Positions 1-64,000 of a stretch of 64,000 nucleotides of DNA are shown piece by piece. The notes under the pieces are model-generated. The model was not told where the DNA came from. It made no database searches and worked only from the letters and a program-made list of their open reading frames with translations. The stretch is taken from contig JAKFVA010000012.1 in NCBI GenBank assembly GCA_021732385.1, positions 1 to 64,000 on the forward strand. The letters run 5' to 3'. This DNA comes from Burkholderiales bacterium (GTDB taxonomy: Bacteria > Pseudomonadota > Gammaproteobacteria > Burkholderiales > Burkholderiaceae_C). Position 1 is the stretch's first letter. Each line of letters starts with the position of its first letter. The translations under genes were made by a program, and so were the position numbers.

Positions 1-93
1 TTTACAAACACAGTAACTGTATTTTCAACCAGTTTTCTGAAAAATGCAAATAGTCCCCGCAATGCCAGTCAAAATGCCACTTTTCGAACATTG

Positions 94-1068
94 ATGATGC
101 AAAACCTTCCTTTGAAGACGGTGGTGCTGGGTACGGGCGGCACCATTGCTGGCCTCGCAGCCAATCCGGCAAAAAGCTTCAACTACACCGCGGCGCAAGT
201 GGATGTGGTCGACCTGATAGCCGATTTGTCCACCAACACGGCATCTACACTGGTGACCGAGCAGGTAGCGCAAGTCGACAGCAAAGACATGACGCATGCC
301 CTGTGGCATACGCTGGCGCTGCGTTGCGTGTACTGGTTGGCACAAGACGATGTGCAGGCCATCGTTATCACCCACGGCACCGATACGCTGGAGGAAACCG
401 CTTTTTTCCTGCAAACCCTGCTTAAGCCCAAGAAACCTGTTGTGCTGACCTGCGCCATGCGCCCGGCCAACGCCCCGGATGCGGATGGCCCGCAAAATCT
501 GCGCGATGCGCTGGTAGTGGCCGCGCACCCGTCTGCCAGCGGCGTGGTGGTGGTGTGCGCGGGTGCAGTGCACAGCGCACGCGATGTGCAAAAAGTGCAT
601 GCCTGGCGGCTCGATGCTTTCAGCTCCGGTGGGGCAGGCCACTTGGCGTTGCTGCAAGCCGGGGTTTTGCAGCCGCTTGGCTCGTTCCATCAAGGCCATG
701 TAGCCACGGCATCAGCGGCTGCGCTGGCCGACCTTTCGCGCTGGCCAGCGCCTGCCGCATGGCCTCGCGTGGAAATTGTCTGGAGCCATGCCGGTGCCCA
801 TCCTGGGGCACTGCAGGCCTTGCTGGCCCAAGGTGTGCAAGGCATTGTGCTGGCAGGTACGGGCAATGGCCGTGTGCATGAGGCTTTGCTGCCGACACTG
901 CGGCAAGCGCAGGCAGCTGGCGTTCGGGTTGTGGTGGCAACGCGCTGCGCTGATCCTCAACTTCTACTGGCTGACGATGCGCCGCCCGAATTTCCCGACG
1001 CAGGGGGCCTATCGCCTGTCAAGGCGCGCATTGCCTTGCTGCTTGAGTTGCTGGCCACCCATGTTTAG
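94..1068 (+). CDS. L-asparaginase (type I/II fold)
   Basis: Hydrolyses L-asparagine to aspartate and ammonia. The N-terminus carries the first catalytic-threonine motif, GTGGTIAG, and the second conserved block THGTDTLEET follows at about residue 90, both diagnostic of the family. At 324 residues the length is normal, and no signal peptide is visible, so a cytoplasmic enzyme is likely. Consecutive TTG, ATG and ATG codons at 91, 94 and 97 make the exact start uncertain, and no clear Shine-Dalgarno sequence is visible. The 3' end overlaps the next gene by 8 nt, suggesting co-transcription. Specificity for asparagine over glutamine cannot be judged. Confidence 0.9.
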   Translation: MMQNLPLKTVVLGTGGTIAGLAANPAKSFNYTAAQVDVVDLIADLSTNTASTLVTEQVAQVDSKDMTHALWHTLALRCVYWLAQDDVQAIVITHGTDTLEETAFFLQTLLKPKKPVVLTCAMRPANAPDADGPQNLRDALVVAAHPSASGVVVVCAGAVHSARDVQKVHAWRLDAFSSGGAGHLALLQAGVLQPLGSFHQGHVATASAAALADLSRWPAPAAWPRVEIVWSHAGAHPGALQALLAQGVQGIVLAGTGNGRVHEALLPTLRQAQAAGVRVVVATRCADPQLLLADDAPPEFPDAGGLSPVKARIALLLELLATHV

Positions 1069-1480
1069 CGCCATCCAAACCGTGCCATGGCTTTACCCAC
1101 TGCTTGAGGTGGCGCACATTGCAGGTATTGCCTTGTTGCTGGGCAATCTGGTGCTGCTCGAGGTGCGGGTGTTCGGCGCTGGCGCTGCCTTGCCTATAAA
1201 AGACCTGGCTCGCTTGACCTTGAGCTTGGCCACAGCAGGCTTTGCGCTGGCCGCTTCCAGTGGCTTGCTAATGTTTGCCAGCCAAGCCAATGAGCTGCTG
1301 GTTAACCGCATTTTTGTGATCAAAATGCTTTTGCTAATGCTGCTGGGCTGCAATGCGGCGCTGTTTCATGGCCGCGGATCGCTGCAAAAGCTCGACACCG
1401 CAGCCCGGGCTTTGCTGCTTTTGTCTACGCTGTTGTGGTTGGGTGTGCTAACTTGCGGGCGTTGGATAGCCTATGCTTGA
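1061..1480 (+). CDS. DUF6644-like integral membrane protein
   Basis: A 139-residue protein with four predicted hydrophobic segments, at roughly residues 10-32, 45-68, 78-97 and 110-132. The start is the ATG at 1061, which overlaps the end of the asparaginase gene; the same frame stays open far upstream, but that part is only a shadow of asparaginase. The segment LEVAHIAGIALLLGNLVLLE resembles the small DUF6644 membrane family, which often sits beside DUF6152 proteins, as here. Function is unknown. The pairing suggests a membrane partner for the exported protein encoded 60 nt downstream. The family name is from memory and the gene call is firm. Confidence 0.75.
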   Translation: MFSAIQTVPWLYPLLEVAHIAGIALLLGNLVLLEVRVFGAGAALPIKDLARLTLSLATAGFALAASSGLLMFASQANELLVNRIFVIKMLLLMLLGCNAALFHGRGSLQKLDTAARALLLLSTLLWLGVLTCGRWIAYA

Positions 1481-1540
1481 ATTTGCCCCAATCAGCGATT
1501 CAATCTTGTTTTAACGCCCGAAAAACTCCAGGAGATTGCT

Positions 1541-2023
1541 ATGCAACGTCGTCAATTTTTATCGCAAAGTCTGGCCCTCAGCTTGCCATTGACCGCTTGG
1601 AGCCAGCTGGCTCATGCCCACCATGGCTGGAGCAGCTTTGACCAAAATCGTCCAATTTACCTGGAAGGCAAAGCTGTCAGAGTTGCCTGGAAAAACCCGC
1701 ACGCTGAGCTGGACCTGGAAATTACCACCGGCCTCAAGTTGCCACCCGATCTAGCCCAGCGCAAACTGCCCGCTCAAACAGCGCCGGTGGATGCGAGTTT
1801 GCTCTCTAAGGCTATCTTGCCCAAACGGCAAGACAGGCTGTGGGAGATTGAACTGGCCCCGCTTAGCCGCATGCAGGCCTGGAGCGTGGCGGAAATCAAG
1901 CCCGGCAGCAACGTGGCGGTGGTGGGCTTTACCTTTGCCGAGGAAAAAGGCCAGGCCATATTGCGGGTGGAATACCTGTTTGCCGATGGCAAGGTTTACG
2001 GCTTGCGCTCTGCTCCCGCCTGA
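1541..2023 (+). CDS. DUF6152-like exported protein with Tat-type signal
   Basis: A 160-residue exported protein. The N-terminus MQRRQFLSQSLALSLPL has a twin-arginine RRQFL motif followed by a hydrophobic stretch, with probable cleavage after the AHA near residue 27. The mature part starts HHGWSSFD and then resembles the DUF6152 family, of unknown function. AGGAG lies 7-8 nt upstream of the ATG. The His-rich mature N-terminus hints at metal binding, which is only inference. It follows the DUF6644-like gene on the same strand and converges on adk with a 12-nt gap and no visible terminator. Confidence 0.8.
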   Translation: MQRRQFLSQSLALSLPLTAWSQLAHAHHGWSSFDQNRPIYLEGKAVRVAWKNPHAELDLEITTGLKLPPDLAQRKLPAQTAPVDASLLSKAILPKRQDRLWEIELAPLSRMQAWSVAEIKPGSNVAVVGFTFAEEKGQAILRVEYLFADGKVYGLRSAPA

Positions 2024-2035
2024 ATTGCACTGCAA

Positions 2036-3065
<1,030 letters not shown>

Positions 3066-3878
3066 TCAAAATGCTGTAAAAACTCGGCGAATTCGCGCCA
3101 AATCCTCTGGCGTGTCAACGCCCGAAGCCGGTGCCTGCTGCGTCACATGCACCGCGATGCGCAGCCCGTGCCAGAGCACACGCAACTGCTCCAGTGATTC
3201 CGTCAACTCAAGCGGTGCAGGTTGCAGGGCAGGGAAGCGGCGCAAAAAGGCGGCGCGATAGCTATACAAGCCAATGTGGCGCAGGGGTTGGCCCTTCAGC
3301 CAGCTTGCATCAGTGGCATTCAGCGTTGGGCCAGTGGCAGCTGCGGCGGTAGGCAAGTCAGTCTGTGGGGCCAAGCTTGCATCGCGCGGGTAGGGAATTG
3401 GTGCGCGGCTGAAGTAGAGCGCCTGGCCTTGGGCGTCCAAAACCACCTTGACCACGTTGGGGTTTAAAAAATCCGCGAGCGTTTGCACCGGATGTGCAGC
3501 GGTGCCCATGCTGGCCTGCGGGTGCCGGTTCAGCAAGGCCGCTACCTGGTTGATGAGGGCTGGGGCAATCAGCGGTTCGTCTCCCTGCACGTTGACTACC
3601 ACTTCATCATCTGCAAGGCCCAGCAGATCGCAGGCTTGGGCCAGCCTGTCGCTGCCGCTGAGATGGTGGGTGCCCGTCAGCACGGCTTCAACGCCATGCG
3701 CCTTGCAGGCTTCGGTGATCGCCTGGCTGTCGGCCGCCACCACCACGCGCTGCGCGGCGGATTGAGCGGCTTGCCGTGCCACCCGCACCACCATTGGCTG
3801 GCCGCCAATGTCTGCCAAAGGTTTGTTCGGCAGGCGGGTCGAAGCCAAACGGGCGGGAATTAAAACGGTGAAGCGCAT
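3066..3878 (-). CDS. kdsB: 3-deoxy-manno-octulosonate cytidylyltransferase
   Basis: Activates KDO to CMP-KDO for lipopolysaccharide inner core synthesis in the cytoplasm. The N-terminal nucleotide-binding block [20 protein letters not shown] is the family signature, followed by SGSDRLAQA and [10 protein letters not shown] (about residues 75-105). At 270 residues it is about 20 longer than usual; the extra residues lie around 165-190 in an Ala/Thr-rich loop before HIGLYSYR. It is followed on the same strand by nothing closer than the adk gap, and preceded by the Trm112-like gene and lpxK, so it likely forms an envelope-biogenesis transcription unit exbB-exbD-lpxK-Trm112-kdsB. Confidence 0.96.
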
Positions 3879-3905
3879 CGCAGGCAGGCTGATCGGGGCG
3901 GTGAT

Positions 3906-4088
3906 TTACAGGCCCAACTCTTCGTCAGTCAGTGGGCGCGCCTCGTTTTCCAGCAGGATGGGCATGTCGTCTCGCACCGGATAGGCCAGGCGGGCGCTGC
4001 GCGACACCAGCTCTTGCGCCGCCTTGTCGTAGTGCAGCGGGCCTTTAGTGACGGGGCAGACCAGCAGTTCAAGCAGTTTGGTGTCCAT
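3906..4088 (-). CDS. Trm112 family protein
   Basis: A 60-residue YcaR/Trm112-type protein, [20 protein letters not shown], ending LTDEELGL. The family is small, and in other organisms Trm112 activates methyltransferases; the bacterial role is not settled. Only one cysteine remains of the CxxC pairs seen in zinc-binding members. An in-frame TTG lies at 4097, three codons upstream of the ATG used here. No Shine-Dalgarno is visible, because the 5' region is a run of A and G on the plus strand (4096-4122). It sits between lpxK and kdsB, a common order in Burkholderiales. Confidence 0.85.
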
Positions 4089-4126
4089 GCGTGCCAATAA
4101 AAAAAAGAAAAAAGAAAAGAAGTTGG

Positions 4127-5185
4127 CTAGGCCTCAGCGGATGATAGCGGCGCGCCTGACCCAGCGGGCAGTTGCCGCGCCAGCCAGGCTTCGAGCGCCG
4201 CCAGAAAGGCGGGCTCCAGCGTCATGAACAACGGCACGGCCAGCGCATCGGGCGCATGGGGCCACAGTTTGACGGCGTCTTTTTCAGTGCAAATCAGGCG
4301 GTAAGGCTGGTCTATTGGCCGGATAAAAAGATTGAAATCACAGTGATCGGGCAGCGCCAGCGTACGTGCCAAGGGCAAGCCATGGCTACGCAGCATGGCA
4401 AAAAACGCCTCGGGCTGGGCAATACCGGCCAGTGCCAGCAGCGGTTGTTGGCTGGTACGCAGTTCGCTCAGCGCGACGCGCTGGCCATCGCTGCGCCAAG
4501 CATAGTCGGCCAGGCTGCGTTTGGCGAGAAAGCCTGCCATGCCTGGCCCTTGCGCAGCATGTTCACCGGTGTGCAGCACCAGACGGTTTGCGCAGGGTGT
4601 GTAGCGGCGCGGCCAAGGCTCTCGCAATGGCCCGGCGGGCAACAGCCATCCGTTGCCTACTCCGCGGTCGTCAAACACGCAAATTTCAAGATCACGCTGC
4701 AAGCTGTAGTGCTGCAAGCCGTCGTCGCTGATCAGCAACCGCGTTTGGGGGTGGCGTGCAAGCAGGGCGCGAGCCGCTTCGGCACGGCTGGGCGCGACAA
4801 AAATCGGCACATGCAAGCCAGCTGAAGCAAAGTGGCGGGCTGCCAGCAAAGGCTCATCACCCACCTGATCGGCAGTGCTGCCGGCCAGCACTTCAAGGCA
4901 GTTTTTGCTGCTTCGGCCATAACCGCGCGAGATCATGCCTACCGACCAACCCTGCGCGCACAGATGCACTGCAAGCGCCATGACTACCGGTGTTTTGCCC
5001 GCGCCGCCCGCCACCACATTGCCCACCACCAGAACTGGCACATCGATCTTTTCAACCGGCGAGCGGCCACTGGCATAGCCGTGCTGGTGGATAGCCACCA
5101 AAAGAGCGTACAAGCGCGAAAGTGGCCACAAGGCGCGCGCCAACCAGCCGCGGAGCAGCCAGGCGCGTTGCAAGGCCTCGCGCAT
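4127..5185 (-). CDS. lpxK: Tetraacyldisaccharide 4'-kinase
   Basis: Phosphorylates the 4' position of the lipid A disaccharide at the inner membrane. The N-terminus [19 protein letters not shown] is the membrane-associated helix typical of LpxK, followed by [17 protein letters not shown], which contains the P-loop, and [17 protein letters not shown] is the conserved catalytic aspartate block. I chose the ATG at 5185 (352 residues) over an in-frame one at 5239 because the latter would overlap exbD and add a non-family extension. It lies 16 nt downstream of exbD, so the two are likely cotranscribed. Confidence 0.95.
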
Positions 5186-5201
5186 GGCTGCTCGGCAAAC
5201 C

Positions 5202-5630
5202 TCAGCGGCCTTCGGCACCAGCCGAGGTCTGGGTGGCAAAGGTAATTTGCGACAGGCCGCTGCGCCGCGCCGCTTCCATCACGGTAATGACTGACTGGTG
5301 CGCCGCGCTGGCGTCGGCGCTGATGACGATGACGCTGTCTTTGCCCGCCTTTGCGGCGGCACTGATGGCGCGGGCCAGCAGGTCAACGCTGCGGCCTTCA
5401 AGTGGTATTTTGTTGATTACGTAGCGCCCGTCGCTGCTGACAGCCACAATGATTTCCTTGGGGTAGTCACGCTGGGCATCGACATCGGCCACCGGTAGCT
5501 TGAGCTGCAACTCGGTGAATTTGCTGTAGGTGGTAGTGAGCATTAAAAAAATCAGCACCACCAGCAGCACGTCAATAAACGGGATCAGGTTGATCTCGGG
5601 CTCGTCACGCGCGCCTTTGCGGAAATTCAT
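5202..5630 (-). CDS. exbD: ExbD/TolR family proton-channel subunit
   Basis: A single-pass inner membrane protein that pairs with the ExbB/TolQ-type channel to couple proton flow to outer-membrane work. The N-terminus carries [18 protein letters not shown] with the conserved proton-path aspartate (IDV) in the only membrane segment, followed by a periplasmic domain ending [13 protein letters not shown]. The ATG at 5630 is used; a TTG two codons earlier (5636) overlaps the exbB stop. At 142 residues it has normal length. No TonB gene lies nearby, so the client is unknown, and the position beside lpxK suggests an envelope role. Confidence 0.92.
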
Positions 5631-5632
5631 GT

Positions 5633-6280
5633 TCAAACGATTTTGCGAAGTGTATTGAGATGACGCACAAACCGCTCACTGGCCAGCTCAAGCTGGAGCA
5701 GGTAGGCATCAACCCGGCCACGAAAATAACGCCAAAAAATCAGCGCCGGAATGGCCACAATCAGGCCAAATGCCGTGTTGTACAGCGCAATTGAAATACC
5801 TTGCGCCAGTTGCGCCGGATTGCCCGTGCCCACGGCCGAGCCAGCGGCACTGCCAGGTGCTTGCGAGCCAAAAATCTCGATCATGCCAATGACCGTGCCC
5901 AGCAGCCCCAAGAGCGGCGCGGCCGAGGCGATAGTGGCCAGCGCGCTGAGGTAGCGCTCCAGCCGATGCGCCACTGCACGGCCACAGCCTTCCATTGCGG
6001 CACGCAAATCGGCTTCGCTGCATGCGGGGTTGGAATTGAGCGCCCTGAAACCACTGGCCAGTACCTCGCCTAGCGCAGAGTTTTGCTCGAGCTGCGTCAC
6101 CACATCTGGAATCGGCACGGCGGTACGTGAAACGGTCAGCGCTTCATCTAGCAGCTTGGGCGGTGCGACTCGGCTGGCGCGAAGGCTGACGAAACGCTCA
6201 ATCACCAGTGCCAGCGCTAATACCGAGCAGGCAATCAGGGGCCAAATCGGCCAGCCTGCGGCTTGTATGATGGACAGCAA
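5633..6280 (-). CDS. exbB: MotA/TolQ/ExbB proton channel family protein
   Basis: A 215-residue inner membrane channel subunit with three predicted membrane segments (about residues 10-30, 110-135, 160-185). The segment SAAPLLGLLGTVIGMIEIF is the diagnostic ExbB/TolQ signature, and ALYNTAFGLIVAIPALIFW is the last helix. Translation appears to begin at TTG 6280, preceded by GGAGAG; no nearby ATG fits the family N-terminus. The stop codon is adjacent to the exbD start, implying coupled synthesis. TolQ versus ExbB cannot be separated without the partner genes; no tolA, tolB or tonB is seen. Confidence 0.92.
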   Translation of the reverse strand: MLSIIQAAGWPIWPLIACSVLALALVIERFVSLRASRVAPPKLLDEALTVSRTAVPIPDVVTQLEQNSALGEVLASGFRALNSNPACSEADLRAAMEGCGRAVAHRLERYLSALATIASAAPLLGLLGTVIGMIEIFGSQAPGSAAGSAVGTGNPAQLAQGISIALYNTAFGLIVAIPALIFWRYFRGRVDAYLLQLELASERFVRHLNTLRKIV

Positions 6281-6397
6281 GGGGAGTCTCTCCAGAGTCA
6301 GGTTAAGGCCGTGTCAGCTTTGGATTATGGCCTAGCCACTGGTGGCACCGGCCGTCGCAATCCAATGCGCTTTGCGTTGTGCAGCGCAAGGTCAGAC

Positions 6398-6416
6398 CCA
6401 CAGTTCCTGTGGATAA
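6398..6416. promoter_or_regulatory. DnaA-box-like sequence with short palindrome
   Basis: TGTGGATAA at 6408-6416 is a perfect match, on the minus strand, to the DnaA box TTATCCACA. It overlaps a palindrome, CCACAG-TTC-CTGTGG (6398-6412). It lies in the 236-nt gap between the divergent exbB and xseA genes. A single box is weak evidence for regulation by DnaA, and may be chance. Confidence 0.35.
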
Positions 6417-6516
6417 CTTTGTGAAAAAGCGGGGCTCCAACCGGCTGCAAGCCGCACCACTACTGCAATGCGACAGATTGATGACATTTTGAGCATAAAA
6501 AAGATTAATAAAATCA

Positions 6517-7914
6517 ATGACTTGTATGGATAGTCCTGCATTTTCAAAGGGTTTTTCGGCTTATTCCGTTGTGTCAGCAACTACGGCAAACCCCATACAG
6601 CCCGAGCCCACCAGGGTCTGGCCGGTAGGCACTTTGTGCCTAGCGATTGGACAAGCACTGGATTTGCAGTTCAACCCGGTGCAGGTAGTGGGCGAGATCA
6701 GCGGTTTTTCACGTGCGGCCAGCGGGCATTGCTATTTTTCGCTCAGAGACGCACAGGGACAAATTCGTTGTGCCATGTTCCGCCGCGTCGCCATGCAACT
6801 GGATTTTTCGCCGCAAGAGGGTGAACGGGTCGAGGTGGCTGGACAGTTGGGCGTGTACGAACAACGGGGCGATTTGCAGTTGGTTGTGCAAAACATGGTT
6901 CGCGCCGGGCAGGGCGTGCTCTATGCACAATTTTTGCAGCGCAAGGCACGGTTGGCTGCACTCGGTTTGTTTGACGCCAGCCGCAAACGGGCTTTGCCAG
7001 CGCAGCCGCGCGGCATTGGCTTGGTCACTTCGCTGGGCGCAGCCGCCTTGCACGATGTAATTAGCACCTTGCAGCGGCGCGTGCCCCATATTCCGGTGTT
7101 GATTGCGCCGGCTTTAGTGCAGGGCGCGCAAGCACCGGCTGAGTTGATTCAAGCGCTATCAAACTTGTACCACTATGCGCAGTCCCCGGAAGGGCTGCAG
7201 CCTGCTTTTAATCTGGACGTAATCTTGCTGGTGCGTGGCGGTGGCTCGCTAGAAGATTTGTGGGCTTTCAATGACGAAGCGCTGGTGCAGGCCATTGCCC
7301 AAAGCCCGGTACCAGTGGTCAGCGGGGTGGGTCATGAAACCGACTTTACCCTGGCCGATTTTGTAGCCGACTTGCGCGCGCCCACGCCCACCGCCGCAGC
7401 TGAATTGGTGGCGCCGGCGCGTGAAGTGGCACAAAGCCAGCTGGACGCCCTGGCGCGGCGTCTGCAAGATACCTGCTCGCGCCAACTTGATCGCTGTAGC
7501 CAGCAACTCGATGGCGCTGTAGCGCGCCTGGGGCGGCCTTCAGGCAGGCTGGCACACCAGCAGTTGTGCCTGGCTCAGCAAGGCGAGCGGCTTCGCTGGG
7601 CACTATTGTCGACTCACCAGCAACACAAAACTCGCTGGCTAGGCCATCAGCAGCGCCTGCCACATCAATTGCAGATCGCCTTGCAGCGCCAGCAGCAGCG
7701 CCTGGAGCGGGCACAACTGAGGCTCGATTTGCTCAATCCGCGTTTGGTTTTACAGCGTGGCTATGCTTGGCTTACCCAGGTTAATGGCTCAGATGCCGGT
7801 AGTCCCGGCGACACCATCAGCCGTATTGGGCAAACCTGGCCTGGCCAGCAATTGCGTGCCACCCTTGTGGATGGTGAGCTTGATTTGCAGGTGTTGCCGC
7901 AGCCGCCCGCTTAG
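6517..7914 (+). CDS. xseA: Exodeoxyribonuclease VII large subunit
   Basis: The large subunit of the ATP-independent single-strand-specific exonuclease VII, acting in DNA repair. It has an N-terminal OB-fold domain (about residues 30-125, with [20 protein letters not shown]), then the catalytic domain with the conserved [31 protein letters not shown] and [17 protein letters not shown] blocks, then a long Gln/Arg/Leu-rich coiled-coil region (about 300-420). At 465 residues it is normal to slightly long. A second ATG lies three codons in. The small subunit gene xseB is not in the window. It runs divergently from exbB. Confidence 0.96.
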
Positions 7915-7978
7915 TTTCTACAATCGTCTAATCGTTTTGTTTTTTGCCATTTTCCTACCCTTTAAGAAAGACCCCGCC

Positions 7979-8560
7979 ATGGAACATACCTTGCCCACCT
8001 TGCCTTACGCCATTGACGCGTTGGCTCCGCATTACAGCCAGGAAACACTGGAGTTTCACCATGGCAAGCACCACAACGCCTATGTGGTCAACCTCAACAA
8101 CCTGCAAAAAGGCACGGAATTTGAAAGCTTGACGCTGGAGGAAATCATCAAGAAATCCAGCGGTGGCGTGTACAACAACTCGGCTCAAATCTGGAACCAC
8201 ACTTTCTTCTGGAATTGCATGAAGCCCGCAGGTGGCGGCGAGCCCAGTGGTGCGTTGGCTGCTGCCATTTCCGCCAAATACGGCAGCTACGCCGCGTTCA
8301 AAGAAGCATTCGTGAAATCAGCCGTGGGTAACTTTGGTTCAGGCTGGACTTGGCTGGTGAAAAAGCCCGATGGCTCTGTCGACATCGTCAACATGGGCCC
8401 AGCGGGTACACCCCTGACCACCGCCGACAAGGCTTTGATGACGGTGGATGTTTGGGAGCATGCCTACTACATTGACTACCGCAACGCCCGCCCCAAGTTC
8501 GTTGAGACTTTCCTGGACAAACTGGTGAACTGGTCGTTTGCCGAAAAGAACTTTGGTTAA
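7979..8560 (+). CDS. sodB: Superoxide dismutase (Fe type)
   Basis: Dismutates superoxide in the cytoplasm. The sequence starts [20 protein letters not shown] and carries the metal ligands in HHGKHHNAY (His near residue 27), NHTFFWNCM, and [13 protein letters not shown] (Asp and His near 157 and 161), the iron/manganese SOD signature. [11 protein letters not shown]-like text ([11 protein letters not shown]) favours the iron form. At 193 residues the length is exactly typical. The start ATG at 7979 is chosen because the frame stays open upstream only as an xseA shadow. It converges on the DUF192 gene 17 nt away. Confidence 0.97.
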
Positions 8561-8577
8561 TTACTGAGCCGGCCGCA

Positions 8578-9102
8578 CTAGCGGTTTGGCCTGGCCTGAA
8601 AAACCGGTCCGGTCAGCTTGGAACCTGCCGCCAAGCCTTTTTTGGCAAACCAGCCCTGGTTCATTTCGAGCACAAAGCGCACTGGCTTAGCTGAGCAGTG
8701 CGCGTCCAGCACCAGCGGCTTCATGTCAACCAGATTGACGATGGTGCCTTCGTCATCCACAAAGGCGGCAGTCAGGGGCAGCAAGGTGTTTTTCATCCAA
8801 AAACATTGCATTTGCGGCTGCTCAAAGACAAACAGCATGCCTTCGTGTTGCGGCATTTTTTTGCGGTGCATTAAGCCGATTTGCCGCGTGACGGGTTGGT
8901 CTGCCACTTGGGCATCAATCTGATGTAAACCGGCCGAGAGGCGAATGCGCGGCAAATCAGTCTGGGGTTGGCCGGGTTCATAGTGCGCGGCTGCCAAGCC
9001 AGGGTGTAACACGCTGCACAGCACGAGCCAGCGCAGCAGCTTTAACAACCAAGACGCAGGGTGCACAAAAAAAATAGGCGCTGATTGAGACAATTGACGC
9101 AT
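8578..9102 (-). CDS. DUF192 exported protein
   Basis: A 174-residue protein with an N-terminal hydrophobic signal (about residues 15-40, ending near PGLAAAHYEPG) and a DUF192 domain marked by MHRKKMPQHEGMLFVF, CFWMKNTLLPL and AAFVDDEGTIVN. The domain is a small beta fold of unknown function, often periplasmic. I use the ATG at 9102, which has GGGAAAT upstream. A second in-frame ATG at 9114 lies directly against the T-run of the upstream gene's terminator and is less likely. Its neighbours do not suggest a pathway. Confidence 0.85.
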   Translation of the reverse strand: MRQLSQSAPIFFVHPASWLLKLLRWLVLCSVLHPGLAAAHYEPGQPQTDLPRIRLSAGLHQIDAQVADQPVTRQIGLMHRKKMPQHEGMLFVFEQPQMQCFWMKNTLLPLTAAFVDDEGTIVNLVDMKPLVLDAHCSAKPVRFVLEMNQGWFAKKGLAAGSKLTGPVFQARPNR

Positions 9103-9114
9103 TGGATTTCCCAT

Positions 9115-9142
9115 AAAAAATGCCCGCCGAAGCGGGCATTTT
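9115..9142 (-). terminator. Rho-independent terminator of the Ala/Lys-rich gene
   Basis: Read on the minus strand, ATGCCCGC pairs with GCGGGCAT around a TTCG tetraloop, followed by six T. It lies 17 nt after the stop of the gene at 9160-9516 and immediately before the DUF192 start, so the two genes are probably separate units. Confidence 0.9.
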
Positions 9143-9159
9143 GACTGGTCAGCCAGAAA

Positions 9160-9516
9160 TTACTTCTTGGCTTCTTCTTTTTTGGCAACTGGCTTGTCGG
9201 CCTTGGCAGCAGCGGCCTTGTCAGCTTTTGCTTTTTTGGCGGCAGCAGCTTTTTCGGCCTTGGCGGCTTTGTCAGCGGCGGCTTTGTCAGCCTTTTCTTT
9301 CTTGGCGGCAGCGGCTTTCTCGGCCTTGTCGTCTTTTTTGGCGGCTGGAGCAGCAGCTGCGGGAGTGGCAGGAGTTGCGGGAGTGGCGGCGGCAGGCGCT
9401 GCTGCAGCTGCGGGAGCAGCAGGGGTGGCTGGCTTGGCGGGCGCTGCGGCTGGTGCCTGGGCAAATGCAGTGGCGGCAAACAAACCGGCGATCAGGGTGG
9501 CGAGGACTTTGTTCAT
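9160..9516 (-). CDS. Secreted Ala/Pro/Lys-rich low-complexity protein
   Basis: 118 residues with a clear Sec signal peptide, MNKVLATLIAGLFAATAFAQ, cut after the AFA. The mature protein is almost entirely Ala, Pro, Thr and Lys: a Pro/Ala/Thr part (about 20-58), then a Lys/Ala part with repeats of the type KADKAAADKAAKAEKAAA, ending KPVAKKEEAKK. No fold or family is recognised. It is strongly basic at the C-terminus, so binding to acidic polymers such as LPS or DNA is possible but only inferred. It has an AAGGAAA ribosome site and its own terminator, so it is a real single gene. Confidence 0.8.
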   Translation of the reverse strand: MNKVLATLIAGLFAATAFAQAPAAAPAKPATPAAPAAAAAPAAATPATPATPAAAAPAAKKDDKAEKAAAAKKEKADKAAADKAAKAEKAAAAKKAKADKAAAAKADKPVAKKEEAKK

Positions 9517-9692
9517 TTTTCAGTTTCCTTGAAAGTGCTAATAAAAACCCTTCCAGGAATCGGAAGGTCTATCCGTAACGGGTGCGTCAGCATGCTGGTT
9601 GACACTGGTGTGACAAATAATTGCGGCTAAAATCTTTTTCGCATGCAACCGGCTCCTTGCAGCCTGTCCAAACCCCGAGACAATTCACCACC

Positions 9693-10946
9693 ATGTACCA
9701 ACACATCAAAGTGCCAGCCGCCGGGCAAAAAATCACAGTCAATGCCGATATGTCGTTGACCGTGCCCAACGAGCCCATCATTCCGTTTATTGAGGGAGAC
9801 GGCACCGGCGCTGACATCACCCCGGTCATGCTCAAAGTCGTGGATGCGGCCGTCGCCAAGGCCTATGGCGGCCAGAAAAAAATCCACTGGATGGAGGTCT
9901 ATGCTGGTGAAAAATCCACCAAGGTTTACGGCCCAGACGTATGGCTCCCCGAGGAAACCCTGAGCGCCGTAAAAGACTATGTGGTGTCCATCAAAGGCCC
10001 ATTGACCACGCCCGTGGGGGGCGGCATCCGCTCGCTCAACGTGGCCTTGCGCCAGGAACTCGATCTTTATGTATGCCTGCGCCCCATCCAGTATTTTGAG
10101 GGTGTGCCCAGCCCCGTTAAAGAGCCGCACAAGACCCACATGGTGATCTTCCGCGAGAATTCGGAAGACATCTATGCCGGCATTGAGTTTGAAGCCGAGA
10201 GTGAAAAAGCCAAAAAACTCATCAAGATCTTGCAGGAAGAGTTTGGCGTCAAGAAAATTCGCTTTCCCAACACCTCGGGCATTGGCATTAAGCCGGTCTC
10301 GCGCGAGGGCACCGAGCGGCTGGTGCGCAAGGCCATTCAGTACGCGGTAGACAACGACAAGCCCAGCGTGACTATTGTGCACAAGGGCAACATCATGAAA
10401 TTTACCGAGGGCGGTTTTCGCGACTGGGCTTACGGGCTGGCTGCTAAAGAATTTGGTGCCGAGCTGATTGATGGCGGCCCATGGATGAAGTTCAAGAACC
10501 CCAAGACCGGCAAGGAAATCACCGTCAAGGACAGCATCGCCGATGCCTTCTTGCAGCAGATTCTGCTGCGCCCGGCTGAGTACAGCGTGATTGCCACCCT
10601 TAATCTGAATGGCGACTACGTGTCTGACGCACTAGCCGCGCAGGTGGGCGGCATTGGCATTGCGCCGGGTGCCAATTTGAGCGATTCCATCGCCATGTTT
10701 GAGGCCACCCATGGCACCGCGCCCAAGTACGCAGGTAAAGATTACGTGAACCCCGGCTCCGAGATCCTTTCAGCCGAGATGATGCTGCGCCACATGGGCT
10801 GGGTAGAAGCCGCTGACCTCATCATCAGCTCGATGAAAAAGTCCATCGCCAGCAAAAAAGTTACTTATGACTTTGCCCGCCTAATGGAAGGTGCTACCCA
10901 GGTTTCTTGCTCGGGCTTTGGCCAGGTCATGATTGACAACATGTAG
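9693..10946 (+). CDS. icd: NADP-dependent isocitrate dehydrogenase
   Basis: TCA-cycle enzyme oxidising isocitrate to 2-oxoglutarate with [18 protein letters not shown] opens the family N-terminus, so I chose the ATG at 9693 (417 residues, against 416 in E. coli) rather than an upstream in-frame ATG at 9621. Substrate residues lie in [18 protein letters not shown], where the serine is the E. coli phosphorylation site, and in [27 protein letters not shown] near the C-terminus is the cofactor region. A strong terminator follows, so it is a single-gene unit. Confidence 0.97.
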
Positions 10947-10983
10947 TCTGCTAACGCTTTGGCGGCCTCACGGCTGCAAAACC

Positions 10984-11013
10984 AAAAAGCCGCTTGCCTG
11001 CAAGCGGCTTTTT
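10984..11013 (+). terminator. Rho-independent terminator of icd
   Basis: AAAAAGCCGCTTG pairs perfectly with CAAGCGGCTTTTT around a CCTG loop, 37 nt after the icd stop. The A-run and T-run make it usable in both directions. Confidence 0.92.
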
Positions 11014-11111
11014 CTTGGGTTAATGGGTATTACCCAACCCTGCTTAAAAAATCAGCGCCAGGGATGCCATGCGCCAAACAGGGCAATGCCCTGCGCCATA
11101 AAATAACCACA

Positions 11112-11471
11112 ATGGCTACCCGACTCCCCACCGTACCCCCACCTCCTGAACTGATGCCGCCTGAGCGCGACGGTGGGGCGACGCTGCTGGAGCGCCGCCC
11201 GCAAAAAACCAAGCCACCGCAGATGTACCAGGTGGTCATGCTGAACGACGACTACACCCCGATGGAGTTTGTGGTGTTTGCCATCCAGGAGTTTTTTGGT
11301 AAAGACCGCGAAACCGCCACACAAATCATGCTCAAGATTCACCTGGACGGCAAAGGGGTATGCGGTGTGTATTCCAAAGACGTGGCCGCCAGCAAGGTTG
11401 ACCAGGTGCTACAAACCGCCCGCCAGGCCGGACATCCCCTGCAATGTTTGAGTGAACCCATCGAGCCCTGA
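11112..11471 (+). CDS. clpS: ATP-dependent Clp protease adaptor ClpS
   Basis: The N-degron adaptor that delivers proteins with destabilising N-termini to ClpA-ClpP. The core [18 protein letters not shown] contains the NDD motif, and [20 protein letters not shown] lines the N-degron pocket. The start at 11112 gives 119 residues, with an N-terminal flexible extension rich in proline before the core. The frame is open back to 10959, but that part lies over the icd terminator and is not coding. clpA follows 124 nt downstream on the same strand, the standard order. Confidence 0.95.
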
Positions 11472-11595
11472 GCCAAAAAGTGCACAAGCCTGTTTGTAAA
11501 TCGGGAATTCACCCCCCATATCACTTGCAGACACCATGGTGTCTGCCTCAATTCACGCTACAGTAGATTTCATCAACAAGGCAAAAGGAAGCAAC

Positions 11596-13926
11596 ATGAT
11601 TGCCCAGGAACTGGAAGTTAGCCTGCATATGGCCTTTGTTGAGGCGCGCCAGCAGCGCCACGAGTTCATCACGGTCGAGCATTTGCTGCTGGCCCTGCTG
11701 GACAACCCCAGCGCCGCCGAGGTGTTGCGTGCCTGCTCGGCCAACGTTGACGACTTGCGCAAGAGCCTCACCAACTTTATTAAAGACAACACACCGCAAG
11801 TGGCCGGCACCGATGAGGTGGACACCCAGCCCACGCTGGGTTTCCAGCGCGTCATTCAACGCGCCATCATGCACGTGCAAAGCACCGGTAACGGCAAAAA
11901 AGAGGTGACCGGTGCCAATGTGCTGGTGGCGATTTTTGGCGAGAAAGATTCACACGCCGTGTACTACCTGCACCAGCAGGGCGTCACGCGCCTTGACGTC
12001 GTGAACTTCATCGCCCATGGCATTAAAAAGAGCGATCCACCCGAGCCCACCAAGAGCGGTGAATCGGCCGCCAGCGAGGGTGGTGAAGAGGCCAGCGAGA
12101 AAAACGAGAAAGCCTCGCCGCTGGAGCAGTTCACGCAAAACCTCAACCAGCTGGCCAAAGACGGCAAGATCGACCCGCTGATTGGCCGCGAATACGAGGT
12201 CGAGCGCGTCATACAAATCCTCTGCCGCCGCCGCAAGAACAACCCACTGCTGGTGGGCGAAGCCGGTGTGGGCAAAACCGCGATTGCCGAGGGCCTGGCC
12301 TGGCGCATCACGCAAAACGAGGTGCCTGAAATCCTGGCCGAATGCCAGGTGTATTCGCTCGACATGGGCGCGCTGCTGGCCGGCACCAAATACCGCGGTG
12401 ATTTTGAGCAGCGCTTGAAAGGCGTGCTCAAGTCGCTTAAAGACAAACCCAACGCAATTTTGTTCATTGACGAGATCCACACCTTGATCGGTGCTGGCGC
12501 AGCCTCGGGCGGCACGCTTGATGCGTCTAACCTGCTCAAGCCCGCTTTAAGCAACGGCCAGCTCAAGTGCATTGGCGCCACCACGTTCACCGAGTACCGC
12601 GGCATTTTTGAGAAAGACGCGGCTTTGTCACGGCGCTTCCAAAAGGTCGACGTCATCGAGCCCACCGTGCTGGAAACCATTGAAATACTGAAAGGCCTGA
12701 AGTCGCGTTTTGAAGAGCACCACAGCGTCAAGTACGCCGTGGCCGCACTGCAAGCCGCTGCCGAACTCAGCGCCAAATACATCAACGACCGGCACCTGCC
12801 CGACAAAGCCATTGACGTGATCGACGAAGCCGGTGCCGCGCAGCGCATCTTGCCGGTGAGCAAGCGCAAGAAAACCATCAGCAAGACCGAAGTCGAAGAG
12901 ATTGTGGCCAAGATTGCCCGCATTCCACCCGCCAATGTGTCAAACGACGACCGCAGCAAACTGCGCACCCTCGACCGCGACCTGAAAAGCGTGGTCTTCG
13001 GCCAAGATAAAGCGCTCGACGTACTGGCTAGCGCCGTCAAAATGGCGCGCTCGGGCCTGGGCAAGGGCGACAAACCGATTGGCTCCTTTTTGTTCAGCGG
13101 CCCCACCGGTGTCGGCAAAACCGAGGCAGCGCGCCAGTTGGCCTACATCCTGGGCATTGAACTGATTCGTTTTGATATGAGCGAGTACATGGAGCGCCAT
13201 GCGGTCAGCCGCATGATTGGCGCGCCCCCCGGCTATGTGGGTTTTGACCAGGGCGGTTTGCTGACTGAAGCGGTCAGCAAGAAGCCCCACGCCGTGCTGC
13301 TGCTCGACGAGATTGAAAAAGCCCACCCCGACATCTTCAATGTGCTGCTGCAGGTGATGGACCACGGCACCCTGACCGACAACAACGGGCGCAAGGCCGA
13401 CTTCCGCAACATCATCATCATCATGACGACCAATGCGGGTGCCGAGACCATGAACAAGGCCACCATCGGCTTTACCAACCCGCGCGAGGCAGGCGACGAA
13501 ATGGCCGACATCAAGCGCCTGTTCACGCCCGAGTTTCGCAACCGGCTGGACGCCATGGTCAGCTTTAAGGCACTCGATGAAAACGTCATCTTGCGCGTGG
13601 TCGACAAATTTCTGCTGCAACTGGAAACCCAGCTGGCCGAGAAAAAAGTCGAAGTCACCTTTACCGACGTGCTGCGCAAGCACCTAGCCAAGAAAGGCTT
13701 TGACCCTCTGATGGGCGCGCGCCCCATGCAGCGCCTGATTCAGGACACCATCCGCCGCGCCCTGGCCGACGAACTGCTGTTTGGCCGCCTGGTAGACGGT
13801 GGCCGCCTCACGGTGGATCTGGACGATAAGCAGGAGGTGCTGCTCGACATCACGCCACTGCCCAAGAAAGAGGGCAAGGCCGCTAAGTCGGAGCCTACGG
13901 AGCCGGAAGAGGCGGCGGCTGGTTAG
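11596..13926 (+). CDS. clpA: ATP-dependent Clp protease ATPase subunit ClpA
   Basis: The AAA+ unfoldase that feeds substrates to ClpP. The true start is MIAQELEVSLHMAF at 11596, with AAAAGGAAG upstream. It has an N-domain (about residues 1-145, the ClpS-binding part), AAA-1 with Walker A GEAGVGKTAI and Walker B ILFIDEIHTLIGAG, and AAA-2 with Walker A GPTGVGKTEA and MSEYMERHAVSRMIGAPPGY. The IGF loop in ATIGFTNP is the ClpP contact. At 776 residues it is close to E. coli (758). An acidic/Ala-rich linker (SGESAASEGGEEASEKNE, about 165-185) and a charged C-terminal tail account for the difference. Confidence 0.97.
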   Translation: MIAQELEVSLHMAFVEARQQRHEFITVEHLLLALLDNPSAAEVLRACSANVDDLRKSLTNFIKDNTPQVAGTDEVDTQPTLGFQRVIQRAIMHVQSTGNGKKEVTGANVLVAIFGEKDSHAVYYLHQQGVTRLDVVNFIAHGIKKSDPPEPTKSGESAASEGGEEASEKNEKASPLEQFTQNLNQLAKDGKIDPLIGREYEVERVIQILCRRRKNNPLLVGEAGVGKTAIAEGLAWRITQNEVPEILAECQVYSLDMGALLAGTKYRGDFEQRLKGVLKSLKDKPNAILFIDEIHTLIGAGAASGGTLDASNLLKPALSNGQLKCIGATTFTEYRGIFEKDAALSRRFQKVDVIEPTVLETIEILKGLKSRFEEHHSVKYAVAALQAAAELSAKYINDRHLPDKAIDVIDEAGAAQRILPVSKRKKTISKTEVEEIVAKIARIPPANVSNDDRSKLRTLDRDLKSVVFGQDKALDVLASAVKMARSGLGKGDKPIGSFLFSGPTGVGKTEAARQLAYILGIELIRFDMSEYMERHAVSRMIGAPPGYVGFDQGGLLTEAVSKKPHAVLLLDEIEKAHPDIFNVLLQVMDHGTLTDNNGRKADFRNIIIIMTTNAGAETMNKATIGFTNPREAGDEMADIKRLFTPEFRNRLDAMVSFKALDENVILRVVDKFLLQLETQLAEKKVEVTFTDVLRKHLAKKGFDPLMGARPMQRLIQDTIRRALADELLFGRLVDGGRLTVDLDDKQEVLLDITPLPKKEGKAAKSEPTEPEEAAAG

Positions 13927-13967
13927 GTCAATGTGTTAATAGCTGGCAGACTGAACACCCAGCCAAC

Positions 13968-13993
13968 AAAAAGCCACCTTCGGGTGGCTTTTT
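13968..13993. terminator. Bidirectional terminator between clpA and DUF1499 gene
   Basis: AAAAAGCCACC pairs with GGTGGCTTTTT around TTCG, flanked by A and T runs, in the gap between two convergent genes. It serves clpA and probably the minus-strand operon too. Confidence 0.92.
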
Positions 13994-13999
13994 TTATTT

Positions 14000-14545
14000 T
14001 CAGACAGCTTGACTAAACAACGCCCGAATACGCTCCACCCGCTCTCGATTCGCGCCAAAATCCTTGCGCCCCAGGCGGCTGCCCGAGCGCAGGTGGATCA
14101 CGCTTGCGGGTTCATCCAGCCAGAACTCCAGGTCGTCGGTAAAGCCCATCCAGGCGGTGCTGGATTCGGCGCGCAAATAGCTGGGGCTGCGCTGGGTAAG
14201 CTTGGTGCGCTCCATTTTCTCCAGCACCTGGGCCAGCCGCTGCAAGGCAGCAGGGCCGTCGCCTTTGTAGCGCAGCGGGGCAATGCGGGCGTAGTCGCGC
14301 TGTGGGTGGCTGGCGTAAAGCGGCAAGTCAGCCTGGCTGGAAACGCTGTTGGGTGAGGGCGAGGGCGCTTTAAGCAGCGTTTGCCCACCTGCGCTGCGCA
14401 GGCCCAGATCGGGTGGCGGCTTGCCCGCCAGCAGGCCAGCGCTCACGGCAATGCCTGCTGCCAGGCCAAGCGCAGCCAAAATTGCCAGGGCTGCGCGCGC
14501 ATAACGCCTAACGCCGCTTGCCAAAAATACCCCCCAGCACACCAC
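14000..14545 (-). CDS. DUF1499 family membrane-anchored protein
   Basis: 181 residues with one N-terminal membrane segment (about residues 15-42, [20 protein letters not shown]) and a periplasmic DUF1499 domain. The signatures are [20 protein letters not shown] and [20 protein letters not shown] near the C-terminus. Function is unknown. The start is GTG 14545 or TTG 14524; both overlap the 3' end of the upstream DUF853 gene (by 38 or 17 nt), so translation is probably coupled. Confidence 0.85.
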
Positions 14546-16043
14546 GAATCACCTGCCGCCCCACCTCGCTGCCGATGGCGCTGGCAGCGCTTTTAAAAAG
14601 CTGCTCACCAGGGGACATGCGGCTGCGTGATGACGTGCCCGACGAACCGCCGAGCAAGCCCCCAAGCCCACCCAAAATACCGCCACCACCGGCCTCGTCT
14701 TTCGCCTTGGCGTTTTCTTCGGCCTGCTTGGCCTGCTGCTCCGTGGCCATGCGTTCTTGCGTACGGCCCTTGATTTTCTCAAACGCCGATTCGCGGTCCA
14801 CCTGCTTTTCATAGACCCCAGCCACCAGTGATTGCGCCACCAATGCCTTGCGCTGCTCAGTGCTGATGGGGCCAATTTGTGAACCGGGTGGCAGCACATA
14901 CACCCGCTCGGTCATGCTGGGGCGGCCTTTTTCGTCGAGAAAACTTACCAGCGCCTCGCCTACGGCCAGTTCGGTAATGGCCGCGCCAATATCCAGCTTG
15001 GGATTGGGCCGCATGGTGTCTGCGGTGGACTTGACGGCCTTTTGGTCGCGCGGGGTAAAGGCGCGCAGCGCATGCTGCACCCGGTTGCCCAATTGCGCCA
15101 GCACGCTGTCGGGAATGTCCAGCGGGTTTTGCGTCACAAAGAACACGCCTACGCCCTTGCTGCGCACCAGACGCACCACCAGTTCAATGCGCTCAACCAG
15201 TACCTTGGGCGCGTCGGCAAACAAGAGGTGCGCCTCGTCAAAAAAGAACACCAGTTTGGGCTGCTCCAGGTCGCCCACCTCAGGCAGGGTTTCAAACAGT
15301 TCGGAGAGCATCCACAGCAAGAAGGTGGCGTACAGGCGCGGAGAAGTCATCAGCTTGTCAGCCGCCAGGATGTTGACCACGCCTTTGCCGTCCACCGTCT
15401 GCATGAAGTCGCTGATGTTGAGCATCGGCTCGCCAAAGAACTTGTCGCCGCCTTGCGCGTCAATCTGCATCAGGCCGCGCTGGATGGCACCAATACTGGC
15501 GGCGCTGATGTTGCCGTATTCGGTGGTGAAGCTGCTGGCGTTGTCGCCCACGCTCTGGCACATGGCGCGCAGGTCTTTCATGTCCAGCAGCATCAGGCCC
15601 TGGTCGTCGGCAATCTTGAACACCAGTTGCAGCACGCCAGCCTGGGTTTCGTTCAGGTTCAACATGCGCGAGAGCAGCAGGGGCCCCAGGTCGCTTACGG
15701 TGGCACGCACCGGGTGGCCCTGCTCGCCAAACACGTCCCACAGCGTGGTGGGCGTGGCCGTAGGCGCGGGTGGGGTAATGGCGCGCTCAGCTAACACCTT
15801 AGCTAGTTTGTCGCTGATTTTCCCCATCTGCGCTATGCCAGTCAGGTCGCCCTTGACATCAGCCATGAACACCGGCACCCCAATGCGCGAGAACGCCTCG
15901 GCCATGGTTTGCAGGGTGATGGTTTTGCCGGTGCCGGTGGCACCTGTAATCAGGCCGTGGCGGTTGGCTTTGTCGGGGCGCAGAAAGCATTCAATTTCAG
16001 CGCCAGCATTGGAATGTTTGGCAATCAACAGCGGTTCGGCCAT
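14508..16043 (-). CDS. DUF853 (YjgR-type) HerA-like ATPase
   Basis: A 511-residue P-loop ATPase of the HerA/FtsK-like group. Walker A is [14 protein letters not shown] (about residue 35) and Walker B is [29 protein letters not shown] and [32 protein letters not shown] are typical of DUF853. The C-terminus contains a Gln/Ala/Lys-rich coiled segment and a Gly-rich linker ([15 protein letters not shown]) before a short tail. The start [16 protein letters not shown] at 16043 is used; the frame continues 19 codons upstream without family similarity. The biological role of DUF853 is not established. Confidence 0.92.
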
Positions 16044-16111
16044 AAAGTCCTCGAAAAGTAGAATCGGGGGAAAGCAGACTAATAGCGTAATCGAATTCAC
16101 AAGGGGACTTT

Positions 16112-16849
16112 GTGGCCGGACACAGCAAATGGGCGAATATTCAGCACCGCAAGGGGCGCCAGGACGAAAAGCGGCAAAAAGTCTGGACCCGGGTGGTGCG
16201 CGAGATCATGGTGGCGGCGCGCACCGGTGGCGGTGATTTAAGCGCCAACCCGCGCTTGCGCCTGGCGGTGGAAAAAGCCAAGGCCGCCAACATGCCGGCC
16301 GACACCATAAAGCGCAATATCGACAAAGCCACCGGCAACCTCGAAGGCGTGAACTACGAAGAGATCCGATATGAGGGCTACGGCATTGGCGGCGCAGCCA
16401 TTATTGTTGACACCATGACCGACAACCGCGTGCGCACCGTGGCCGAAGTGCGCCACGCGTTTTCCAAATACGGTGGCAACATGGGCACCGAAGGCTCGGT
16501 GGCGTTTCAGTTCAAGCATTGCGGTCAACTGGTTTTTGCGCCTGGCACCAATGAAGATACGGTGATGAATGCGGCTTTGGAAGCTGGCGCGCAAGACGTG
16601 ATCACAGACGGCGACGGCGCGATTGAGGTGCTGACGGAATACCCCGATTTCGAAGCCGTAAAAAATGCGCTGGAAAAATCGGGCCTCAAAGCCGAGCTGG
16701 CCGAGGTCACCATGCGCCCGGAAAACACCATTGAGCTCGCTGGCGACGACGCTGCCCGCATGCAAAAGCTGCTCGACATGCTGGAAGACCTGGATGATGT
16801 GCAAAACGTCTTTCACAACGCCGCGCTTGACACCGGAGATGCCTCGTGA
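16112..16849 (+). CDS. yebC: YebC/PmpR family regulatory protein
   Basis: A 245-residue TACO1/YebC protein, described as a transcriptional regulator or as a translation factor at difficult codons depending on the species. The N-terminus [18 protein letters not shown] is the family signature, followed by [16 protein letters not shown] and [17 protein letters not shown]. It starts with GTG at 16112, with AAGGGGA 6 nt before it. The stop overlaps the GTG start of purD by 3 nt, so the two are coupled. It runs divergently from the DUF853 gene. Confidence 0.96.
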
Positions 16850-18159
16850 AGGTGCTGGTGATTGGCGGTGGTGGCCGCGAACACGCCCTGGCCTGGAAAC
16901 TCGCGCAGTCACCCAAGGTGCAGACCATTTATGTGGCCCCCGGCAATGCCGGCACCGCGCTCGACAAGCGCTTGCAAAACGTGCCCATTACCGACGTGGT
17001 GGCGCTGCGCGAATGGGCGCAGGCTGAAAAAATCAGCCTCACGGTGGTCGGCCCCGAAGGGCCACTGGCTGCTGGTGTGGTGGATGAATTTCGCGCGCAC
17101 GGCCTGCGCATTTTTGGCCCCACGCAAGCCGCTGCGCAGCTCGAATCGTCCAAGGCGTTTTCCAAGGCCTTCATGCAGCGCCACGGCATTCCCACCGCCG
17201 CGTTTGACACCTTCACTGATGCCGCGCTGGCCCATGCCTATGTAGACAAAATGGGCGCGCCCATTGTGGTCAAGGCCGATGGCCTGGCAGCGGGCAAGGG
17301 CGTGGTGGTGGCCACCACTGCCGCCCAGGCGCACGAAGCGATTGACTTCATGCTTGAAGGCAACGCCGGTGTGGCGCACAACGCGGGCGGCGCGCGCGTG
17401 GTGATTGAAGAATTTCTGTCCGGTGAAGAGGCCAGCTTCATTGTGCTGTGCGACGGTAAGAACGTGGTGCCACTGGCCACCAGCCAGGACCACAAGCGCC
17501 TGCTGGACGGCGACCAGGGCCCCAACACCGGCGGCATGGGCGCGTATTCGCCCGCGCCGGTGGTGACGCCGCAAGTCCACGCCCGCGCCATGCGCGAGGT
17601 GATTTTGCCCACGCTGCGCGGCATGGAAAAAGACGGCATTCCCTACTCCGGCTTCTTGTACGCCGGGCTGATGATTGATGCCAAAGGCAAGGTCAAAACG
17701 CTGGAGTTCAACTGCCGCATGGGCGACCCCGAAACCCAGCCCATCATGCTGCGCCTGAAGTCCGACCTGGTGGATGCCTTGTGGGCCGCCACCGAGCCCG
17801 GCAAATACGGCCAGCTCGACAAAATTGAATTGGAATGGGACCGCCGCACTTCGCTGGGCGTGGTGCTGGCCGCGCACGGCTACCCCGATGCACCGCGCAA
17901 AGGCGACACCATTACCGCGCTACCCGAGGTGCTTGAAGACGAGCAAGGCCATGTGCCAACCGATGCCGTGGTGTTCCATGCTGGCAGCGCCCTGGTGAAC
18001 GGCCAGGCGGTGACCACCGGCGGACGCGTGCTGTGTGCCGTGGCGCTAGCCGAGGGTGTCAAAGCGGCGCAGCAGCGCGCTTACGAGCTGGTGGCGCAAA
18101 TCGAATTTGACGGCATGCAGTTCCGGCGCGATATCGGCCACCGCGCCTTGAAAGCCTGA
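16846..18159 (+). CDS. purD: Phosphoribosylamine-glycine ligase
   Basis: Second step of purine synthesis, joining glycine to phosphoribosylamine at the expense of ATP. The N-terminal [20 protein letters not shown] and [10 protein letters not shown] are the GARS signatures. The ATP-grasp domain shows [20 protein letters not shown] and the metal-binding [12 protein letters not shown] near residue 290. The start is GTG overlapping the yebC stop. At 437 residues the length is normal. hemF follows 5 nt downstream. Confidence 0.97.
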
Positions 18160-18164
18160 TTTCC

Positions 18165-19082
18165 ATGACCGGTGTACCCGTACAAGGCGTCAAAACCTAT
18201 TTGCAAGGCTTGCAGCGCCATATTTGCGACGCCATTACGCAGATTGATGGGAAACCCTTTTTATCAGACGCCTGGCACAAAGCGCCGGATGAGCCTTTGC
18301 TGGGAAACGGCGTCACCAACATCTTGGAGCAGGGCGCGGTGTTCGAGCGGGCGGGTTGCGGTTTCTCGCACGTACGGGGCAGCAAACTGCCGCCTTCGGC
18401 CACGCAACACCGCCCCGATCTCGCCGGTGCACCGTTTGAGGCGTTGGGTACCTCGCTGGTATTTCACCCGCGCAACCCCTATGTACCCACGGTGCACCTG
18501 AACGTGCGCATGATTGCGGCCATGCCGCCCGATGCCGCGCCAGTGTGCTGGTTTGGCGGCGGCATGGACTTGACGCCGTATTACGCCTTTGAAGCCGATG
18601 CCGTGCACTTTCACCGGGTTTGCCGCGATGCCCTGGCACCGTTTGGCGACGACAAATACCCGCGCTTCAAAACCTGGTGCGATGACTATTTTTTCCTCAA
18701 GCACCGCAATGAGCAGCGCGGCATTGGGGGCATCTTTTTTGACGATTTTGTGGGCAGCGATTTTGCCGAGGGCCAAGCCTTGATGCAAGCCGTGGGCGAT
18801 GCGTTTTTACACGCTTACCTGCCGTTGGTGCAGCAGCGCAAGGACACGCCATATGGCGAACGCGAGCGCGACTTTCAGCTTTACCGGCGTGGCCGTTATG
18901 TGGAGTTCAACCTGGTGTGGGACCGCGGCACCCACTTTGGCTTGCAGTCGGGCGGGCGCACCGAATCGATTTTGATGTCGATGCCGCCGCTGGTCAGCTG
19001 GCAATACCAGCGGCCCCTGCTGACTGGCTCGCCCGAGGCCGCACTGACGCAAGAATTTCTGGTGCGCCGCGCGTGGCTGTAG
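18165..19082 (+). CDS. hemF: Oxygen-dependent coproporphyrinogen III oxidase
   Basis: Converts coproporphyrinogen III to protoporphyrinogen IX with oxygen in haem synthesis. The family blocks [30 protein letters not shown] and [19 protein letters not shown] are all present. At 305 residues the length is standard. Its last 10 nt overlap the probable start of nadD. No upstream promoter is seen, because it follows purD by 5 nt, so expression is probably from the yebC-purD operon. Confidence 0.97.
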
Positions 19083-19702
19083 CATCCTCCGCCCAGCCCA
19101 AAATTGGCGTATTTGGCGGCGCTTTCGACCCGCCGCATCTGGCTCACACCGGCCTGATAGAAGCCGCCCTGGGCCAACTGCGATTGACCGAACTGCGTGT
19201 AATCCCCACCGGCCACGCCTGGCACAAGCCGCGCCCCTTGAGCGCCGCCACGCACCGCCTGGCCATGGCCCGCCTGGCGTTTGGCCACGTGCCCGGCGTG
19301 CAGTTGGACGAGCGCGAAATCCACCGCCCCGGCCCCACCTACACCATCGACACACTGCGCCAGTTGCAGGCCGAGCAGCCCCAGGCGCAACTGCTGCTGC
19401 TGCTGGGCGCAGACCAGGCCGCCGCGCTGCCCACTTGGCATGAGGCTAGTGAAATTGCCCGTCTGGCCCACATTTGCGTGGCCGAACGCGCTGTTTCAGG
19501 CAGCCAGGGCGATTCAAACAGCCTGCCAGCCAAAACCGCGTCTGAACGCGGGCCGTGGCAGTATCTGGCGCTGGCTTTGTCGCCCATCAGTGCCACCGAG
19601 ATTCGCCTCAAGGTGCGCCTGGGGCAGAGCCTGACCCATCTGGTCGCGCCCGCCGTTGCGCGTTATATTCAAGACAACCATCTATACCAAGGCGTTGAAT
19701 GA
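19073..19702 (+). CDS. nadD: Nicotinate-nucleotide adenylyltransferase
   Basis: Adenylates nicotinate mononucleotide in NAD synthesis. [19 protein letters not shown] near the N-terminus carries the nucleotidyltransferase HxxH-type motif, and [15 protein letters not shown] is the second signature (ISxTxIR). I start it at the GTG 19073, overlapping hemF by 10 nt; the longer open frame upstream is a shadow of hemF. A stretch after residue 140, [16 protein letters not shown], has no obvious counterpart in the family and looks like a species-specific loop. Confidence 0.92.
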
Positions 19703-20397
19703 CCCAAACCCCCGCACCCGCTGCCTCCGAAACCGCTGCCCTCAAGGGCGTGCAAAAACTCCAGCGCGCCATCATCGATGGCCTGGAAGACGTCAAGGCC
19801 CAAGACATCGTGGTGTTCAACACTGCGCACCTGACCTCGCTGTTTGAGCGGGTCATAGTGGCCAGTGGCAGCTCCAACCGGCAAACCAAGGCGCTCGCTG
19901 CCAGCGTGCGCGACGCCGTCAAAGACGCCGGTTTTCAAAAGCCGCGCATTGAGGGCGAAGACAACGGCGAGTGGATTGTGGTGGACTGCGGCGCTGCCGT
20001 GGCGCACATCATGCAGCCCACCATCCGCGCCTACTACCACCTGGAAGAAATCTGGGGTGAAAAGCCGGTGCGGGTGAAGTTTGGTGCCACCAAACCAGCC
20101 GCCCCTGCAGCCTCTGAAAAAGCCAAAGCCAAGGGCGACACCAGCTACGCGGGCAAGGCACCCGGTGCAGCCAAAGCGGCAGAGCGCGCAGCCAAGCAGG
20201 CGGCCGACGCGGCAAAACCACCGCGTGCAACGCCACGCAAGGCAGCCGCCAAACGCGCTGGTACAAAAAGTGGCCCAGCGGTAAAAACGGCAGCAAAAAC
20301 GGCGGTGAAAACCGCTGTGAAAAAACCAGCTTCGAAAACTGTTAGCAAGGCGGCTGGCAAAACACCCCCCAAAAAGTCCCCCGCACGCGCCGCATGA
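19699..20397 (+). CDS. rsfS: Ribosome silencing factor with long basic tail
   Basis: Binds ribosomal protein L14 and blocks subunit joining in stationary phase. The DUF143 core (about residues 15-130) shows [36 protein letters not shown] and [12 protein letters not shown]. After that come about 100 residues of Ala/Lys/Pro-rich low-complexity sequence, ending [12 protein letters not shown], making it 232 residues against about 110-130 in the plain family. It starts at an ATGA overlap with nadD and ends in another with rlmH. The tail is probably unstructured and may bind rRNA. Confidence 0.94.
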
Positions 20398-20873
20398 AGC
20401 TGCTGCTGGTCGCGGTGGGCCAGCGCATCCCTGATTGGGCGCAAACCGCCTGCGACGACTACGCCAAGCGTTTTGGCGGTGATTTGCGGCTGGAGATAAA
20501 AACCGTCAAGACCGAGCCGCGCGGCTCCAAAACACTGGAGACGCTGCTGGCTGCCGAGCAGGCGCGCATCAGCGCCGCCATAGAGGCCAACGCAGCGCGC
20601 GGCGCACATGTGGTGGCGCTGGACGAACGAGGTACCGCGCTCACCACGGCGCTGCTGGCCACCCGCCTCAAGCGCTGGCAAGAAGCCGCCAACGACGTCG
20701 CCCTGGTGATTGGCGGGCCTGATGGCCTGGCCCCCGCCTTCAAGGCCGCTGCCCACGAACGCATCCGCCTGTCTGACCTGACGCTGCCGCACGCGCTGGC
20801 CCGCGTGCTGCTGGCCGAGCAGTTGTACCGCGCCTGGTCACTCAATGCAGGGCACCCCTACCACCGGGAATAA
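20394..20873 (+). CDS. rlmH: 23S rRNA (pseudouridine1915-N3)-methyltransferase
   Basis: SPOUT-fold methyltransferase that modifies position 1915 of 23S rRNA. The SAM knot is shown by [12 protein letters not shown], and the C-terminal signature [23 protein letters not shown] is diagnostic. At 159 residues the length is normal. It overlaps rsfS by 4 nt. It is the last gene of the operon before the repeat-bearing gap and maf. Confidence 0.97.
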
Positions 20874-20952
20874 GCTTGGTTCAGGAGCCACCCAATGCGT
20901 TTGGTCGGGGTTAGATGCCACTATCGGCACGCCCATGCAGCCCTTCAAAAAC

Positions 20953-21199
20953 GCTATTTAATTTATAGTAAAAACCGATAGCATTACCCGCACACCCCCG
21001 TTGCAGATAAAGCACTTTTAATGCTTAAAAACAACGTGGTTTTTCTAAAATTCAATCCGTAACCATCAATAAATACCACCTGTAAGCCACCCCAAGCTAA
21101 ATTTCAAGGTTTTCAGGCATTTTTCAAGTATAAAAACTGCATTAAGCCCAACAGGGACGTGCGGGTAACGCTATCAAAAAATACTATGCATTCAGGAGC
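20953..21199 (+). repeat. Dispersed repeat, complete copy A
   Basis: A 247-bp AT-rich element. Its left end begins GCTATTTAATTTATAGTA and continues with GATAGCATTACCCGCAC (20977-20993). Its right end, GTGCGGGTAACGCTATC (21159-21175), then AAAAAATACTAT and AGGAGC, is the inverted equivalent. The inverted ends are about 45 bp, and each also contains a smaller GCTAT/ATAGC palindrome. No coding frame of note lies inside. A second copy of almost the same size lies at 54536-54783. The ATG at 21186 used for maf lies within its right end. Confidence 0.8.
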
Positions 21200-21848
21200 A
21201 AAGAGGATTCATAATTTCATTTATCTGGCCTCGCAAAGCCCGCGCCGCCAGGCGCTGCTGACGCAGTTGGGGGTGCGCTTTGAACTGCTGCTGCCCAATA
21301 ACACCCCGCGCGCGCTGGCCGAGGCGGAGGCGCTAGAGGCCGTGCGCCCAGGCGAAGCGCCATTGGCCTATGTCAAGCGCGTGACCCTGCTCAAGCTGCA
21401 TGCCGCCCAGGCGCGTTTGCGCGAGCGCAATTTGCCTGCCGCGCCGATTTTGTGTGCCGACACCACGGTGGCGCTGGGCCGCACGATTTACGGCAAACCG
21501 CTGCATGCCGCCGATGCGCGGCGCATGCTGGGCGAACTGGCCGGTGCCAGCCACCGCGTGCTGACGGCTGTAGCGCTGGCCCCGGCCCACAAACCCGGCA
21601 ACCCGCCTGGTGCGCCGCCTTGCGTCTGCAGCCAGTCGACGGTACGCTTTGCCGCGCTCAGCGCCGCGCAAATCCGCGCCTATGTGGCCACCGGCGAGCC
21701 GCTGGGCAAGGCCGGCGCCTATGCGGTGCAGGGCAGGGCGGCGGCGTTTATTGCCCATTTGTCGGGCAGCTACTCGGGCATCATGGGTTTGCCTTTGCAT
21801 GAAACCGCGCAATTGCTTAAAGACGCGCGTGTTTCGCTGCAGAAATAA
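21186..21848 (+). CDS. maf: Maf family nucleotide pyrophosphatase
   Basis: Hydrolyses nucleoside triphosphates, preferring modified or canonical pyrimidines depending on the subgroup; linked to septum formation. The N-terminal [17 protein letters not shown] is the family nucleotide-binding site, and [19 protein letters not shown] follows. At 220 residues it is slightly long. The ATG at 21186 lies inside the right end of a dispersed repeat; the family-like start [11 protein letters not shown] begins 13 codons later, with no ATG there. So the first residues ([10 protein letters not shown]) look newly acquired. The real start remains uncertain. Confidence 0.9.
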
Positions 21849-21877
21849 ACCGCTTTTGCGTAAGGCAGTACCAATGT

Positions 21878-21915
21878 CCCTGCTGTGACAGGGCTTGCCA
21901 AGTTACACCTTGGCA
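21878..21915. promoter_or_regulatory. Two adjacent dyads upstream of the RND operon (candidate operator)
   Basis: CCCTG-N6-CAGGG (21878-21893) and TGCCAAG-N6-CTTGGCA (21896-21915) are two perfect inverted repeats. They lie 58-95 nt upstream of the adaptor gene start. A weak promoter, TTGCAC-N18-TATTCC (21920-21949), follows. The arrangement suits a dimeric repressor of TetR or MarR type, but no such regulator gene lies nearby. Neither dyad has a T-run, so they are not terminators. Confidence 0.45.
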
Positions 21916-21972
21916 TGACTTGCACATCGCGTAAGCTAAAGGGTATTCCCTAGCATTTTTAGGATATTCCTC

Positions 21973-23202
21973 ATGGCCTGTCTAACTCCCAGATCGCGTG
22001 TTTCATTGCCTGGCGTTGCTCTGGCCGCCGCCCTGTTGTCTGCCCTACTTACGGGCTGTGGCGACCCCGCTGCCGGGCAGGGCGGACCGCCACCGGCCGC
22101 GCCCGTTTCGGTAGCGCCAGCGGTGGCACTGGCTATTGCCGACAGCGAGGAATTCACCGGCCGCATAGAAGCGCTGGAGTCCGTGGACATTCGCCCGCGC
22201 GTCGGCGGCACCATTGAGCAAGTGCATTTTCGGGATGGTGCGCTGGTGAAAAAGGGCGACCTGCTGTTCACCATAGACGCGCGCAGCGCCCAGGCCGAAC
22301 TGGCGCGTGCCGAAGCCGCGCTGGCGGCCAGCCTGTCGCGCACGCAGTTGGCGGCGTCCGAGGTCACGCGGGCCAAGCAGCTGCTGGACAGCCAGGCGGT
22401 TTCCAAACAAGAGTACGACCAGCTGACCTCCGGCGCACGCACTGCGGAGTCGGACAGCGCCAGCGCCAACGCCAACCTGCGTGTGGCCAAACTGAATCTG
22501 GAGCACACCAGCGTGCGCGCGCCTATCAGCGGACGCGCCTCGCGCGCCCTTATGACCGCAGGCAACCTGGTCAATGAACAAAGCGTTCTGACCAGCGTGG
22601 TGGCGACGCAAAAGGTTTACGCTTACTTTGACGGCAGTGAGCAGACCTTCTTACGCTTTCGCAAAACCGGCACCGGCAATTTGAAGGTGGGCATGGGCCT
22701 GGCCAATGAAACCGGGTTTCCACACAGTGGCCGCATAGACTTCATTGACAACCGCCTGAATGTGCAGACCGGTGCTATCCGTTTGCGCGCCGTGTTTGAC
22801 AACGCGGCTGGGTTGTTCACCCCCGGCCTGTTGGCGCGCCTGCAAGTGGCCGGTGCCAACACCTACACGGCGGTGCTCACGCCCGAACGCGCCATTGGCA
22901 CCGACCAGAGCAAGAAGTTTGTGTTTGTGGTGCCCGCCACCGAAAAAGGCGCGCCCGCTGTAGCCCAGTTCCGCGAGGTGCAACTGGGCGCTTTGATGGA
23001 CGGCATGCGTGTGGTGACCAGTGGCCTCAAAGCCGGTGAGCTGGTGGTGGTCAACGGCTTGCAGCGTGTGCGTCCCGGTGCGCCGATTGCGCCTTCAGTG
23101 CTGGCTGTTGACGCCAAAGGCATGCCGATTGAGCCGCCGCCCGCTGCAGACAAGAAAGCCGCTGCGCCGTCCAAAGCCAGCCTTGCTGAGCGTGCCGCAT
23201 GA
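21973..23202 (+). CDS. RND efflux periplasmic adaptor lipoprotein
   Basis: The membrane fusion subunit that links the inner membrane pump to the outer membrane channel. The N-terminus has a lipoprotein signal, VALAAALLSALLTGCGDP, with the lipobox LLTGC. VDIRPRVGGTIEQVHFRDGA is the lipoyl-like domain, followed by an alpha-helical hairpin (about 100-180, SRTQLAASEVTRAKQLL) and beta-barrel domain. At 409 residues the length fits AcrA/MexA. It starts 124 nt after maf and ends in an ATGA overlap with the pump gene. Two dyads upstream may be its operator. Confidence 0.95.
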   Translation: MACLTPRSRVSLPGVALAAALLSALLTGCGDPAAGQGGPPPAAPVSVAPAVALAIADSEEFTGRIEALESVDIRPRVGGTIEQVHFRDGALVKKGDLLFTIDARSAQAELARAEAALAASLSRTQLAASEVTRAKQLLDSQAVSKQEYDQLTSGARTAESDSASANANLRVAKLNLEHTSVRAPISGRASRALMTAGNLVNEQSVLTSVVATQKVYAYFDGSEQTFLRFRKTGTGNLKVGMGLANETGFPHSGRIDFIDNRLNVQTGAIRLRAVFDNAAGLFTPGLLARLQVAGANTYTAVLTPERAIGTDQSKKFVFVVPATEKGAPAVAQFREVQLGALMDGMRVVTSGLKAGELVVVNGLQRVRPGAPIAPSVLAVDAKGMPIEPPPAADKKAAAPSKASLAERAA

Positions 23203-26200
23203 ATCTCTCACGCTTTTTTATTGACCGGCCGATTTTTGCGGCGGTGCTGTCGGTCTTTATTACGCTGATAGGCGCGATCTCAATCTTTGCCCTGCCGATA
23301 TCGGAATACCCGGACGTAACGCCGCCGCAAATTGTGGTGCGCGCGCAATTCCCCGGTGCCAATCCGCGTGTGATTGCCGAGACGGTGGCCACGCCGCTGG
23401 AAGAGCAATTGAGCGGCATTGAGGGCCTGCTCTACATGGACAGCCAGTCCACCGCCGATGGCGGCATGACGCTGGCGCTGAGCTTCAAAATCGGCACTGA
23501 CCCGGAGGTGGCCGCCACTGCCGTGCAAAACCGCGTCACCCGCGCGCTGCCGCGCCTGCCCGAGGTGGTGCGGCAAATTGGCGTGACCACCGAGAAAAGC
23601 TCGCCCAACTTCATCATGGTTGTGCACATGGTCTCGCCCGACAACCGCTACGACGCGCTGTACCTGCGCAACTACGCGACGCTGAATGTGCGCGATGCGC
23701 TGCTGCGCATCCCCGGCATGGGCACCGTGATCAGTTTTGGCTCGGGCGACTACGCCATGCGCATCTGGCTTGACCCCGGTAAACTGGCCGCGCGCAGCCT
23801 TACATCAAGTGATGTGGTGGCCGCCATCCGCGAGCAAAACGCGCAAGTGGCCGCCGGTGTGGTGGGAGCGCCGCCATCGCCCAGTGGCACGGAGTTTCAG
23901 CTTGCCATCAACACCCAGGGCCGCCTGTCCAGCGAGGCCGAGTTTGCCGATGTCATCATCAAGGCTGACAGCGCCGACGGCTCCATCATCCGCATAAAAG
24001 ACGTGGGCCGCGTCGAGCTGGGCCCCAACACCTATGCGCTGGGCTCGCTGCTGAACAACAAGGAGGCGGCAGCAATCGGTATCTTCCAGGCGCCCAATAC
24101 CAATGCACTGGCCATCTCCAACCAGGTGCGCAGCACCATGGAAGAGCTGAAAAAAGATTTCCCGCCGGGCGTGGACTTTTCTATCGTCTACGACCCCACG
24201 CGCTTTGTGAAAACCTCGATCGAGAAAGTCATCATCACGCTGCTTGAAGCCATTGCGCTGGTGGTGCTGGTGGTGATTGTGTTTTTGCAGACCTGGCGCG
24301 CCTCCATCATTCCGTTACTGGCGGTGCCGGTGTCGATCATTGGCACTTTTGCCGTGCTGCTGGCGCTGGGTTTTTCCATCAACACGCTGACGCTGTTTGG
24401 CTTGGTGCTTGCCATTGGCATTGTGGTGGACGACGCGATTGTGGTGGTGGAGAACGTTGAGCGCAACATCGAGGCGGGTCTTTCCCCGCGGGACGCCAGC
24501 GTCAAGGCCATGCAGGAAGTGTCCGGTCCCATCATTGCCATTGGCCTGGTGTTGTGCGCGGTGTTTGTGCCATTGGCGTTTGTCAGCGGCCTGTCGGGCC
24601 AGTTTTACAAACAGTTTGCCGTGACGATTGCGATTTCCACTGTCATTTCGGCCTTCAACTCGCTCACGCTGTCGCCTGCACTTTCGGCAATTTTGCTGCG
24701 CCCGCACGGTGCACCCAAAGATGCGCTCACGCGTGGCATGGACAAAGTGTTTGGCCGTTTTTTTGGCTGGTTCAACCGCTTCTTTAACCGCAACGCCGCG
24801 CGCTACAGCAGCGGCGTCACGGGTCTGGTGGCACGCCGCAAGTCGCTCTCCCTGCTGGTCTATGCCGCTTTGCTGGTGTTTACCGTGCTGCTGTTCATCC
24901 GCGTGCCAGCCGGTTTTGTGCCGCAGCAAGACAAGCAGTACCTGATTGGGATTGCGCAATTGCCTGACGGTGCCAGCCTGGAGCGCACCAAGGGCGTGAT
25001 CCGGCGGCTGTCGGACATCGCGCAGTCGGTGCCGGGCGTCAAGGATTCGGTGGCCTTCCCCGGTTTATCGATCAACGGCTTTACCGCCGCGCCCAATGCC
25101 GGCATCGTGTTTTTCACGCTCGATGAATTTGCCAACCGCGGCACGCCCGAAACCAGCGCCGACGGCATTGCGGGGCAGGTCAACCAGCGGCTGGGTGCCA
25201 TACAGGACGCCTTCATCTTTGTGCTGTCGCCGCCGCCGGTCAATGGCCTGGGCAATGCGGGCGGCTTCAAGCTGCAACTGCAAGACCGCTCCTCGCAGGG
25301 CGAGGCCGCACTGTACGGCGTGGTGCAGCAGCTCATGGGGCGCGTGTATGGTGACCCAAACAGCAGTATTACGCAGGCATTTTCGAGCTACCAGATCAAT
25401 GTGCCGCAACTGCTGGCCAATGTGGACCGCACCAAGGCCAAGCAGATGGGCGTGAACCTGGCTGACATTTACGACACCATGCAGACCTACCTGGGTTCGC
25501 TGTACGTGAACGACTTCAACCGCTTTGGCAAGACTTACCAGGTCATTGTGCAGGCTGACGCCCAGTACCGTGCCAAAGCCGACGACATTGGCAACCTGAA
25601 AATCCGCAACAGCAAAGGCGAGGTCCTGCCGCTGTCGTCCTTGATGAAGGTTGAAACCACTTTTGGCCCCGGCGCAGTGGGCCGCTACAACGGTTTTTAC
25701 GCGGCCGACTTCAACGGCGCGCCCAAGCCGGGCTTTAGCTCGGGCCAGGCGCAGGCCGCGATGGAAAAAATCCTCGCCGAAACCTTGCCGCGCGGTATTG
25801 GCTACGAATGGACCGAACTGGTCTACCAGGAAAAAATTGCCGGTAACACCGGCTTCTACATTTTTCCGCTGTGCGTGCTGCTGGTGTTTCTGGTGCTGGC
25901 GGCCACGTATGAGAGCCTGAAGCTGCCGCTGGCCATCATTTTGATTGTGCCCATGTGCATCCTGAGCGCGATTTTTGGCGTCTGGGTCAGCGGCTTTCTG
26001 GGCCAGCCGGGCGACAACAATATCTTCACGCAAATTGCCTTTGTGGTGCTGGTGGGCCTGGCCTGCAAAAACGCCATCTTGATTGTGGAGTTTGCGCGCG
26101 AACTCGAGCGCCAAGGCCGCGACACCTATGACGCCGTAGTGGAAGCGTGCCGCTTGCGTCTGCGCCCAATTTTGATGACCTCGATTGCCTTTATTGCCGG

Positions 26201-26384
26201 GGTGGTGCCGCTGGTGCTCTCCAGCGGGGCGGGTGCCGAGATGCGCCAGGCCATGGGTATTGCGGTCATGAGCGGCATGATTGGCGTCACCGCCTTCGGC
26301 CTGTTTTTAACGCCGGTGTTTTACGTGCTGCTGCAGCGCAAGAAACGCCAGAGCGCCGCCGCCGCAGGAGAGCAGTATGGCTAA
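23199..26384 (+). CDS. RND multidrug efflux permease (HAE1/AcrB type)
   Basis: Proton-driven inner membrane pump with the substrate pockets. The N-terminus FIDRPIFAAVLSVFITLIG is the first membrane helix. TM4 carries the essential GIVVDDAIVVVENVERN aspartate pair, and the two large periplasmic loops and the second TM block (LVGLACKNAILIVEF, TM10 lysine) are complete. At 1061 residues it is the usual length. It overlaps the adaptor by 4 nt and the outer membrane gene by 8 nt, so the operon makes all three parts. Substrate specificity cannot be read. Confidence 0.96.
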   Translation: MNLSRFFIDRPIFAAVLSVFITLIGAISIFALPISEYPDVTPPQIVVRAQFPGANPRVIAETVATPLEEQLSGIEGLLYMDSQSTADGGMTLALSFKIGTDPEVAATAVQNRVTRALPRLPEVVRQIGVTTEKSSPNFIMVVHMVSPDNRYDALYLRNYATLNVRDALLRIPGMGTVISFGSGDYAMRIWLDPGKLAARSLTSSDVVAAIREQNAQVAAGVVGAPPSPSGTEFQLAINTQGRLSSEAEFADVIIKADSADGSIIRIKDVGRVELGPNTYALGSLLNNKEAAAIGIFQAPNTNALAISNQVRSTMEELKKDFPPGVDFSIVYDPTRFVKTSIEKVIITLLEAIALVVLVVIVFLQTWRASIIPLLAVPVSIIGTFAVLLALGFSINTLTLFGLVLAIGIVVDDAIVVVENVERNIEAGLSPRDASVKAMQEVSGPIIAIGLVLCAVFVPLAFVSGLSGQFYKQFAVTIAISTVISAFNSLTLSPALSAILLRPHGAPKDALTRGMDKVFGRFFGWFNRFFNRNAARYSSGVTGLVARRKSLSLLVYAALLVFTVLLFIRVPAGFVPQQDKQYLIGIAQLPDGASLERTKGVIRRLSDIAQSVPGVKDSVAFPGLSINGFTAAPNAGIVFFTLDEFANRGTPETSADGIAGQVNQRLGAIQDAFIFVLSPPPVNGLGNAGGFKLQLQDRSSQGEAALYGVVQQLMGRVYGDPNSSITQAFSSYQINVPQLLANVDRTKAKQMGVNLADIYDTMQTYLGSLYVNDFNRFGKTYQVIVQADAQYRAKADDIGNLKIRNSKGEVLPLSSLMKVETTFGPGAVGRYNGFYAADFNGAPKPGFSSGQAQAAMEKILAETLPRGIGYEWTELVYQEKIAGNTGFYIFPLCVLLVFLVLAATYESLKLPLAIILIVPMCILSAIFGVWVSGFLGQPGDNNIFTQIAFVVLVGLACKNAILIVEFARELERQGRDTYDAVVEACRLRLRPILMTSIAFIAGVVPLVLSSGAGAEMRQAMGIAVMSGMIGVTAFGLFLTPVFYVLLQRKKRQSAAAAGEQYG

Positions 26385-27885
26385 ACCTACCCGAATGCTG
26401 ATTCGCACACCCGCCCCGGCGCTTTGGCCCGCCAGCCGTGTCCTCAACGCCCGATGCGCCGCGCTGGCATTGCTACTGTCAGGCTGCGCCGCGGTAGGAC
26501 CAAACTACCAGCCGCCCGCAGTGGCACTGGAGTCGTCATTTATTGCGGCAGGCACGCCGGCGAATAGCGTCACAAAACCAGCCGCCGCCGGTCAAGTGGA
26601 TGTGGCGCATTTCTGGCGCGGCTTCAACGACGCCCAGTTAAACGCCTTGATGGGGCAGGCGCTGGTTGCCAATGGCGACATCCGCATTGCCCAGGCGCGC
26701 TTGCAAGAGGCGCGCGCCAACCGCACTGAAACCGACGCGCAGGCGCTGCCTGGCGTGGGCTTGCAGGCCAATGGCCAGCGCACGGTGCTACCCAGCACGC
26801 CGTCGTTTGGCGGCTTTACCCAAAGCCGCAGCAACCGCACCTACAGCAGCTATGACGCCAGCTTCGTGGCCAACTGGGAGCTGGACTTTTTTGGCCGCAA
26901 CCGCCGCGCCAGCGAATCCGCCGCTGCCCTGGTGGACGCCAGCGAGGCGGGTTTGCAAGCCGCCCACGTGGCAGTGGCCGCCGAGGTGGCACGCAACTAC
27001 CTGGCGCTGCGCGGTAACCAGCAGCGCCTGCAGGCCGCGCAAGAGTCGCTGGTCAATCTGGCCGCCTCGCTGCGCATCACGCAGGCCCGGCTGGATGCCG
27101 GGCGGGGTACCCGGCTCGACGTGGCCCGCGCTGAAAACCTGGGTGCCAGCACCGAAGCCACGCTGGCACCCCTACGCAGCGCTATCGACCAGGCTATTTT
27201 CCGGCTGGCCACGCTCTCCGGCCAGACCCCGCGCAGTCTGCTGGCGCAGCTAACCAGCCCCGCGCCTTTGCCGGTGCTGCCCTCCACCGACCTGGCCACC
27301 TTGCCGCTGGGCACGCCCGCACTGTGGCTGGCGCGCAGGCCCGATTTGGCTGTGGCCGAGCGGCAACTGGCCTCCAGCACCGCGCTGATTGGCGTGGCCG
27401 TGGCCGACCTCTATCCGCGTGTCTCGCTGTCGGGTTTGCTTGGCTTTAACGCGGCTACCGTCGGCACGCTCACCAACAACGAAAACCGTGTATTCACCGC
27501 GGGTTTGGGCGTGACCTGGACGCCTTTTGATCTGGGCACCCTGCGCGCGCGCATCAAAGCCAGCGAGGCACGCGCCGCACAAAGCCTGGCCCGCTACGAG
27601 CAGACCGTGGCTGTGGCCATGGAAGAAACTGAAGTCGCTTTCAGCGACTTCAGCAATGCTGCCCAGCAGGCTCGGCAACTCGGTGCCGCCCAGCGCAGCG
27701 CACAGGAAGCGGCCAAGCTTTCGCAACTGCGTTTTGACGCTGGGGTGAGCGACTTTCTGGTGGTGCTGGACGCCCAGCGCCAGGCCCTTGCCAGCCAGGA
27801 CCAACTGCTGCAGGCGCAAATGGCGCAGGCGGTAGGCCTGGTCAATGTGTACCGGGTGCTGGGTGGCGGGTGGGGCGCCAATTAA
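26377..27885 (+). CDS. RND efflux outer membrane lipoprotein (OprM/NodT type)
   Basis: Trimeric outer membrane channel of the pump. The N-terminus shows a lipoprotein signal, CAALALLLSGCAAVGPNYQPP, with the lipobox cysteine near residue 35. Repeated TolC-type segments follow (ALVANGDIRIAQARLQEAR and VANWELDFFGRNRRAS in the first half, and the equivalent coil in the second). At 502 residues it is typical. The start at 26377 lies inside the pump gene, with GGAGAG upstream. Confidence 0.95.
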   Translation: MAKPTRMLIRTPAPALWPASRVLNARCAALALLLSGCAAVGPNYQPPAVALESSFIAAGTPANSVTKPAAAGQVDVAHFWRGFNDAQLNALMGQALVANGDIRIAQARLQEARANRTETDAQALPGVGLQANGQRTVLPSTPSFGGFTQSRSNRTYSSYDASFVANWELDFFGRNRRASESAAALVDASEAGLQAAHVAVAAEVARNYLALRGNQQRLQAAQESLVNLAASLRITQARLDAGRGTRLDVARAENLGASTEATLAPLRSAIDQAIFRLATLSGQTPRSLLAQLTSPAPLPVLPSTDLATLPLGTPALWLARRPDLAVAERQLASSTALIGVAVADLYPRVSLSGLLGFNAATVGTLTNNENRVFTAGLGVTWTPFDLGTLRARIKASEARAAQSLARYEQTVAVAMEETEVAFSDFSNAAQQARQLGAAQRSAQEAAKLSQLRFDAGVSDFLVVLDAQRQALASQDQLLQAQMAQAVGLVNVYRVLGGGWGAN

Positions 27886-28001
27886 GTCTGTTTGTTATTT
27901 TTACTGCCTGTTCGACAGCAGCCATGCGCACTATCAACGCTGCTTGGGCGAGTGGTGCAAGCTTGTTGCGGCCTGAAAACAAGCAGTGAGATACTTGCGC
28001 T

Positions 28002-28988
28002 ATGAGCCATCACATCTACCTCTATTCGCCCTCTGGCGCGGTACGTGACAAGGCGGCGTTTCAGCGCGGCGTCAAGCGTTTGGAAGCGCTTGGCCATGCG
28101 GTTGAAATCGACCCAGCCGCCCTGCAAAGCCACCAGCGTTTTGCCGGTGACGACGCTGCCCGCCTGGCCGCCATTGGCCGTGCCGCTGCCAGTGGTGCCG
28201 ATGTGGCGCTGACCAGCCGCGGCGGCTACGGCCTGACGCGCCTGCTGCCGCAACTGCCCTGCAAAGCCATTGCCAAAAGCATCAAACGCGGCACAAAGTG
28301 GGTGGGTTTCAGCGACTTCACCGCCTTGCAGCTGGCCGTGCTGGCCCAAACCGGCGCGCGTACCTGGGCCGGCCCCGCACTGGGTGAGGATTTTGGTGCG
28401 CTGTCCCAGCCAGGCGAGGAGGGCGCGCCCGACGACATCATGCTGGCGTGTTTTGACGACTTGCTGCTGGGCCAGGGCGAGGGCGCTGGCTGGCGGCTGC
28501 CACCCGCGCCGCGCCAAAGCGTGCTGGCCAGCAGCGTCGCGCCTTTACCTACTAGCACCAGCGCTGACTTTCATGTCCCCAAAGCGCTTTTGTGGGGCGG
28601 CAATTTGTCGGTGCTGGCCAGCTTGCTGGGCACGCCTTACTTCCCAGACAAAAAGCAAACCAGGCACGGCGTGCTGTTTCTGGAGGACGTGGGGGAGCAC
28701 CCTTACCGCATCGAGCGCCTGTTAACGCAACTGTTGCATGCCGGTGTGCTGGCCCGCCAGCAGGCGATTGTGCTGGGCCAGTTCACCGGCTACCAGGCGG
28801 TGCCACATGACCGCGGCTTTAAGCTAGAGAGCGTGGTGCAGTGGCTGCGCAGCCAACTCAAGATTCCGGTGTTGACGCATTTGCCGTTTGGCCATGTGCC
28901 AACCAAGGTGCTGCTGCCCGTGGGCGCCACAGTCAGCTTGACGGTAGAGGGTCGTGAGGCACTGCTGTTTTGGGGTCACCACCACTGA
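28002..28988 (+). CDS. LD-carboxypeptidase (S66 family)
   Basis: Cuts the terminal D-Ala from tetrapeptides in murein recycling, in the cytoplasm. The catalytic serine lies in GFSDFTALQLAV (about residue 103), the Glu in FLEDVGEHPYRIERLL, and the His in LPFGHVPTK near the C-terminus, giving the Ser-Glu-His triad of the family. At 328 residues it is of normal length. It has a 116-nt upstream gap after the efflux operon and its own terminator. It is likely monocistronic. Confidence 0.93.
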   Translation: MSHHIYLYSPSGAVRDKAAFQRGVKRLEALGHAVEIDPAALQSHQRFAGDDAARLAAIGRAAASGADVALTSRGGYGLTRLLPQLPCKAIAKSIKRGTKWVGFSDFTALQLAVLAQTGARTWAGPALGEDFGALSQPGEEGAPDDIMLACFDDLLLGQGEGAGWRLPPAPRQSVLASSVAPLPTSTSADFHVPKALLWGGNLSVLASLLGTPYFPDKKQTRHGVLFLEDVGEHPYRIERLLTQLLHAGVLARQQAIVLGQFTGYQAVPHDRGFKLESVVQWLRSQLKIPVLTHLPFGHVPTKVLLPVGATVSLTVEGREALLFWGHHH

Positions 28989-28996
28989 CTCGCTGT

Positions 28997-29028
28997 ACAG
29001 ACTGCATTAAAGTGCAGTCTGTGTTTTT
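28997..29028 (+). terminator. Rho-independent terminator after LD-carboxypeptidase
   Basis: ACAGACTGCA pairs with TGCAGTCTGT across a 6-nt loop (28997-29022), followed by GTTTTT. It starts 8 nt after the stop codon. Confidence 0.9.
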
Positions 29029-29094
29029 CACTGTTGTTCCCAGCCTGTTTATTGCCCTTTTGACCCACCCGTTTTTTTCACCAGATTACACACC

Positions 29095-30516
29095 ATGACC
29101 ACCTACACCTCGCATTACATCAACGGCCAATGGGTCAAAGCCACATCCGCCGAGCAGTTTCTGGTGCACGATTCCAGTACGGAAGCGGTGATGGCTGCCG
29201 TACCCGTGGGCACCGCGCAAGAAGCCGAGAGGGCTGTATTGGCGGCCCGAGCCGCGTTTGACAACTGGGCGGCGCTGCCGGTGGAAACGCGGGCGGCTTA
29301 CCTGGACAAAGTCTCCGCTGGCCTGAAAGCCCGTACCGACGAGATTGCCACCGCCATTGCCGGTGAGGTGGGAATGCCGCTGAAGCTGGCCAAGCTGGTT
29401 CAGGTGGGCGCGCCGGTTTGGCATTGGGCCAACTTTGCCAAAGTGGCACGCGAATTTGCCTGGGAAGAAAAGGTGGGCAATTCATTGGTGGTGCGCGAAC
29501 CAATTGGCGTTGTGAGTTGCATCACGCCGTGGAATTTTCCGCTCAACCAAATTACATTGAAAGTGGCGCCTGCGCTGGTGGCTGGCTGCACGGTAGTGCT
29601 GAAACCCAGCGAGATTGCACCAGTCAACGCCATGATTTTGGCCGAGGTGATTCATGAGGCGGGCCTGCCACCCGGTGTGTTCAATCTGGTCAACGGCAGC
29701 GGCCCGGTGGTGGGCGAGGTGCTGGCAAGCCATCCCGAGGTAGACATGGTGAGTTTTACCGGCTCGACCCGCGCGGGCAAGCGCGTGGGCGAACTGGCCA
29801 GCCAAAGCGTCAAGCGCGTGGCCCTGGAGCTGGGCGGCAAATCAGCCAGCGTTGTCTTGCCTGATGCAGACCTGGAAGCGGCTGTCAAAGGCACTATTTC
29901 AGCCTGCATGCTCAACAGTGGCCAGACCTGCAGTGCCCACACCCGCATGCTGGTGCCCGCCGCGCGGCTGGATGAAGTCAAAACGCTGGCCAAAGCCGCC
30001 ATTGCCAAGCTCACGCTGGGCCCCAGCCTGCTTGAGACCACCCGGCTTGGGCCCCTGGCCAGTGCTGTGCAGCGCGACCGCGTGCTGGGCTTTATTGCCC
30101 AGGGCATTGCCGAGGGCGCCGAGGTAATTGCTGGCGGTGCTAGCAAACCCGCGTTTGACACTGGCTATTTTGTGCAACCCACGGTGCTGCATGTCAAACC
30201 CGGTGACACGCTGGCGCGTGAGGAAATCTTTGGCCCGGTGCTGGTGGTGCTGACTTACCAGGACGAAGACGAGGCCGTGCGCATCGCCAATGACACCATT
30301 TACGGCCTGGGCGGCGGCGTCTGGGGCGGTGACGAAGCCCATGCTGTGGCCGTGGCCCGGCGCATCCGCACTGGCCAGATCGACATCAACGGCGGCCCGT
30401 TCAACAGTCATGCGCCGTTTGGCGGCTACAAGCAGTCGGGCAATGGCCGGGAAAACGGCGTGTTCGGGTTTGAGGAATTTCTTGAATTCAAGTCACTGCA
30501 GTTCAAACCTGCTTGA
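29095..30516 (+). CDS. Aldehyde dehydrogenase family protein
   Basis: NAD(P)-dependent oxidation of an aldehyde to the acid. The Rossmann region shows [20 protein letters not shown], then the catalytic base in [16 protein letters not shown] and the nucleophile in [14 protein letters not shown] (Cys near 280). [11 protein letters not shown] and [13 protein letters not shown] are standard C-terminal motifs. At 473 residues the length is normal. Substrate is unclear. It stands alone, with terminators on both sides. Confidence 0.93.
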
Positions 30517-30527
30517 GACTTAGGCCG

Positions 30528-30564
30528 AAGGGGTTGGGGAACTCAAATACCCAACCCCTTTTTT
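30528..30564 (+). terminator. Rho-independent terminator of the aldehyde dehydrogenase gene
   Basis: AAGGGGTTGGG pairs with CCCAACCCCTT around an 11-nt loop, followed by a T-run. It ends 11 nt before the dif-like site that bounds the mobile element, so transcription from the left does not enter the element. Confidence 0.92.
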
Positions 30565-30575
30565 CAATATTGTCT

Positions 30576-30603
30576 TATTAACATAATACACATCGTATAA
30601 AGT
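30576..30603 (-). other. dif: dif-like Xer site, left junction (attL)
   Basis: Read on the minus strand: XerC-side arm ACTTTATACGA, centre TGTGTA, XerD-side arm TTATGTTAATA. The XerD arm matches the E. coli dif arm TTATGTTAAAT at 9 of 11 positions, and the centre matches TGTATA at 5 of 6. The XerC arm matches poorly. In the interpretation given for the element, the XerD arm is chromosomal and the XerC arm came from the element. Confidence 0.75.
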
Positions 30604-30643
30604 TAAATCTCAGCCTAAGGCACTATCCAAAGCCAAAGCAAAA

Positions 30644-31888
30644 GTGCGCAAACCCGCGCCCAGCTTGGCAGAAACAGGCAAACGCTTCAAAATCGCCCTA
30701 TCCCAAGCGGGCCTAAGTCAGCAAGGAGCCGCGAAAGAATTTCACGTAACGCAGCGCACTATACAGAACTGGCTAAACGGTAAAACCCGCGTACCGGCCA
30801 GCGCGTTGCACTTAGCGCGCATATTGTCAAAATGGGCGATACCGCTGCCTCAGTGGCAAGGCTGGTGCTTTCACTCAGGCAAGCTGTGGACACCCGAGGG
30901 CCGCGCTATAGGGCCCCATGACGGCTCATGGTGGTCACTGCTGGTCAGGCAGGCACGCGGCTTTATGACCTTGGTGGAGGAACGCCGTCGACTTGAAACT
31001 GAACTGTCTAAAGCACGCAAGGCAGGTTACCTACAGCCCGACTACTTAGGTATTGCCGCTCCCTCCATGGATGCACAGCGCCATGCGGGGAGCGGCGAAG
31101 CCGCTGGGCTTGTCCCAGTATCAACAACTCAAAAGCGTCTACCCAATTCTATTGAATCCGATATCAATATAGCATCAGGCTTATATCAAGCCGATATCCA
31201 ACCCGGCTATAATGCCAAGTATCACAACGATTACGTATTGATATCATGTCCTACCCGCTTCGCTTACCCGAGCCGCTCAACAGCCAAGCCCGTGCCCGTG
31301 CACAGGCCATCGGCATCAGCTTCAACGCCCTTGTGTGCGTTGCCATGGACTACTACCTGCGCAGTGGACAATCACTGTACAAACCATCAGGTACAGACGG
31401 GCAACCCGATGCCGGGCAATCCAGCCAGCCAAAGCCCAGTGCAGGCCTTGCAGCGCCCGGACAAGCAAAGCAACCGCCCGGACACCCCACAGACAGCGAA
31501 ATTGTCCAGCACTTGGCCATGCAGCGTAGTCAAACAGCCACCGACAGAAAACGACTGCGCCAACAAATTCGTGCCTCCCTCAAACCCTGAGACAGCCGCC
31601 TTGCACCGTCCATGGGATACGGGTTCCGCTCCTGCGTCGCAACCGTCAAACCTTCTTGATCGAGCAAGTCTGTTGGCCTCGCCAGTGACCTACGAGCATG
31701 CTGAGGAGATCGTGGATTCCTGCCTAACTCTATTGCCAATTGCCCAAGCTGTTGCACAAAATCCAGAGTGCGCACACTGGGGTATAGAGGATTTCTTGCT
31801 TTATATCTGCAGCGTTGCAGTAAAGGTATACGACGCCAAAGGCGCGTCAGCGCCCGACCTCTATCAAGCCACGGGGGTACTGCAATGA
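30644..31888 (+). CDS. VC1465/XafT-like Xer recombination activation factor, 5' end separated by integration
   Basis: The first 125 residues match the DUF3653 family: a helix-turn-helix (GLSQQGAAKEFHVTQRTIQN, about 23-42) followed by WQGWCFHSGKLWTPEGRAIG and GSWWSLLVRQARGF. In TLC-phi, the family member XafT activates XerD recombination at dif. No ATG start exists here; the frame opens at 30587 inside the dif-like site, and GTG 30644 is the first usable codon. Joined to the ATG at 32232 across the attachment site the frame is continuous. Beyond about residue 200 the frame overlaps the regulator gene at 31246, so that part may not be protein. The last 100 residues (DRASLLASPVTYEHAEEIVD onward) may be a separate domain or gene. 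Confidence 0.65.
   Translation: MRKPAPSLAETGKRFKIALSQAGLSQQGAAKEFHVTQRTIQNWLNGKTRVPASALHLARILSKWAIPLPQWQGWCFHSGKLWTPEGRAIGPHDGSWWSLLVRQARGFMTLVEERRRLETELSKARKAGYLQPDYLGIAAPSMDAQRHAGSGEAAGLVPVSTTQKRLPNSIESDINIASGLYQADIQPGYNAKYHNDYVLISCPTRFAYPSRSTAKPVPVHRPSASASTPLCALPWTTTCAVDNHCTNHQVQTGNPMPGNPASQSPVQALQRPDKQSNRPDTPQTAKLSSTWPCSVVKQPPTENDCANKFVPPSNPETAALHRPWDTGSAPASQPSNLLDRASLLASPVTYEHAEEIVDSCLTLLPIAQAVAQNPECAHWGIEDFLLYICSVAVKVYDAKGASAPDLYQATGVLQ
31160..31245 (+). promoter_or_regulatory. Promoter with GATATC motifs before the RHH regulator
   Basis: A perfect TATAAT at 31208-31213 lies 32 nt before the ATG at 31246; the -35 region is poor. The hexamer GATATC occurs at 31160-31165, 31193-31198 (just upstream of the -10) and 31240-31245 (touching the start codon). 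This pattern suits autorepression by the ribbon-helix-helix protein. In the circular form the same promoter would lead through the small membrane gene to the xafT start. Confidence 0.5.
31246..31590 (+). CDS. Ribbon-helix-helix (Arc-like) DNA-binding protein
   Basis: 114 residues. The N-terminal 45 residues, with PLRLPEPLNSQARARAQAIG then SFNALVCVAMDYYL, have the strand-helix-helix pattern of Arc/MetJ repressors. The rest is Pro/Gln/Ala-rich, ending in a basic helix, RKRLRQQIRASL. It is fully nested, in another frame, inside the long open frame that starts at 30644. The TATAAT upstream and GATATC motifs indicate it is expressed from its own promoter. It probably controls the element, including the activator in the circular state. 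Confidence 0.7.
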   Translation: MSYPLRLPEPLNSQARARAQAIGISFNALVCVAMDYYLRSGQSLYKPSGTDGQPDAGQSSQPKPSAGLAAPGQAKQPPGHPTDSEIVQHLAMQRSQTATDRKRLRQQIRASLKP

Positions 31889-32214
31889 CACTGGCACAAC
31901 GCATCTACGCTCAATGGATAGCATGCCAAAGCATTGCCAGTCAGCCAAGCCGCTATGTGAGTGACGCGAAGCGGCCAAGCCGTTTGGAGGGGTACCCGAC
32001 AAACCAAACCCGTTCGCAGGAGCAAGGCACGCAGCGAACTGCGACGGGTGCCGCCTATCAGGGGCTGGCTGTGCGCGGCACGGGCCTACCCCTGCCAAAC
32101 CCCTTGCCTCGCGCCCTGAGGGCCTTAAAACCAACGCAATCAGGCTTGTCATTGCCTGAGCTACTGGCCGTGCTAACCCTTTTGATGCTCACGCACCTTT
32201 ACTTTGGTCTATAA
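31885..32214 (+). CDS. Small protein with C-terminal prepilin-like membrane segment
   Basis: 109 residues starting MTLAQRIYAQWIACQSIAS, with the ATG overlapping the stop of the preceding frame (ATGA) and GGGGGT upstream. The middle is polar and unstructured-looking. The C-terminus, SGLSLPELLAVLTLLML and HLYFGL, is one hydrophobic helix that carries the type IV prepilin pattern G/L-S-L-P-E with glutamate at +5. The protein stops right after it. No family is recognised. It could be a small coat-like or membrane protein of the element or a pilin fragment. Confidence 0.55.
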   Translation: MTLAQRIYAQWIACQSIASQPSRYVSDAKRPSRLEGYPTNQTRSQEQGTQRTATGAAYQGLAVRGTGLPLPNPLPRALRALKPTQSGLSLPELLAVLTLLMLTHLYFGL

Positions 32215-32231
32215 ACGAAAGAATTTCCATC

Positions 32232-32327
32232 ATGAAAATTACCTCGCAATACACATCGTATGCAGTAAAAGATTTGGCCGTTAAAGACTACAAAGGCCTT
32301 CAAAGCAAGGACGGGCTGAGTTGCTGA
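32232..32327 (+). other. Detached 5' end of xafT running into chromosomal DNA
   Basis: ATG 32232 opens MKITSQYTSY, then crosses the attachment site into chromosomal DNA and stops after 31 codons at TGA 32325-32327. In the closed circle, the codons TAC ACA TCG TAT that end the shared core continue at 30599 with AAA GTT AAA, in frame with the HTH domain. The first ten codons thus look like the true xafT start. The last 21 codons in this arrangement are probably not meaningful. Confidence 0.6.
32239..32266 (-). other. dif-like site, right junction (attR), degenerate XerD arm
   Basis: Read on the minus strand: XerC-side arm ACTGCATACGA, centre TGTGTA, then TTGCGAGGTAA in place of the XerD arm. 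The centre and XerC arm match the left site at 15 of 17 positions, while the XerD arm is not recognisable. By the element model this XerC arm is chromosomal and the degenerate arm is from the element, so the original dif would be this XerC arm plus the left-site XerD arm. Confidence 0.65.
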
Positions 32328-32986
32328 GGTCTGGGCTGGCGCTTCAAGACGATTGACAGCAACTGGATGGCATCAGGCCGCGATCCAAGCTCGGCGAAGT
32401 CAAGGGCATCGAGTTTGAGCTGGTTCTTGAGCGTCGCATCAGCACCGCGCTCAAGCAGCAGCTTCACCGATTCAATATTGCCGTAGCGAGCCGCCATCAT
32501 TAGTGGCGTGGTGCCATTGGGCGATTCAGCATCGATGTAAGCATGATGCTCGAGCAGCAAGGCAATGGCGTCCACGTGACCACCACTGGCGGCATAGTGA
32601 AGCGGCGCCCAGCCAGTTTTGTTGACATCGGCGTTACGAGCAATAAGACGCTTCGCAATATCAAAATGCCCGCGCAAGCTGACCATCATCAGTGCGCTTT
32701 CATCGTCGGCATTGCGCGCCTCAACATCGACTTTAGGCCAGCTAAGCAACACATCAAGCGATTTGAGCGACGACTCAGAAGCCGCCAAAACTATGCCCGG
32801 CACCCCATTTTGATTGCGTGTATTGGGATCAAAACCACGTTGCAAAAGACTGGTAACCCCCCTGGCATCATCTAACGCAATGGCTTTGAAAAAGTCATCG
32901 AAAGCACCCGCAAAAAGTTTAGCTTGAGTCGATATTAATACAATAAAAACAAATATATGCAGAAATTTATTAAAGTAATTTATCAA
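32300..32986 (-). CDS. Secreted ankyrin-repeat protein
   Basis: 228 residues with an N-terminal signal sequence (about 8-26, LHIFVFIVLISTQAKLFAGA) and at least four ankyrin repeats between residues 30 and 205, with typical cores such as GWAPLHYAASGGHVDAIALL and GTTPLMMAARYGNIESVKLL. Ankyrin repeats mediate protein contacts; in bacteria such periplasmic proteins are sometimes linked to oxidative stress or immunity proteins. The start is AT-rich. It overlaps tatD by 4 nt and is therefore probably cotranscribed. Its 3' end lies 34 nt beyond the element's right junction. Confidence 0.9.
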   Translation of the reverse strand: MINYFNKFLHIFVFIVLISTQAKLFAGAFDDFFKAIALDDARGVTSLLQRGFDPNTRNQNGVPGIVLAASESSLKSLDVLLSWPKVDVEARNADDESALMMVSLRGHFDIAKRLIARNADVNKTGWAPLHYAASGGHVDAIALLLEHHAYIDAESPNGTTPLMMAARYGNIESVKLLLERGADATLKNQLKLDALDFAELGSRPDAIQLLSIVLKRQPRPQQLSPSLL

Positions 32987-33777
32987 GATAAAACTCCAGG
33001 AAAAAGGAGCTCAAAATTACGACTGGTCACCGCGGCTATAGATTCCACCGACTGGTTTTTAATCTCGGCCACCTGCCGGGCAACCCAGGGTACATAAGCG
33101 GGCGTATTGGTTTTTCCGCGATGCGGTGCGGGTGCCAGGTAGGGGCTGTCGGTTTCAATCAGCAAGCGGTCAAGTGGAACAAAAGCGGCCACATCGCGTA
33201 AATCCTGGGCATTCTTGAAAGTCAGAATACCCGAGAAGGAAATGTAAAAACCCCGGTCCAGCGCGCCACGTGCCACGTCGGCGGTCTCTGTAAAGCAGTG
33301 GAATACCCCGCCAGCCGCGCTGCTGCCGCCATCCTCGCCCTCCTCGTCCAGAATCACCAGGGTGTCTTGCGAGGCGCTGCGGGTGTGAATCACCAGCGGT
33401 TTGCGGCTTTGCTGCGCGGCGCGGATGTGAATGCGAAAGCGCTCGCGCTGCCATTGCATGTCGGCCAGGCTGCGCTCGCCCAGGCGGTAATAGTCAAGGC
33501 CGGTTTCACCAATGCCAACCACACGGGGCAAGGCGGCGCGCTCCAGCAGGTCTTGCAAGCTGGGCTCCTGCACGTCGGCATTGTCCGGGTGCACACCCAC
33601 GGTGGCCCAGAAATTGTCGTAGTCAAGCGCGAGCTGGTGCACCGCATCAAATTCTTCCAGGGTGGTGCAAATGCACAGCGCACGTTCAACCTGCGCCTCG
33701 GCCATGGCCTGGCGGATAGCGGGCAATTGGCTGGCCAACTCGGGAAAGTTGAGGTGGCAATGGGAGTCGGTAAACAT
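32983..33777 (-). CDS. tatD: TatD family metal-dependent DNase
   Basis: A TIM-barrel metal hydrolase of the TatD/YcfH group, 264 residues. It begins MFTDSHCHLNFPELA with the HxH metal motif. VGIGETGLDYYRLGE supplies the Glu ligand; later blocks are PLVIHTRSASQDTLVIL, GVFHCFTETADVARGAL and LLIETDSPYLAPAPHRGKTN, all conserved. Such proteins have 3'-5' exonuclease activity on damaged DNA. In Burkholderiales it often follows holB and pilZ, as here. Confidence 0.95.
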   Translation of the reverse strand: MFTDSHCHLNFPELASQLPAIRQAMAEAQVERALCICTTLEEFDAVHQLALDYDNFWATVGVHPDNADVQEPSLQDLLERAALPRVVGIGETGLDYYRLGERSLADMQWQRERFRIHIRAAQQSRKPLVIHTRSASQDTLVILDEEGEDGGSSAAGGVFHCFTETADVARGALDRGFYISFSGILTFKNAQDLRDVAAFVPLDRLLIETDSPYLAPAPHRGKTNTPAYVPWVARQVAEIKNQSVESIAAVTSRNFELLFPGVLS

Positions 33778-33818
33778 AGGTGCGCAGTACAGCAGACCGG
33801 GCCAGCACGGCCCTGGCC

Positions 33819-34190
33819 TCAGATGGTTTGGGTTGGCCGACCCGAGCCCAAATGGGCGCCCAGGATCTCTTCAATTTTGAGCTTCAACAGGCGCGATTTT
33901 TCCTCGGCCGGAAAGCGGATGCCCACGCCCTGCGTGCGGTTGCCCGCAGCACGCCCTGGCGTAACCCACGCCACCTTGCCCTGCACCGGGTAGCGCTGGG
34001 TGTCCTCGGGCAGACTCAGCAGCACAAAAACATCGTCTCCCAGTTTGTAGTCTTTGCTGGTGGGAATAAAAATGCCGCCCTCAGCAAACAAGGGGATGTA
34101 GGCGGCGTACAAGGCGGCCTTTTCCTTGATGGCCAGCTGGATGATGCTGGGGCGCGGGGCGGCGGCGGTGCTGCTGGGTGGCGTGCTCAT
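33819..34190 (-). CDS. pilZ: PilZ domain protein
   Basis: 123 residues with a PilZ domain: IQLAIKEKAALYAAYIPLFAEG, GGIFIPTSKDYKLGDDVFVL and GKVAWVTPGRAAGNRTQGVGIRF. The canonical c-di-GMP RxxxR and D/NxSxxG motifs are not evident near the N-terminus, as in the type IV pilus protein PilZ, which does not bind c-di-GMP. The location between holB and tatD is the usual one of the pilus-type PilZ. It is 9 nt from holB, on the same strand. Confidence 0.92.
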   Translation of the reverse strand: MSTPPSSTAAAPRPSIIQLAIKEKAALYAAYIPLFAEGGIFIPTSKDYKLGDDVFVLLSLPEDTQRYPVQGKVAWVTPGRAAGNRTQGVGIRFPAEEKSRLLKLKIEEILGAHLGSGRPTQTI

Positions 34191-34199
34191 GGTTTGGGC

Positions 34200-35291
34200 C
34201 TAGGCTGGGTCGTTGCGCAGGTAACAGTCTAAGGCGTGATGGGCCTGCTGGGCCAGCGATTCAAGCATCAAGCTGACATTAAGTGGGTGTTCCGCAATGC
34301 GGGCGCTATGCGTCAAGGCTTTTGACCAGGCCAGCAAAGCGGGCAAGCCACTTGTTTGGCTGGCTGTCTGCGGATCGGGTTGTGCGGGATTGACGCCCGC
34401 CGTGCGGTGCTTGGCACCTTGCCGGGTGGGCAAGTCGGCCACTTCAAAAAAACGCGGGCTTGTGCCCACGTGCCGCGCCAGCATGTCGTGGCAAAGCTTT
34501 TGCAGCCGGTCGACTGCCTGGCCGGGACTCAAACCAGCCAAAGCGCCTGGCTGGCCATGCCGCAGGGCTTGCGGCAATTGGCGCAGTTGCTGCACATCCA
34601 GGCCCGCTTGACTGGCCGCCAAGGCATTGTCCGGGCGGCCCCCGGCTGCGCGCAACTGCACCTTTGCAGCGGCTGCGTCCAGGCCTTGGGCATGCAACCA
34701 AGCTAGCGCCTGGGCCTCGTCCGGCCATGCCAGCGTGTGGCTGATACAGCGGCTGCGGATGGTGGGCAGCAGCAGGTGCGCCGCCTCGCTGGCTAGGACA
34801 AAGCGGACCCCACTGGGGGGTTCTTCCAGGGTTTTGAGCAAGGCATTGGCGGTGGCGCTGTTCATGCGTTCGGCCGGGTAAATGAGTACCGCTTTGCCAC
34901 GGCCACGAGCGCTGGTCCGTTGGGTGAATTCAATGGCATCGCGCAAGTCGTCAATACGAATTTCGCGACTGAGTTTGGGGGCTTTCTCAGCACCATCGGC
35001 GTCGCTGGCCTTGGCATTGGGGATGGGCCAGCCCAGCGCCTGCAAACTGGCTTGTGGCATCAGCACGCACAGGTCGGCATGGGTGTGTACATCAATGGCG
35101 TGACAGCTTTCACAGCTACCGCAGGCACCCGCTTGCGTGGGCCGCTCACACAACCCGGCCCGCACCAGCGCCAGCCCAAGCGCCCATTGACCGAGTCCAG
35201 AGGGGCCTTGCAGCAGCAGTGCAGGACTGTTTTGCGCCAGCAGTGCCACCAGTTGCGGCTGCAGCCAAGGTGCCAGTGGGGAACTGCTCAT
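34200..35291 (-). CDS. holB: DNA polymerase III subunit delta'
   Basis: Clamp-loader subunit with an AAA+ fold. The P-loop region [17 protein letters not shown] lacks the Lys of a working Walker A, as expected for delta'. The zinc-binding cysteines (GACGSCESC), the sensor region [20 protein letters not shown] and [14 protein letters not shown] are present. At 363 residues it is a little long, with a low-complexity insert near 280-310 ([17 protein letters not shown]). It overlaps tmk by 4 nt. Confidence 0.94.
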
Positions 35292-35971
35292 GGCCGTTTA
35301 GTGTTGGACACCATGATGGACAACCAGCCCCGGCGCACCAGCGCCTGGGTGATTTGCTGCCACACCGCATGCCGCTCCAGGGTAGCGTCGATGCTGGCAA
35401 ACCGGCCAGGTGCTGCAGCTAGGCGCTGGGCATAGCCATTAGCCACCCGGCGGAAAAATTCCACCGGTTGAGCTTCAAAGCGGTCGGGCAGACGGGCACC
35501 CGCCAGACGCTGGGCGGCGAGCTCGGGCGGCAGGTCAAACCAGAGTGTGAGGTCGGGCTGACGCAAAAAAGAGGTACCCCCTGCGCCCTGCCCTGGGGTG
35601 TTTTGCACCCACTGCTCCAATTGGCCCAGCACCTGCCAGTCAAATCCGCGACCGCTGCCCTGGTAGGCAAAGGTGGCGTCAGTAAAACGGTCGCACAGCA
35701 CCATGTCACCGCGCGCCAAGGCCGGCTCAATCACCTGCAGCAGGTGATCGCGCCGGGCAGCAAACAGCAGCAGCACTTCGGTCAAATCGTCCATGGCATC
35801 GGCCAGCACCATGGCGCGCAGTTTCTCAGCCAAGGGGGTGCCACCGGGCTCGCGGGTTTGCGTTACTGCCCTGCCCTGAGCACGAAACGCCTGCGCCAAA
35901 CCTTCGATATGAGTGGATTTGCCGGCACCGTCTATGCCTTCAAAGCTGATGAAAATACCTGCGGGTGCCAT
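35288..35971 (-). CDS. tmk: Thymidylate kinase
   Basis: Phosphorylates dTMP to d[22 protein letters not shown] carries the P-loop, and [18 protein letters not shown] is the dTMP-binding DRF/Y block, with [13 protein letters not shown] in between. At 227 residues it is slightly longer than E. coli (213). It is downstream of mltG by 29 nt and overlaps holB, so mltG-tmk-holB-pilZ-tatD-ankyrin is one probable operon. Confidence 0.96.
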
Positions 35972-36000
35972 GTACGGGGTAAGGGTCGAAATAGAGCGGT

Positions 36001-37026
36001 TCAGCGGCCGCGCTGGTAGCGGTTGACCGCGCGGTTGTGCTCGTCCAGCGTAGCACTGAACTGGCTGCTGCCGTCGCCACGCGCCACAAAATACAGCGCG
36101 TCGGTGGCTGCTGGTTGAACAGCCGCGCGCAGAGCCCGCAAGCCGGGCATTGCAATCGGCGTGGGTGGCAGGCCGGTTCGGGTGTAGGTGTTCCAGGGGG
36201 TGTCGGCCAGCAAATCGCGTTTACGTAAATTGCCATCAAAAGCTGCGCCCAGGCCGTAAATTACCGTGGGGTCGGTTTGTAACAGCATGCCTTTGCGCAG
36301 GCGGTTGGCAAATACACCGGCTATCTGCGGCTGATCAGCCGGTTTGCCGGTTTCTTTTTCCACAATGCTGGCCAGAATCAGCGCCTGCTCAGGCGTTTGC
36401 AGTGGCACGTTGGGCGCGCGTTGCAGCCACACGGCTGCGAGTTTTTTGTCCATCGCCGCCATAGCGCGGCGCAGCACGGCCAAGTCGCTCGCGCCTTTGG
36501 CAAAAGCATAGGTGTCGGGGAAAAACCGGCCCTCGGGATGCAGGCCAGGTTTGCCCAGCGCCTGCATGATGGCGGCGTCATCCAACGCCTGGGTGTCGGG
36601 CTTGAGGTGCTCGGTTTTGGCCAACACCTGACGCACTTGGCGAAAGTTCCAACCTTCCACCAGTGTCAGCGCTAGCAGGGTTTCCTCACCGCGGACCAGC
36701 TTGCTCAGCAAGCGTTTCGGGCTGGTGCCGGGCTCGATCTCATAGTTGCCAGCCCGGATCAGACGGCTTTGGCCTGACAGGCGAAACCACCAGTACAAGG
36801 CATCGGCATTGGTTTGCGCGCCGGCCTCCACCACGGCCTGGGCCACGCCTTTGGGTGAGGTGCCGGATTCAATCGACAGGTCCAGCCGGGGCGCCTCAAA
36901 ATCCAATGGCTGGTGCAGCCACCAAGCGGCCCCGGCCAGCGCCACAGCGGTAGCCAACGCCACAGCCAGCAACAGCAGTATCAAACGCCGCACAACCCTT
37001 GCACTTTCAGAAAAATCATGGGGCAT
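36001..37026 (-). CDS. mltG: Endolytic murein transglycosylase MltG
   Basis: Cuts glycan strands during peptidoglycan synthesis at the inner membrane. It has one N-terminal membrane helix (about residues 14-36), then a LysM-like region and the YceG catalytic domain with [27 protein letters not shown], and the active-site block [17 protein letters not shown] (catalytic Glu). The final region [17 protein letters not shown] is conserved. The length of 341 residues is normal. The start at 37026 lies almost opposite the ygfZ start. Confidence 0.96.
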
Positions 37027-37039
37027 GATAATTCAGCGC

Positions 37040-38008
37040 ATGAACCCCTTGCCTGCCGAAATTACCCCGCCACTCGATGGCGTTGCCAGCTTGTCCACTT
37101 GGGGCTTCATACACGCCAGCGGCGAAGACGCCGCCAGTTTTTTGCACGCCCAACTGACGCAGGAATTTGCGCTGCTCGACGGCTCACAGGCCCGGCTAGC
37201 GGCGCTGTGCTCGGCCAAAGGGCGCATGCTGGCCAGTTTTATTGGCTTCAAAAGCGGCCCCAATGAACTGCTGCTGCTGTGCAGCCAGGACATTCTGGCG
37301 GCGACTTTGAAGCGCCTGTCGCTGTTTGTATTGCGCGCCAAGGTCAAGCTGCGCGATGCAAGCGCCGAATTTAACGTCTACGGTTTGGCCGGAACCGCTA
37401 TTGATAGAGTAGCTAAAGGTGTATATCCCGCCTGGACAAAGCTCAATTTTTGTTCTCAATCAGTGATTTTTCTTTACCCGGCCCTCGGCCAGCCGCGCGC
37501 CCTGTGCATCAGCCCTGCCGGGCCCGTGCCGCAAGCCCTGGCAACAGGCCCTGCCATCAGCGAGGCGCTGTGGCAGTGGAGCGAGGTGCGCAGCGGTGTA
37601 GCCACACTGACACAGCCCGTCGTGGATGCTTTTGTGCCGCAAATGCTCAATTACGAATCGGTTGGCGGGGTGAACTTTAAAAAAGGCTGCTACCCCGGCC
37701 AGGAGGTAGTCGCGCGCAGCCAATTTCGCGGCAGCTTGAAGCGCCGGGCGGCGCTGGTGCACAGTGATGTGGCTTTGATGGCGGGGCAGGCGGTTTTTGC
37801 CAATCTGGTTGACGGAACACCGCTGGAAGACAGCCAGCCTTGTGGCTTGGTGGTGCAGGCCGCGCCTGCGCCAACTGGGGGATTTGACGCCATCGTGTCG
37901 CTGCAGACAGCGGCCATGACGGAAGGAAGTAGCCTGAGTGTGCCTGCTGCCGGGGCTGGCGTATTGCAGCTACTGGCGCTGCCCTATGCCCTGCTGGAAG
38001 ATATTTAA
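37040..38008 (+). CDS. ygfZ: Folate-binding YgfZ/GcvT-like protein
   Basis: A tetrahydrofolate-dependent protein needed for iron-sulfur enzyme repair. The hallmark KGCYPGQEVVARSQFRG (normally KGCYTGQE) lies at about residue 214. The N-terminus (ASGEDAASFLHAQLTQEFAL) and the GcvT-type fold support it. The ATG at 37040 is used; another at 37025 would overlap the mltG start. A stretch of about 30 residues (AIDRVAKGVYPAWTKLNFCS and following) is encoded by AT-rich DNA unlike the rest and may derive from a repeat. At 322 residues the length is close to E. coli (326). Confidence 0.93.
   Translation: MNPLPAEITPPLDGVASLSTWGFIHASGEDAASFLHAQLTQEFALLDGSQARLAALCSAKGRMLASFIGFKSGPNELLLLCSQDILAATLKRLSLFVLRAKVKLRDASAEFNVYGLAGTAIDRVAKGVYPAWTKLNFCSQSVIFLYPALGQPRALCISPAGPVPQALATGPAISEALWQWSEVRSGVATLTQPVVDAFVPQMLNYESVGGVNFKKGCYPGQEVVARSQFRGSLKRRAALVHSDVALMAGQAVFANLVDGTPLEDSQPCGLVVQAAPAPTGGFDAIVSLQTAAMTEGSSLSVPAAGAGVLQLLALPYALLEDI
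37397..37478 (+). repeat. Possible repeat-derived in-frame segment in ygfZ
   Basis: GCTATTGATAGAGTAGCTAA begins an about 80-bp AT-rich stretch within an otherwise G+C-rich gene. Its palindromic start, GCTA/TAGC, resembles the ends of small dispersed repeats common in Comamonadaceae. It shares loosely GATAG and CCCGC with the repeat family of this window. It keeps the reading frame. The assignment is tentative and the right limit is approximate. Confidence 0.35.
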
Positions 38009-38215
38009 CTTTAGCTCAAAGACAATTTGCGCAGCATTAGATTGGCGCAGTTTTGCCCCTCTCGAATGGCATAGTTTGTACCCCGATCTGGGTAAATTTG
38101 CGCCATGGTTAAGACAGGTAAATTCTCAAAGGGCATTTTAAAATTTTTGATTGCTTGATCGAAGCACGCAATAGGATGCGCCTTGGTCACACGCTCGCAT
38201 CAATTTTTAATAAAT

Positions 38216-39925
38216 TCATTGGGCAATGCAGGACTGGTGGCGCTTGAGCACCGTGGCTGGAGGCAGGGAATTGCCTCCCAATACAGCGCGTGACCAACTG
38301 AAGTGATTCAACGTGTTGGGGATATCCATGACAAACTCAGTTTGACACGCGCTGGCCTTGAAGTCGGTCATCAGCGCGTAAGTGCGGGACAGTCCTCGCA
38401 TTGGCCCAGTGCCATGCAGGAGGTGGTTGCGATCTTGAAGCACGGTCTCGACAAAACCGGTGCCAGGGGTATAGACAACAGTTGCCCACCGGGTCTGCCC
38501 ATAGGCCAGCCAAGTCAGGTAGTTGGCCTCGTAAGTCCATAAAGACCAGGGCAGCAAGCCATTGATTTTGATATCAATCAAACCAGCAGGGGGTGGTGCT
38601 TGTGCTTGCAGCGCTTTCACGATGGCGGCTTCCTGCGCAAAACGTAGTTGCTTGGCACCATGGCCATGCCATTGCCAGGCCAGATGTGTAAGCACGGCCA
38701 CCGCCACCCCACCAACCCACAGGCCGCTGGCGGAGGCAGTTGATCCAATCCGCGCAATAGCCAGTTTGATTAACCAAGCGCTGGTCAGACTGGCTGGAAC
38801 ACTAAGCAAAAAGGTGTGGCGGGCAGACCAGCCATCAACCGCTGTATAAAACCAAGCGGTCGTTTGACTGCCTAGATGGGTGGCTGTACCCAAAAATTTG
38901 GGAGCTACGTTAATTACAAAAAGAGGCGCACCTTTGCCCACCGCTATATAAGCAAACAATGCACCCATGCACAACAGAGCAAGAATGCCAAACGCCTTTG
39001 GAGACGTTTGCATCGTGCTGCTAAGCGCGACGGGATGCGACTGCGCTACGTCGCCTTGGTTTTTGGTCGCCAGGCCACGGGTCTTCAGCCAGTTGGCTGC
39101 AAGCCAGACCAGGCAAGCCGGGCCAATCACCAGGGGTATCCAGGTCATAAACATCAGGCCAGCGCGTAGCCAGGCAATTGCACCAGCGGCAGAAATTGGC
39201 CAGATCAAATTGTTGTAACCCGCATAGTTGCCTGTCGTTGTGAAAACGAACCGCAGCATCAGGTAAACCAGCACAGCGGTTGCGCAAACCAAGGCGCTGC
39301 GCCGGTAATTCCAACGAACTGTGGGTTTGCGTGCAAGCCAGCGCGCGGCTTCAAGCGCGCACACCATCACAAAATTTGAGTTGACCTGAAACGATGTCAG
39401 CATCAGCAAATACCCAAGGCATTGTTTTGGGCGATGCCAACGGCTTTCAGTGGCAGGCGCATGCAGCAGGCGATGCCCCAAAAACCCCCACCAAATAAAC
39501 ACAATGTAGACAAATGTGCTGCCATACAAGAGATACCAGCAGGGAAAACTAAGCGCCAGCATGCTCACGGCCCAGCCTTCGGGTTGGGTCATGCCTAGCA
39601 AGTCAATTGCCAGGCGGCGTGCTTCCCATGCAATGCCCAGCACGCTTAGAGTCAAAAGCAATTTGGCTGCGATCCAGGACTCAAACGCCAGGTGGTTTGT
39701 CAACCAGGACAAGCTCCGGAAAATGGCGTACATCAGGTCCCAGTTACCCGGCACCAGCCAGTCATAAATACCAGCCAAGTCGCCAATAGCTATGCCATAA
39801 CTGCCAATGATGCCGTCCCATATGTCACGGCTCACTAGCCACAAGGGGCCGATAGAGAGCAATGCGGTGGCAATGAATCCAGCCACCCAGACCCAATGGG
39901 GCGGTGTATGTCGAGAATCCGTCAT
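38216..39925 (-). CDS. Polytopic membrane protein, possible GT-C-type glycosyltransferase
   Basis: 569 residues with about ten or more hydrophobic segments covering residues 12-430 and a C-terminal soluble part (about 440-569). The first loop contains SRDIWDGIIGSYGIAIGDLA, an acidic loop after TM1 as in GT-C enzymes, where such an Asp is catalytic. No family can be named with certainty. Placement beside an O-antigen ligase-like gene, and near gtrA and gtrB-like genes, makes transfer of a sugar from a polyprenyl carrier in the periplasm plausible. This is inference. It lies 30 nt downstream of the ligase gene, on the same strand. Confidence 0.75.
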   Translation of the reverse strand: MTDSRHTPPHWVWVAGFIATALLSIGPLWLVSRDIWDGIIGSYGIAIGDLAGIYDWLVPGNWDLMYAIFRSLSWLTNHLAFESWIAAKLLLTLSVLGIAWEARRLAIDLLGMTQPEGWAVSMLALSFPCWYLLYGSTFVYIVFIWWGFLGHRLLHAPATESRWHRPKQCLGYLLMLTSFQVNSNFVMVCALEAARWLARKPTVRWNYRRSALVCATAVLVYLMLRFVFTTTGNYAGYNNLIWPISAAGAIAWLRAGLMFMTWIPLVIGPACLVWLAANWLKTRGLATKNQGDVAQSHPVALSSTMQTSPKAFGILALLCMGALFAYIAVGKGAPLFVINVAPKFLGTATHLGSQTTAWFYTAVDGWSARHTFLLSVPASLTSAWLIKLAIARIGSTASASGLWVGGVAVAVLTHLAWQWHGHGAKQLRFAQEAAIVKALQAQAPPPAGLIDIKINGLLPWSLWTYEANYLTWLAYGQTRWATVVYTPGTGFVETVLQDRNHLLHGTGPMRGLSRTYALMTDFKASACQTEFVMDIPNTLNHFSWSRAVLGGNSLPPATVLKRHQSCIAQ

Positions 39926-39955
39926 AGGGCCACCCGGGTTTGCCGCACAGCTTGA

Positions 39956-42346
39956 CTAGCGCGTGATGGCCGCGCTTTTTGTTGCATTGCCAGGTAAGCT
40001 TTTAATGTTGAGTTTGGGGCGGAACACAGCAGGAATTTGCGCAACCAATCCAGCCCTGTCAGCCTCAAGGCTGGCATCAATCCCATCCTGAAATGCTTTC
40101 AGTGCTTTCGCATCATCATGAATACCGGTGTGGTACATGTTGCCCAATTGCACCAAACCAGCGGCCTTGGTGTTGGGCCAGCCTTCAAGCCGGTATTCCA
40201 TGCTTTTCAAGGCCAACGGGTAATCGGCGGCGCGCCAGGCGAGTATGAAAGCGGCATTCAGCATGTCGTAGTCATAGATTTTTTTCTCAACTGCATCGCG
40301 CGCCAGCACCAGCGCCTCTTTTTCCTTGCCCTGGCGGCTGAGCAAAATGACCTCCAAAGAGCGCACGGCTGTGGCATTGGGCTGCACTTTTTTGGCTTGT
40401 GCCAGGCGCTCAAGTGCTTTGTCTGGCTCTCCAGTGGACGCATAGCCCCGGGCCACGTTGGTCATCAGCGCCACCACATGCTTGCGCGATGAAATGACCG
40501 ACTCCCAGATCCAGGTGGCGTTTTTCCAGTCACCCCACTTGGCCAGTTCATCAGCCACCATGGGCGTTATCTTGCGGTAATGCGGATTGATGTCAGTGCC
40601 TTCTTTGATCAACCGCAGCATCTCGGCCTTGGGGCGGTCAAATTTGGGGTTGTTTGGGTCGCCCGACGCGCTGATGCCCAGCGCCAGTTTGGTGGCTTTG
40701 ACAATCTTGCTTTCGGTCTCGGCAGACTGTTGTGTGATGTAGGCTGCCAGTGCCGTACAGATCATCAACACCACCGCCAGTACCTGAGAATAGATAGGCT
40801 GCCAGTTGAGGCGTGCAGTTGAAATCAGGCCGCGGTAGCCCAGGCGCGCGTCAGACGCCGCCAAAATAGCCAGCGTGAGCGCAAAAATGGCTGCGGTGCT
40901 GGCCAGTCGCCAAGGGAAGCCGGCATTGCTGATCACCAAAAACGCCAGCACGCTGGCCAATGCCAAAGCACGAATGGGTGCCTCCGCCAGGGCCTCTGCT
41001 GTTTTGTTGCGCACGGTGCGCCATGCGCTCAGGCTCAGGTAACCCAGCAGGGACAACAAAAACAACCAGCCCACCAAGCCATATTCAGCGAGTAACTGCA
41101 GAATTTCGTTGTGCACGTAATAGTCGGTTTCAAGTTGCGCGCCCTCGGCCTGGTACAAGGGAATATCGGCCTCCCAGGCACCTGCCCCTACACCAGTCAG
41201 CGGCCGCTGCAGCATGATGCGCCCAGTTGCTTTCCACATCACCATCCGAATAGAGAATGAGCCGGTGGTGTATTCCTGGTTATTGGTCACCGAGGCTGTG
41301 CGAAAAATACCCCGCTGCAACGCGTTCAATCCGCGCTCTTCAGGTGGAATTTTGGGGTTACCGGTATTGATCAAGCCCAGACCAATGAGGGTGCTAAATA
41401 ACAGGCCAATGGCCAGTATGCGTTTGCCCGCGTCCCAGGTGTAGAAAGCAAACTGCTTGCGGTACAAGACTGCAATCGCGGGAAGGACAAACAAAAGCAG
41501 CAGCCACATGGCAAATAAGGCCGAACGGGTACCTGTCATCAACAATGCCACCACATTGAAAGCCAGCGTGAAGGCCACCAGCGCGATCATGCTTGACTGC
41601 TTGGCGCGGGCCAGCAAATAAGCGGTGAACGGCAGCGTGCACACCACATATTCGGCAAAGAAGTTGCGGTTAACAAAAGTGGAGGCTGGGTTGGGCCCTT
41701 GCGGAAAATACTTGAAATCAATCCAGAATTGCAGCGCGGCCCAAAGGGAGGCCACCACTGCGCCCCAATGAACGCCCCAGGCAAGACTGACAAAGCGGTC
41801 GCGGCTGAAGGTATTCAAACCCAGCCACAACAACCAACTGAGTACAAACCAGCGCACCGCCTCAACCCCCGCCAGGTAGGTGTGCGACCAAACCATGCTG
41901 CCCAGGGCATAGACCAGGAGCATCAAGGGGAGCCACATCAGCCCGTGCCAGCGCAGCCCATCGCGTCGGTTGCGCTGGTGCCAAAAGAATGCCAGGCCTG
42001 CTATCAAGACGGCAAAAGACACTACCGCAGATTTGAGCGTGTCTTGCAACATCTCTTCGTGAGGCACGCCCAGCGCGGGCGCAAAAAACATCATCAGACT
42101 AAGAATCAGTACCGTCCAGTCACCGCGCACCACTTCAGTGGGCAGACTAGTCAAGGTGACTTTTGCTGCAATGTTTTGGCGATTGGCGCTATTGCCCGTC
42201 GCGCTGCCAGAAGTCGCCGGCTTGCCAGGGGCGGCTACAGCACCAGCCAACTCAACCCCCATCGGCAGGGCCATGCTGGTTGCACCAGCGCTTGAAGACG
42301 GGTTGCCGCCTGAGCGATCAGTAGAGTTGCGTTTTTTCTTGGCCAT
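39956..42346 (-). CDS. O-antigen ligase/Wzy-C family protein with TPR-like C-terminus
   Basis: 796 residues. A low-complexity cytoplasmic N-terminus (about 1-70) is followed by about twelve membrane helices. The Wzy_C/ligase signature GVGAGAWEADIPLYQAEG and the block VHNEILQLLAEYGLVGWLF, with the conserved His and Glu, sit in the large periplasmic loop near residue 410. The C-terminal 250 residues, after the last helix, look like tetratricopeptide repeats (GYASTGEPDKALERLAQAKK). It probably transfers a lipid-linked glycan to lipid A core, or to pilin (PglL type); the two cannot be separated from sequence. Confidence 0.85.
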   Translation of the reverse strand: MAKKKRNSTDRSGGNPSSSAGATSMALPMGVELAGAVAAPGKPATSGSATGNSANRQNIAAKVTLTSLPTEVVRGDWTVLILSLMMFFAPALGVPHEEMLQDTLKSAVVSFAVLIAGLAFFWHQRNRRDGLRWHGLMWLPLMLLVYALGSMVWSHTYLAGVEAVRWFVLSWLLWLGLNTFSRDRFVSLAWGVHWGAVVASLWAALQFWIDFKYFPQGPNPASTFVNRNFFAEYVVCTLPFTAYLLARAKQSSMIALVAFTLAFNVVALLMTGTRSALFAMWLLLLFVLPAIAVLYRKQFAFYTWDAGKRILAIGLLFSTLIGLGLINTGNPKIPPEERGLNALQRGIFRTASVTNNQEYTTGSFSIRMVMWKATGRIMLQRPLTGVGAGAWEADIPLYQAEGAQLETDYYVHNEILQLLAEYGLVGWLFLLSLLGYLSLSAWRTVRNKTAEALAEAPIRALALASVLAFLVISNAGFPWRLASTAAIFALTLAILAASDARLGYRGLISTARLNWQPIYSQVLAVVLMICTALAAYITQQSAETESKIVKATKLALGISASGDPNNPKFDRPKAEMLRLIKEGTDINPHYRKITPMVADELAKWGDWKNATWIWESVISSRKHVVALMTNVARGYASTGEPDKALERLAQAKKVQPNATAVRSLEVILLSRQGKEKEALVLARDAVEKKIYDYDMLNAAFILAWRAADYPLALKSMEYRLEGWPNTKAAGLVQLGNMYHTGIHDDAKALKAFQDGIDASLEADRAGLVAQIPAVFRPKLNIKSLPGNATKSAAITR

Positions 42347-42477
42347 GTCAAAGCGGGTAATGCCGCGCTTGGGTTAATCCAGCGCAACGTCTGCAAATGA
42401 ATACAAATAACTACTTATTGTCGCTGCTAGGCTGACCTCGTCGACCCAGTTGAGCAGATTTTCATGCCATTTGTCAG

Positions 42478-43359
42478 CTACCGCTTAGGGGCGGGCATTA
42501 GTGCATCTGCCGCAGGCAAGATTTTGACCATTTCAATGTGCGGCAGGCCCGCATCGTCAAATACGCTGCCACGGGGCGTAAAACCAGCGCGTGCATAAAA
42601 CCCCTGGGCACTGCATTGGGCATGTAGGACCGCTTGGCTGGCTCCACTGGCCGTGGCGGCTTGCAGCAGGGCCGCCAGCACCTCGCGACCAAAACCGCTG
42701 CCGCGCAAGACACGCGTGACCGCCATGCGGCCAATATGCGCCCCAGGCAAAAGGCGCGCCGTGGCCACCGCCTGCCCGAGGCGGTTGTAGGCTACAGCAT
42801 GCAGCGCATCAACATCGCGGCCATCGTATTCATCAGCTTGGCTCACGCCCTGCTCCTGCATGAAAACCGCCTGGCGCAGCGCGCCAGCATCTGTGCCAAG
42901 GGTGGCCCAGTCGCCTGTTTGGATGTGAATCATGGCTTGCCCGGCTTCATAGCCCATCAGCACCTCGCGCAAGACGCCGGGCACGGCCTGCGACTTCTGT
43001 GTGGCCGGATTGGCAAACACGTAGAGCAGTTCACCGCTGACAAGCAGCGTATCGCCACGAAACACCGCAGCGACAAAACGCATGGACGAATTGCCGATAT
43101 GGGCGCATTTGAGCGCGATATCCAGCGTGTCGTCATAACGCGCTGATGCATGGTATTCAAGCGTGGCCTTCTTGACATACAAGTCACCGCCAAGCTGGTG
43201 CATGGTGTCCTCATACGGCAGCGCTAGCGCACGCCAGTAGCCGCCCACAGCAGTGTCCAGGTACAGCAGGTAGTGGCCGTTGAAGACAATTTTTTGCATG
43301 TCCACCTCTGCCCAACGCACACGCAGGCGGTGAAAAAAACGGAAATCTTGGCGCTTCAT
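42478..43359 (-). CDS. YbgC/FadM-type thioesterase fused to a GNAT acetyltransferase
   Basis: 293 residues in two domains. Residues 1-140 are a 4-hydroxybenzoyl-CoA thioesterase-like hotdog: RVRWAEVDMQKIVFNGHYLLYLD with the catalytic Asp, and HASARYDDTLDIALKC. Residues 150-285 are a GNAT domain: RQAVFMQEQGVSQADEYDG, ATARLLPGAHIGRMAVTRV and the acetyl-CoA loop RGSGFGREVLAALL. An upstream in-frame TTG exists at 43365; the ATG at 43359 is chosen. The fusion suggests that the released CoA ester or acyl group links the two steps, but substrates are unknown. Confidence 0.88.
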   Translation of the reverse strand: MKRQDFRFFHRLRVRWAEVDMQKIVFNGHYLLYLDTAVGGYWRALALPYEDTMHQLGGDLYVKKATLEYHASARYDDTLDIALKCAHIGNSSMRFVAAVFRGDTLLVSGELLYVFANPATQKSQAVPGVLREVLMGYEAGQAMIHIQTGDWATLGTDAGALRQAVFMQEQGVSQADEYDGRDVDALHAVAYNRLGQAVATARLLPGAHIGRMAVTRVLRGSGFGREVLAALLQAATASGASQAVLHAQCSAQGFYARAGFTPRGSVFDDAGLPHIEMVKILPAADALMPAPKR

Positions 43360-43393
43360 GTGCAAATTATTTGTTTTGTGGGTTCATCACGCA

Positions 43394-44344
43394 CTAGCTA
43401 TCAAAAGCCCGGCGCATGGCCGCCGCCGCATGGCGGTGCAGATCACGCGCTTCGTCAATCACCAGTCCCCAATTGATAAAACCGTGCACCACGCCACGGT
43501 AAATCTCCAGCTCAACCACCACGCCCTCGGCGCGCAGTTTGTCGGCGTAGGCAATGCCCTCGTCAACCAGCGGGTCGCATTCAGCCAGGCCGAGCCAAAC
43601 GGGTGCCAGGCCATTGGGCAAACTGACATTGAGCGGGGCAAAACGCCAGTCTTCACGCTGTGCCAAATCAGGAATGTAGTGGTTAAAAAAGTAGTCAATA
43701 TGCGCCCGCTCCAGTACATAACCTTGGGCATACGTTTGGTGCGAGGCGGTAACGGCGTGCGCTGCGCAACCCGGGTAAATCAGCAGTTGAAGCGCCAGCG
43801 GCCAACCCTGTTGCGCGGCGTGAATGGCAGCCACTGCAGCCAGCGTGCCGCCTGCGCTGTCGCCGCCCACCGCCAAGCGCTGTGCGTCCAGCCCCAAGCT
43901 GGCGGCGTTGCTGCGTAGCCAGGCCAATGCGTCCCAGGTATCGTCAACTGCGGTGGGAAACGGATGCTCCGGCGCCAGCCGGTAGCCCACAGAGAGCACG
44001 GCACAACCGCTCAGGCGGGCCAACTCACGGCACAGCGGCTCATGCGTACCAATGCTGCCAATGGTGAAGCCACCGCCATGCATGAAAAGCAGCACAGGCA
44101 GCGTATCCAGGCTGGGGGCAAACAGGCGCGCTGGCAGCGGGTGGCCGTCGCGCGCGGGAATATGCAGGTCTTGCACGCGGGCCAACGCGGCGTTGGGCAG
44201 GGCCAGTACTTTAGAGGCAGCTTCATAAGCCGCCCGCGCTTGGTCGGGGGCAAGCTGGTAAAGCGGCACGCCGCGCACCCGGGCGGCGCGTTCCACCAAG
44301 CCTTGCATTGCGGGTGTAAGCGCCGCTGCCTGCACCAAGCGCAT
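43394..44344 (-). CDS. Alpha/beta-hydrolase esterase (HSL/GDSAGG family)
   Basis: 316 residues. The oxyanion-hole motif LLFMHGGGFTIG (HGGG) and the nucleophile elbow AVGGDSAGGTLAAVAAIHA place it in the hormone-sensitive-lipase group (family IV). The catalytic Asp lies near AECDPLVDEG, and the His near GVVHGFINWG. The start is the ATG at 44344, which overlaps the stop of the small secreted peptide gene (TAATG), so the two are translationally coupled. No signal peptide is seen, so the esterase is probably cytoplasmic. Substrate unknown. Confidence 0.92.
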   Translation of the reverse strand: MRLVQAAALTPAMQGLVERAARVRGVPLYQLAPDQARAAYEAASKVLALPNAALARVQDLHIPARDGHPLPARLFAPSLDTLPVLLFMHGGGFTIGSIGTHEPLCRELARLSGCAVLSVGYRLAPEHPFPTAVDDTWDALAWLRSNAASLGLDAQRLAVGGDSAGGTLAAVAAIHAAQQGWPLALQLLIYPGCAAHAVTASHQTYAQGYVLERAHIDYFFNHYIPDLAQREDWRFAPLNVSLPNGLAPVWLGLAECDPLVDEGIAYADKLRAEGVVVELEIYRGVVHGFINWGLVIDEARDLHRHAAAAMRRAFDS

Positions 44345-44463
44345 TATTTGAAAGTAACCACCACGGGATACTTGGCGGCTTGCTCGTCGCTCATGCAGTC
44401 GGCCAGTGCGGCGGGACCTGCTATCGCCAACGCGACCGCCATCAGGGTTTGCTTGCAATTCAT
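44344..44463 (-). CDS. 39-residue exported peptide, coupled to the esterase
   Basis: A small gene preceded by AGGAGA 6 nt before its ATG. The product begins MNCKQTLMAVALAIAGPAAL, a clear signal peptide with cleavage after ALA, leaving a mature peptide of about 17 residues (starting DCMSDEQAAKYPVV) with one cysteine. Its stop codon overlaps the esterase start. No homologue is recognised. It may be a real exported micropeptide or a leader that sets esterase translation. It was too short for ordinary gene calling. Confidence 0.65.
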   Translation of the reverse strand: MNCKQTLMAVALAIAGPAALADCMSDEQAAKYPVVVTFK

Positions 44464-44518
44464 GTTTGTCTCCTGCAAATATAGTTGTGGTCTGTACATC
44501 CTACCCAGCTTGCGTGCC

Positions 44519-45655
44519 ATGGCCTACATCTACTACCTCACCCATATCCAATTTGAGCATGGCGCCATTAAGCTGCTCAAGCAAGAGTGTGACCGCGTGG
44601 GCATCAGCCGCCCGCTGATCGTTACCGACGCAGGCGTCAAGGCTGCCGGCATCTTGCAAAAGGCGCTGGACGCCTTGCCCGGCATGCCCGTGGCCGTATT
44701 TGACCAGACCCCCTCCAACCCCACCGAAGCGGCCGTGCGCGCTGCCGCCCAGTGCTACAAAGACAAGCATTGCGACGGCCTGATTGCCGTGGGCGGCGGT
44801 TCGGCCATAGACTGTGCCAAAGGTGTTGCCATAGCCGCCACACACGATGGCCCGCTAACGCACTACGCCACGATTGAAGGCGGCTCGCCACGCATCACGG
44901 AAAAAGCTGCCCCGTTGATTGCCGTGCCCACTACCAGCGGCACCGGCAGCGAGGTGGCGCGCGGTGCCATCATCATCGTCGACGACCACCGCAAGCTGGG
45001 CTTTCACTCCTGGAATCTGCTGCCCAAAGCCGCCATTTGCGACCCCGAACTCACGCTTGGCCTGCCCGCCAAACTCACTGCCGCCACCGGCATGGATGCT
45101 GTGGCGCACTGCATGGAAACTTTCATGGCCCCCGCCTTTAATCCGCCCGCTGACGGCATCGCGCTGGACGGCTTGGCGCGCGCCTGGACGCACATTGAGC
45201 GCGCCACGCGCGATGGCAGCGACCGCGAGGCAAGGTTTCAAATGATGAGCGCTTCCATGCAAGGCGCGATGGCCTTTCAAAAGGGCCTGGGTTGTGTGCA
45301 TTCGCTCAGTCACAGCCTGGGCGGCGTTGATCCGCGCTTGCATCACGGCACACTAAACGCCATGTTCCTGCCCGCCGTGGTGCGCTTTAATGCCCCCGCC
45401 GAATCCATGCAAAAAGAGCAGCGACTGGCCCGCATGGCGCATGCCATGGGGCTGGCTTTAGCGAGCGACATTCCGCTAGCCATCAAAGACATGAACGCCC
45501 GCCTGGGCCTGCCCTCGGGCCTTTCGGCAATGGGCGTTCAAACCAGCTGGTTTGAAAAAATCATCAGTGGCGCACTTGCCGATCATTGCCATAAAACCAA
45601 CCCGCGCATTGCCAGTGCCAATGATTACGAGCAACTATTGATCACTTCAGCCTAA
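44519..45655 (+). CDS. Iron-containing alcohol dehydrogenase
   Basis: 378 residues of the Fe-ADH (type III) family. The NAD-binding block is GLIAVGGGSAIDCAKGVAI, with PTTSGTGSEV after it. The metal ligands appear in AVAHCMETFMAP, HSLSHSLGGV and PRLHHGTLNAM. It begins at ATG 44519, divergent from the peptide/esterase pair with only 55 nt between. The likely substrate is a short alcohol or a maleylacetate-like compound, which cannot be decided. Confidence 0.93.
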   Translation: MAYIYYLTHIQFEHGAIKLLKQECDRVGISRPLIVTDAGVKAAGILQKALDALPGMPVAVFDQTPSNPTEAAVRAAAQCYKDKHCDGLIAVGGGSAIDCAKGVAIAATHDGPLTHYATIEGGSPRITEKAAPLIAVPTTSGTGSEVARGAIIIVDDHRKLGFHSWNLLPKAAICDPELTLGLPAKLTAATGMDAVAHCMETFMAPAFNPPADGIALDGLARAWTHIERATRDGSDREARFQMMSASMQGAMAFQKGLGCVHSLSHSLGGVDPRLHHGTLNAMFLPAVVRFNAPAESMQKEQRLARMAHAMGLALASDIPLAIKDMNARLGLPSGLSAMGVQTSWFEKIISGALADHCHKTNPRIASANDYEQLLITSA

Positions 45656-45781
45656 TTTGAATGCTGAGCTAGCGATAATTGTCAATACTTTTCCCACTAT
45701 ATGCAGCCTGTGTGTTTAAAACCAGATAGGCGGGAAATTTCCGATTTCGCAAATGATTAACTACGAAAGTGCACCTCACCC

Positions 45782-47113
45782 ATGATGGATGCATCGATTG
45801 AGAAAAACCGGCTGCGCCAGCAGATCATGCAGCTGGTAGCGCAATACGGTGAAATTGACGGTGCGGTGCGCACGTTTGAACCCGGCGTCACTGCCATACC
45901 GCCGTCTGGCAAGGTCGTGGGCACGCCCGAGATGCAGCTGATGGTCGAGGCGTCACTGGACGCCTGGCTCACCACAGGGCGTTTCAACGCCCTGTTCGAA
46001 GCCCGTCTGGCCGATTATTTGGGCGTCAAGCACCTGCTCACGGTGAACTCGGGGTCGTCGGCCAACCTGATCGCTTTTTCTACCTTGACCTCGCCCAAGC
46101 TTGGCGACCGGGCGATTCAGGTGGGCGACGAGGTGATTGGCGTGGCTGCCGGTTTTCCGACCACCGTCAACCCTATTTTGCAGTGCGGTGCCGTACCGGT
46201 GTTCGTTGATGTGCATATCCCTAACTACAACATCGACGCCAGCCAGCTGGAGGCTGCCTGGAGCCCGCGCACTAAAGCCGTGATGCTGGCCCACACGCTG
46301 GGCAACCCGTACAACCTTGCCGTGGTCAAGGCTTTTTGCGACAAGCACCAGCTTTGGCTGATCGAAGATAGTTGCGACGCGCTGGGCTCGCGCTATAACG
46401 GTCAATTGGTGGGCACCTTTGGTGACATTGGCACCCTGAGCTTTTATCCGGCTCACCACATCACCATGGGCGAAGGCGGCGCGGTATTCACCCAGAGCGA
46501 CGAGTTGCGCCTGATCGCGGAGTCGATCCGCGACTGGGGCCGTGACTGCTATTGCGCACCCGGTAAGGACAACACCTGCGGCAAGCGCTTTTGCTGGAAG
46601 CTGGGCAGCTTGCCCGAAGGCTACGACCACAAATACACCTATTCGCACCTGGGCTACAACCTCAAAATAACCGACATGCAGGCCGCTTGCGCACTGGCTC
46701 AAATGGACCGTCTGGATGGTTTTGTGCAGGCACGCAAAGACAATTTTGCATTTTTCAAACAGCGGCTGCACAGTTGCGAAGAATTTCTCGAGCTGCCGGA
46801 AGCTACGCCAGGGTCTGACCCATCGTGGTTTGGTTTCCCCATGACCCTAAAGCCTGGCGCCGATACCCAGCGAGTAGATCTGTTGACCTATCTGGACCAG
46901 AAAAAGATTGGCACGCGCTTGCTGTTTGCCGGCAACCTGACCCGCCAGCCGTACATGCTTGGTCGCCACTACCGCGTCGTCGGTGATTTGAGCCAGACCG
47001 ACCGCGTCATGAACGACACGTTCTGGATCGGCGTCTACCCCGGCCTGACCCCGCCCATGCTGGCGTATGTAGCCGAAACCATTGAAACCTTTTTCGGTCT
47101 GCACTTTGACTGA
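45782..47113 (+). CDS. rfbH: CDP-4-keto-6-deoxyglucose-3-dehydrase (E1, RfbH type)
   Basis: The PMP-dependent, iron-sulfur dehydratase that starts C-3 deoxygenation of CDP-4-keto-6-deoxyglucose, leading to 3,6-dideoxyhexoses. In [13 protein letters not shown], His 225 replaces the Lys of aminotransferases, as in the E1 enzyme. Cysteines 198, 256, 258 and 266 fit the E1 iron-sulfur pattern C-X57-C-X1-C-X7-C exactly. At 443 residues it is full length. It is the first gene of a six-gene operon. The CDP-glucose genes rfbF/rfbG and the E3 reductase are not in this window. Confidence 0.95.
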
Positions 47114-48182
47114 AACACTGCGGCTTCACACACCAGCGCCTGTCAGTGTGCAGGACTTGCAGGAGTTGTTGGATCTGACCGCTGCGGGTGTTTGGGAAGG
47201 CCTGCGGGGGAAAAGGTTGTTCCTGACTGGCGGCACCGGTTTTGTCGGGAAATGGCTGCTGGAGGCCTTGCTGTTTGCCAACCAACGCCTGGCTTTGGGC
47301 CTGCATGTGACGGTGCTGACCCGTCAGCCCCAGGCGTTTGTTGCGCAACATCCGCATTTGGCGCTGGCACCCGGCGTCACCTTGTGGCAAGGCGACGTGG
47401 TTGATTGTGATGGGCCTGCCATGCGCTGCGACCTAGTCGTGCATGCCGCTTTGCCCGTTTTGCCGCTGGCTATGCATTCGCCTGACCTGATGATGGTGTC
47501 GCAGGGCGGCACGGCACGGATGGCTGCATGGGCCGTGGCAATGGGTGCACAACGCTTTCTGCACATCAGCTCAGGCGCCGTCTATGGCCCTCAAGCCGCG
47601 CAGGTGTTGGCGCTGGATGAGGCCACCGCGTGGGATGACAGCGCATCTGCCAACGCCTACACACTGGCCAAACGCGCGGCCGAACATGTGCTGAACGACC
47701 GCGCTTGGCCGTTCGACTGGGTCATTGCGCGCTGCTTTGCCTTCATCGGGCCTTACCAGTCGGAAAACCAAGGCACCGCGGCCGCCCAACTTCTTAGCGC
47801 CGCCGCGCGTAACCAAAGCCTGGTGCTGAGCGGCACAGGCCAGGCGGTTCGCAGCTACCAGTACGCGAGTGACATGGCACGGTGGTTGTTGGTCATGCTC
47901 GTGCACGGCCGAGCGGGCGAGGCCTACAACGTTGGGCATGACACACCCTGGCGGCTGGTTGATGTCGCCCACCAGATCGCGCAAACCGCCCAGCCCGCGC
48001 TCGGGGTGAGCACGCTTGGCCAGCCCAGCAGCGGGTTGGCTGGCGAACGTTACCTGCCGTCGCTGCGCAAGGCGCGCGACCAGCTGCGCCTGCTCAACGC
48101 CGTCGATCTCCCAATCGGCATTCAACGCACGCTAGACTGGCTGGGCACACCGTGTTTGCAGCCCGTATCCAACCAGCCATGA
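47106..48182 (+). CDS. NAD-dependent nucleotide-sugar epimerase/reductase (extended SDR)
   Basis: 358 residues. The Rossmann motif [20 protein letters not shown] (TGGTGFVG) is followed by [11 protein letters not shown] and the active-site YTLAK (Tyr-x3-Lys). The C-terminal part binds the sugar. It starts at TTG 47106, overlapping rfbH by 8 nt, because no ATG fits the family; a start at an earlier TTG (47082) is less likely. Its place after RfbH suggests reduction or epimerisation of the 4-keto deoxysugar. Specificity cannot be read. Confidence 0.85.
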
Positions 48183-49000
48183 AACCCAGTCGCCCCTTGT
48201 TTGATCCACAAGCCTTGCGCCGCACCGTGGTCGAAATGGCATTTGCCGGCAATGCCGTTCATCTGGGATGCGCCTTTTCAATTGTGGAGCTGCTGGCCTG
48301 TCTGTATGGGCGGCACCTGCGCTACGACCCAGCCCAGCCCGAAGATCCACAACGCGACTACCTGGTTTTGAGCAAGGGGCACGGTGTCATGGCGCAGTAT
48401 GCGTGTCTGTACCAACTCGGCTGGCTTGAACGCCAAGACATCGACCGTTATTTTCACGATGGCTCGCGTCTGAAAGGACTCTCGGATGCGCACGTGCCCG
48501 GTTGCGAGGTCACTTCGGGTTCTTTGGGACATGGCCTGTCGGTGGGGGTCGGACTGGCGTTGGCTGCCAAGCGCCTGGGCACCGGGCAGCGGTGTTATGC
48601 CATCGTCGGTGACGGTGAAATCAATGAGGGTGCGATCTGGGAAGCCCTGCTGTTCTCGGCCCACGCCCAATTGAGCAACTTGATGGTGATCGTCGACGCC
48701 AATGGTTTTCAGGCCATGGGCAGTACCGACGAGGTGATGCGTCTGGGCGATATCGAAGCCCGCTTTGCAGCATTTGGTTTTGATGCCGTCAGCGTCGACG
48801 GTCACGACATGAACGGCATCTCAACCGCCATCGTTGACTTGCAGTTGCGCGTCAACGGCAGGCCCAAAGCGCTGGTGGCCCACACCATCAAGGGCAAAGG
48901 CGTGTCGTACATGGAAAACGACAACGCGTGGCATTATTCGCGGCTGACCCCTGATTTGTTTGCGCAGGCCATGGCCGAATTGGGCGGGCCTAACGCATGA
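48179..49000 (+). CDS. Transketolase-like subunit, thiamine pyrophosphate-binding half
   Basis: 273 residues equivalent to the N-terminal third of a transketolase. It has LSKGHGVMAQYACLYQLG and GSLGHGLSVGVGLALAAKRL (substrate/TPP His residues), then IVGDGEINEGAIWEALLFSA and NLMVIVDANG, forming the GDG-NG cofactor motif. It starts at an ATGA overlap. Its C-terminal half is supplied by the next gene. Such split transketolases are usually dedicated to special sugar or antibiotic pathways. In primary metabolism the enzyme is one chain. Confidence 0.92.
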   Translation: MKPSRPLFDPQALRRTVVEMAFAGNAVHLGCAFSIVELLACLYGRHLRYDPAQPEDPQRDYLVLSKGHGVMAQYACLYQLGWLERQDIDRYFHDGSRLKGLSDAHVPGCEVTSGSLGHGLSVGVGLALAAKRLGTGQRCYAIVGDGEINEGAIWEALLFSAHAQLSNLMVIVDANGFQAMGSTDEVMRLGDIEARFAAFGFDAVSVDGHDMNGISTAIVDLQLRVNGRPKALVAHTIKGKGVSYMENDNAWHYSRLTPDLFAQAMAELGGPNA

Positions 49001-49914
49001 GGGCCGCATTCTCGAAAGCGCTAGTGCAGGCGGCACAAAATGATCCCAAGGTGGTTTTGCTCACGGGTGACCACGGGTATGCCCTGTTTGACGAGTTCCG
49101 CACACACTGTCCGGACCGCTACATCAACGCCGGGGTGGCCGAACAAAACATGGTGGGCGTAGCCGCCGGTCTGGCAAAAGCCGGTTTTCGGCCGGTGGTC
49201 TATGGCCTGAGTGCATTTGTGCCGGTGCGGGTGCTGGAGCAAATAAAGATAGACGTTTGCTACGAAAAATTGCCAGTCATTTTTGCCGGCGACGGCGCGG
49301 GACTGGTTTACAGCACGCTGGGCACCAGCCACCAAAGCTTCGAGGACATAGCCTGCTTGCGCGCCGTGCCGCACATGGACATCCTGTCGCCCGGCGATGG
49401 CCCCGAAATGACGGCTTGCATGGCCGCTGCCTTTGCCCAGGCTGGACCAGTGTATGTGCGCATGGGCAAAGCCGATCTCGGTGACATCCACACGGCGGTG
49501 CCGCTGCTGCAGCCAGGCCGGCTGCTGCCCCTGCAGATCGGCTCAAACCGTGTGGTGTTTGTGGCCACCGGGTCGATGCTGAAAACAGCCTGCGTGCTCG
49601 CCCGGGAAATCGATGCGCCCGTCTGGAGTGCGCCCTGGATCAAGCCCCTGGACGCTATGCAACTGCTCGGCTTGAACCAGAGTTGCCACGGTTTCGTCAC
49701 TTTTGAAGAGCATTCTGTGCACGCTGGGCTGGGCGCTGCGGTGCTGGAGACTTTGGCTGAAGCCGGTGCCAAACCGTTGCTGCGCATCGGCATCGGCAAC
49801 CAGTTTTCCATCACCTGCGGCAGTTATGCCCACGCCCTGCGCGAGCACGGCCTGGACCTGGACAGCGTGCGCCACAAAGTGCAGCGGTTTGTGCAGCAAC
49901 TTCAGGTGCAGTGA
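48997..49914 (+). CDS. Transketolase-like subunit, pyrimidine-binding half
   Basis: 305 residues equivalent to the pyrimidine and C-terminal domains. The catalytic Glu is in NAGVAEQNMVGVAAGLAKAG; VYSTLGTSHQSFEDIACL and PGDGPEMTACMAAAF follow. The stop is followed by one nucleotide before gtrA. Start overlaps the first half by 4 nt, so the two subunits are made in a fixed ratio and would form a heterotetramer. The pair probably moves a two-carbon unit onto a sugar nucleotide, as argued in the findings. Confidence 0.92.
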   Translation: MRAAFSKALVQAAQNDPKVVLLTGDHGYALFDEFRTHCPDRYINAGVAEQNMVGVAAGLAKAGFRPVVYGLSAFVPVRVLEQIKIDVCYEKLPVIFAGDGAGLVYSTLGTSHQSFEDIACLRAVPHMDILSPGDGPEMTACMAAAFAQAGPVYVRMGKADLGDIHTAVPLLQPGRLLPLQIGSNRVVFVATGSMLKTACVLAREIDAPVWSAPWIKPLDAMQLLGLNQSCHGFVTFEEHSVHAGLGAAVLETLAEAGAKPLLRIGIGNQFSITCGSYAHALREHGLDLDSVRHKVQRFVQQLQVQ

Positions 49915-49915
49915 C

Positions 49916-50281
49916 ATGGTGACCCCCCAATGGTTGCGGTTTGTGGTGGTGGGTGCCTTGAACACCCTGTTTGGCTACGGCCTGTTTGCGCTGCTGGTCT
50001 GGGCCGGACTGGCTTACCCGGTGGCCATTGGCGTAGCTACTGTTGTGGGCGTGTTGTTCAATTTTCAGACCACTGGGCGTATGGTTTTTGACGGTGCACC
50101 GCGTTCGCGTTTGCTGCGCTTTGTAGCGGTTTACGCCTTGGTTTACCTGATTAACCTCGCGGCTGTCGCCGTGTTGCTGTACTGGAAGCTGAACATCTAC
50201 CTGGCCAATGCACTGGTCATCCTCCCACTGGCTTGGTTGGCCTATATCTTTCAACGCAAATTTGTTTTCACTGTCCCATGA
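49916..50281 (+). CDS. GtrA family membrane protein (candidate flippase)
   Basis: 121 residues with four membrane helices. VVGALNTLFGYGLFALLVWA and FNFQTTGRMVF are the family signatures (GtrA/DPMS1), and YIFQRKFVF ends it. GtrA proteins are thought to flip polyprenyl-phosphate sugars. It starts at ATG 49916, one nt after the transketolase stop; the frame upstream is a shadow. It overlaps the next gene by 4 nt. Confidence 0.92.
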   Translation: MVTPQWLRFVVVGALNTLFGYGLFALLVWAGLAYPVAIGVATVVGVLFNFQTTGRMVFDGAPRSRLLRFVAVYALVYLINLAAVAVLLYWKLNIYLANALVILPLAWLAYIFQRKFVFTVP

Positions 50282-51222
50282 AACACATCACGGTCGTCAC
50301 GCCCTGCTTCAATGAAGAGGGCAATGTGGAAGAGCTCTACCGTCAGACCCGTGCCGTCTTCGACACGCTACCGGCTGTGCGTTACGACCATTTGTTCATC
50401 GACAACTGCTCTACAGACCAAACTGTTGCTATTTTGCGCAAGCTAGCTGCGGACAACAGCCATGTCAAAGTCATTTTGAATTCCCGCAACTTTGGTCATA
50501 TTCGCTCGCCTTACCACGGCCTGATGCAGGCCGATGGCGATGCAGCGATTTTGCTAGTAGCCGATTTGCAAGATCCGCCTGAGCTGATTCGAGCGTTCAT
50601 TGACCACTGGCAACGTGGCGCGAAAATTGTGGTGGGTGTCAAGCCACAGTCTGAAGAATCGGTGGCCATGTTCGCCATCCGCCGCGCCTACTACCGGTTG
50701 GTGACACGCATTGCCGACGTGAAACTGATCCAGAATTTCACCGGGTTCGGCCTGTACGATCGTCAGGTGCTGGATGCGCTGCGCCGAATAGACGATCCCT
50801 ACCCCTACTTTCGAGGTCTGGTCTCCGAGGTCGGTTTTGACGCGGTGCAGTTGCCGTATGTCCAGCCGCGGCGCAAGCGGGGCATCACGAGCAACAATTT
50901 TTACACGCTGTACGACATTGCCATGTTGGGTATTACCTCGCATTCGCGGGTGCCACTGCGCATTTGCACCATGGCCGGTTTTGCGCTGGCCGGTATCAGC
51001 TTCTTCGTTTCGTTGGTGTATCTGATACTTAAATTGTTGTACTGGGATCAGTTTTCCTTGGGTACCGCGCCCTTACTGATTGGCATGTTTTTTCTAGCCT
51101 CAGTACAGCTATTTTTCATTGGCTTGCTAGGTGAATACGTAAGCACCATACTCACCCATGTTGTGAAGCGGCCGCTGGTGGTGGAGCGCGAGCGGATCAA
51201 TATGAAACCCGAGTTGCAATAA
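50278..51222 (+). CDS. GtrB/DPM1-like polyprenyl-phosphate glycosyltransferase
   Basis: 314 residues of glycosyltransferase family 2. The N-terminal GT-A domain has VVTPCFNEEGNVEELYRQT, the DNCSTDQT motif, and the DLQDPPELI metal motif. The C-terminus has two membrane helices (about 225-255 and 265-295) like GtrB. It probably puts the operon's sugar on undecaprenyl phosphate on the cytoplasmic face, for flipping by GtrA. The start MKHITVVTPC at 50278 overlaps the gtrA stop. A separate gtrC-type transferase is not in the operon. Confidence 0.93.
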   Translation: MKHITVVTPCFNEEGNVEELYRQTRAVFDTLPAVRYDHLFIDNCSTDQTVAILRKLAADNSHVKVILNSRNFGHIRSPYHGLMQADGDAAILLVADLQDPPELIRAFIDHWQRGAKIVVGVKPQSEESVAMFAIRRAYYRLVTRIADVKLIQNFTGFGLYDRQVLDALRRIDDPYPYFRGLVSEVGFDAVQLPYVQPRRKRGITSNNFYTLYDIAMLGITSHSRVPLRICTMAGFALAGISFFVSLVYLILKLLYWDQFSLGTAPLLIGMFFLASVQLFFIGLLGEYVSTILTHVVKRPLVVERERINMKPELQ

Positions 51223-51482
51223 CCGTTACCACTGTTTACGTATCTCAAAGCCCTACTGGGTGAACGCTTGTTGGTGCCGCAGCAACTCACAATTAATACT
51301 CAGGGATCGCACGCTTTTTTTTGATGTTTTAAACCTCTGGCTCAAATGGTGTCGAATAAATAGCTATGCAAATGAAGTTATCTTCGCTTTGACACGTGTA
51401 AGAAGCGACAACCTCATCCCGACTAAACAGGAGTTAGAAGCATTGCACTGTGCAACAACGTGACCAAAACGGGAGAACTACT

Positions 51483-52223
51483 ATGCCAACACCGCTTGTA
51501 TTAACAAAAACTATGCTGGCATTAAGTGGATTGGCGCTTAGCAGCACTGCCATAGGCCAAACTTGCAGCGTGAAATCAGGGGCTAATCTAACCCCGGTCA
51601 TTGAGCTGTACACCTCCGAGGGCTGCAGCTCCTGCCCGCCCGCCGAGCGCTGGGTCTCCACGCTCAAGGGCTTGGAAGGCAAGGCCGTGGTGCAGGCGTT
51701 TCATGTGGGCTACTGGGACTATATTGGCTGGGTCGACCGCTTTGCCTCGCCCGTGTTCACCACGCGCCAGCGCCAGATTGCCAACGTTAACGGTTTGCGC
51801 AGCATCTACACCCCCCAGCTGGTTCGCAATGGCCGCGATTACCAAGACTACGCCCGCGCCCTGAGCGGCAGCGAACCCGCCATGGCCAACCTGACGCTTA
51901 CACGCTTGAACAGCGGCCCCGAGGGCGACCAATTTGAAGCCACCGTGACCCCGCTGAGTGGTGCGCCCACCAACTGGACCGCCTACTGGACGGTCACCGA
52001 GCACGGCCACAGCTCCAAAGTCAACGCCGGTGAGAACCGCGGTGAATTACTCAAGCACGACTATGTTGTGCGCCAATACACCCAGGCTGGTGACTACAAA
52101 GGCCCGAGCAAGCTGACCTTTCGCTCCATTGCCGCTGACCCCAAGCACCCGCGTCAGATCAACCTGGTCGTGCTAGAGCCCAAAACCCTCAAACCGCTGC
52201 AGGCACTCAGCCTGTCTTGCTGA
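51483..52223 (+). CDS. DUF1223 exported thioredoxin-like protein
   Basis: 246 residues. A signal peptide (about 1-27, TMLALSGLALSSTAIGQ) is followed by a DUF1223 domain with VIELYTSEGCSSCPPAE, giving a CxxC motif of thioredoxin type. Other markers are GYWDYIGWVDRFASP and NGRDYQDYARAL. The family is related to thioredoxins but its role is unknown. The ATG at 51483 is preceded by GGGAGAA. It is separated from the gtrB-like gene by a 260-nt gap with no clear terminator. Confidence 0.9.
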   Translation: MPTPLVLTKTMLALSGLALSSTAIGQTCSVKSGANLTPVIELYTSEGCSSCPPAERWVSTLKGLEGKAVVQAFHVGYWDYIGWVDRFASPVFTTRQRQIANVNGLRSIYTPQLVRNGRDYQDYARALSGSEPAMANLTLTRLNSGPEGDQFEATVTPLSGAPTNWTAYWTVTEHGHSSKVNAGENRGELLKHDYVVRQYTQAGDYKGPSKLTFRSIAADPKHPRQINLVVLEPKTLKPLQALSLSC

Positions 52224-52248
52224 AGCCGCAGGCCATTAAACTGGCCTG

Positions 52249-52869
52249 ATGCAAACCCCGCCCCCGCTCGCTGAATCGCCCGCCAGCATCAGCCAATTCT
52301 GGTTTGGTGACCTGGCCGATGCCGCTCAGGTGGCAGCAGCGCAATCCAGCCTCTGGTGGGGAAAAAACCCGGCGCAAGACGCTGAGGTACACCAGCGCTT
52401 TGCCCCCAGTATGCAAGCCGCTTCGCGCGGTGAGCTCGATGGCTGGCTTTTAAAGCCACCTGGTCGGCTCGCGCTGATTTTGCTGGCCGACCAATTCACC
52501 CGCATGGCCTGGCGCGACACACCGCAGGCGTTTGCGCTGGACCCGCTGGCATTGCACTGGAGCCAGCAAGGCGTGGCACTTGGCCAGCATCACCTGCTGC
52601 GCCCCATAGAGCAGGTGTTTTTTTACATGCCCCTGATGCACGCCGAAGCCCTAGCCGATCAGGCGCACTGCATCACCCTGTTTACCGCACTGGTGCAGGC
52701 GACGCCAGCAGCGCAGCGCGCCACTTTTCAGCGCAATCTCGACTTTGCCCAGCGTCACCACGCCATCATTGCCCGCTTTGGCCGCTTTCCGCACCGCAAC
52801 CTCCTGTTGGGCCGGGCCAGTACGGTTGAAGAGTTGGCGTTTTTGCAAGAGCCCGGCTCGTCGTTTTAA
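52249..52869 (+). CDS. DUF924 family protein
   Basis: 206 residues, all alpha-helical. The family blocks QFWFGDLADAAQVAAAQSSL-like start, LALILLADQFTRMAWRDTPQ and HAIIARFGRFPHRN are visible. The fold resembles tetratricopeptide-like proteins and the function is unknown. The stop TAA overlaps the start of arfB (TAATG) by one nt, so the two are coupled. Confidence 0.9.
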   Translation: MQTPPPLAESPASISQFWFGDLADAAQVAAAQSSLWWGKNPAQDAEVHQRFAPSMQAASRGELDGWLLKPPGRLALILLADQFTRMAWRDTPQAFALDPLALHWSQQGVALGQHHLLRPIEQVFFYMPLMHAEALADQAHCITLFTALVQATPAAQRATFQRNLDFAQRHHAIIARFGRFPHRNLLLGRASTVEELAFLQEPGSSF

Positions 52870-53279
52870 TGGCCTGGCGGGTTCAAGACTGTCCGGATGA
52901 GGTGCAATGGACGGCCATTCGCGCCCAGGGCGCGGGTGGACAAAACGTCAACAAGGTCTCCAGCGCCGTGCATTTGCGTTTTGACGTGGCGGCGTCGTCC
53001 CTGCCGCCCGATGTGAAAGAGCGGCTGCTCGCCCTGGGCGACCAGCGCATCAGCAAAGACGGCGTAGTAGTCATCAAGGCGCAAACCAGCCGCAGCCAGG
53101 ATATGAATTTGCTGGAAGCCCTGGAGCGCCTGCAAGCCCTGGTGGACAGCGTTGCCGTGCTGCCCAAAGCCCGCAAGGCGACCCGGCCCACCAAGGCGTC
53201 CCAGCGCAGGCGGGTCGAAGGCAAGGTGGCGCGTGGCCAGACCAAACGGCTGCGCGGCAATGTGTCGGGCGATTCCTAG
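52869..53279 (+). CDS. arfB: Alternative ribosome-rescue factor (YaeJ/ArfB)
   Basis: A peptidyl-tRNA hydrolase acting on stalled ribosomes. The catalytic GGQ is in RAQGAGGQNVNKVSS (residues 23-25), followed by VHLRFDVAASSLP. The C-terminal tail is very basic, with RRRVEGKVARGQTKRLRG, which enters the mRNA channel in this family. At 136 residues it is the standard ArfB size. It overlaps the DUF924 gene by one nucleotide. Confidence 0.95.
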   Translation: MAWRVQDCPDEVQWTAIRAQGAGGQNVNKVSSAVHLRFDVAASSLPPDVKERLLALGDQRISKDGVVVIKAQTSRSQDMNLLEALERLQALVDSVAVLPKARKATRPTKASQRRRVEGKVARGQTKRLRGNVSGDS

Positions 53280-53300
53280 CCCAGGCTGGGCCGAGGCCGG

Positions 53301-53753
53301 CTAGCCTGCAAAGTGGTCAACCAAAATCGCCTCGCGCATGCGCACTGCCAGCACGGCAGCCAGCCCTTGCGTCAGCTGCAGGGCCAGCGCAGGCAGGCGT
53401 TTGCTTAACTTTTCATAGCGCTCCCAGCTCAGCGCAAAGGCCAGGCCGGGCTGCGTGGCTACCACGTTGGCGCTGCGGCTGTGGCCGGAAAAAAAGGCCC
53501 CCTCGCCCACCACGGTGCCCGGCAGCAAAGTGGCAATGGCGTGGCCGCCCAGTTGCACCTGCAACTCGCCCTCGGACAAGATGAAGAGGATGCGCTCGGT
53601 GTCGCCGGTTTTGATCAGCACATCGCCGGGCTGCAAAAAACGCATGTTCAGGTAAGAGGCAATTTGCTGCCAGTCCGACAGTGGCAGCTTGCAGGGCAGC
53701 GCGTCGGTGGCATCCAGCGTCTCTATCGCCTGCATCAGTTGCGCGATGTTCAT
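53301..53753 (-). CDS. Cyclic-nucleotide-binding domain protein
   Basis: 150 residues made of one cNMP-binding barrel. GDVLIKTGDTERILFILSEG and the phosphate-binding cassette GEGAFFSGHSRSANVVA (with the Glu and Arg-Ser-Ala of true cNMP sites) are present. No helix-turn-helix follows, so it is not a Crp-type regulator; a free sensor domain is more likely. It is 15 nt downstream of the flavin reductase, on the same strand. Confidence 0.9.
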   Translation of the reverse strand: MNIAQLMQAIETLDATDALPCKLPLSDWQQIASYLNMRFLQPGDVLIKTGDTERILFILSEGELQVQLGGHAIATLLPGTVVGEGAFFSGHSRSANVVATQPGLAFALSWERYEKLSKRLPALALQLTQGLAAVLAVRMREAILVDHFAG

Positions 53754-53768
53754 GGCAGCTTGCGTGTG

Positions 53769-54425
53769 TTAGCGCGCCCAGCCAGCTGGGCGGCCCAGTT
53801 CAAAGTTCTCGGCCGCCTGGGTACGGCCATACCAGTCGGCCCCCATGCGCGAGACCAGATCGAGCTTGTTGGGGTCAACATGCTGCTGTGTGCCGGGTGC
53901 CGCACCTTCCGGCAATGGTGCCAGAATCGATTCGTCAATGTGCGCGGCCACCACTTCGCCCAGAATAATCACGCAAGAGGGGTTGTCTGCCGGGTACGGC
54001 AAGTGCTGCGCCAGCTTGCATTCAAACGCCACCGGCACGCCCCTGACGCGACGCGGCTTGACCAGCGTGCTGGCCTCGCTTTCAATCTTGGCGGCGTCAA
54101 ATTCGCTGGTTTCGCGGCCATAGCCAAACGAGGTTTCGTTCATGGCGTTCACCATGGCGTGCGGCACCAGATTCACCACAAACTCGCCCGTGGCGGCAAT
54201 GTTCAGGGCCGTGTCCTTGAAACTCTTGTCCCCGCCATTGACCAGGGGGCAAATCATCAATGTGGGCGGCGTTCCAGTGACCACCTGAAAAAAGCTAAAC
54301 GGCGCCAGGTTGGGCACCCCGCTGGCCGACAGGCTGGATACCCAGGCCACCGGGCGCGGCGTCACGGTGGAGGCCAGCCAGAAATAACCGCTTCGTGCGG
54401 GGGCGTCTTTGAAATTGATGAACAT
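53769..54425 (-). CDS. Flavin reductase-like, FMN-binding split-barrel protein
   Basis: 218 residues. The family core is FWLASTVTPRPVAWVSSLSA and GVPNLAPFSFFQVVTGTPPT, with FVVNLVPHAMVNAMNETSF after it. It is likely to bind FMN and work as a reductase or electron donor for an oxygenase; the partner is not visible. The start is at MFINFKDAPARSGYF. It is preceded by the gap that holds repeat copy B. Confidence 0.9.
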   Translation of the reverse strand: MFINFKDAPARSGYFWLASTVTPRPVAWVSSLSASGVPNLAPFSFFQVVTGTPPTLMICPLVNGGDKSFKDTALNIAATGEFVVNLVPHAMVNAMNETSFGYGRETSEFDAAKIESEASTLVKPRRVRGVPVAFECKLAQHLPYPADNPSCVIILGEVVAAHIDESILAPLPEGAAPGTQQHVDPNKLDLVSRMGADWYGRTQAAENFELGRPAGWAR

Positions 54426-54771
54426 GGCGGGCGGCGCTGCTAGCGCTCAGGCAACACAAACAGCGGCAATTATGTCTGCTCGGCAATGCGCGCACGCTGC
54501 GCCAGCGTGTTGACTGCTGCCGATTGCCATTAAATGCTATTTAATTAATAGTAAATAATGATAGCTGTACCCGCACGTCCCTATTGGGTAATAACCACTT
54601 TTTAGGCTTGAAATAAGCCTGATTTTTATGAAATTCGCAATTTCTGGGGCTGAAATGCAAACTGGCAGCGGCTTGCAGGGCAATTTTTTGTAATTTTTAG
54701 GCTTATTTCATGTGCTTAATTTAGCATTAGACCAATAGTGACGAGCGGGTAGCGCTATGGTTTTTTACTAT
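54426..54771. other. Intergenic region, repeat-bearing
   Basis: 346 nt without a gene. Its right two thirds (54536 onward) are the second complete dispersed repeat. The left 110 nt show no clear signal apart from the ribosome site region of the flavin reductase gene on the minus strand. Confidence 0.7.
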
Positions 54772-54783
54772 CTATTTAGGAGC
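54536..54783 (+). repeat. Dispersed repeat, complete copy B
   Basis: 248 bp with inverted ends. The left end has GCTATTTAATTAATAGTA, then GATAGCTGTACCCGCAC (54560-54576), and CCTATTGG. The right end has CCAATAGTGACGAGCGGG (54732 onward), then TAGCGCTATGG, ACTAT and AGGAGC (to 54783). Its size and end sequences match copy A at 20953-21199. The stop codon (TAG, minus strand, 54774-54772) of the adjacent dehydrogenase gene lies within the right end. Confidence 0.8.
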
Positions 54784-55713
54784 AATTGAACCCAGAGGCG
54801 CTGCTAGTTTCGTCCTTAACTTCTCACCCAGCTCTGGCTTGTGCGCAAACGGATCGCTCGGGTTACGGCCTTGCACAATGTCTTGCATGCGCACTTGCAC
54901 GGCACCCAGCGCCTGCGGGTGACTGTAGATGTAGAACTGGTTTTGCGCCACAGCGTCGATGACTTTTTGCGCAACTTCCACTGCGGTGACTTTGCCTGAA
55001 CTCACGGCTTTCTCGCTCATGGCCTGGGCAATCAGTTGGCTTTGCGTGGGGTTTGAGGGCGCGGCACCTGCGCCCGGCTTGTTGCGCTCGCTGTTGCTGA
55101 TGCCCGTAGGCACAAAATACGGGCACAACACCGAGCAGCCAATTTGCGTGGTAACCAGCGCTAAGTCCTGGTACAGCGTCTCGCTCAATGCCACCACGCC
55201 GTGCTTGACGACGTTGTACACACCCATGTTGGGCGCGCAAACCAGGCCGGCCATGCTGGCGGTGTTGGTGATGTGGCCGCGCCACGTTGGGTCGCGCCGG
55301 GCGGCGGCCAGCATCATCGGCGTGAAGACGCGCACGCCATGGGCCACGCCCATCAGATTGACGCCGACCACCCAGTCCCAGTCTTGCGCGGTGTGCTCCC
55401 AGATCAAACCCCCTGCCCCCACGCCCGCGTTGTTGAACACGAAATGCGGCGCACCAAAACGCGCCAGCGTTGCCGTGCCCAGCGCTTCCATCTGCGCAGC
55501 TTGGGATACATCAAGCCGCTGCGCCAGCACTTGTACCCCGGTTGCGGCCAGTTCGGCCGCAGCTTTGTCCAGGGCGTCTTGCTGTACATCGGCCAGCGCC
55601 AGGTTCATGCCCAGGCTTGCAGCGATGCGCGCCACCTCCAGCCCAAAGCCCGAGCCCGCGCCGGTGAGTACGGCGGTTTTGCCTTTGAAATCCGTGATTC
55701 CGTTGCGCGTCAC
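54772..55713 (-). CDS. Short-chain dehydrogenase/reductase
   Basis: 313 residues. TGAGSGFGLEVARIAASLGM is the NAD(P)-binding glycine motif, NNAGVGAGG follows, and the active site is YNVVKHGVV (Tyr-x3-Lys). The start is GTG 55713, overlapping the GST stop. The last residues and stop codon are encoded by the end of repeat copy B, so the C-terminus may differ from relatives. The cluster context points to acyl-CoA or lipid oxidation. Confidence 0.9.
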   Translation of the reverse strand: MTRNGITDFKGKTAVLTGAGSGFGLEVARIAASLGMNLALADVQQDALDKAAAELAATGVQVLAQRLDVSQAAQMEALGTATLARFGAPHFVFNNAGVGAGGLIWEHTAQDWDWVVGVNLMGVAHGVRVFTPMMLAAARRDPTWRGHITNTASMAGLVCAPNMGVYNVVKHGVVALSETLYQDLALVTTQIGCSVLCPYFVPTGISNSERNKPGAGAAPSNPTQSQLIAQAMSEKAVSSGKVTAVEVAQKVIDAVAQNQFYIYSHPQALGAVQVRMQDIVQGRNPSDPFAHKPELGEKLRTKLAAPLGSIAPK

Positions 55714-56663
55714 GTGGCTTCGGCCTTTTTCAGCACAAAGCCTACGCGCGGAAAATGCACATGCACCGTGCCGGCGCGCGCGTCCTGGCGGCGCAGTGTG
55801 TAGTGCATGCGCGTAGCAGCCAGCAGCTCGCCCTGCGTAGCTTCCAGGCCAAAGCTCTCGGCGGTGAGGGTGACCTGGCTGCCCAGTTCAATCCCATGCT
55901 CGTTTTGAAACGGCTCGTCCGTCAAAGGCAGTGGCGTGGCAGCAGCAGCTATGGCAACCGCGTCAACTGAGCTCAAGGGTTGGGATTTGCCGTGGCCCAC
56001 GTCGGCCATGCGCTCCATCCAGGGCAGTAGATTGGGCGTGGCGTTGAAGATATCGGCCACGGCGGGAATATTGCGCGTGAACCACAGCGGGTGGTAGCAG
56101 GCAAAGTCAGCCAGGCAAGGCGCTTCGCCAAACAAAAAATCCTGGTCGTCCAGCATGTTGGCAATGCGCCGCAAATAGCTTTTGTAGGCCGCAGTGGCGT
56201 CACCAGGGTACATGCGCGGCGCGCCGCCGCGCATGGCGGCGCGGTCTACCGCAAAAGTTTTGGCAGTGTCTTGGCTCATGCCCTGCACTTCAAAGAACGC
56301 CGCAGCGCCCTTGGGGCTGAAGTTGTAGGCCATGGCCGTTGTGAAGAGCGTGGCGTCGGCCCACTGCGCCACAATGCGCGCCGCGCCCTTGAGCTGCGCG
56401 GGGTACAGCGTGGGACTGGGCTCGATGTGTTCCAGCACATCGGCAATCAATGCGGTGTCGCAGTAAATGTCGGCACCTATTTGCAGCACCGGCGTGCGGC
56501 GGTAGCCGCCAGTGAGGGCCTGCACGTCGGGTTTGGGCATGACGCTGGGAATCAACACCGAGCGCCAGGCCAGCCCTTTAAAGCCCAGCATGAGGCGGGC
56601 TTTTTCAGCAAAGGGTGACACCGGGTAGTGGTGCAGGATGATCTCTGGGGCGGTATCAGGCAT
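55710..56663 (-). CDS. Glutathione S-transferase family protein
   Basis: 317 residues. The N-terminal thioredoxin fold begins ILHHYPVSPFAEKARLMLGF, with the probable catalytic Ser in SPFAEKAR, and includes GYRRTPVLQIGADIYCDTAL. An all-alpha domain follows, and the last 80 residues (about 240-317) form an extra domain not found in standard GST proteins. Start MPDTAPE at 56663 is used, overlapping the desaturase by 8 nt. Substrate unknown. Confidence 0.88.
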   Translation of the reverse strand: MPDTAPEIILHHYPVSPFAEKARLMLGFKGLAWRSVLIPSVMPKPDVQALTGGYRRTPVLQIGADIYCDTALIADVLEHIEPSPTLYPAQLKGAARIVAQWADATLFTTAMAYNFSPKGAAAFFEVQGMSQDTAKTFAVDRAAMRGGAPRMYPGDATAAYKSYLRRIANMLDDQDFLFGEAPCLADFACYHPLWFTRNIPAVADIFNATPNLLPWMERMADVGHGKSQPLSSVDAVAIAAAATPLPLTDEPFQNEHGIELGSQVTLTAESFGLEATQGELLAATRMHYTLRRQDARAGTVHVHFPRVGFVLKKAEAT

Positions 56664-57759
56664 GGGGCTTCCTTGGTGCAAATATCAGATTCAACGTGCT
56701 GGCAATGTCGCGCACTTCCGCGCCTTGCAGTACCTCTTTGTCACGCAGCAGCCGGTGCAGGCGCGGCAAGTGGTAATGCGGCACCGCCGGGTACAAATGG
56801 TGTTCCAGATGGTAATTGACATGGTGCGGAAACAGCACAGCGCGACCCAGCCAGTTGGCCAGGCCGCCCGCGGTGTTGTTGCTGCGGGCGGCCGTGAGGG
56901 GCGAGCGCAGGTCTGTTACCGCGCCATGCTCGCAAATCGCCCGCAAGCGCAAGATGGGTTGCAGCACGGTGACCAGCGGCAGCATCCACAGTACGGCGTA
57001 CATCAGCAGGGCTTGCCAGCCACCAAATGCAAGCGCCGCTAGCGGCGCGGCCAAGTGAAAAGCCAGTACCGCCCAACGGTCGGCGCGGGCGGCGGCTCGC
57101 AGTTCGGGCGAGGTGTCGTCCAGTGGGCGGATCTCGCGGTTGGTGGTGGCGTTGATGGCGGGTGCGCCAAAAAAGTAGGCAAAGGTTTTCCAGGCATTCA
57201 GACCCAGCAGGTCTTGCGCCAACTTTTTGCACAAGTACCACCTGCCGCGCGGGTAGCCGCCGTGGATGGCGGTGTCCGGGTCGTACTCGGTGTACAAATT
57301 GTTGTGGTGCAGCCGGTGCGTGACACGGTAGGTGCACATGCTCACCCCGCCCGCCATGCCAATGACGCGGCCCAACGCGTCGTTCAGGCCGCGGTTAGGC
57401 AGCAGCCGGTAGTGCGCCGCCTCGTGCGCCAGAATGAACAAGCCGTGCTGGGCAATGCCCATCAACACCACACTCAGCAGCAACCATGGGCTGGGCCAGG
57501 TGACGATTGCCAGGAGCGCGGCAGCGGCAATGAGGCCTGCAGTTTGCGCAACCGCCAGCAGGGAGCGGGTGGCAGAGAGTTGCGTAAGCGGTGCCAGCTC
57601 TTGCGCGTTCAGTGCGCGGCGGGCCTGGGCATTGCCCGAACCCGCGCCTGCGCTTACGCTTGCCACCGAACTGGCCGCAGCGGCTGGACCAGATTCACCC
57701 GCCGCCTGCAGCGGCCGCAAATCGTTGCGAAATTCCTCGCCAGCACGCTGCTCGTCCAT
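56656..57759 (-). CDS. Membrane fatty acid desaturase family protein
   Basis: 367 residues with about four membrane helices. The three histidine boxes are complete: HEAAHYRLL, RLHHNNLY and HVNYHLEHHLYPAVPH, which bind the di-iron centre. The N-terminus (about 1-55) is Ala/Ser-rich and lies outside the domain. The likely role is introduction of a double bond or hydroxylation of a lipid acyl chain; the substrate is not known. It sits between an MDR reductase and a GST in a lipid cluster. Confidence 0.92.
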   Translation of the reverse strand: MDEQRAGEEFRNDLRPLQAAGESGPAAAASSVASVSAGAGSGNAQARRALNAQELAPLTQLSATRSLLAVAQTAGLIAAAALLAIVTWPSPWLLLSVVLMGIAQHGLFILAHEAAHYRLLPNRGLNDALGRVIGMAGGVSMCTYRVTHRLHHNNLYTEYDPDTAIHGGYPRGRWYLCKKLAQDLLGLNAWKTFAYFFGAPAINATTNREIRPLDDTSPELRAAARADRWAVLAFHLAAPLAALAFGGWQALLMYAVLWMLPLVTVLQPILRLRAICEHGAVTDLRSPLTAARSNNTAGGLANWLGRAVLFPHHVNYHLEHHLYPAVPHYHLPRLHRLLRDKEVLQGAEVRDIASTLNLIFAPRKPHA

Positions 57760-57767
57760 GCCTGTAC

Positions 57768-58784
57768 TTATACCAATTTGACCAACTGTTTGCCAAAGTT
57801 CTTACCCTTGAGCAAGCCCAAAAACGCCTCGGGCGCGGCAGCTAACCCCTGCGCCACGCTCTCGCGCGCTTTGAGCTTGCCGGTGGCCAGCAGGTTACCC
57901 AATTCTTTGAGCGCTTCGGGCCAGATTTCCATGTGCTCGCTGACGATGAAGCCTTGAATCTTCAGCCGGTTCACCAGAATCAGTGCCGGGCTCTCCAGCG
58001 GCGAACTGGCACCGTCGTAGCGCGAAATCATGCCGCAGACCGCTACGCGGGCAAAGGCGTTGGTGCGCAGCAGCACGGCGTCGGTAATCCAGCCGCCCAC
58101 ATTCTCAAAATAGCTGTCGATGCCGTTGGGGCAGACCTCTTTCAGTGCTTTGCCAAAGGCTTTAGGGTCGCTGTGCTGCTTGTAGTCGATGCAGGCGTCA
58201 AAGCCGAGTTCTTCCACCACGTACTGGCATTTGTCTGGTCCGCCCGCTATGCCCACGGCGCGCGCGCCGCGGGCTTTGGCCAGTTGCCCGACCACCCCGC
58301 CGACCGAGCCGCTGGCAGCGCTGATGACCACCGTTTCACCGGGTTTGGGTTCGCAAATTTTCGTTAACCCGTACCAGCCGGTGACGCCTGGCATACCCAC
58401 CGCACCCAGACAGGCTTGCAAAGGAATGTGCTGGGTACTGACTTTGCGCAGCGCTACGGGCTCATCGCCATTGACTACGCTGTATTCCTGCCAGCCGCCC
58501 ATGCCGACCACGGGGTCACCGACCGCAAATTTGGCGTGGCGCGACTCCACCACCTCGCCCACCGTGCCGCCAATCATCACCTCGCCCAGCGCCTGCGCGG
58601 CGGCGTAGCTCTTGCCTTCGTTCATGCGGCCGCGCATGTAGGGGTCGAGGCTGAGGTAGTGGTGGCGCACCAGCACCTGGCCTTCTTGCAGGGCGGGCGT
58701 GTCGGTGCTGACGAGTTTGAAGTTGCTGGCAGTGGCCTCGACTTGCGGGCGGTTGTCGAGCAGTATTTGTTGGTTGCGCGGCAT
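57768..58784 (-). CDS. Zinc-independent NADP-dependent oxidoreductase (MDR, CurA/PTGR type)
   Basis: 338 residues of the medium-chain reductase group that reduces alpha,beta-unsaturated ketones. The N-terminus MPRNQQILLDNRPQ is typical, LSLDPYMRGRMN is the family motif, and SAASGSVGGVVGQLAKARGA is the NADP-binding loop. The Cys and His zinc ligands are missing, as expected. AAGGAG lies 5-6 nt before the ATG at 58784. A half repeat starts 25 nt upstream and probably holds its promoter. Confidence 0.93.
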   Translation of the reverse strand: MPRNQQILLDNRPQVEATASNFKLVSTDTPALQEGQVLVRHHYLSLDPYMRGRMNEGKSYAAAQALGEVMIGGTVGEVVESRHAKFAVGDPVVGMGGWQEYSVVNGDEPVALRKVSTQHIPLQACLGAVGMPGVTGWYGLTKICEPKPGETVVISAASGSVGGVVGQLAKARGARAVGIAGGPDKCQYVVEELGFDACIDYKQHSDPKAFGKALKEVCPNGIDSYFENVGGWITDAVLLRTNAFARVAVCGMISRYDGASSPLESPALILVNRLKIQGFIVSEHMEIWPEALKELGNLLATGKLKARESVAQGLAAAPEAFLGLLKGKNFGKQLVKLV

Positions 58785-58809
58785 GGAGTCTCCTTGTATG
58801 AACGATTTT

Positions 58810-58935
58810 GCTACTAAAGTAATAGTAATTTTTGATAGTGCTACCCGCACACTGGTATTGGTCTATACGTTTATTTAATACCTAAAAATGGCCTTGAAAA
58901 TTGCAAAAACAGCCAATTTGACCCTGCTGGGGTGT
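58810..58935 (-). repeat. Dispersed repeat, half copy C
   Basis: One end starts GCTACTAAAGTAATAGTAAT, then GATAGTGCTACCCGCAC (58834-58850), and TATTGGTCTA. Read in reverse it gives AGACCAATA and GCGGGTAGC, which match copy B. The interior shares TTTTTAGG with B and GTCAAATTGGCT with D. The second end is missing, so about 125 bp remain. It lies between the MDR start and the thioesterase stop. The right limit is approximate. Confidence 0.65.
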
Positions 58936-58944
58936 TTGAGCGGC

Positions 58945-59427
58945 TCAATCGGTCGAAATCGGACCCACATCGTCGTTTGCAGCCCCTGCCCGGCCCTGCA
59001 AAGCCAGCACTTTTCGACCCGCGCCAGGCAGCGTTGCGGCCAGGCGCTTGACGTATTTGAAGGTGCCACTGGCATGCGCGCAAGCTTGGCTATTGACGTC
59101 GAACAACGTGGCTTCGACAAACGCCAGCGTGGCGCTGCGGTGCATTAGGCGGCCTTTGCCGGTAAGCGGCGTGCCATCACCCGGTGAGGGGCGCATAAAA
59201 CTGGTTTTCATCTCGATGGTGACCACGCCCATGTCGGCATTGACGCTGCGCGCCGCCAGCGCCATCGTCACATCAAGCAGCGTCATAACCACCCCGCCGT
59301 GTGCCACACCAAACGAATTGAGGTGCTCGGGCTTGGGCGTGTAGGTGATCTCGGACGCGCCGCCTTCAAAGCGCACCAACTCGAAGCCGAGGTGGTGGAC
59401 GAAAGGGATTTCAACGCCGAAGTTCAT
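58945..59427 (-). CDS. PaaI-type hotdog thioesterase
   Basis: 160 residues. NSFGVAHGGVVMTLLDVTMA is the family motif, with the HGG and the acidic residue that hydrolyse acyl-CoA. VVTIEMKTSFMRPSPGDG forms the second strand region. The start MNFGVEIPFVHHLGFEL at 59427 is 8 nt from the end of the upstream dehydrogenase. A C-terminal extension (from about residue 137) follows the domain. Likely to release acyl chains in this cluster. Confidence 0.9.
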   Translation of the reverse strand: MNFGVEIPFVHHLGFELVRFEGGASEITYTPKPEHLNSFGVAHGGVVMTLLDVTMALAARSVNADMGVVTIEMKTSFMRPSPGDGTPLTGKGRLMHRSATLAFVEATLFDVNSQACAHASGTFKYVKRLAATLPGAGRKVLALQGRAGAANDDVGPISTD

Positions 59428-59435
59428 GGAGACTA

Positions 59436-60242
59436 TCAGCCGCCAGTGACCGCAGATACCCCACCATCCACGGCCATCCACTGCCCGGTAATGTGTTTGC
59501 CCGCGCTGGAAGCAAACAGCAGGGCGATGCCTTTCAAATCTTCGTCGTCGCCCAGGCGCTTGAGCGGCGCGTGGGCGGCCAGCTTGTCCTCTCCCAGCGC
59601 CTTAAGCGTACCCGCCGTCATTTTGCTGGGGAAAAAACCGGGGCAAATGGCGTTGACGTTGATGCCGTATTGGCCCCACTCCGCCGCCAGTGCGCGGGTG
59701 AAGTTGACCACCGCCCCCTTGGAGGTGTTGTAGGCAATGGTCGTCATGCCCGGCGGGTTGCCGCCCAGGCCAGCAATGGAGGCGATGTTGATGATCTTGC
59801 CTTGCTTGCGTGCAATCATGCTGAGCTTGGCGACTTGCTGGCTGAGCAGAAAGTAGCCGCGGATGTTCAGGTTCATCACCTTGTCCCAGGCGTCTATTGG
59901 GTGGTCTTCAGCGGGCGCACCCCAGGCGGCGCCGGCGTTGTTGACCAGAATGTCGATGTCGCCCATGCGCTCCAGGGTTTCGCGGGCCAGGCGGGCAATG
60001 TCGTTGGCATCGGCGCAATCGGCGGCAATCCAGCGCGCATCAATGCCCTGCGCTTGCAGCGTGGCCACCGACTCTTCCAAATCCACAGCCTTGCGCGAGC
60101 TCAGCATGATCTTGGCACCCGCCTCGCCCAGCGCCTGCGCCATTTGCAGGCCCAGCCCGCGCGAGCCGCCAGTAACCAAGGCGGTTTTACCCGTCAGGTC
60201 AAAGAGTTGTTGAACGGTGCGTGTTGGAGTGATGCTGCTCAT
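59436..60242 (-). CDS. Short-chain dehydrogenase (3-oxoacyl reductase-like)
   Basis: 268 residues. TALVTGGSRGLGLQMAQALG is the nucleotide motif, DILVNNAGAAWG follows, and the active site is YNTSKGAVV (Tyr-x3-Lys), with NAICPGFFPSKMT. It resembles FabG and gluconate-5-dehydrogenase type reductases. MSSITPTRTVQQLF at 60242 is the start; the open frame further upstream is only non-coding. It is followed by the thioesterase. Confidence 0.92.
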   Translation of the reverse strand: MSSITPTRTVQQLFDLTGKTALVTGGSRGLGLQMAQALGEAGAKIMLSSRKAVDLEESVATLQAQGIDARWIAADCADANDIARLARETLERMGDIDILVNNAGAAWGAPAEDHPIDAWDKVMNLNIRGYFLLSQQVAKLSMIARKQGKIINIASIAGLGGNPPGMTTIAYNTSKGAVVNFTRALAAEWGQYGINVNAICPGFFPSKMTAGTLKALGEDKLAAHAPLKRLGDDEDLKGIALLFASSAGKHITGQWMAVDGGVSAVTGG

Positions 60243-60372
60243 GACTTTTTCTGGCGTTAGGATTGTGAAGATTGTGCGGCAGGTGGCTGTCTGAAACTGT
60301 CCCGGTGGCGATAAGAAACAGGGCAGGGTTTTTTGCAACCAAGGCCGTGCTGTGGGTGAATGTGGGTTGAGC

Positions 60373-61053
60373 TTAGCGCGGGTTGTCTTGCCGCAAGCCG
60401 TGGTCGGTGCGGCGGTCGTACTCTTCGTCGCGCTTGCGCAGGTTGTCGGCCAAGCGCTGGTATTCGGTTTGTGCAAGGCTTTGCAATTGCGCGCAGTCTT
60501 GCGTACCCAGACCCAGCAGGCGCTCTTTAAGCAAGAGGCCGAACTCGCGGCCATGCTGCACATGCCCGTCCTCATGGCGCTTCAAGTTGGTGTACATGGC
60601 GCGCCAGGCCGTTTGGTCAGCGGTGCTGGCGCTCTTTTCTTCAATCCAGTTTGGCATCAGGATGTCGCTCTTGATGTTGACCTTGAGGCTGGAGATCGCG
60701 CAACCCGATGCCGTGCTTTTACTCTCGTATTGGTAGTCAACAGTCCAACGGGCAAACCCAGCGAACCCTCCAGGGCCATTTGCGCGCATGGACAAATAGG
60801 CGGCCGCCAAATTGGGGCCGTTGACCGGGTAGGTACGCAGCCCTACTTGGAAGTCTATTTGACCTTTCGGCCCAGAAGGGGCAGTACGTTTAAGTGGGTT
60901 GCTCAACGCATCTGGGCATGGCTGGTCGGAAAAAACGGTGGAAGCCCCTAGTGCGCACTTGTAAATCTGCGCGAAAGCTGGCACCCCCCAACACAGCGCC
61001 AAACCTGCAACCAGAGCGAACTTGGCGCGCAGGCCTAGCCGGATCAACTTCAT
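60373..61053 (-). CDS. DUF922-type secreted zinc protease-like protein
   Basis: 226 residues. The signal peptide is FALVAGLALCWGVPAFA, and the mature protein starts with QIYKCALGASTVFSDQPC, a DUF4124-like beginning. The DUF922 domain carries HEDGHVQHG, an HExxH metalloprotease motif, and an acidic/basic C-terminus. It starts at ATG 61053, overlapping the acyl-CoA dehydrogenase stop in a TGATG junction. A protease inside a lipid cluster is unexpected. The substrate is unknown. Confidence 0.85.
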   Translation of the reverse strand: MKLIRLGLRAKFALVAGLALCWGVPAFAQIYKCALGASTVFSDQPCPDALSNPLKRTAPSGPKGQIDFQVGLRTYPVNGPNLAAAYLSMRANGPGGFAGFARWTVDYQYESKSTASGCAISSLKVNIKSDILMPNWIEEKSASTADQTAWRAMYTNLKRHEDGHVQHGREFGLLLKERLLGLGTQDCAQLQSLAQTEYQRLADNLRKRDEEYDRRTDHGLRQDNPR

Positions 61054-62915
61054 CAAAATGCATCCTCAGGCAAATCGGCGCAAGTGCGGTCATGATTGGA
61101 CACCACTTGCAGCCACGCACTGATTTTGGGCAATTCATAGTTATAAAAATAGGCTGCAGCGCCCGCCCGTCCAGCACGAGCTGCTGCTTTATTGGCAGCA
61201 GGTTGTGCCCCCTCTACAGCCACCTCCACCAGCGCCACATCCAGCCAGATCCAGGCCAGTACGGTGTGGCCAAAGGCTTGCATATAAGGCACGGCGTTGG
61301 GCAGTGCATCGGCCGGGTCTTGGGTTGCCCAGGCCGCTTGCGTGGCGGCGGCAATTTGCTGCACAGCCGCCAACAATTGCCTTGCATGCGAAGCCAGCGT
61401 GGGCAGTTGCAAGGCACGCTGTGCTGTGGCCTGCATACGCCCGGCCAGCAGTTGCAAGCCGCGGCCACCTTCCATCAGCACCTTGCGGCCCAGCAAATCC
61501 AGCGCCTGGATGCCGTGCGTACCCTCGTGAATCATGTTCAGCCGGTTGTCGCGCCAGTATTGCTCTACCGGGAAGTCGCGGGTGTAGCCGTAGCCACCGT
61601 GAATCTGGATGGCCAGGCTGTTTGCCTCCAGGCACCACTCGCTGGGCCAGCTTTTGGCGATTGGCGTTAGTACCTCCAGCAGCAAGCGTGCTTCGTCTGC
61701 TGCCGCAGGCGCACCGGTGTGCTGTTCGTCCACCAGTCGGGCGCAATACAGCTCGAGCGCCAACGCGCCTTCGCAATAGGACTTTTGCGCCAACAGCATG
61801 CGTTTGATATCGGCGTGCTCTATCAAGCGCACTTGGGGCTGACTGGCGTCTTTGCCGCCCTGCCCCATGACTCGGCCTTGAGGCCGGTTTTTGGCGTAAT
61901 CGAGTGAGGCGTAATAACCAGCCATGCCCAGCATGGTGGCTGCGGTGCCTACGCCAATGCGCGCCTCGTTCATCATGTGGAACATGCAGCGCAGGCCTTC
62001 GCCGGGCTCGCCAACCAGATAGCCCACGGCCCCCGCACCTTGGCCATACGGCCCGCCCTGCCCCACGGGGTACTTGCCCTCGCCAAAATTGAGCAGCGTG
62101 TTGGTGGTGCCGCGCCAGCCCAGCTTGTGGTTGAGACCAGCCAGGGCCACGTCGTTGCGCACGCCTGTCAATTGCCCCTGGGGATCCATTAATTTTTTCG
62201 GCACGATAAACAGCGAAATCCCTCGGGTGCCTGCCACCAGCTTGCCTGAAACATCAGGAATTTTGGCAAGCACCAGGTGGATGATGTTCTCGGTGAGTTC
62301 GTGTTCCCCGGAAGAAATCCACATCTTGTTGCCGCGCAAGCGAAAGCGTGGGCCCAGCGGGTCACTGACGTAGCCCTCACCGTCGGGCACGGCGCGGGTG
62401 GAAATGTCAGACAGCGACGACCCGGCTTGTGGTTCACTCAGGCACATGGTGCCAGCCCAGCGGCCAGCAAATTCGTTGTGGGCAAATACCGTTTGCTGCA
62501 AGGGCGTGCCATGCGCCATCAGCAAAGCGGCATTGCCCGCCGTGAGCATATGGGAGCCAATGCTGACCGATGCCATGGCAAAAAATGCATTGGCCGCCGC
62601 CTCTACGGTGTAGGGCAATTGCATGCCACCAATGGCGTAATCTTGCGCGGCAGCCAGCATGCCCGAGCTGACGTAGGCCGCGTGCGCGTCGTGCGTGGCC
62701 TGTGGCAAGGTGACTTTTTCACCGTCGAACTGCGGCTCTTGAGTGTCCACCTGCCGGTTGAATGGCGCGTATTTCTCGCGGGCAATGCGCTCACAGGTGT
62801 CAAGCACCGCGTCAAAAGTTTCGCGCGAATGGTCGGCAAAGCGCGGGCGCTGGCTGAGCTGCTCGGCTTGCAGCCAGTGGTAGAGCAAAAAGTCGAGGGT
62901 GGGACGCAACTGCAT
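61053..62915 (-). CDS. Acyl-CoA dehydrogenase (long form)
   Basis: 620 residues, about 200 longer than a common acyl-CoA dehydrogenase, because of an extra C-terminal helical domain (AcdC-like). FAD-binding blocks are GTMCLSEPQAGSSLSDISTR and FRLRGNKMWISSGEHEL, then GYGYTRDFPVEQYWRDNRL and HEGTHGIQALDLLGRK, which holds the catalytic Glu of this group. It oxidises an acyl-CoA to the 2-enoyl-CoA. It lies with thioesterases, thiolase and reductases in one operon. Confidence 0.94.
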   Translation of the reverse strand: MQLRPTLDFLLYHWLQAEQLSQRPRFADHSRETFDAVLDTCERIAREKYAPFNRQVDTQEPQFDGEKVTLPQATHDAHAAYVSSGMLAAAQDYAIGGMQLPYTVEAAANAFFAMASVSIGSHMLTAGNAALLMAHGTPLQQTVFAHNEFAGRWAGTMCLSEPQAGSSLSDISTRAVPDGEGYVSDPLGPRFRLRGNKMWISSGEHELTENIIHLVLAKIPDVSGKLVAGTRGISLFIVPKKLMDPQGQLTGVRNDVALAGLNHKLGWRGTTNTLLNFGEGKYPVGQGGPYGQGAGAVGYLVGEPGEGLRCMFHMMNEARIGVGTAATMLGMAGYYASLDYAKNRPQGRVMGQGGKDASQPQVRLIEHADIKRMLLAQKSYCEGALALELYCARLVDEQHTGAPAAADEARLLLEVLTPIAKSWPSEWCLEANSLAIQIHGGYGYTRDFPVEQYWRDNRLNMIHEGTHGIQALDLLGRKVLMEGGRGLQLLAGRMQATAQRALQLPTLASHARQLLAAVQQIAAATQAAWATQDPADALPNAVPYMQAFGHTVLAWIWLDVALVEVAVEGAQPAANKAAARAGRAGAAAYFYNYELPKISAWLQVVSNHDRTCADLPEDAF

Positions 62916-62924
62916 GGCTTGGCG

Positions 62925-63365
62925 CTAGCTGGTTTTGGCTGCGGGCAACCGGGCAATCGTGCCCTGGGCCACAGCGCAAAGTTTTTCAACCCCCTGTGTC
63001 AACACAAATACATCGCAGCGGCACACTGCTTGCGAACTGCCTGTGTGCACAGCGTGAGCCCGCGCAATCAAGCGCTCACCAATCGCCGGGCGCACATAGT
63101 TGATTTTGAATTCCGAGGTTACTGCTGCGCCACCCAGCAGCGAACCGCCCGCATAGGTCAGGGCATTGTCGGCGGCGTAACTGACCACACCGCCATGTAC
63201 AAAGCCGTGTTGCTGGCGGATTTTGTCGGTAATCGGCACATGCAATTCGCAGTGGCCGGGCGTGAAGGAATGCAACTCGGCACCCAGCAGCACGCTGAAC
63301 GGTTGCGTGGCCAAAATGGCCTGGCCAGCACGCAACATCTGCGCCGGGTCAATGGCCGCGGTCAT
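62925..63365 (-). CDS. PaaI-type hotdog thioesterase
   Basis: 146 residues. ITDKIRQQHGFVHGGVVSYA shows the HGG motif, and TSEFKINYVRPAIGERLIA is the second signature. Start MTAAIDPAQMLRAGQA at 63365 is used, 4 nt after the thiolase stop; an upstream extension has no family similarity. It may release CoA from toxic or dead-end acyl-CoA in the degradation pathway. Confidence 0.92.
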   Translation of the reverse strand: MTAAIDPAQMLRAGQAILATQPFSVLLGAELHSFTPGHCELHVPITDKIRQQHGFVHGGVVSYAADNALTYAGGSLLGGAAVTSEFKINYVRPAIGERLIARAHAVHTGSSQAVCRCDVFVLTQGVEKLCAVAQGTIARLPAAKTS

Positions 63366-63369
63366 TGTC

Positions 63370-64000
63370 TCAAAGTACCTCGAAAATACCCGCTGCGCCC
63401 ATACCCCCGCCAATGCACATCGTCACGCACACGCGTTTGGCTCCGCGGCGCTTGCCTTCAATCAACGCATGGCCGGTGAGGCGCTGGCCCGTGACGCCGT
63501 ACGGGTGGCCCACCGCAATCGCTCCGCCGTTTACATTCAGCCGGTCGTTGGGAATGCCCAGCTTGTCGCGGCAGTAAATTACCTGCACGGCAAAGGCTTC
63601 GTTGAGTTCCCACAAATCAATGTCGCTGACTTTCAAGCCCAGGCGCTTTAAGACCTTGGGGATTGCAAATACTGGGCCAATGCCCATTTCGTCGGGCTCG
63701 CAGCCCGCCACGGCAAAACCAAGAAAGCGGCCCAGGGCATTCAGGTTGTGGCGGCTGGCGTATTGCTCGCTCACCACCACACAGGCACCCGCGCCGTCCG
63801 AGAACTGGCTGGCGTTGCCTGCGGCAATCACGCCGCCCGGAATGGCGGGCTTGATGCCGCTGATGCCTTCCTTGGTGGTGCCGTCGCGGATACCTTCGTC
63901 CTTGCTCACAGTGACTTCTTTGGAGCGCAGACCCATCACCGGGTCGGCCACGCCGGCGGTGACGGTAATCGGGGCAATCTCGGCTTCAAACACGCCGGCC
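63370..64000 (-). CDS. Acetyl-CoA acetyltransferase (thiolase), C-terminal part
   Basis: Only the last 207 or so residues are in the window; the N-terminus with the first active-site Cys lies beyond the right edge. The visible part has [20 protein letters not shown] (active His) and [19 protein letters not shown], the second active Cys and C-terminus of thiolases. [20 protein letters not shown] is also diagnostic. It completes the beta-oxidation set of this cluster. Confidence 0.95.

Follow-up and report, generated by a model that had tools for sequence, protein, structure and literature searches.

An RHH (ribbon-helix-helix) regulator gene lies wholly inside the 3′ half of a xafT-like frame, in another reading phase, in a small mobile element of the 64,000-nucleotide stretch of DNA analysed here (hereafter the window; the genome assembly that contains it spans 2.6 Mb). 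Both frames are open over the whole of the inner gene in ten of ten related elements. In the explanation that we favour, to which we assign a probability of roughly 0.7, the nested protein would be a repressor that acts on a promoter marked by GATATC boxes and that, by way of the circular form of the element, would set the production of a recombination activator, the long frame being kept open through stop/start coupling with the gene that follows. Judging from sequence comparison, nesting of an RHH gene in a xafT-like frame appears to be a family-wide design, which combines traits of RHH autoregulators, of TLC-like dif elements and of the nested genes of small phages.

A dif-integrated element with a XafT-like frame

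The element is a unit of 1,663 bp (30588..32250, + strand) bounded by copies of ACACATCGTAT at 30588 and 32251. The dif-like XerD half-site TTAACATAA adjoins the left copy and none is present to the left of the second copy (Table 1). Seven of the nine other loci with nested elements have TTAACATAA or TTAAACATAA left of the core, and neither was seen for L084 and L090. This layout matches the attP of the TLC phage as given in PMC4246890, where the XerC half and the centre are dif-like and a XerD-like half is missing; the window element likewise uses a dif-like site, the XerD half of its attP being degenerate. TLC satellite phage and XafT-type dif elements (IMEX) resemble the window element in being small dif-integrated circles with a similar attachment site (same paper), and a hypothetical protein of TLC-Kn1 gave a weak match (32% over 68 aa, E 0.04) to the HTH-DUF3653 protein of the window. 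Unlike these elements, that of the window is without a recognised replication gene, holds a nested RHH gene in its xafT-like gene and has almost zero intergenic DNA. An Rfam search gave no match.

Table 1. Features of the element and its surroundings, with coordinates in the window.
Feature	Position	Strand	Basis or remark
Left attachment site, dif-like	30577..30604		XerD-type half (..TTAACATAA), centre, XerC-type half TCGTATAAAGT; sequence
xafT-like frame	30587..31888	+	433 codons without stop; HTH_3 and DUF3653 above Pfam cut-off
Folded core of XafT-like protein	30665..31021	+	residues 27–145: HTH, DUF3653, long helix; Pfam and AlphaFold model
GATATC candidate operator, copy 1	31160..31165		sequence; comparison
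GATATC candidate operator, copy 2	31193..31198		within spacer of promoter candidate
TATAAT, candidate −10 of regulator promoter	31208..31213	+	sequence; equivalent place holds strong predicted promoter in L090 and L091
GATATC candidate operator, copy 3	31240..31245		ends at RHH start codon
Nested RHH regulator gene, 114 aa	31246..31590	+	wholly inside 30587–31888, offset by 2
Helical end of long frame, residues 368–432	31688..31885	+	AlphaFold model
Next gene, 109 aa, single hydrophobic C-terminal stretch	31885..32214	+	ATG overlaps TGA of long frame
xafT start codon and first codons in circle	32232..32250	+	circle reconstruction
Right attachment core	32251..32261		bases to the left unlike XerD half-site

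In the integrated copy, the first ordinary start of the long frame is GTG 30644, and in the reconstructed circle ATG 32232 is in frame with it through the attachment core, which would give a protein of 439 aa. HTH plus DUF3653 is a make-up that we take to be that of XafT, and XafT-like is used here on that basis. The AlphaFold model of the long frame is folded in parts at residues 20–145, has pLDDT values of 33–52 from about residue 151 to 360 and is helical at 368–432. XafT itself is described in PMC9765430 as activating XerD without FtsK. Between the folded core and the first GATATC box, the window reads GGGCTTGTCCCAGTATCAACAACT at 31106–31129, a sequence that is almost the same in L090 and L091 and that has the counterpart GGGCTTGTC[TC]CATCTAAAACAA in L002, L007, L084 and L085; the stretch, which includes TTGT-N-ACAA, may be bound by the XafT-type HTH or may mark the edge of a module.

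Matches were obtained in 24 of the 399 genomes of the family searched, the window's own genome included; presence of the RHH gene in the loci was checked by tblastn, and viral contigs were added later by a search with a xaf profile. An RHH gene is wholly nested in nine further elements (L002, L006, L007, L012, L084, L085, L090, L091 and L092), and the relative phase is the same in all ten elements (window included) for which sequence matching gave an RHH of this family. These make up 10 of the 36 distinct xaf cores in the core tree, in which L002_124 is a non-nested tandem copy; at one other locus, L039, an RHH-like ORF of different build follows the xaf stop and is not nested. Scans of the viral contigs with the window protein and with query A1 gave no match, and the scan with query A4 gave four loci; in the annotated plasmid and phage collections there was no match for nested-type proteins at E ≤ 1e-5. 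In L091, element copies are in tandem (2945–6567) with a period of 1,958 bp, and are identical across the 1,667 bases compared.

The nested RHH gene and its GATATC boxes

The preliminary description of this DNA had placed an Arc-like regulator gene at 31246, inside 30587–31888 and in another phase; its coordinates are correct, the structure model is of RHH type and the gene is nested in relatives as well. The start at ATG 31246 is backed by an equivalent ATG in relatives from the nine other elements, and no ribosome-binding sequence was found upstream of it. In the AlphaFold model of the protein, helices at residues 9–22 and 26–43 follow an N-terminal stretch, with confidence of 93–94 at residues 11–30, and the top PDB matches of the model are CopG, AmrZ and Arc, none of them at E ≤ 0.001. 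By its modelled fold the product is thus an RHH (MetJ/Arc) regulator with an N-terminal strand and two helices, the strand not being called in the monomer model. No RHH family of Pfam was above its curated cut-off for the window protein.

GATATC occurs 11 times in the 64 kb of the window against 2.66 expected. Three copies lie within 110 bases upstream of 31246, a number never reached in 2000 shuffles (mean 0.19), and the corresponding 110 bases hold three copies in L084, L090 and L091 and two in L085. GATATC is found upstream of the RHH gene in five of five elements with YPLRL as the RHH strand and in none of the five with other strands; each of the five GATATC elements has a box no more than 10 bases from the start codon of the RHH gene. 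L090 and L091 serve as a test of this association, because they were recovered later by the xaf profile and GATATC was not used in finding them. The three copies put forward in the preliminary description as a candidate operator (31160, 31193, 31240) are therefore not only where they were said to be but also tied to the YPLRL type of RHH. Moreover, boxes 1 and 2 of the window share one phase of the xaf frame and box 3 is in another, and the boxes of L084 use three phases; such occurrence in more than one reading phase argues that GATATC is a DNA signal. Two more copies, 249 bases apart, lie outside the element at 38321–38575.

Where N replaces P in the strand (L006 and L012), TGGGGCCA is repeated at 11 bp, and in L007 it is TGACGT that is repeated at 11 bp. 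On the RHH tree, the YPLRL (P) type can be read as a single group (78% of bootstraps), so the association of box and strand may be a single evolutionary event. On the xaf-core tree, YPLRL elements fall in three places (window, L084/L085 and L090/L091), and this combination of one RHH group with separate core positions indicates that the RHH gene is passed on with its boxes as one module. The pairs of strand and box (GATATC with YPLRL, 11-bp-spaced TGGGGCCA with the N type) provide a small natural set for studying DNA choice by RHH proteins.

Known RHH autorepressors of the CopG and Arc type have short repeated boxes at their own promoter. The window gene is like them in its fold and in the repeats of a short box at its promoter candidate; it differs from them in that gene and candidate operator are inside another gene and in its long variable tail. 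Such tails, long and variable among the members of this RHH family, would also suit an antitoxin-like or accessory factor, for instance one acting in a replication or recombination complex, with the boxes serving another use. The best Pfam hint for the window protein is indeed the HicB antitoxin (E 0.068, 13.5 bits against a cut-off of 21), and a HicB-type match at E ≤ 1 was obtained for eight of the ten RHH members, the best at 5e-5. Nonetheless, Pfam and PHROGs recognise no toxin partner beside the RHH gene, and the box close to the RHH start in five of five GATATC elements, together with the boxes that flank the strong promoter of L090 and L091 (below), fits an operator of the gene itself, making an antitoxin or accessory role distinctly unlikely.

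Promoter, circle and proposed regulation

The preliminary description had also assigned a promoter to the regulator. Its TATAAT at 31208 is perfect and stands at −38 from the RHH start, but no −35 within the allowed spacing is better than ATCAAG (2/6), so that the promoter is weaker than had been stated; it was not listed by the tool scan and came third in our own scoring across the 1,663-bp unit. The scanned stretch of L090 and of L091 has a single promoter-like site, TTGACA-17-TATGAT, whose −10 is 42 bases before the RHH start, with GATATC boxes on both sides of it. By score, the promoter upstream of the RHH gene ranks first in L007, L012, L090, L091 and L092, sixth in L084, eighth in L002, 16th in L006 and 21st in L085.

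The circles of L002 (1,392 bp) and L006 (1,518 bp) have zero intergenic bases, with genes that overlap also across the attachment site. L092 goes furthest: its whole circle (2941–4181, 1,241 bp) is a single xafT frame of 413 codons, the stop and start of which overlap (TAATG), with the RHH gene nested in it. In the window circle, 17 bases separate the 32214 stop from ATG 32232. The tandem units of L091 have a gap after xaf, the xafT ATG of the second copy being to the left of the attachment core, and L007 is an exception, with its ATG inside the left end of the element. Because these circles are nearly without intergenic DNA, the promoter has to be sought within coding sequence in several elements, and so is likely to be inside xafT. 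Also in agreement with the preliminary description, transcription started here would, in the window circle, reach the xafT start by way of the small gene at 31885, ATG 32232 being in frame through the core.

From this gene order and the conserved boxes we infer a regulatory circuit. The 114-aa protein would most likely bind GATATC at 31160, 31193 and 31240 as dimers and repress the promoter lying among these boxes. The circle transcript would run through the RHH gene, the rest of the long frame and the 31885 gene, cross the attachment site and enter xafT at ATG 32232, and as this promoter reads round the circle into xafT, the repressor would set the amount of recombination activator made. Judging from the junctions, translation of the genes would be coupled through stop/start overlap. 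Repression of recombination by the RHH protein is plausible. In a lone integrated copy, xafT is upstream of the promoter and without its ATG, so that activator should instead come mainly from circles or tandem copies; such a shut-off by integration is not certain, as a shortened XafT could then still be translated from GTG 30644. A more general picture, which we hold tentatively and at slightly less than even odds, is that these satellites are gap-free circular operons, in which stops overlap the next starts through the attachment site and the sole promoter and the repressor are inside xafT, and that integration, by separating xafT from its start codon and promoter, switches the activator off. 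The nested arrangement suggests how a mobile element of 1.2–2 kb could accommodate an autoregulated switch with hardly any DNA to spare, promoter, operators and repressor being placed inside the gene that would drive recombination, and it offers a way in which the activator could be silenced by integration itself.

Openness and selection in the overlapping frames

Over the RHH gene, the xaf frame is without stop in ten of ten elements, and the third phase has 1–10 stops. When synonymous codons were shuffled, the xaf frame stayed open with a chance of 0.044 in the window and of 0.055 to 0.33 in the other elements; the product for eight elements (L085 and L091 left out as near relatives) is ~3e-8 on the assumption of independence, which does not hold in full. 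In six of the ten nested elements, the stop codon of xaf overlaps the start of the gene that follows (ATGA or GTGA). At the end of xaf, L012 has TGATG, L092 has the TAATG with its own start, and L090 and L091 are without such a junction. Stop/start junctions are present also in the non-nested L003, L005, L009, L010 and L040 to L042, where xaf frames are mostly shorter. That xafT functionally ends at about residue 150, with openness over the regulator being unselected, would fit the high G+C, the chance of 4–33% for any single sequence and the lack of visible amino acid conservation; the joint probability over the less related elements, all ten frames being open, and the stops placed on the next start codon in nested and several non-nested elements alike render this quite improbable.

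Close pairs allow the two frames to be compared by codon position. Between L090 and L091 there are 25, 19 and 48 differences at RHH codon positions 1, 2 and 3 over 158 codons, and 21, 43 and 20 in the xaf frame of the same region, most of them thus at position 2, with 50 nonsynonymous versus 7 synonymous codon differences. For L084 and L085, the differences by RHH codon position amount to 10%, 7% and 55% for the domain, against 30%, 31% and 56% for the tail; converted from these rates, the pair differs at about 36, 36 and 82 sites. Since these close pairs differ mainly at RHH third positions, the nested gene is under selection; the codon-position comparison in relatives that the preliminary description had proposed as a check favours the RHH frame in two close pairs, the opposite of constraint on the long frame only. 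L002 and L007 have a flat profile without third-position excess.

The flat L002–L007 profile would be expected also if the xafT tail over the RHH gene were a functional protein segment under selection, both frames then being conserved. Such true dual coding would account as well for the xaf frame being stop-free in every element and for the outcome of a permutation test of xaf-frame similarity against an RHH-only null, which was above zero in 10 of 12 pairs (12 chosen out of 45) and in the control phase in 4 of the 12. The z values were, however, −0.3 to 1.8, so that no pair exceeds 1.8; the changes between L090 and L091 are concentrated at xaf position 2 and are mostly nonsynonymous, and the modelled xaf tail over the RHH gene has the low pLDDT of 33–52 given above. 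We therefore regard dual coding as unlikely, and sequence comparison points to weak constraint, at most, on the xaf-frame amino acids over the RHH gene.

We thus return to stop/start coupling, by which the long frame would be open over the RHH gene because its stop is placed on the start codon of the next gene. In our reading, xafT translation runs on to this junction across a passage without sequence demands of its own. The preliminary description had offered a choice between a long frame that is real past residue 200 and one that is open by chance; the frame is indeed stop-free beyond chance in all ten elements but its amino acids are not visibly conserved, and neither alternative fully holds, because the frame is kept open yet as a disordered passage.

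Genes nested in other genes are familiar from small ssDNA phages, such as E in D of phiX174 and X in II of filamentous phage. The window resembles these in having a whole gene within another, and differs in that its nested gene, a candidate regulator, has its own putative operator and in that the outer frame shows no sequence conservation where it overlaps that gene. In the titles and abstract openings of the literature surveyed, none describes a nested RHH gene in a satellite, small dif satellites of this kind or GATATC/RHH operators.

The helical end of the long frame, downstream of the RHH gene, is possibly a fused downstream gene, according to the model. Its match to a separate downstream gene of L084 is weak (22 residues) and tentative. 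The xaf end of L011, L027 and L086 carries, fused in frame, a domain that L005 encodes as a gene of its own (WSEVTEGAGVVLVD), an arrangement that resembles this helical end. In the 31885 gene that follows, the stretch 31955–32010 around GGGGTACCC resembles the DNA of the same gene in relatives and is possibly a replication or packaging signal; its counterpart in L002 and L006 encodes GYG..PHGSEAKRPEGYP.
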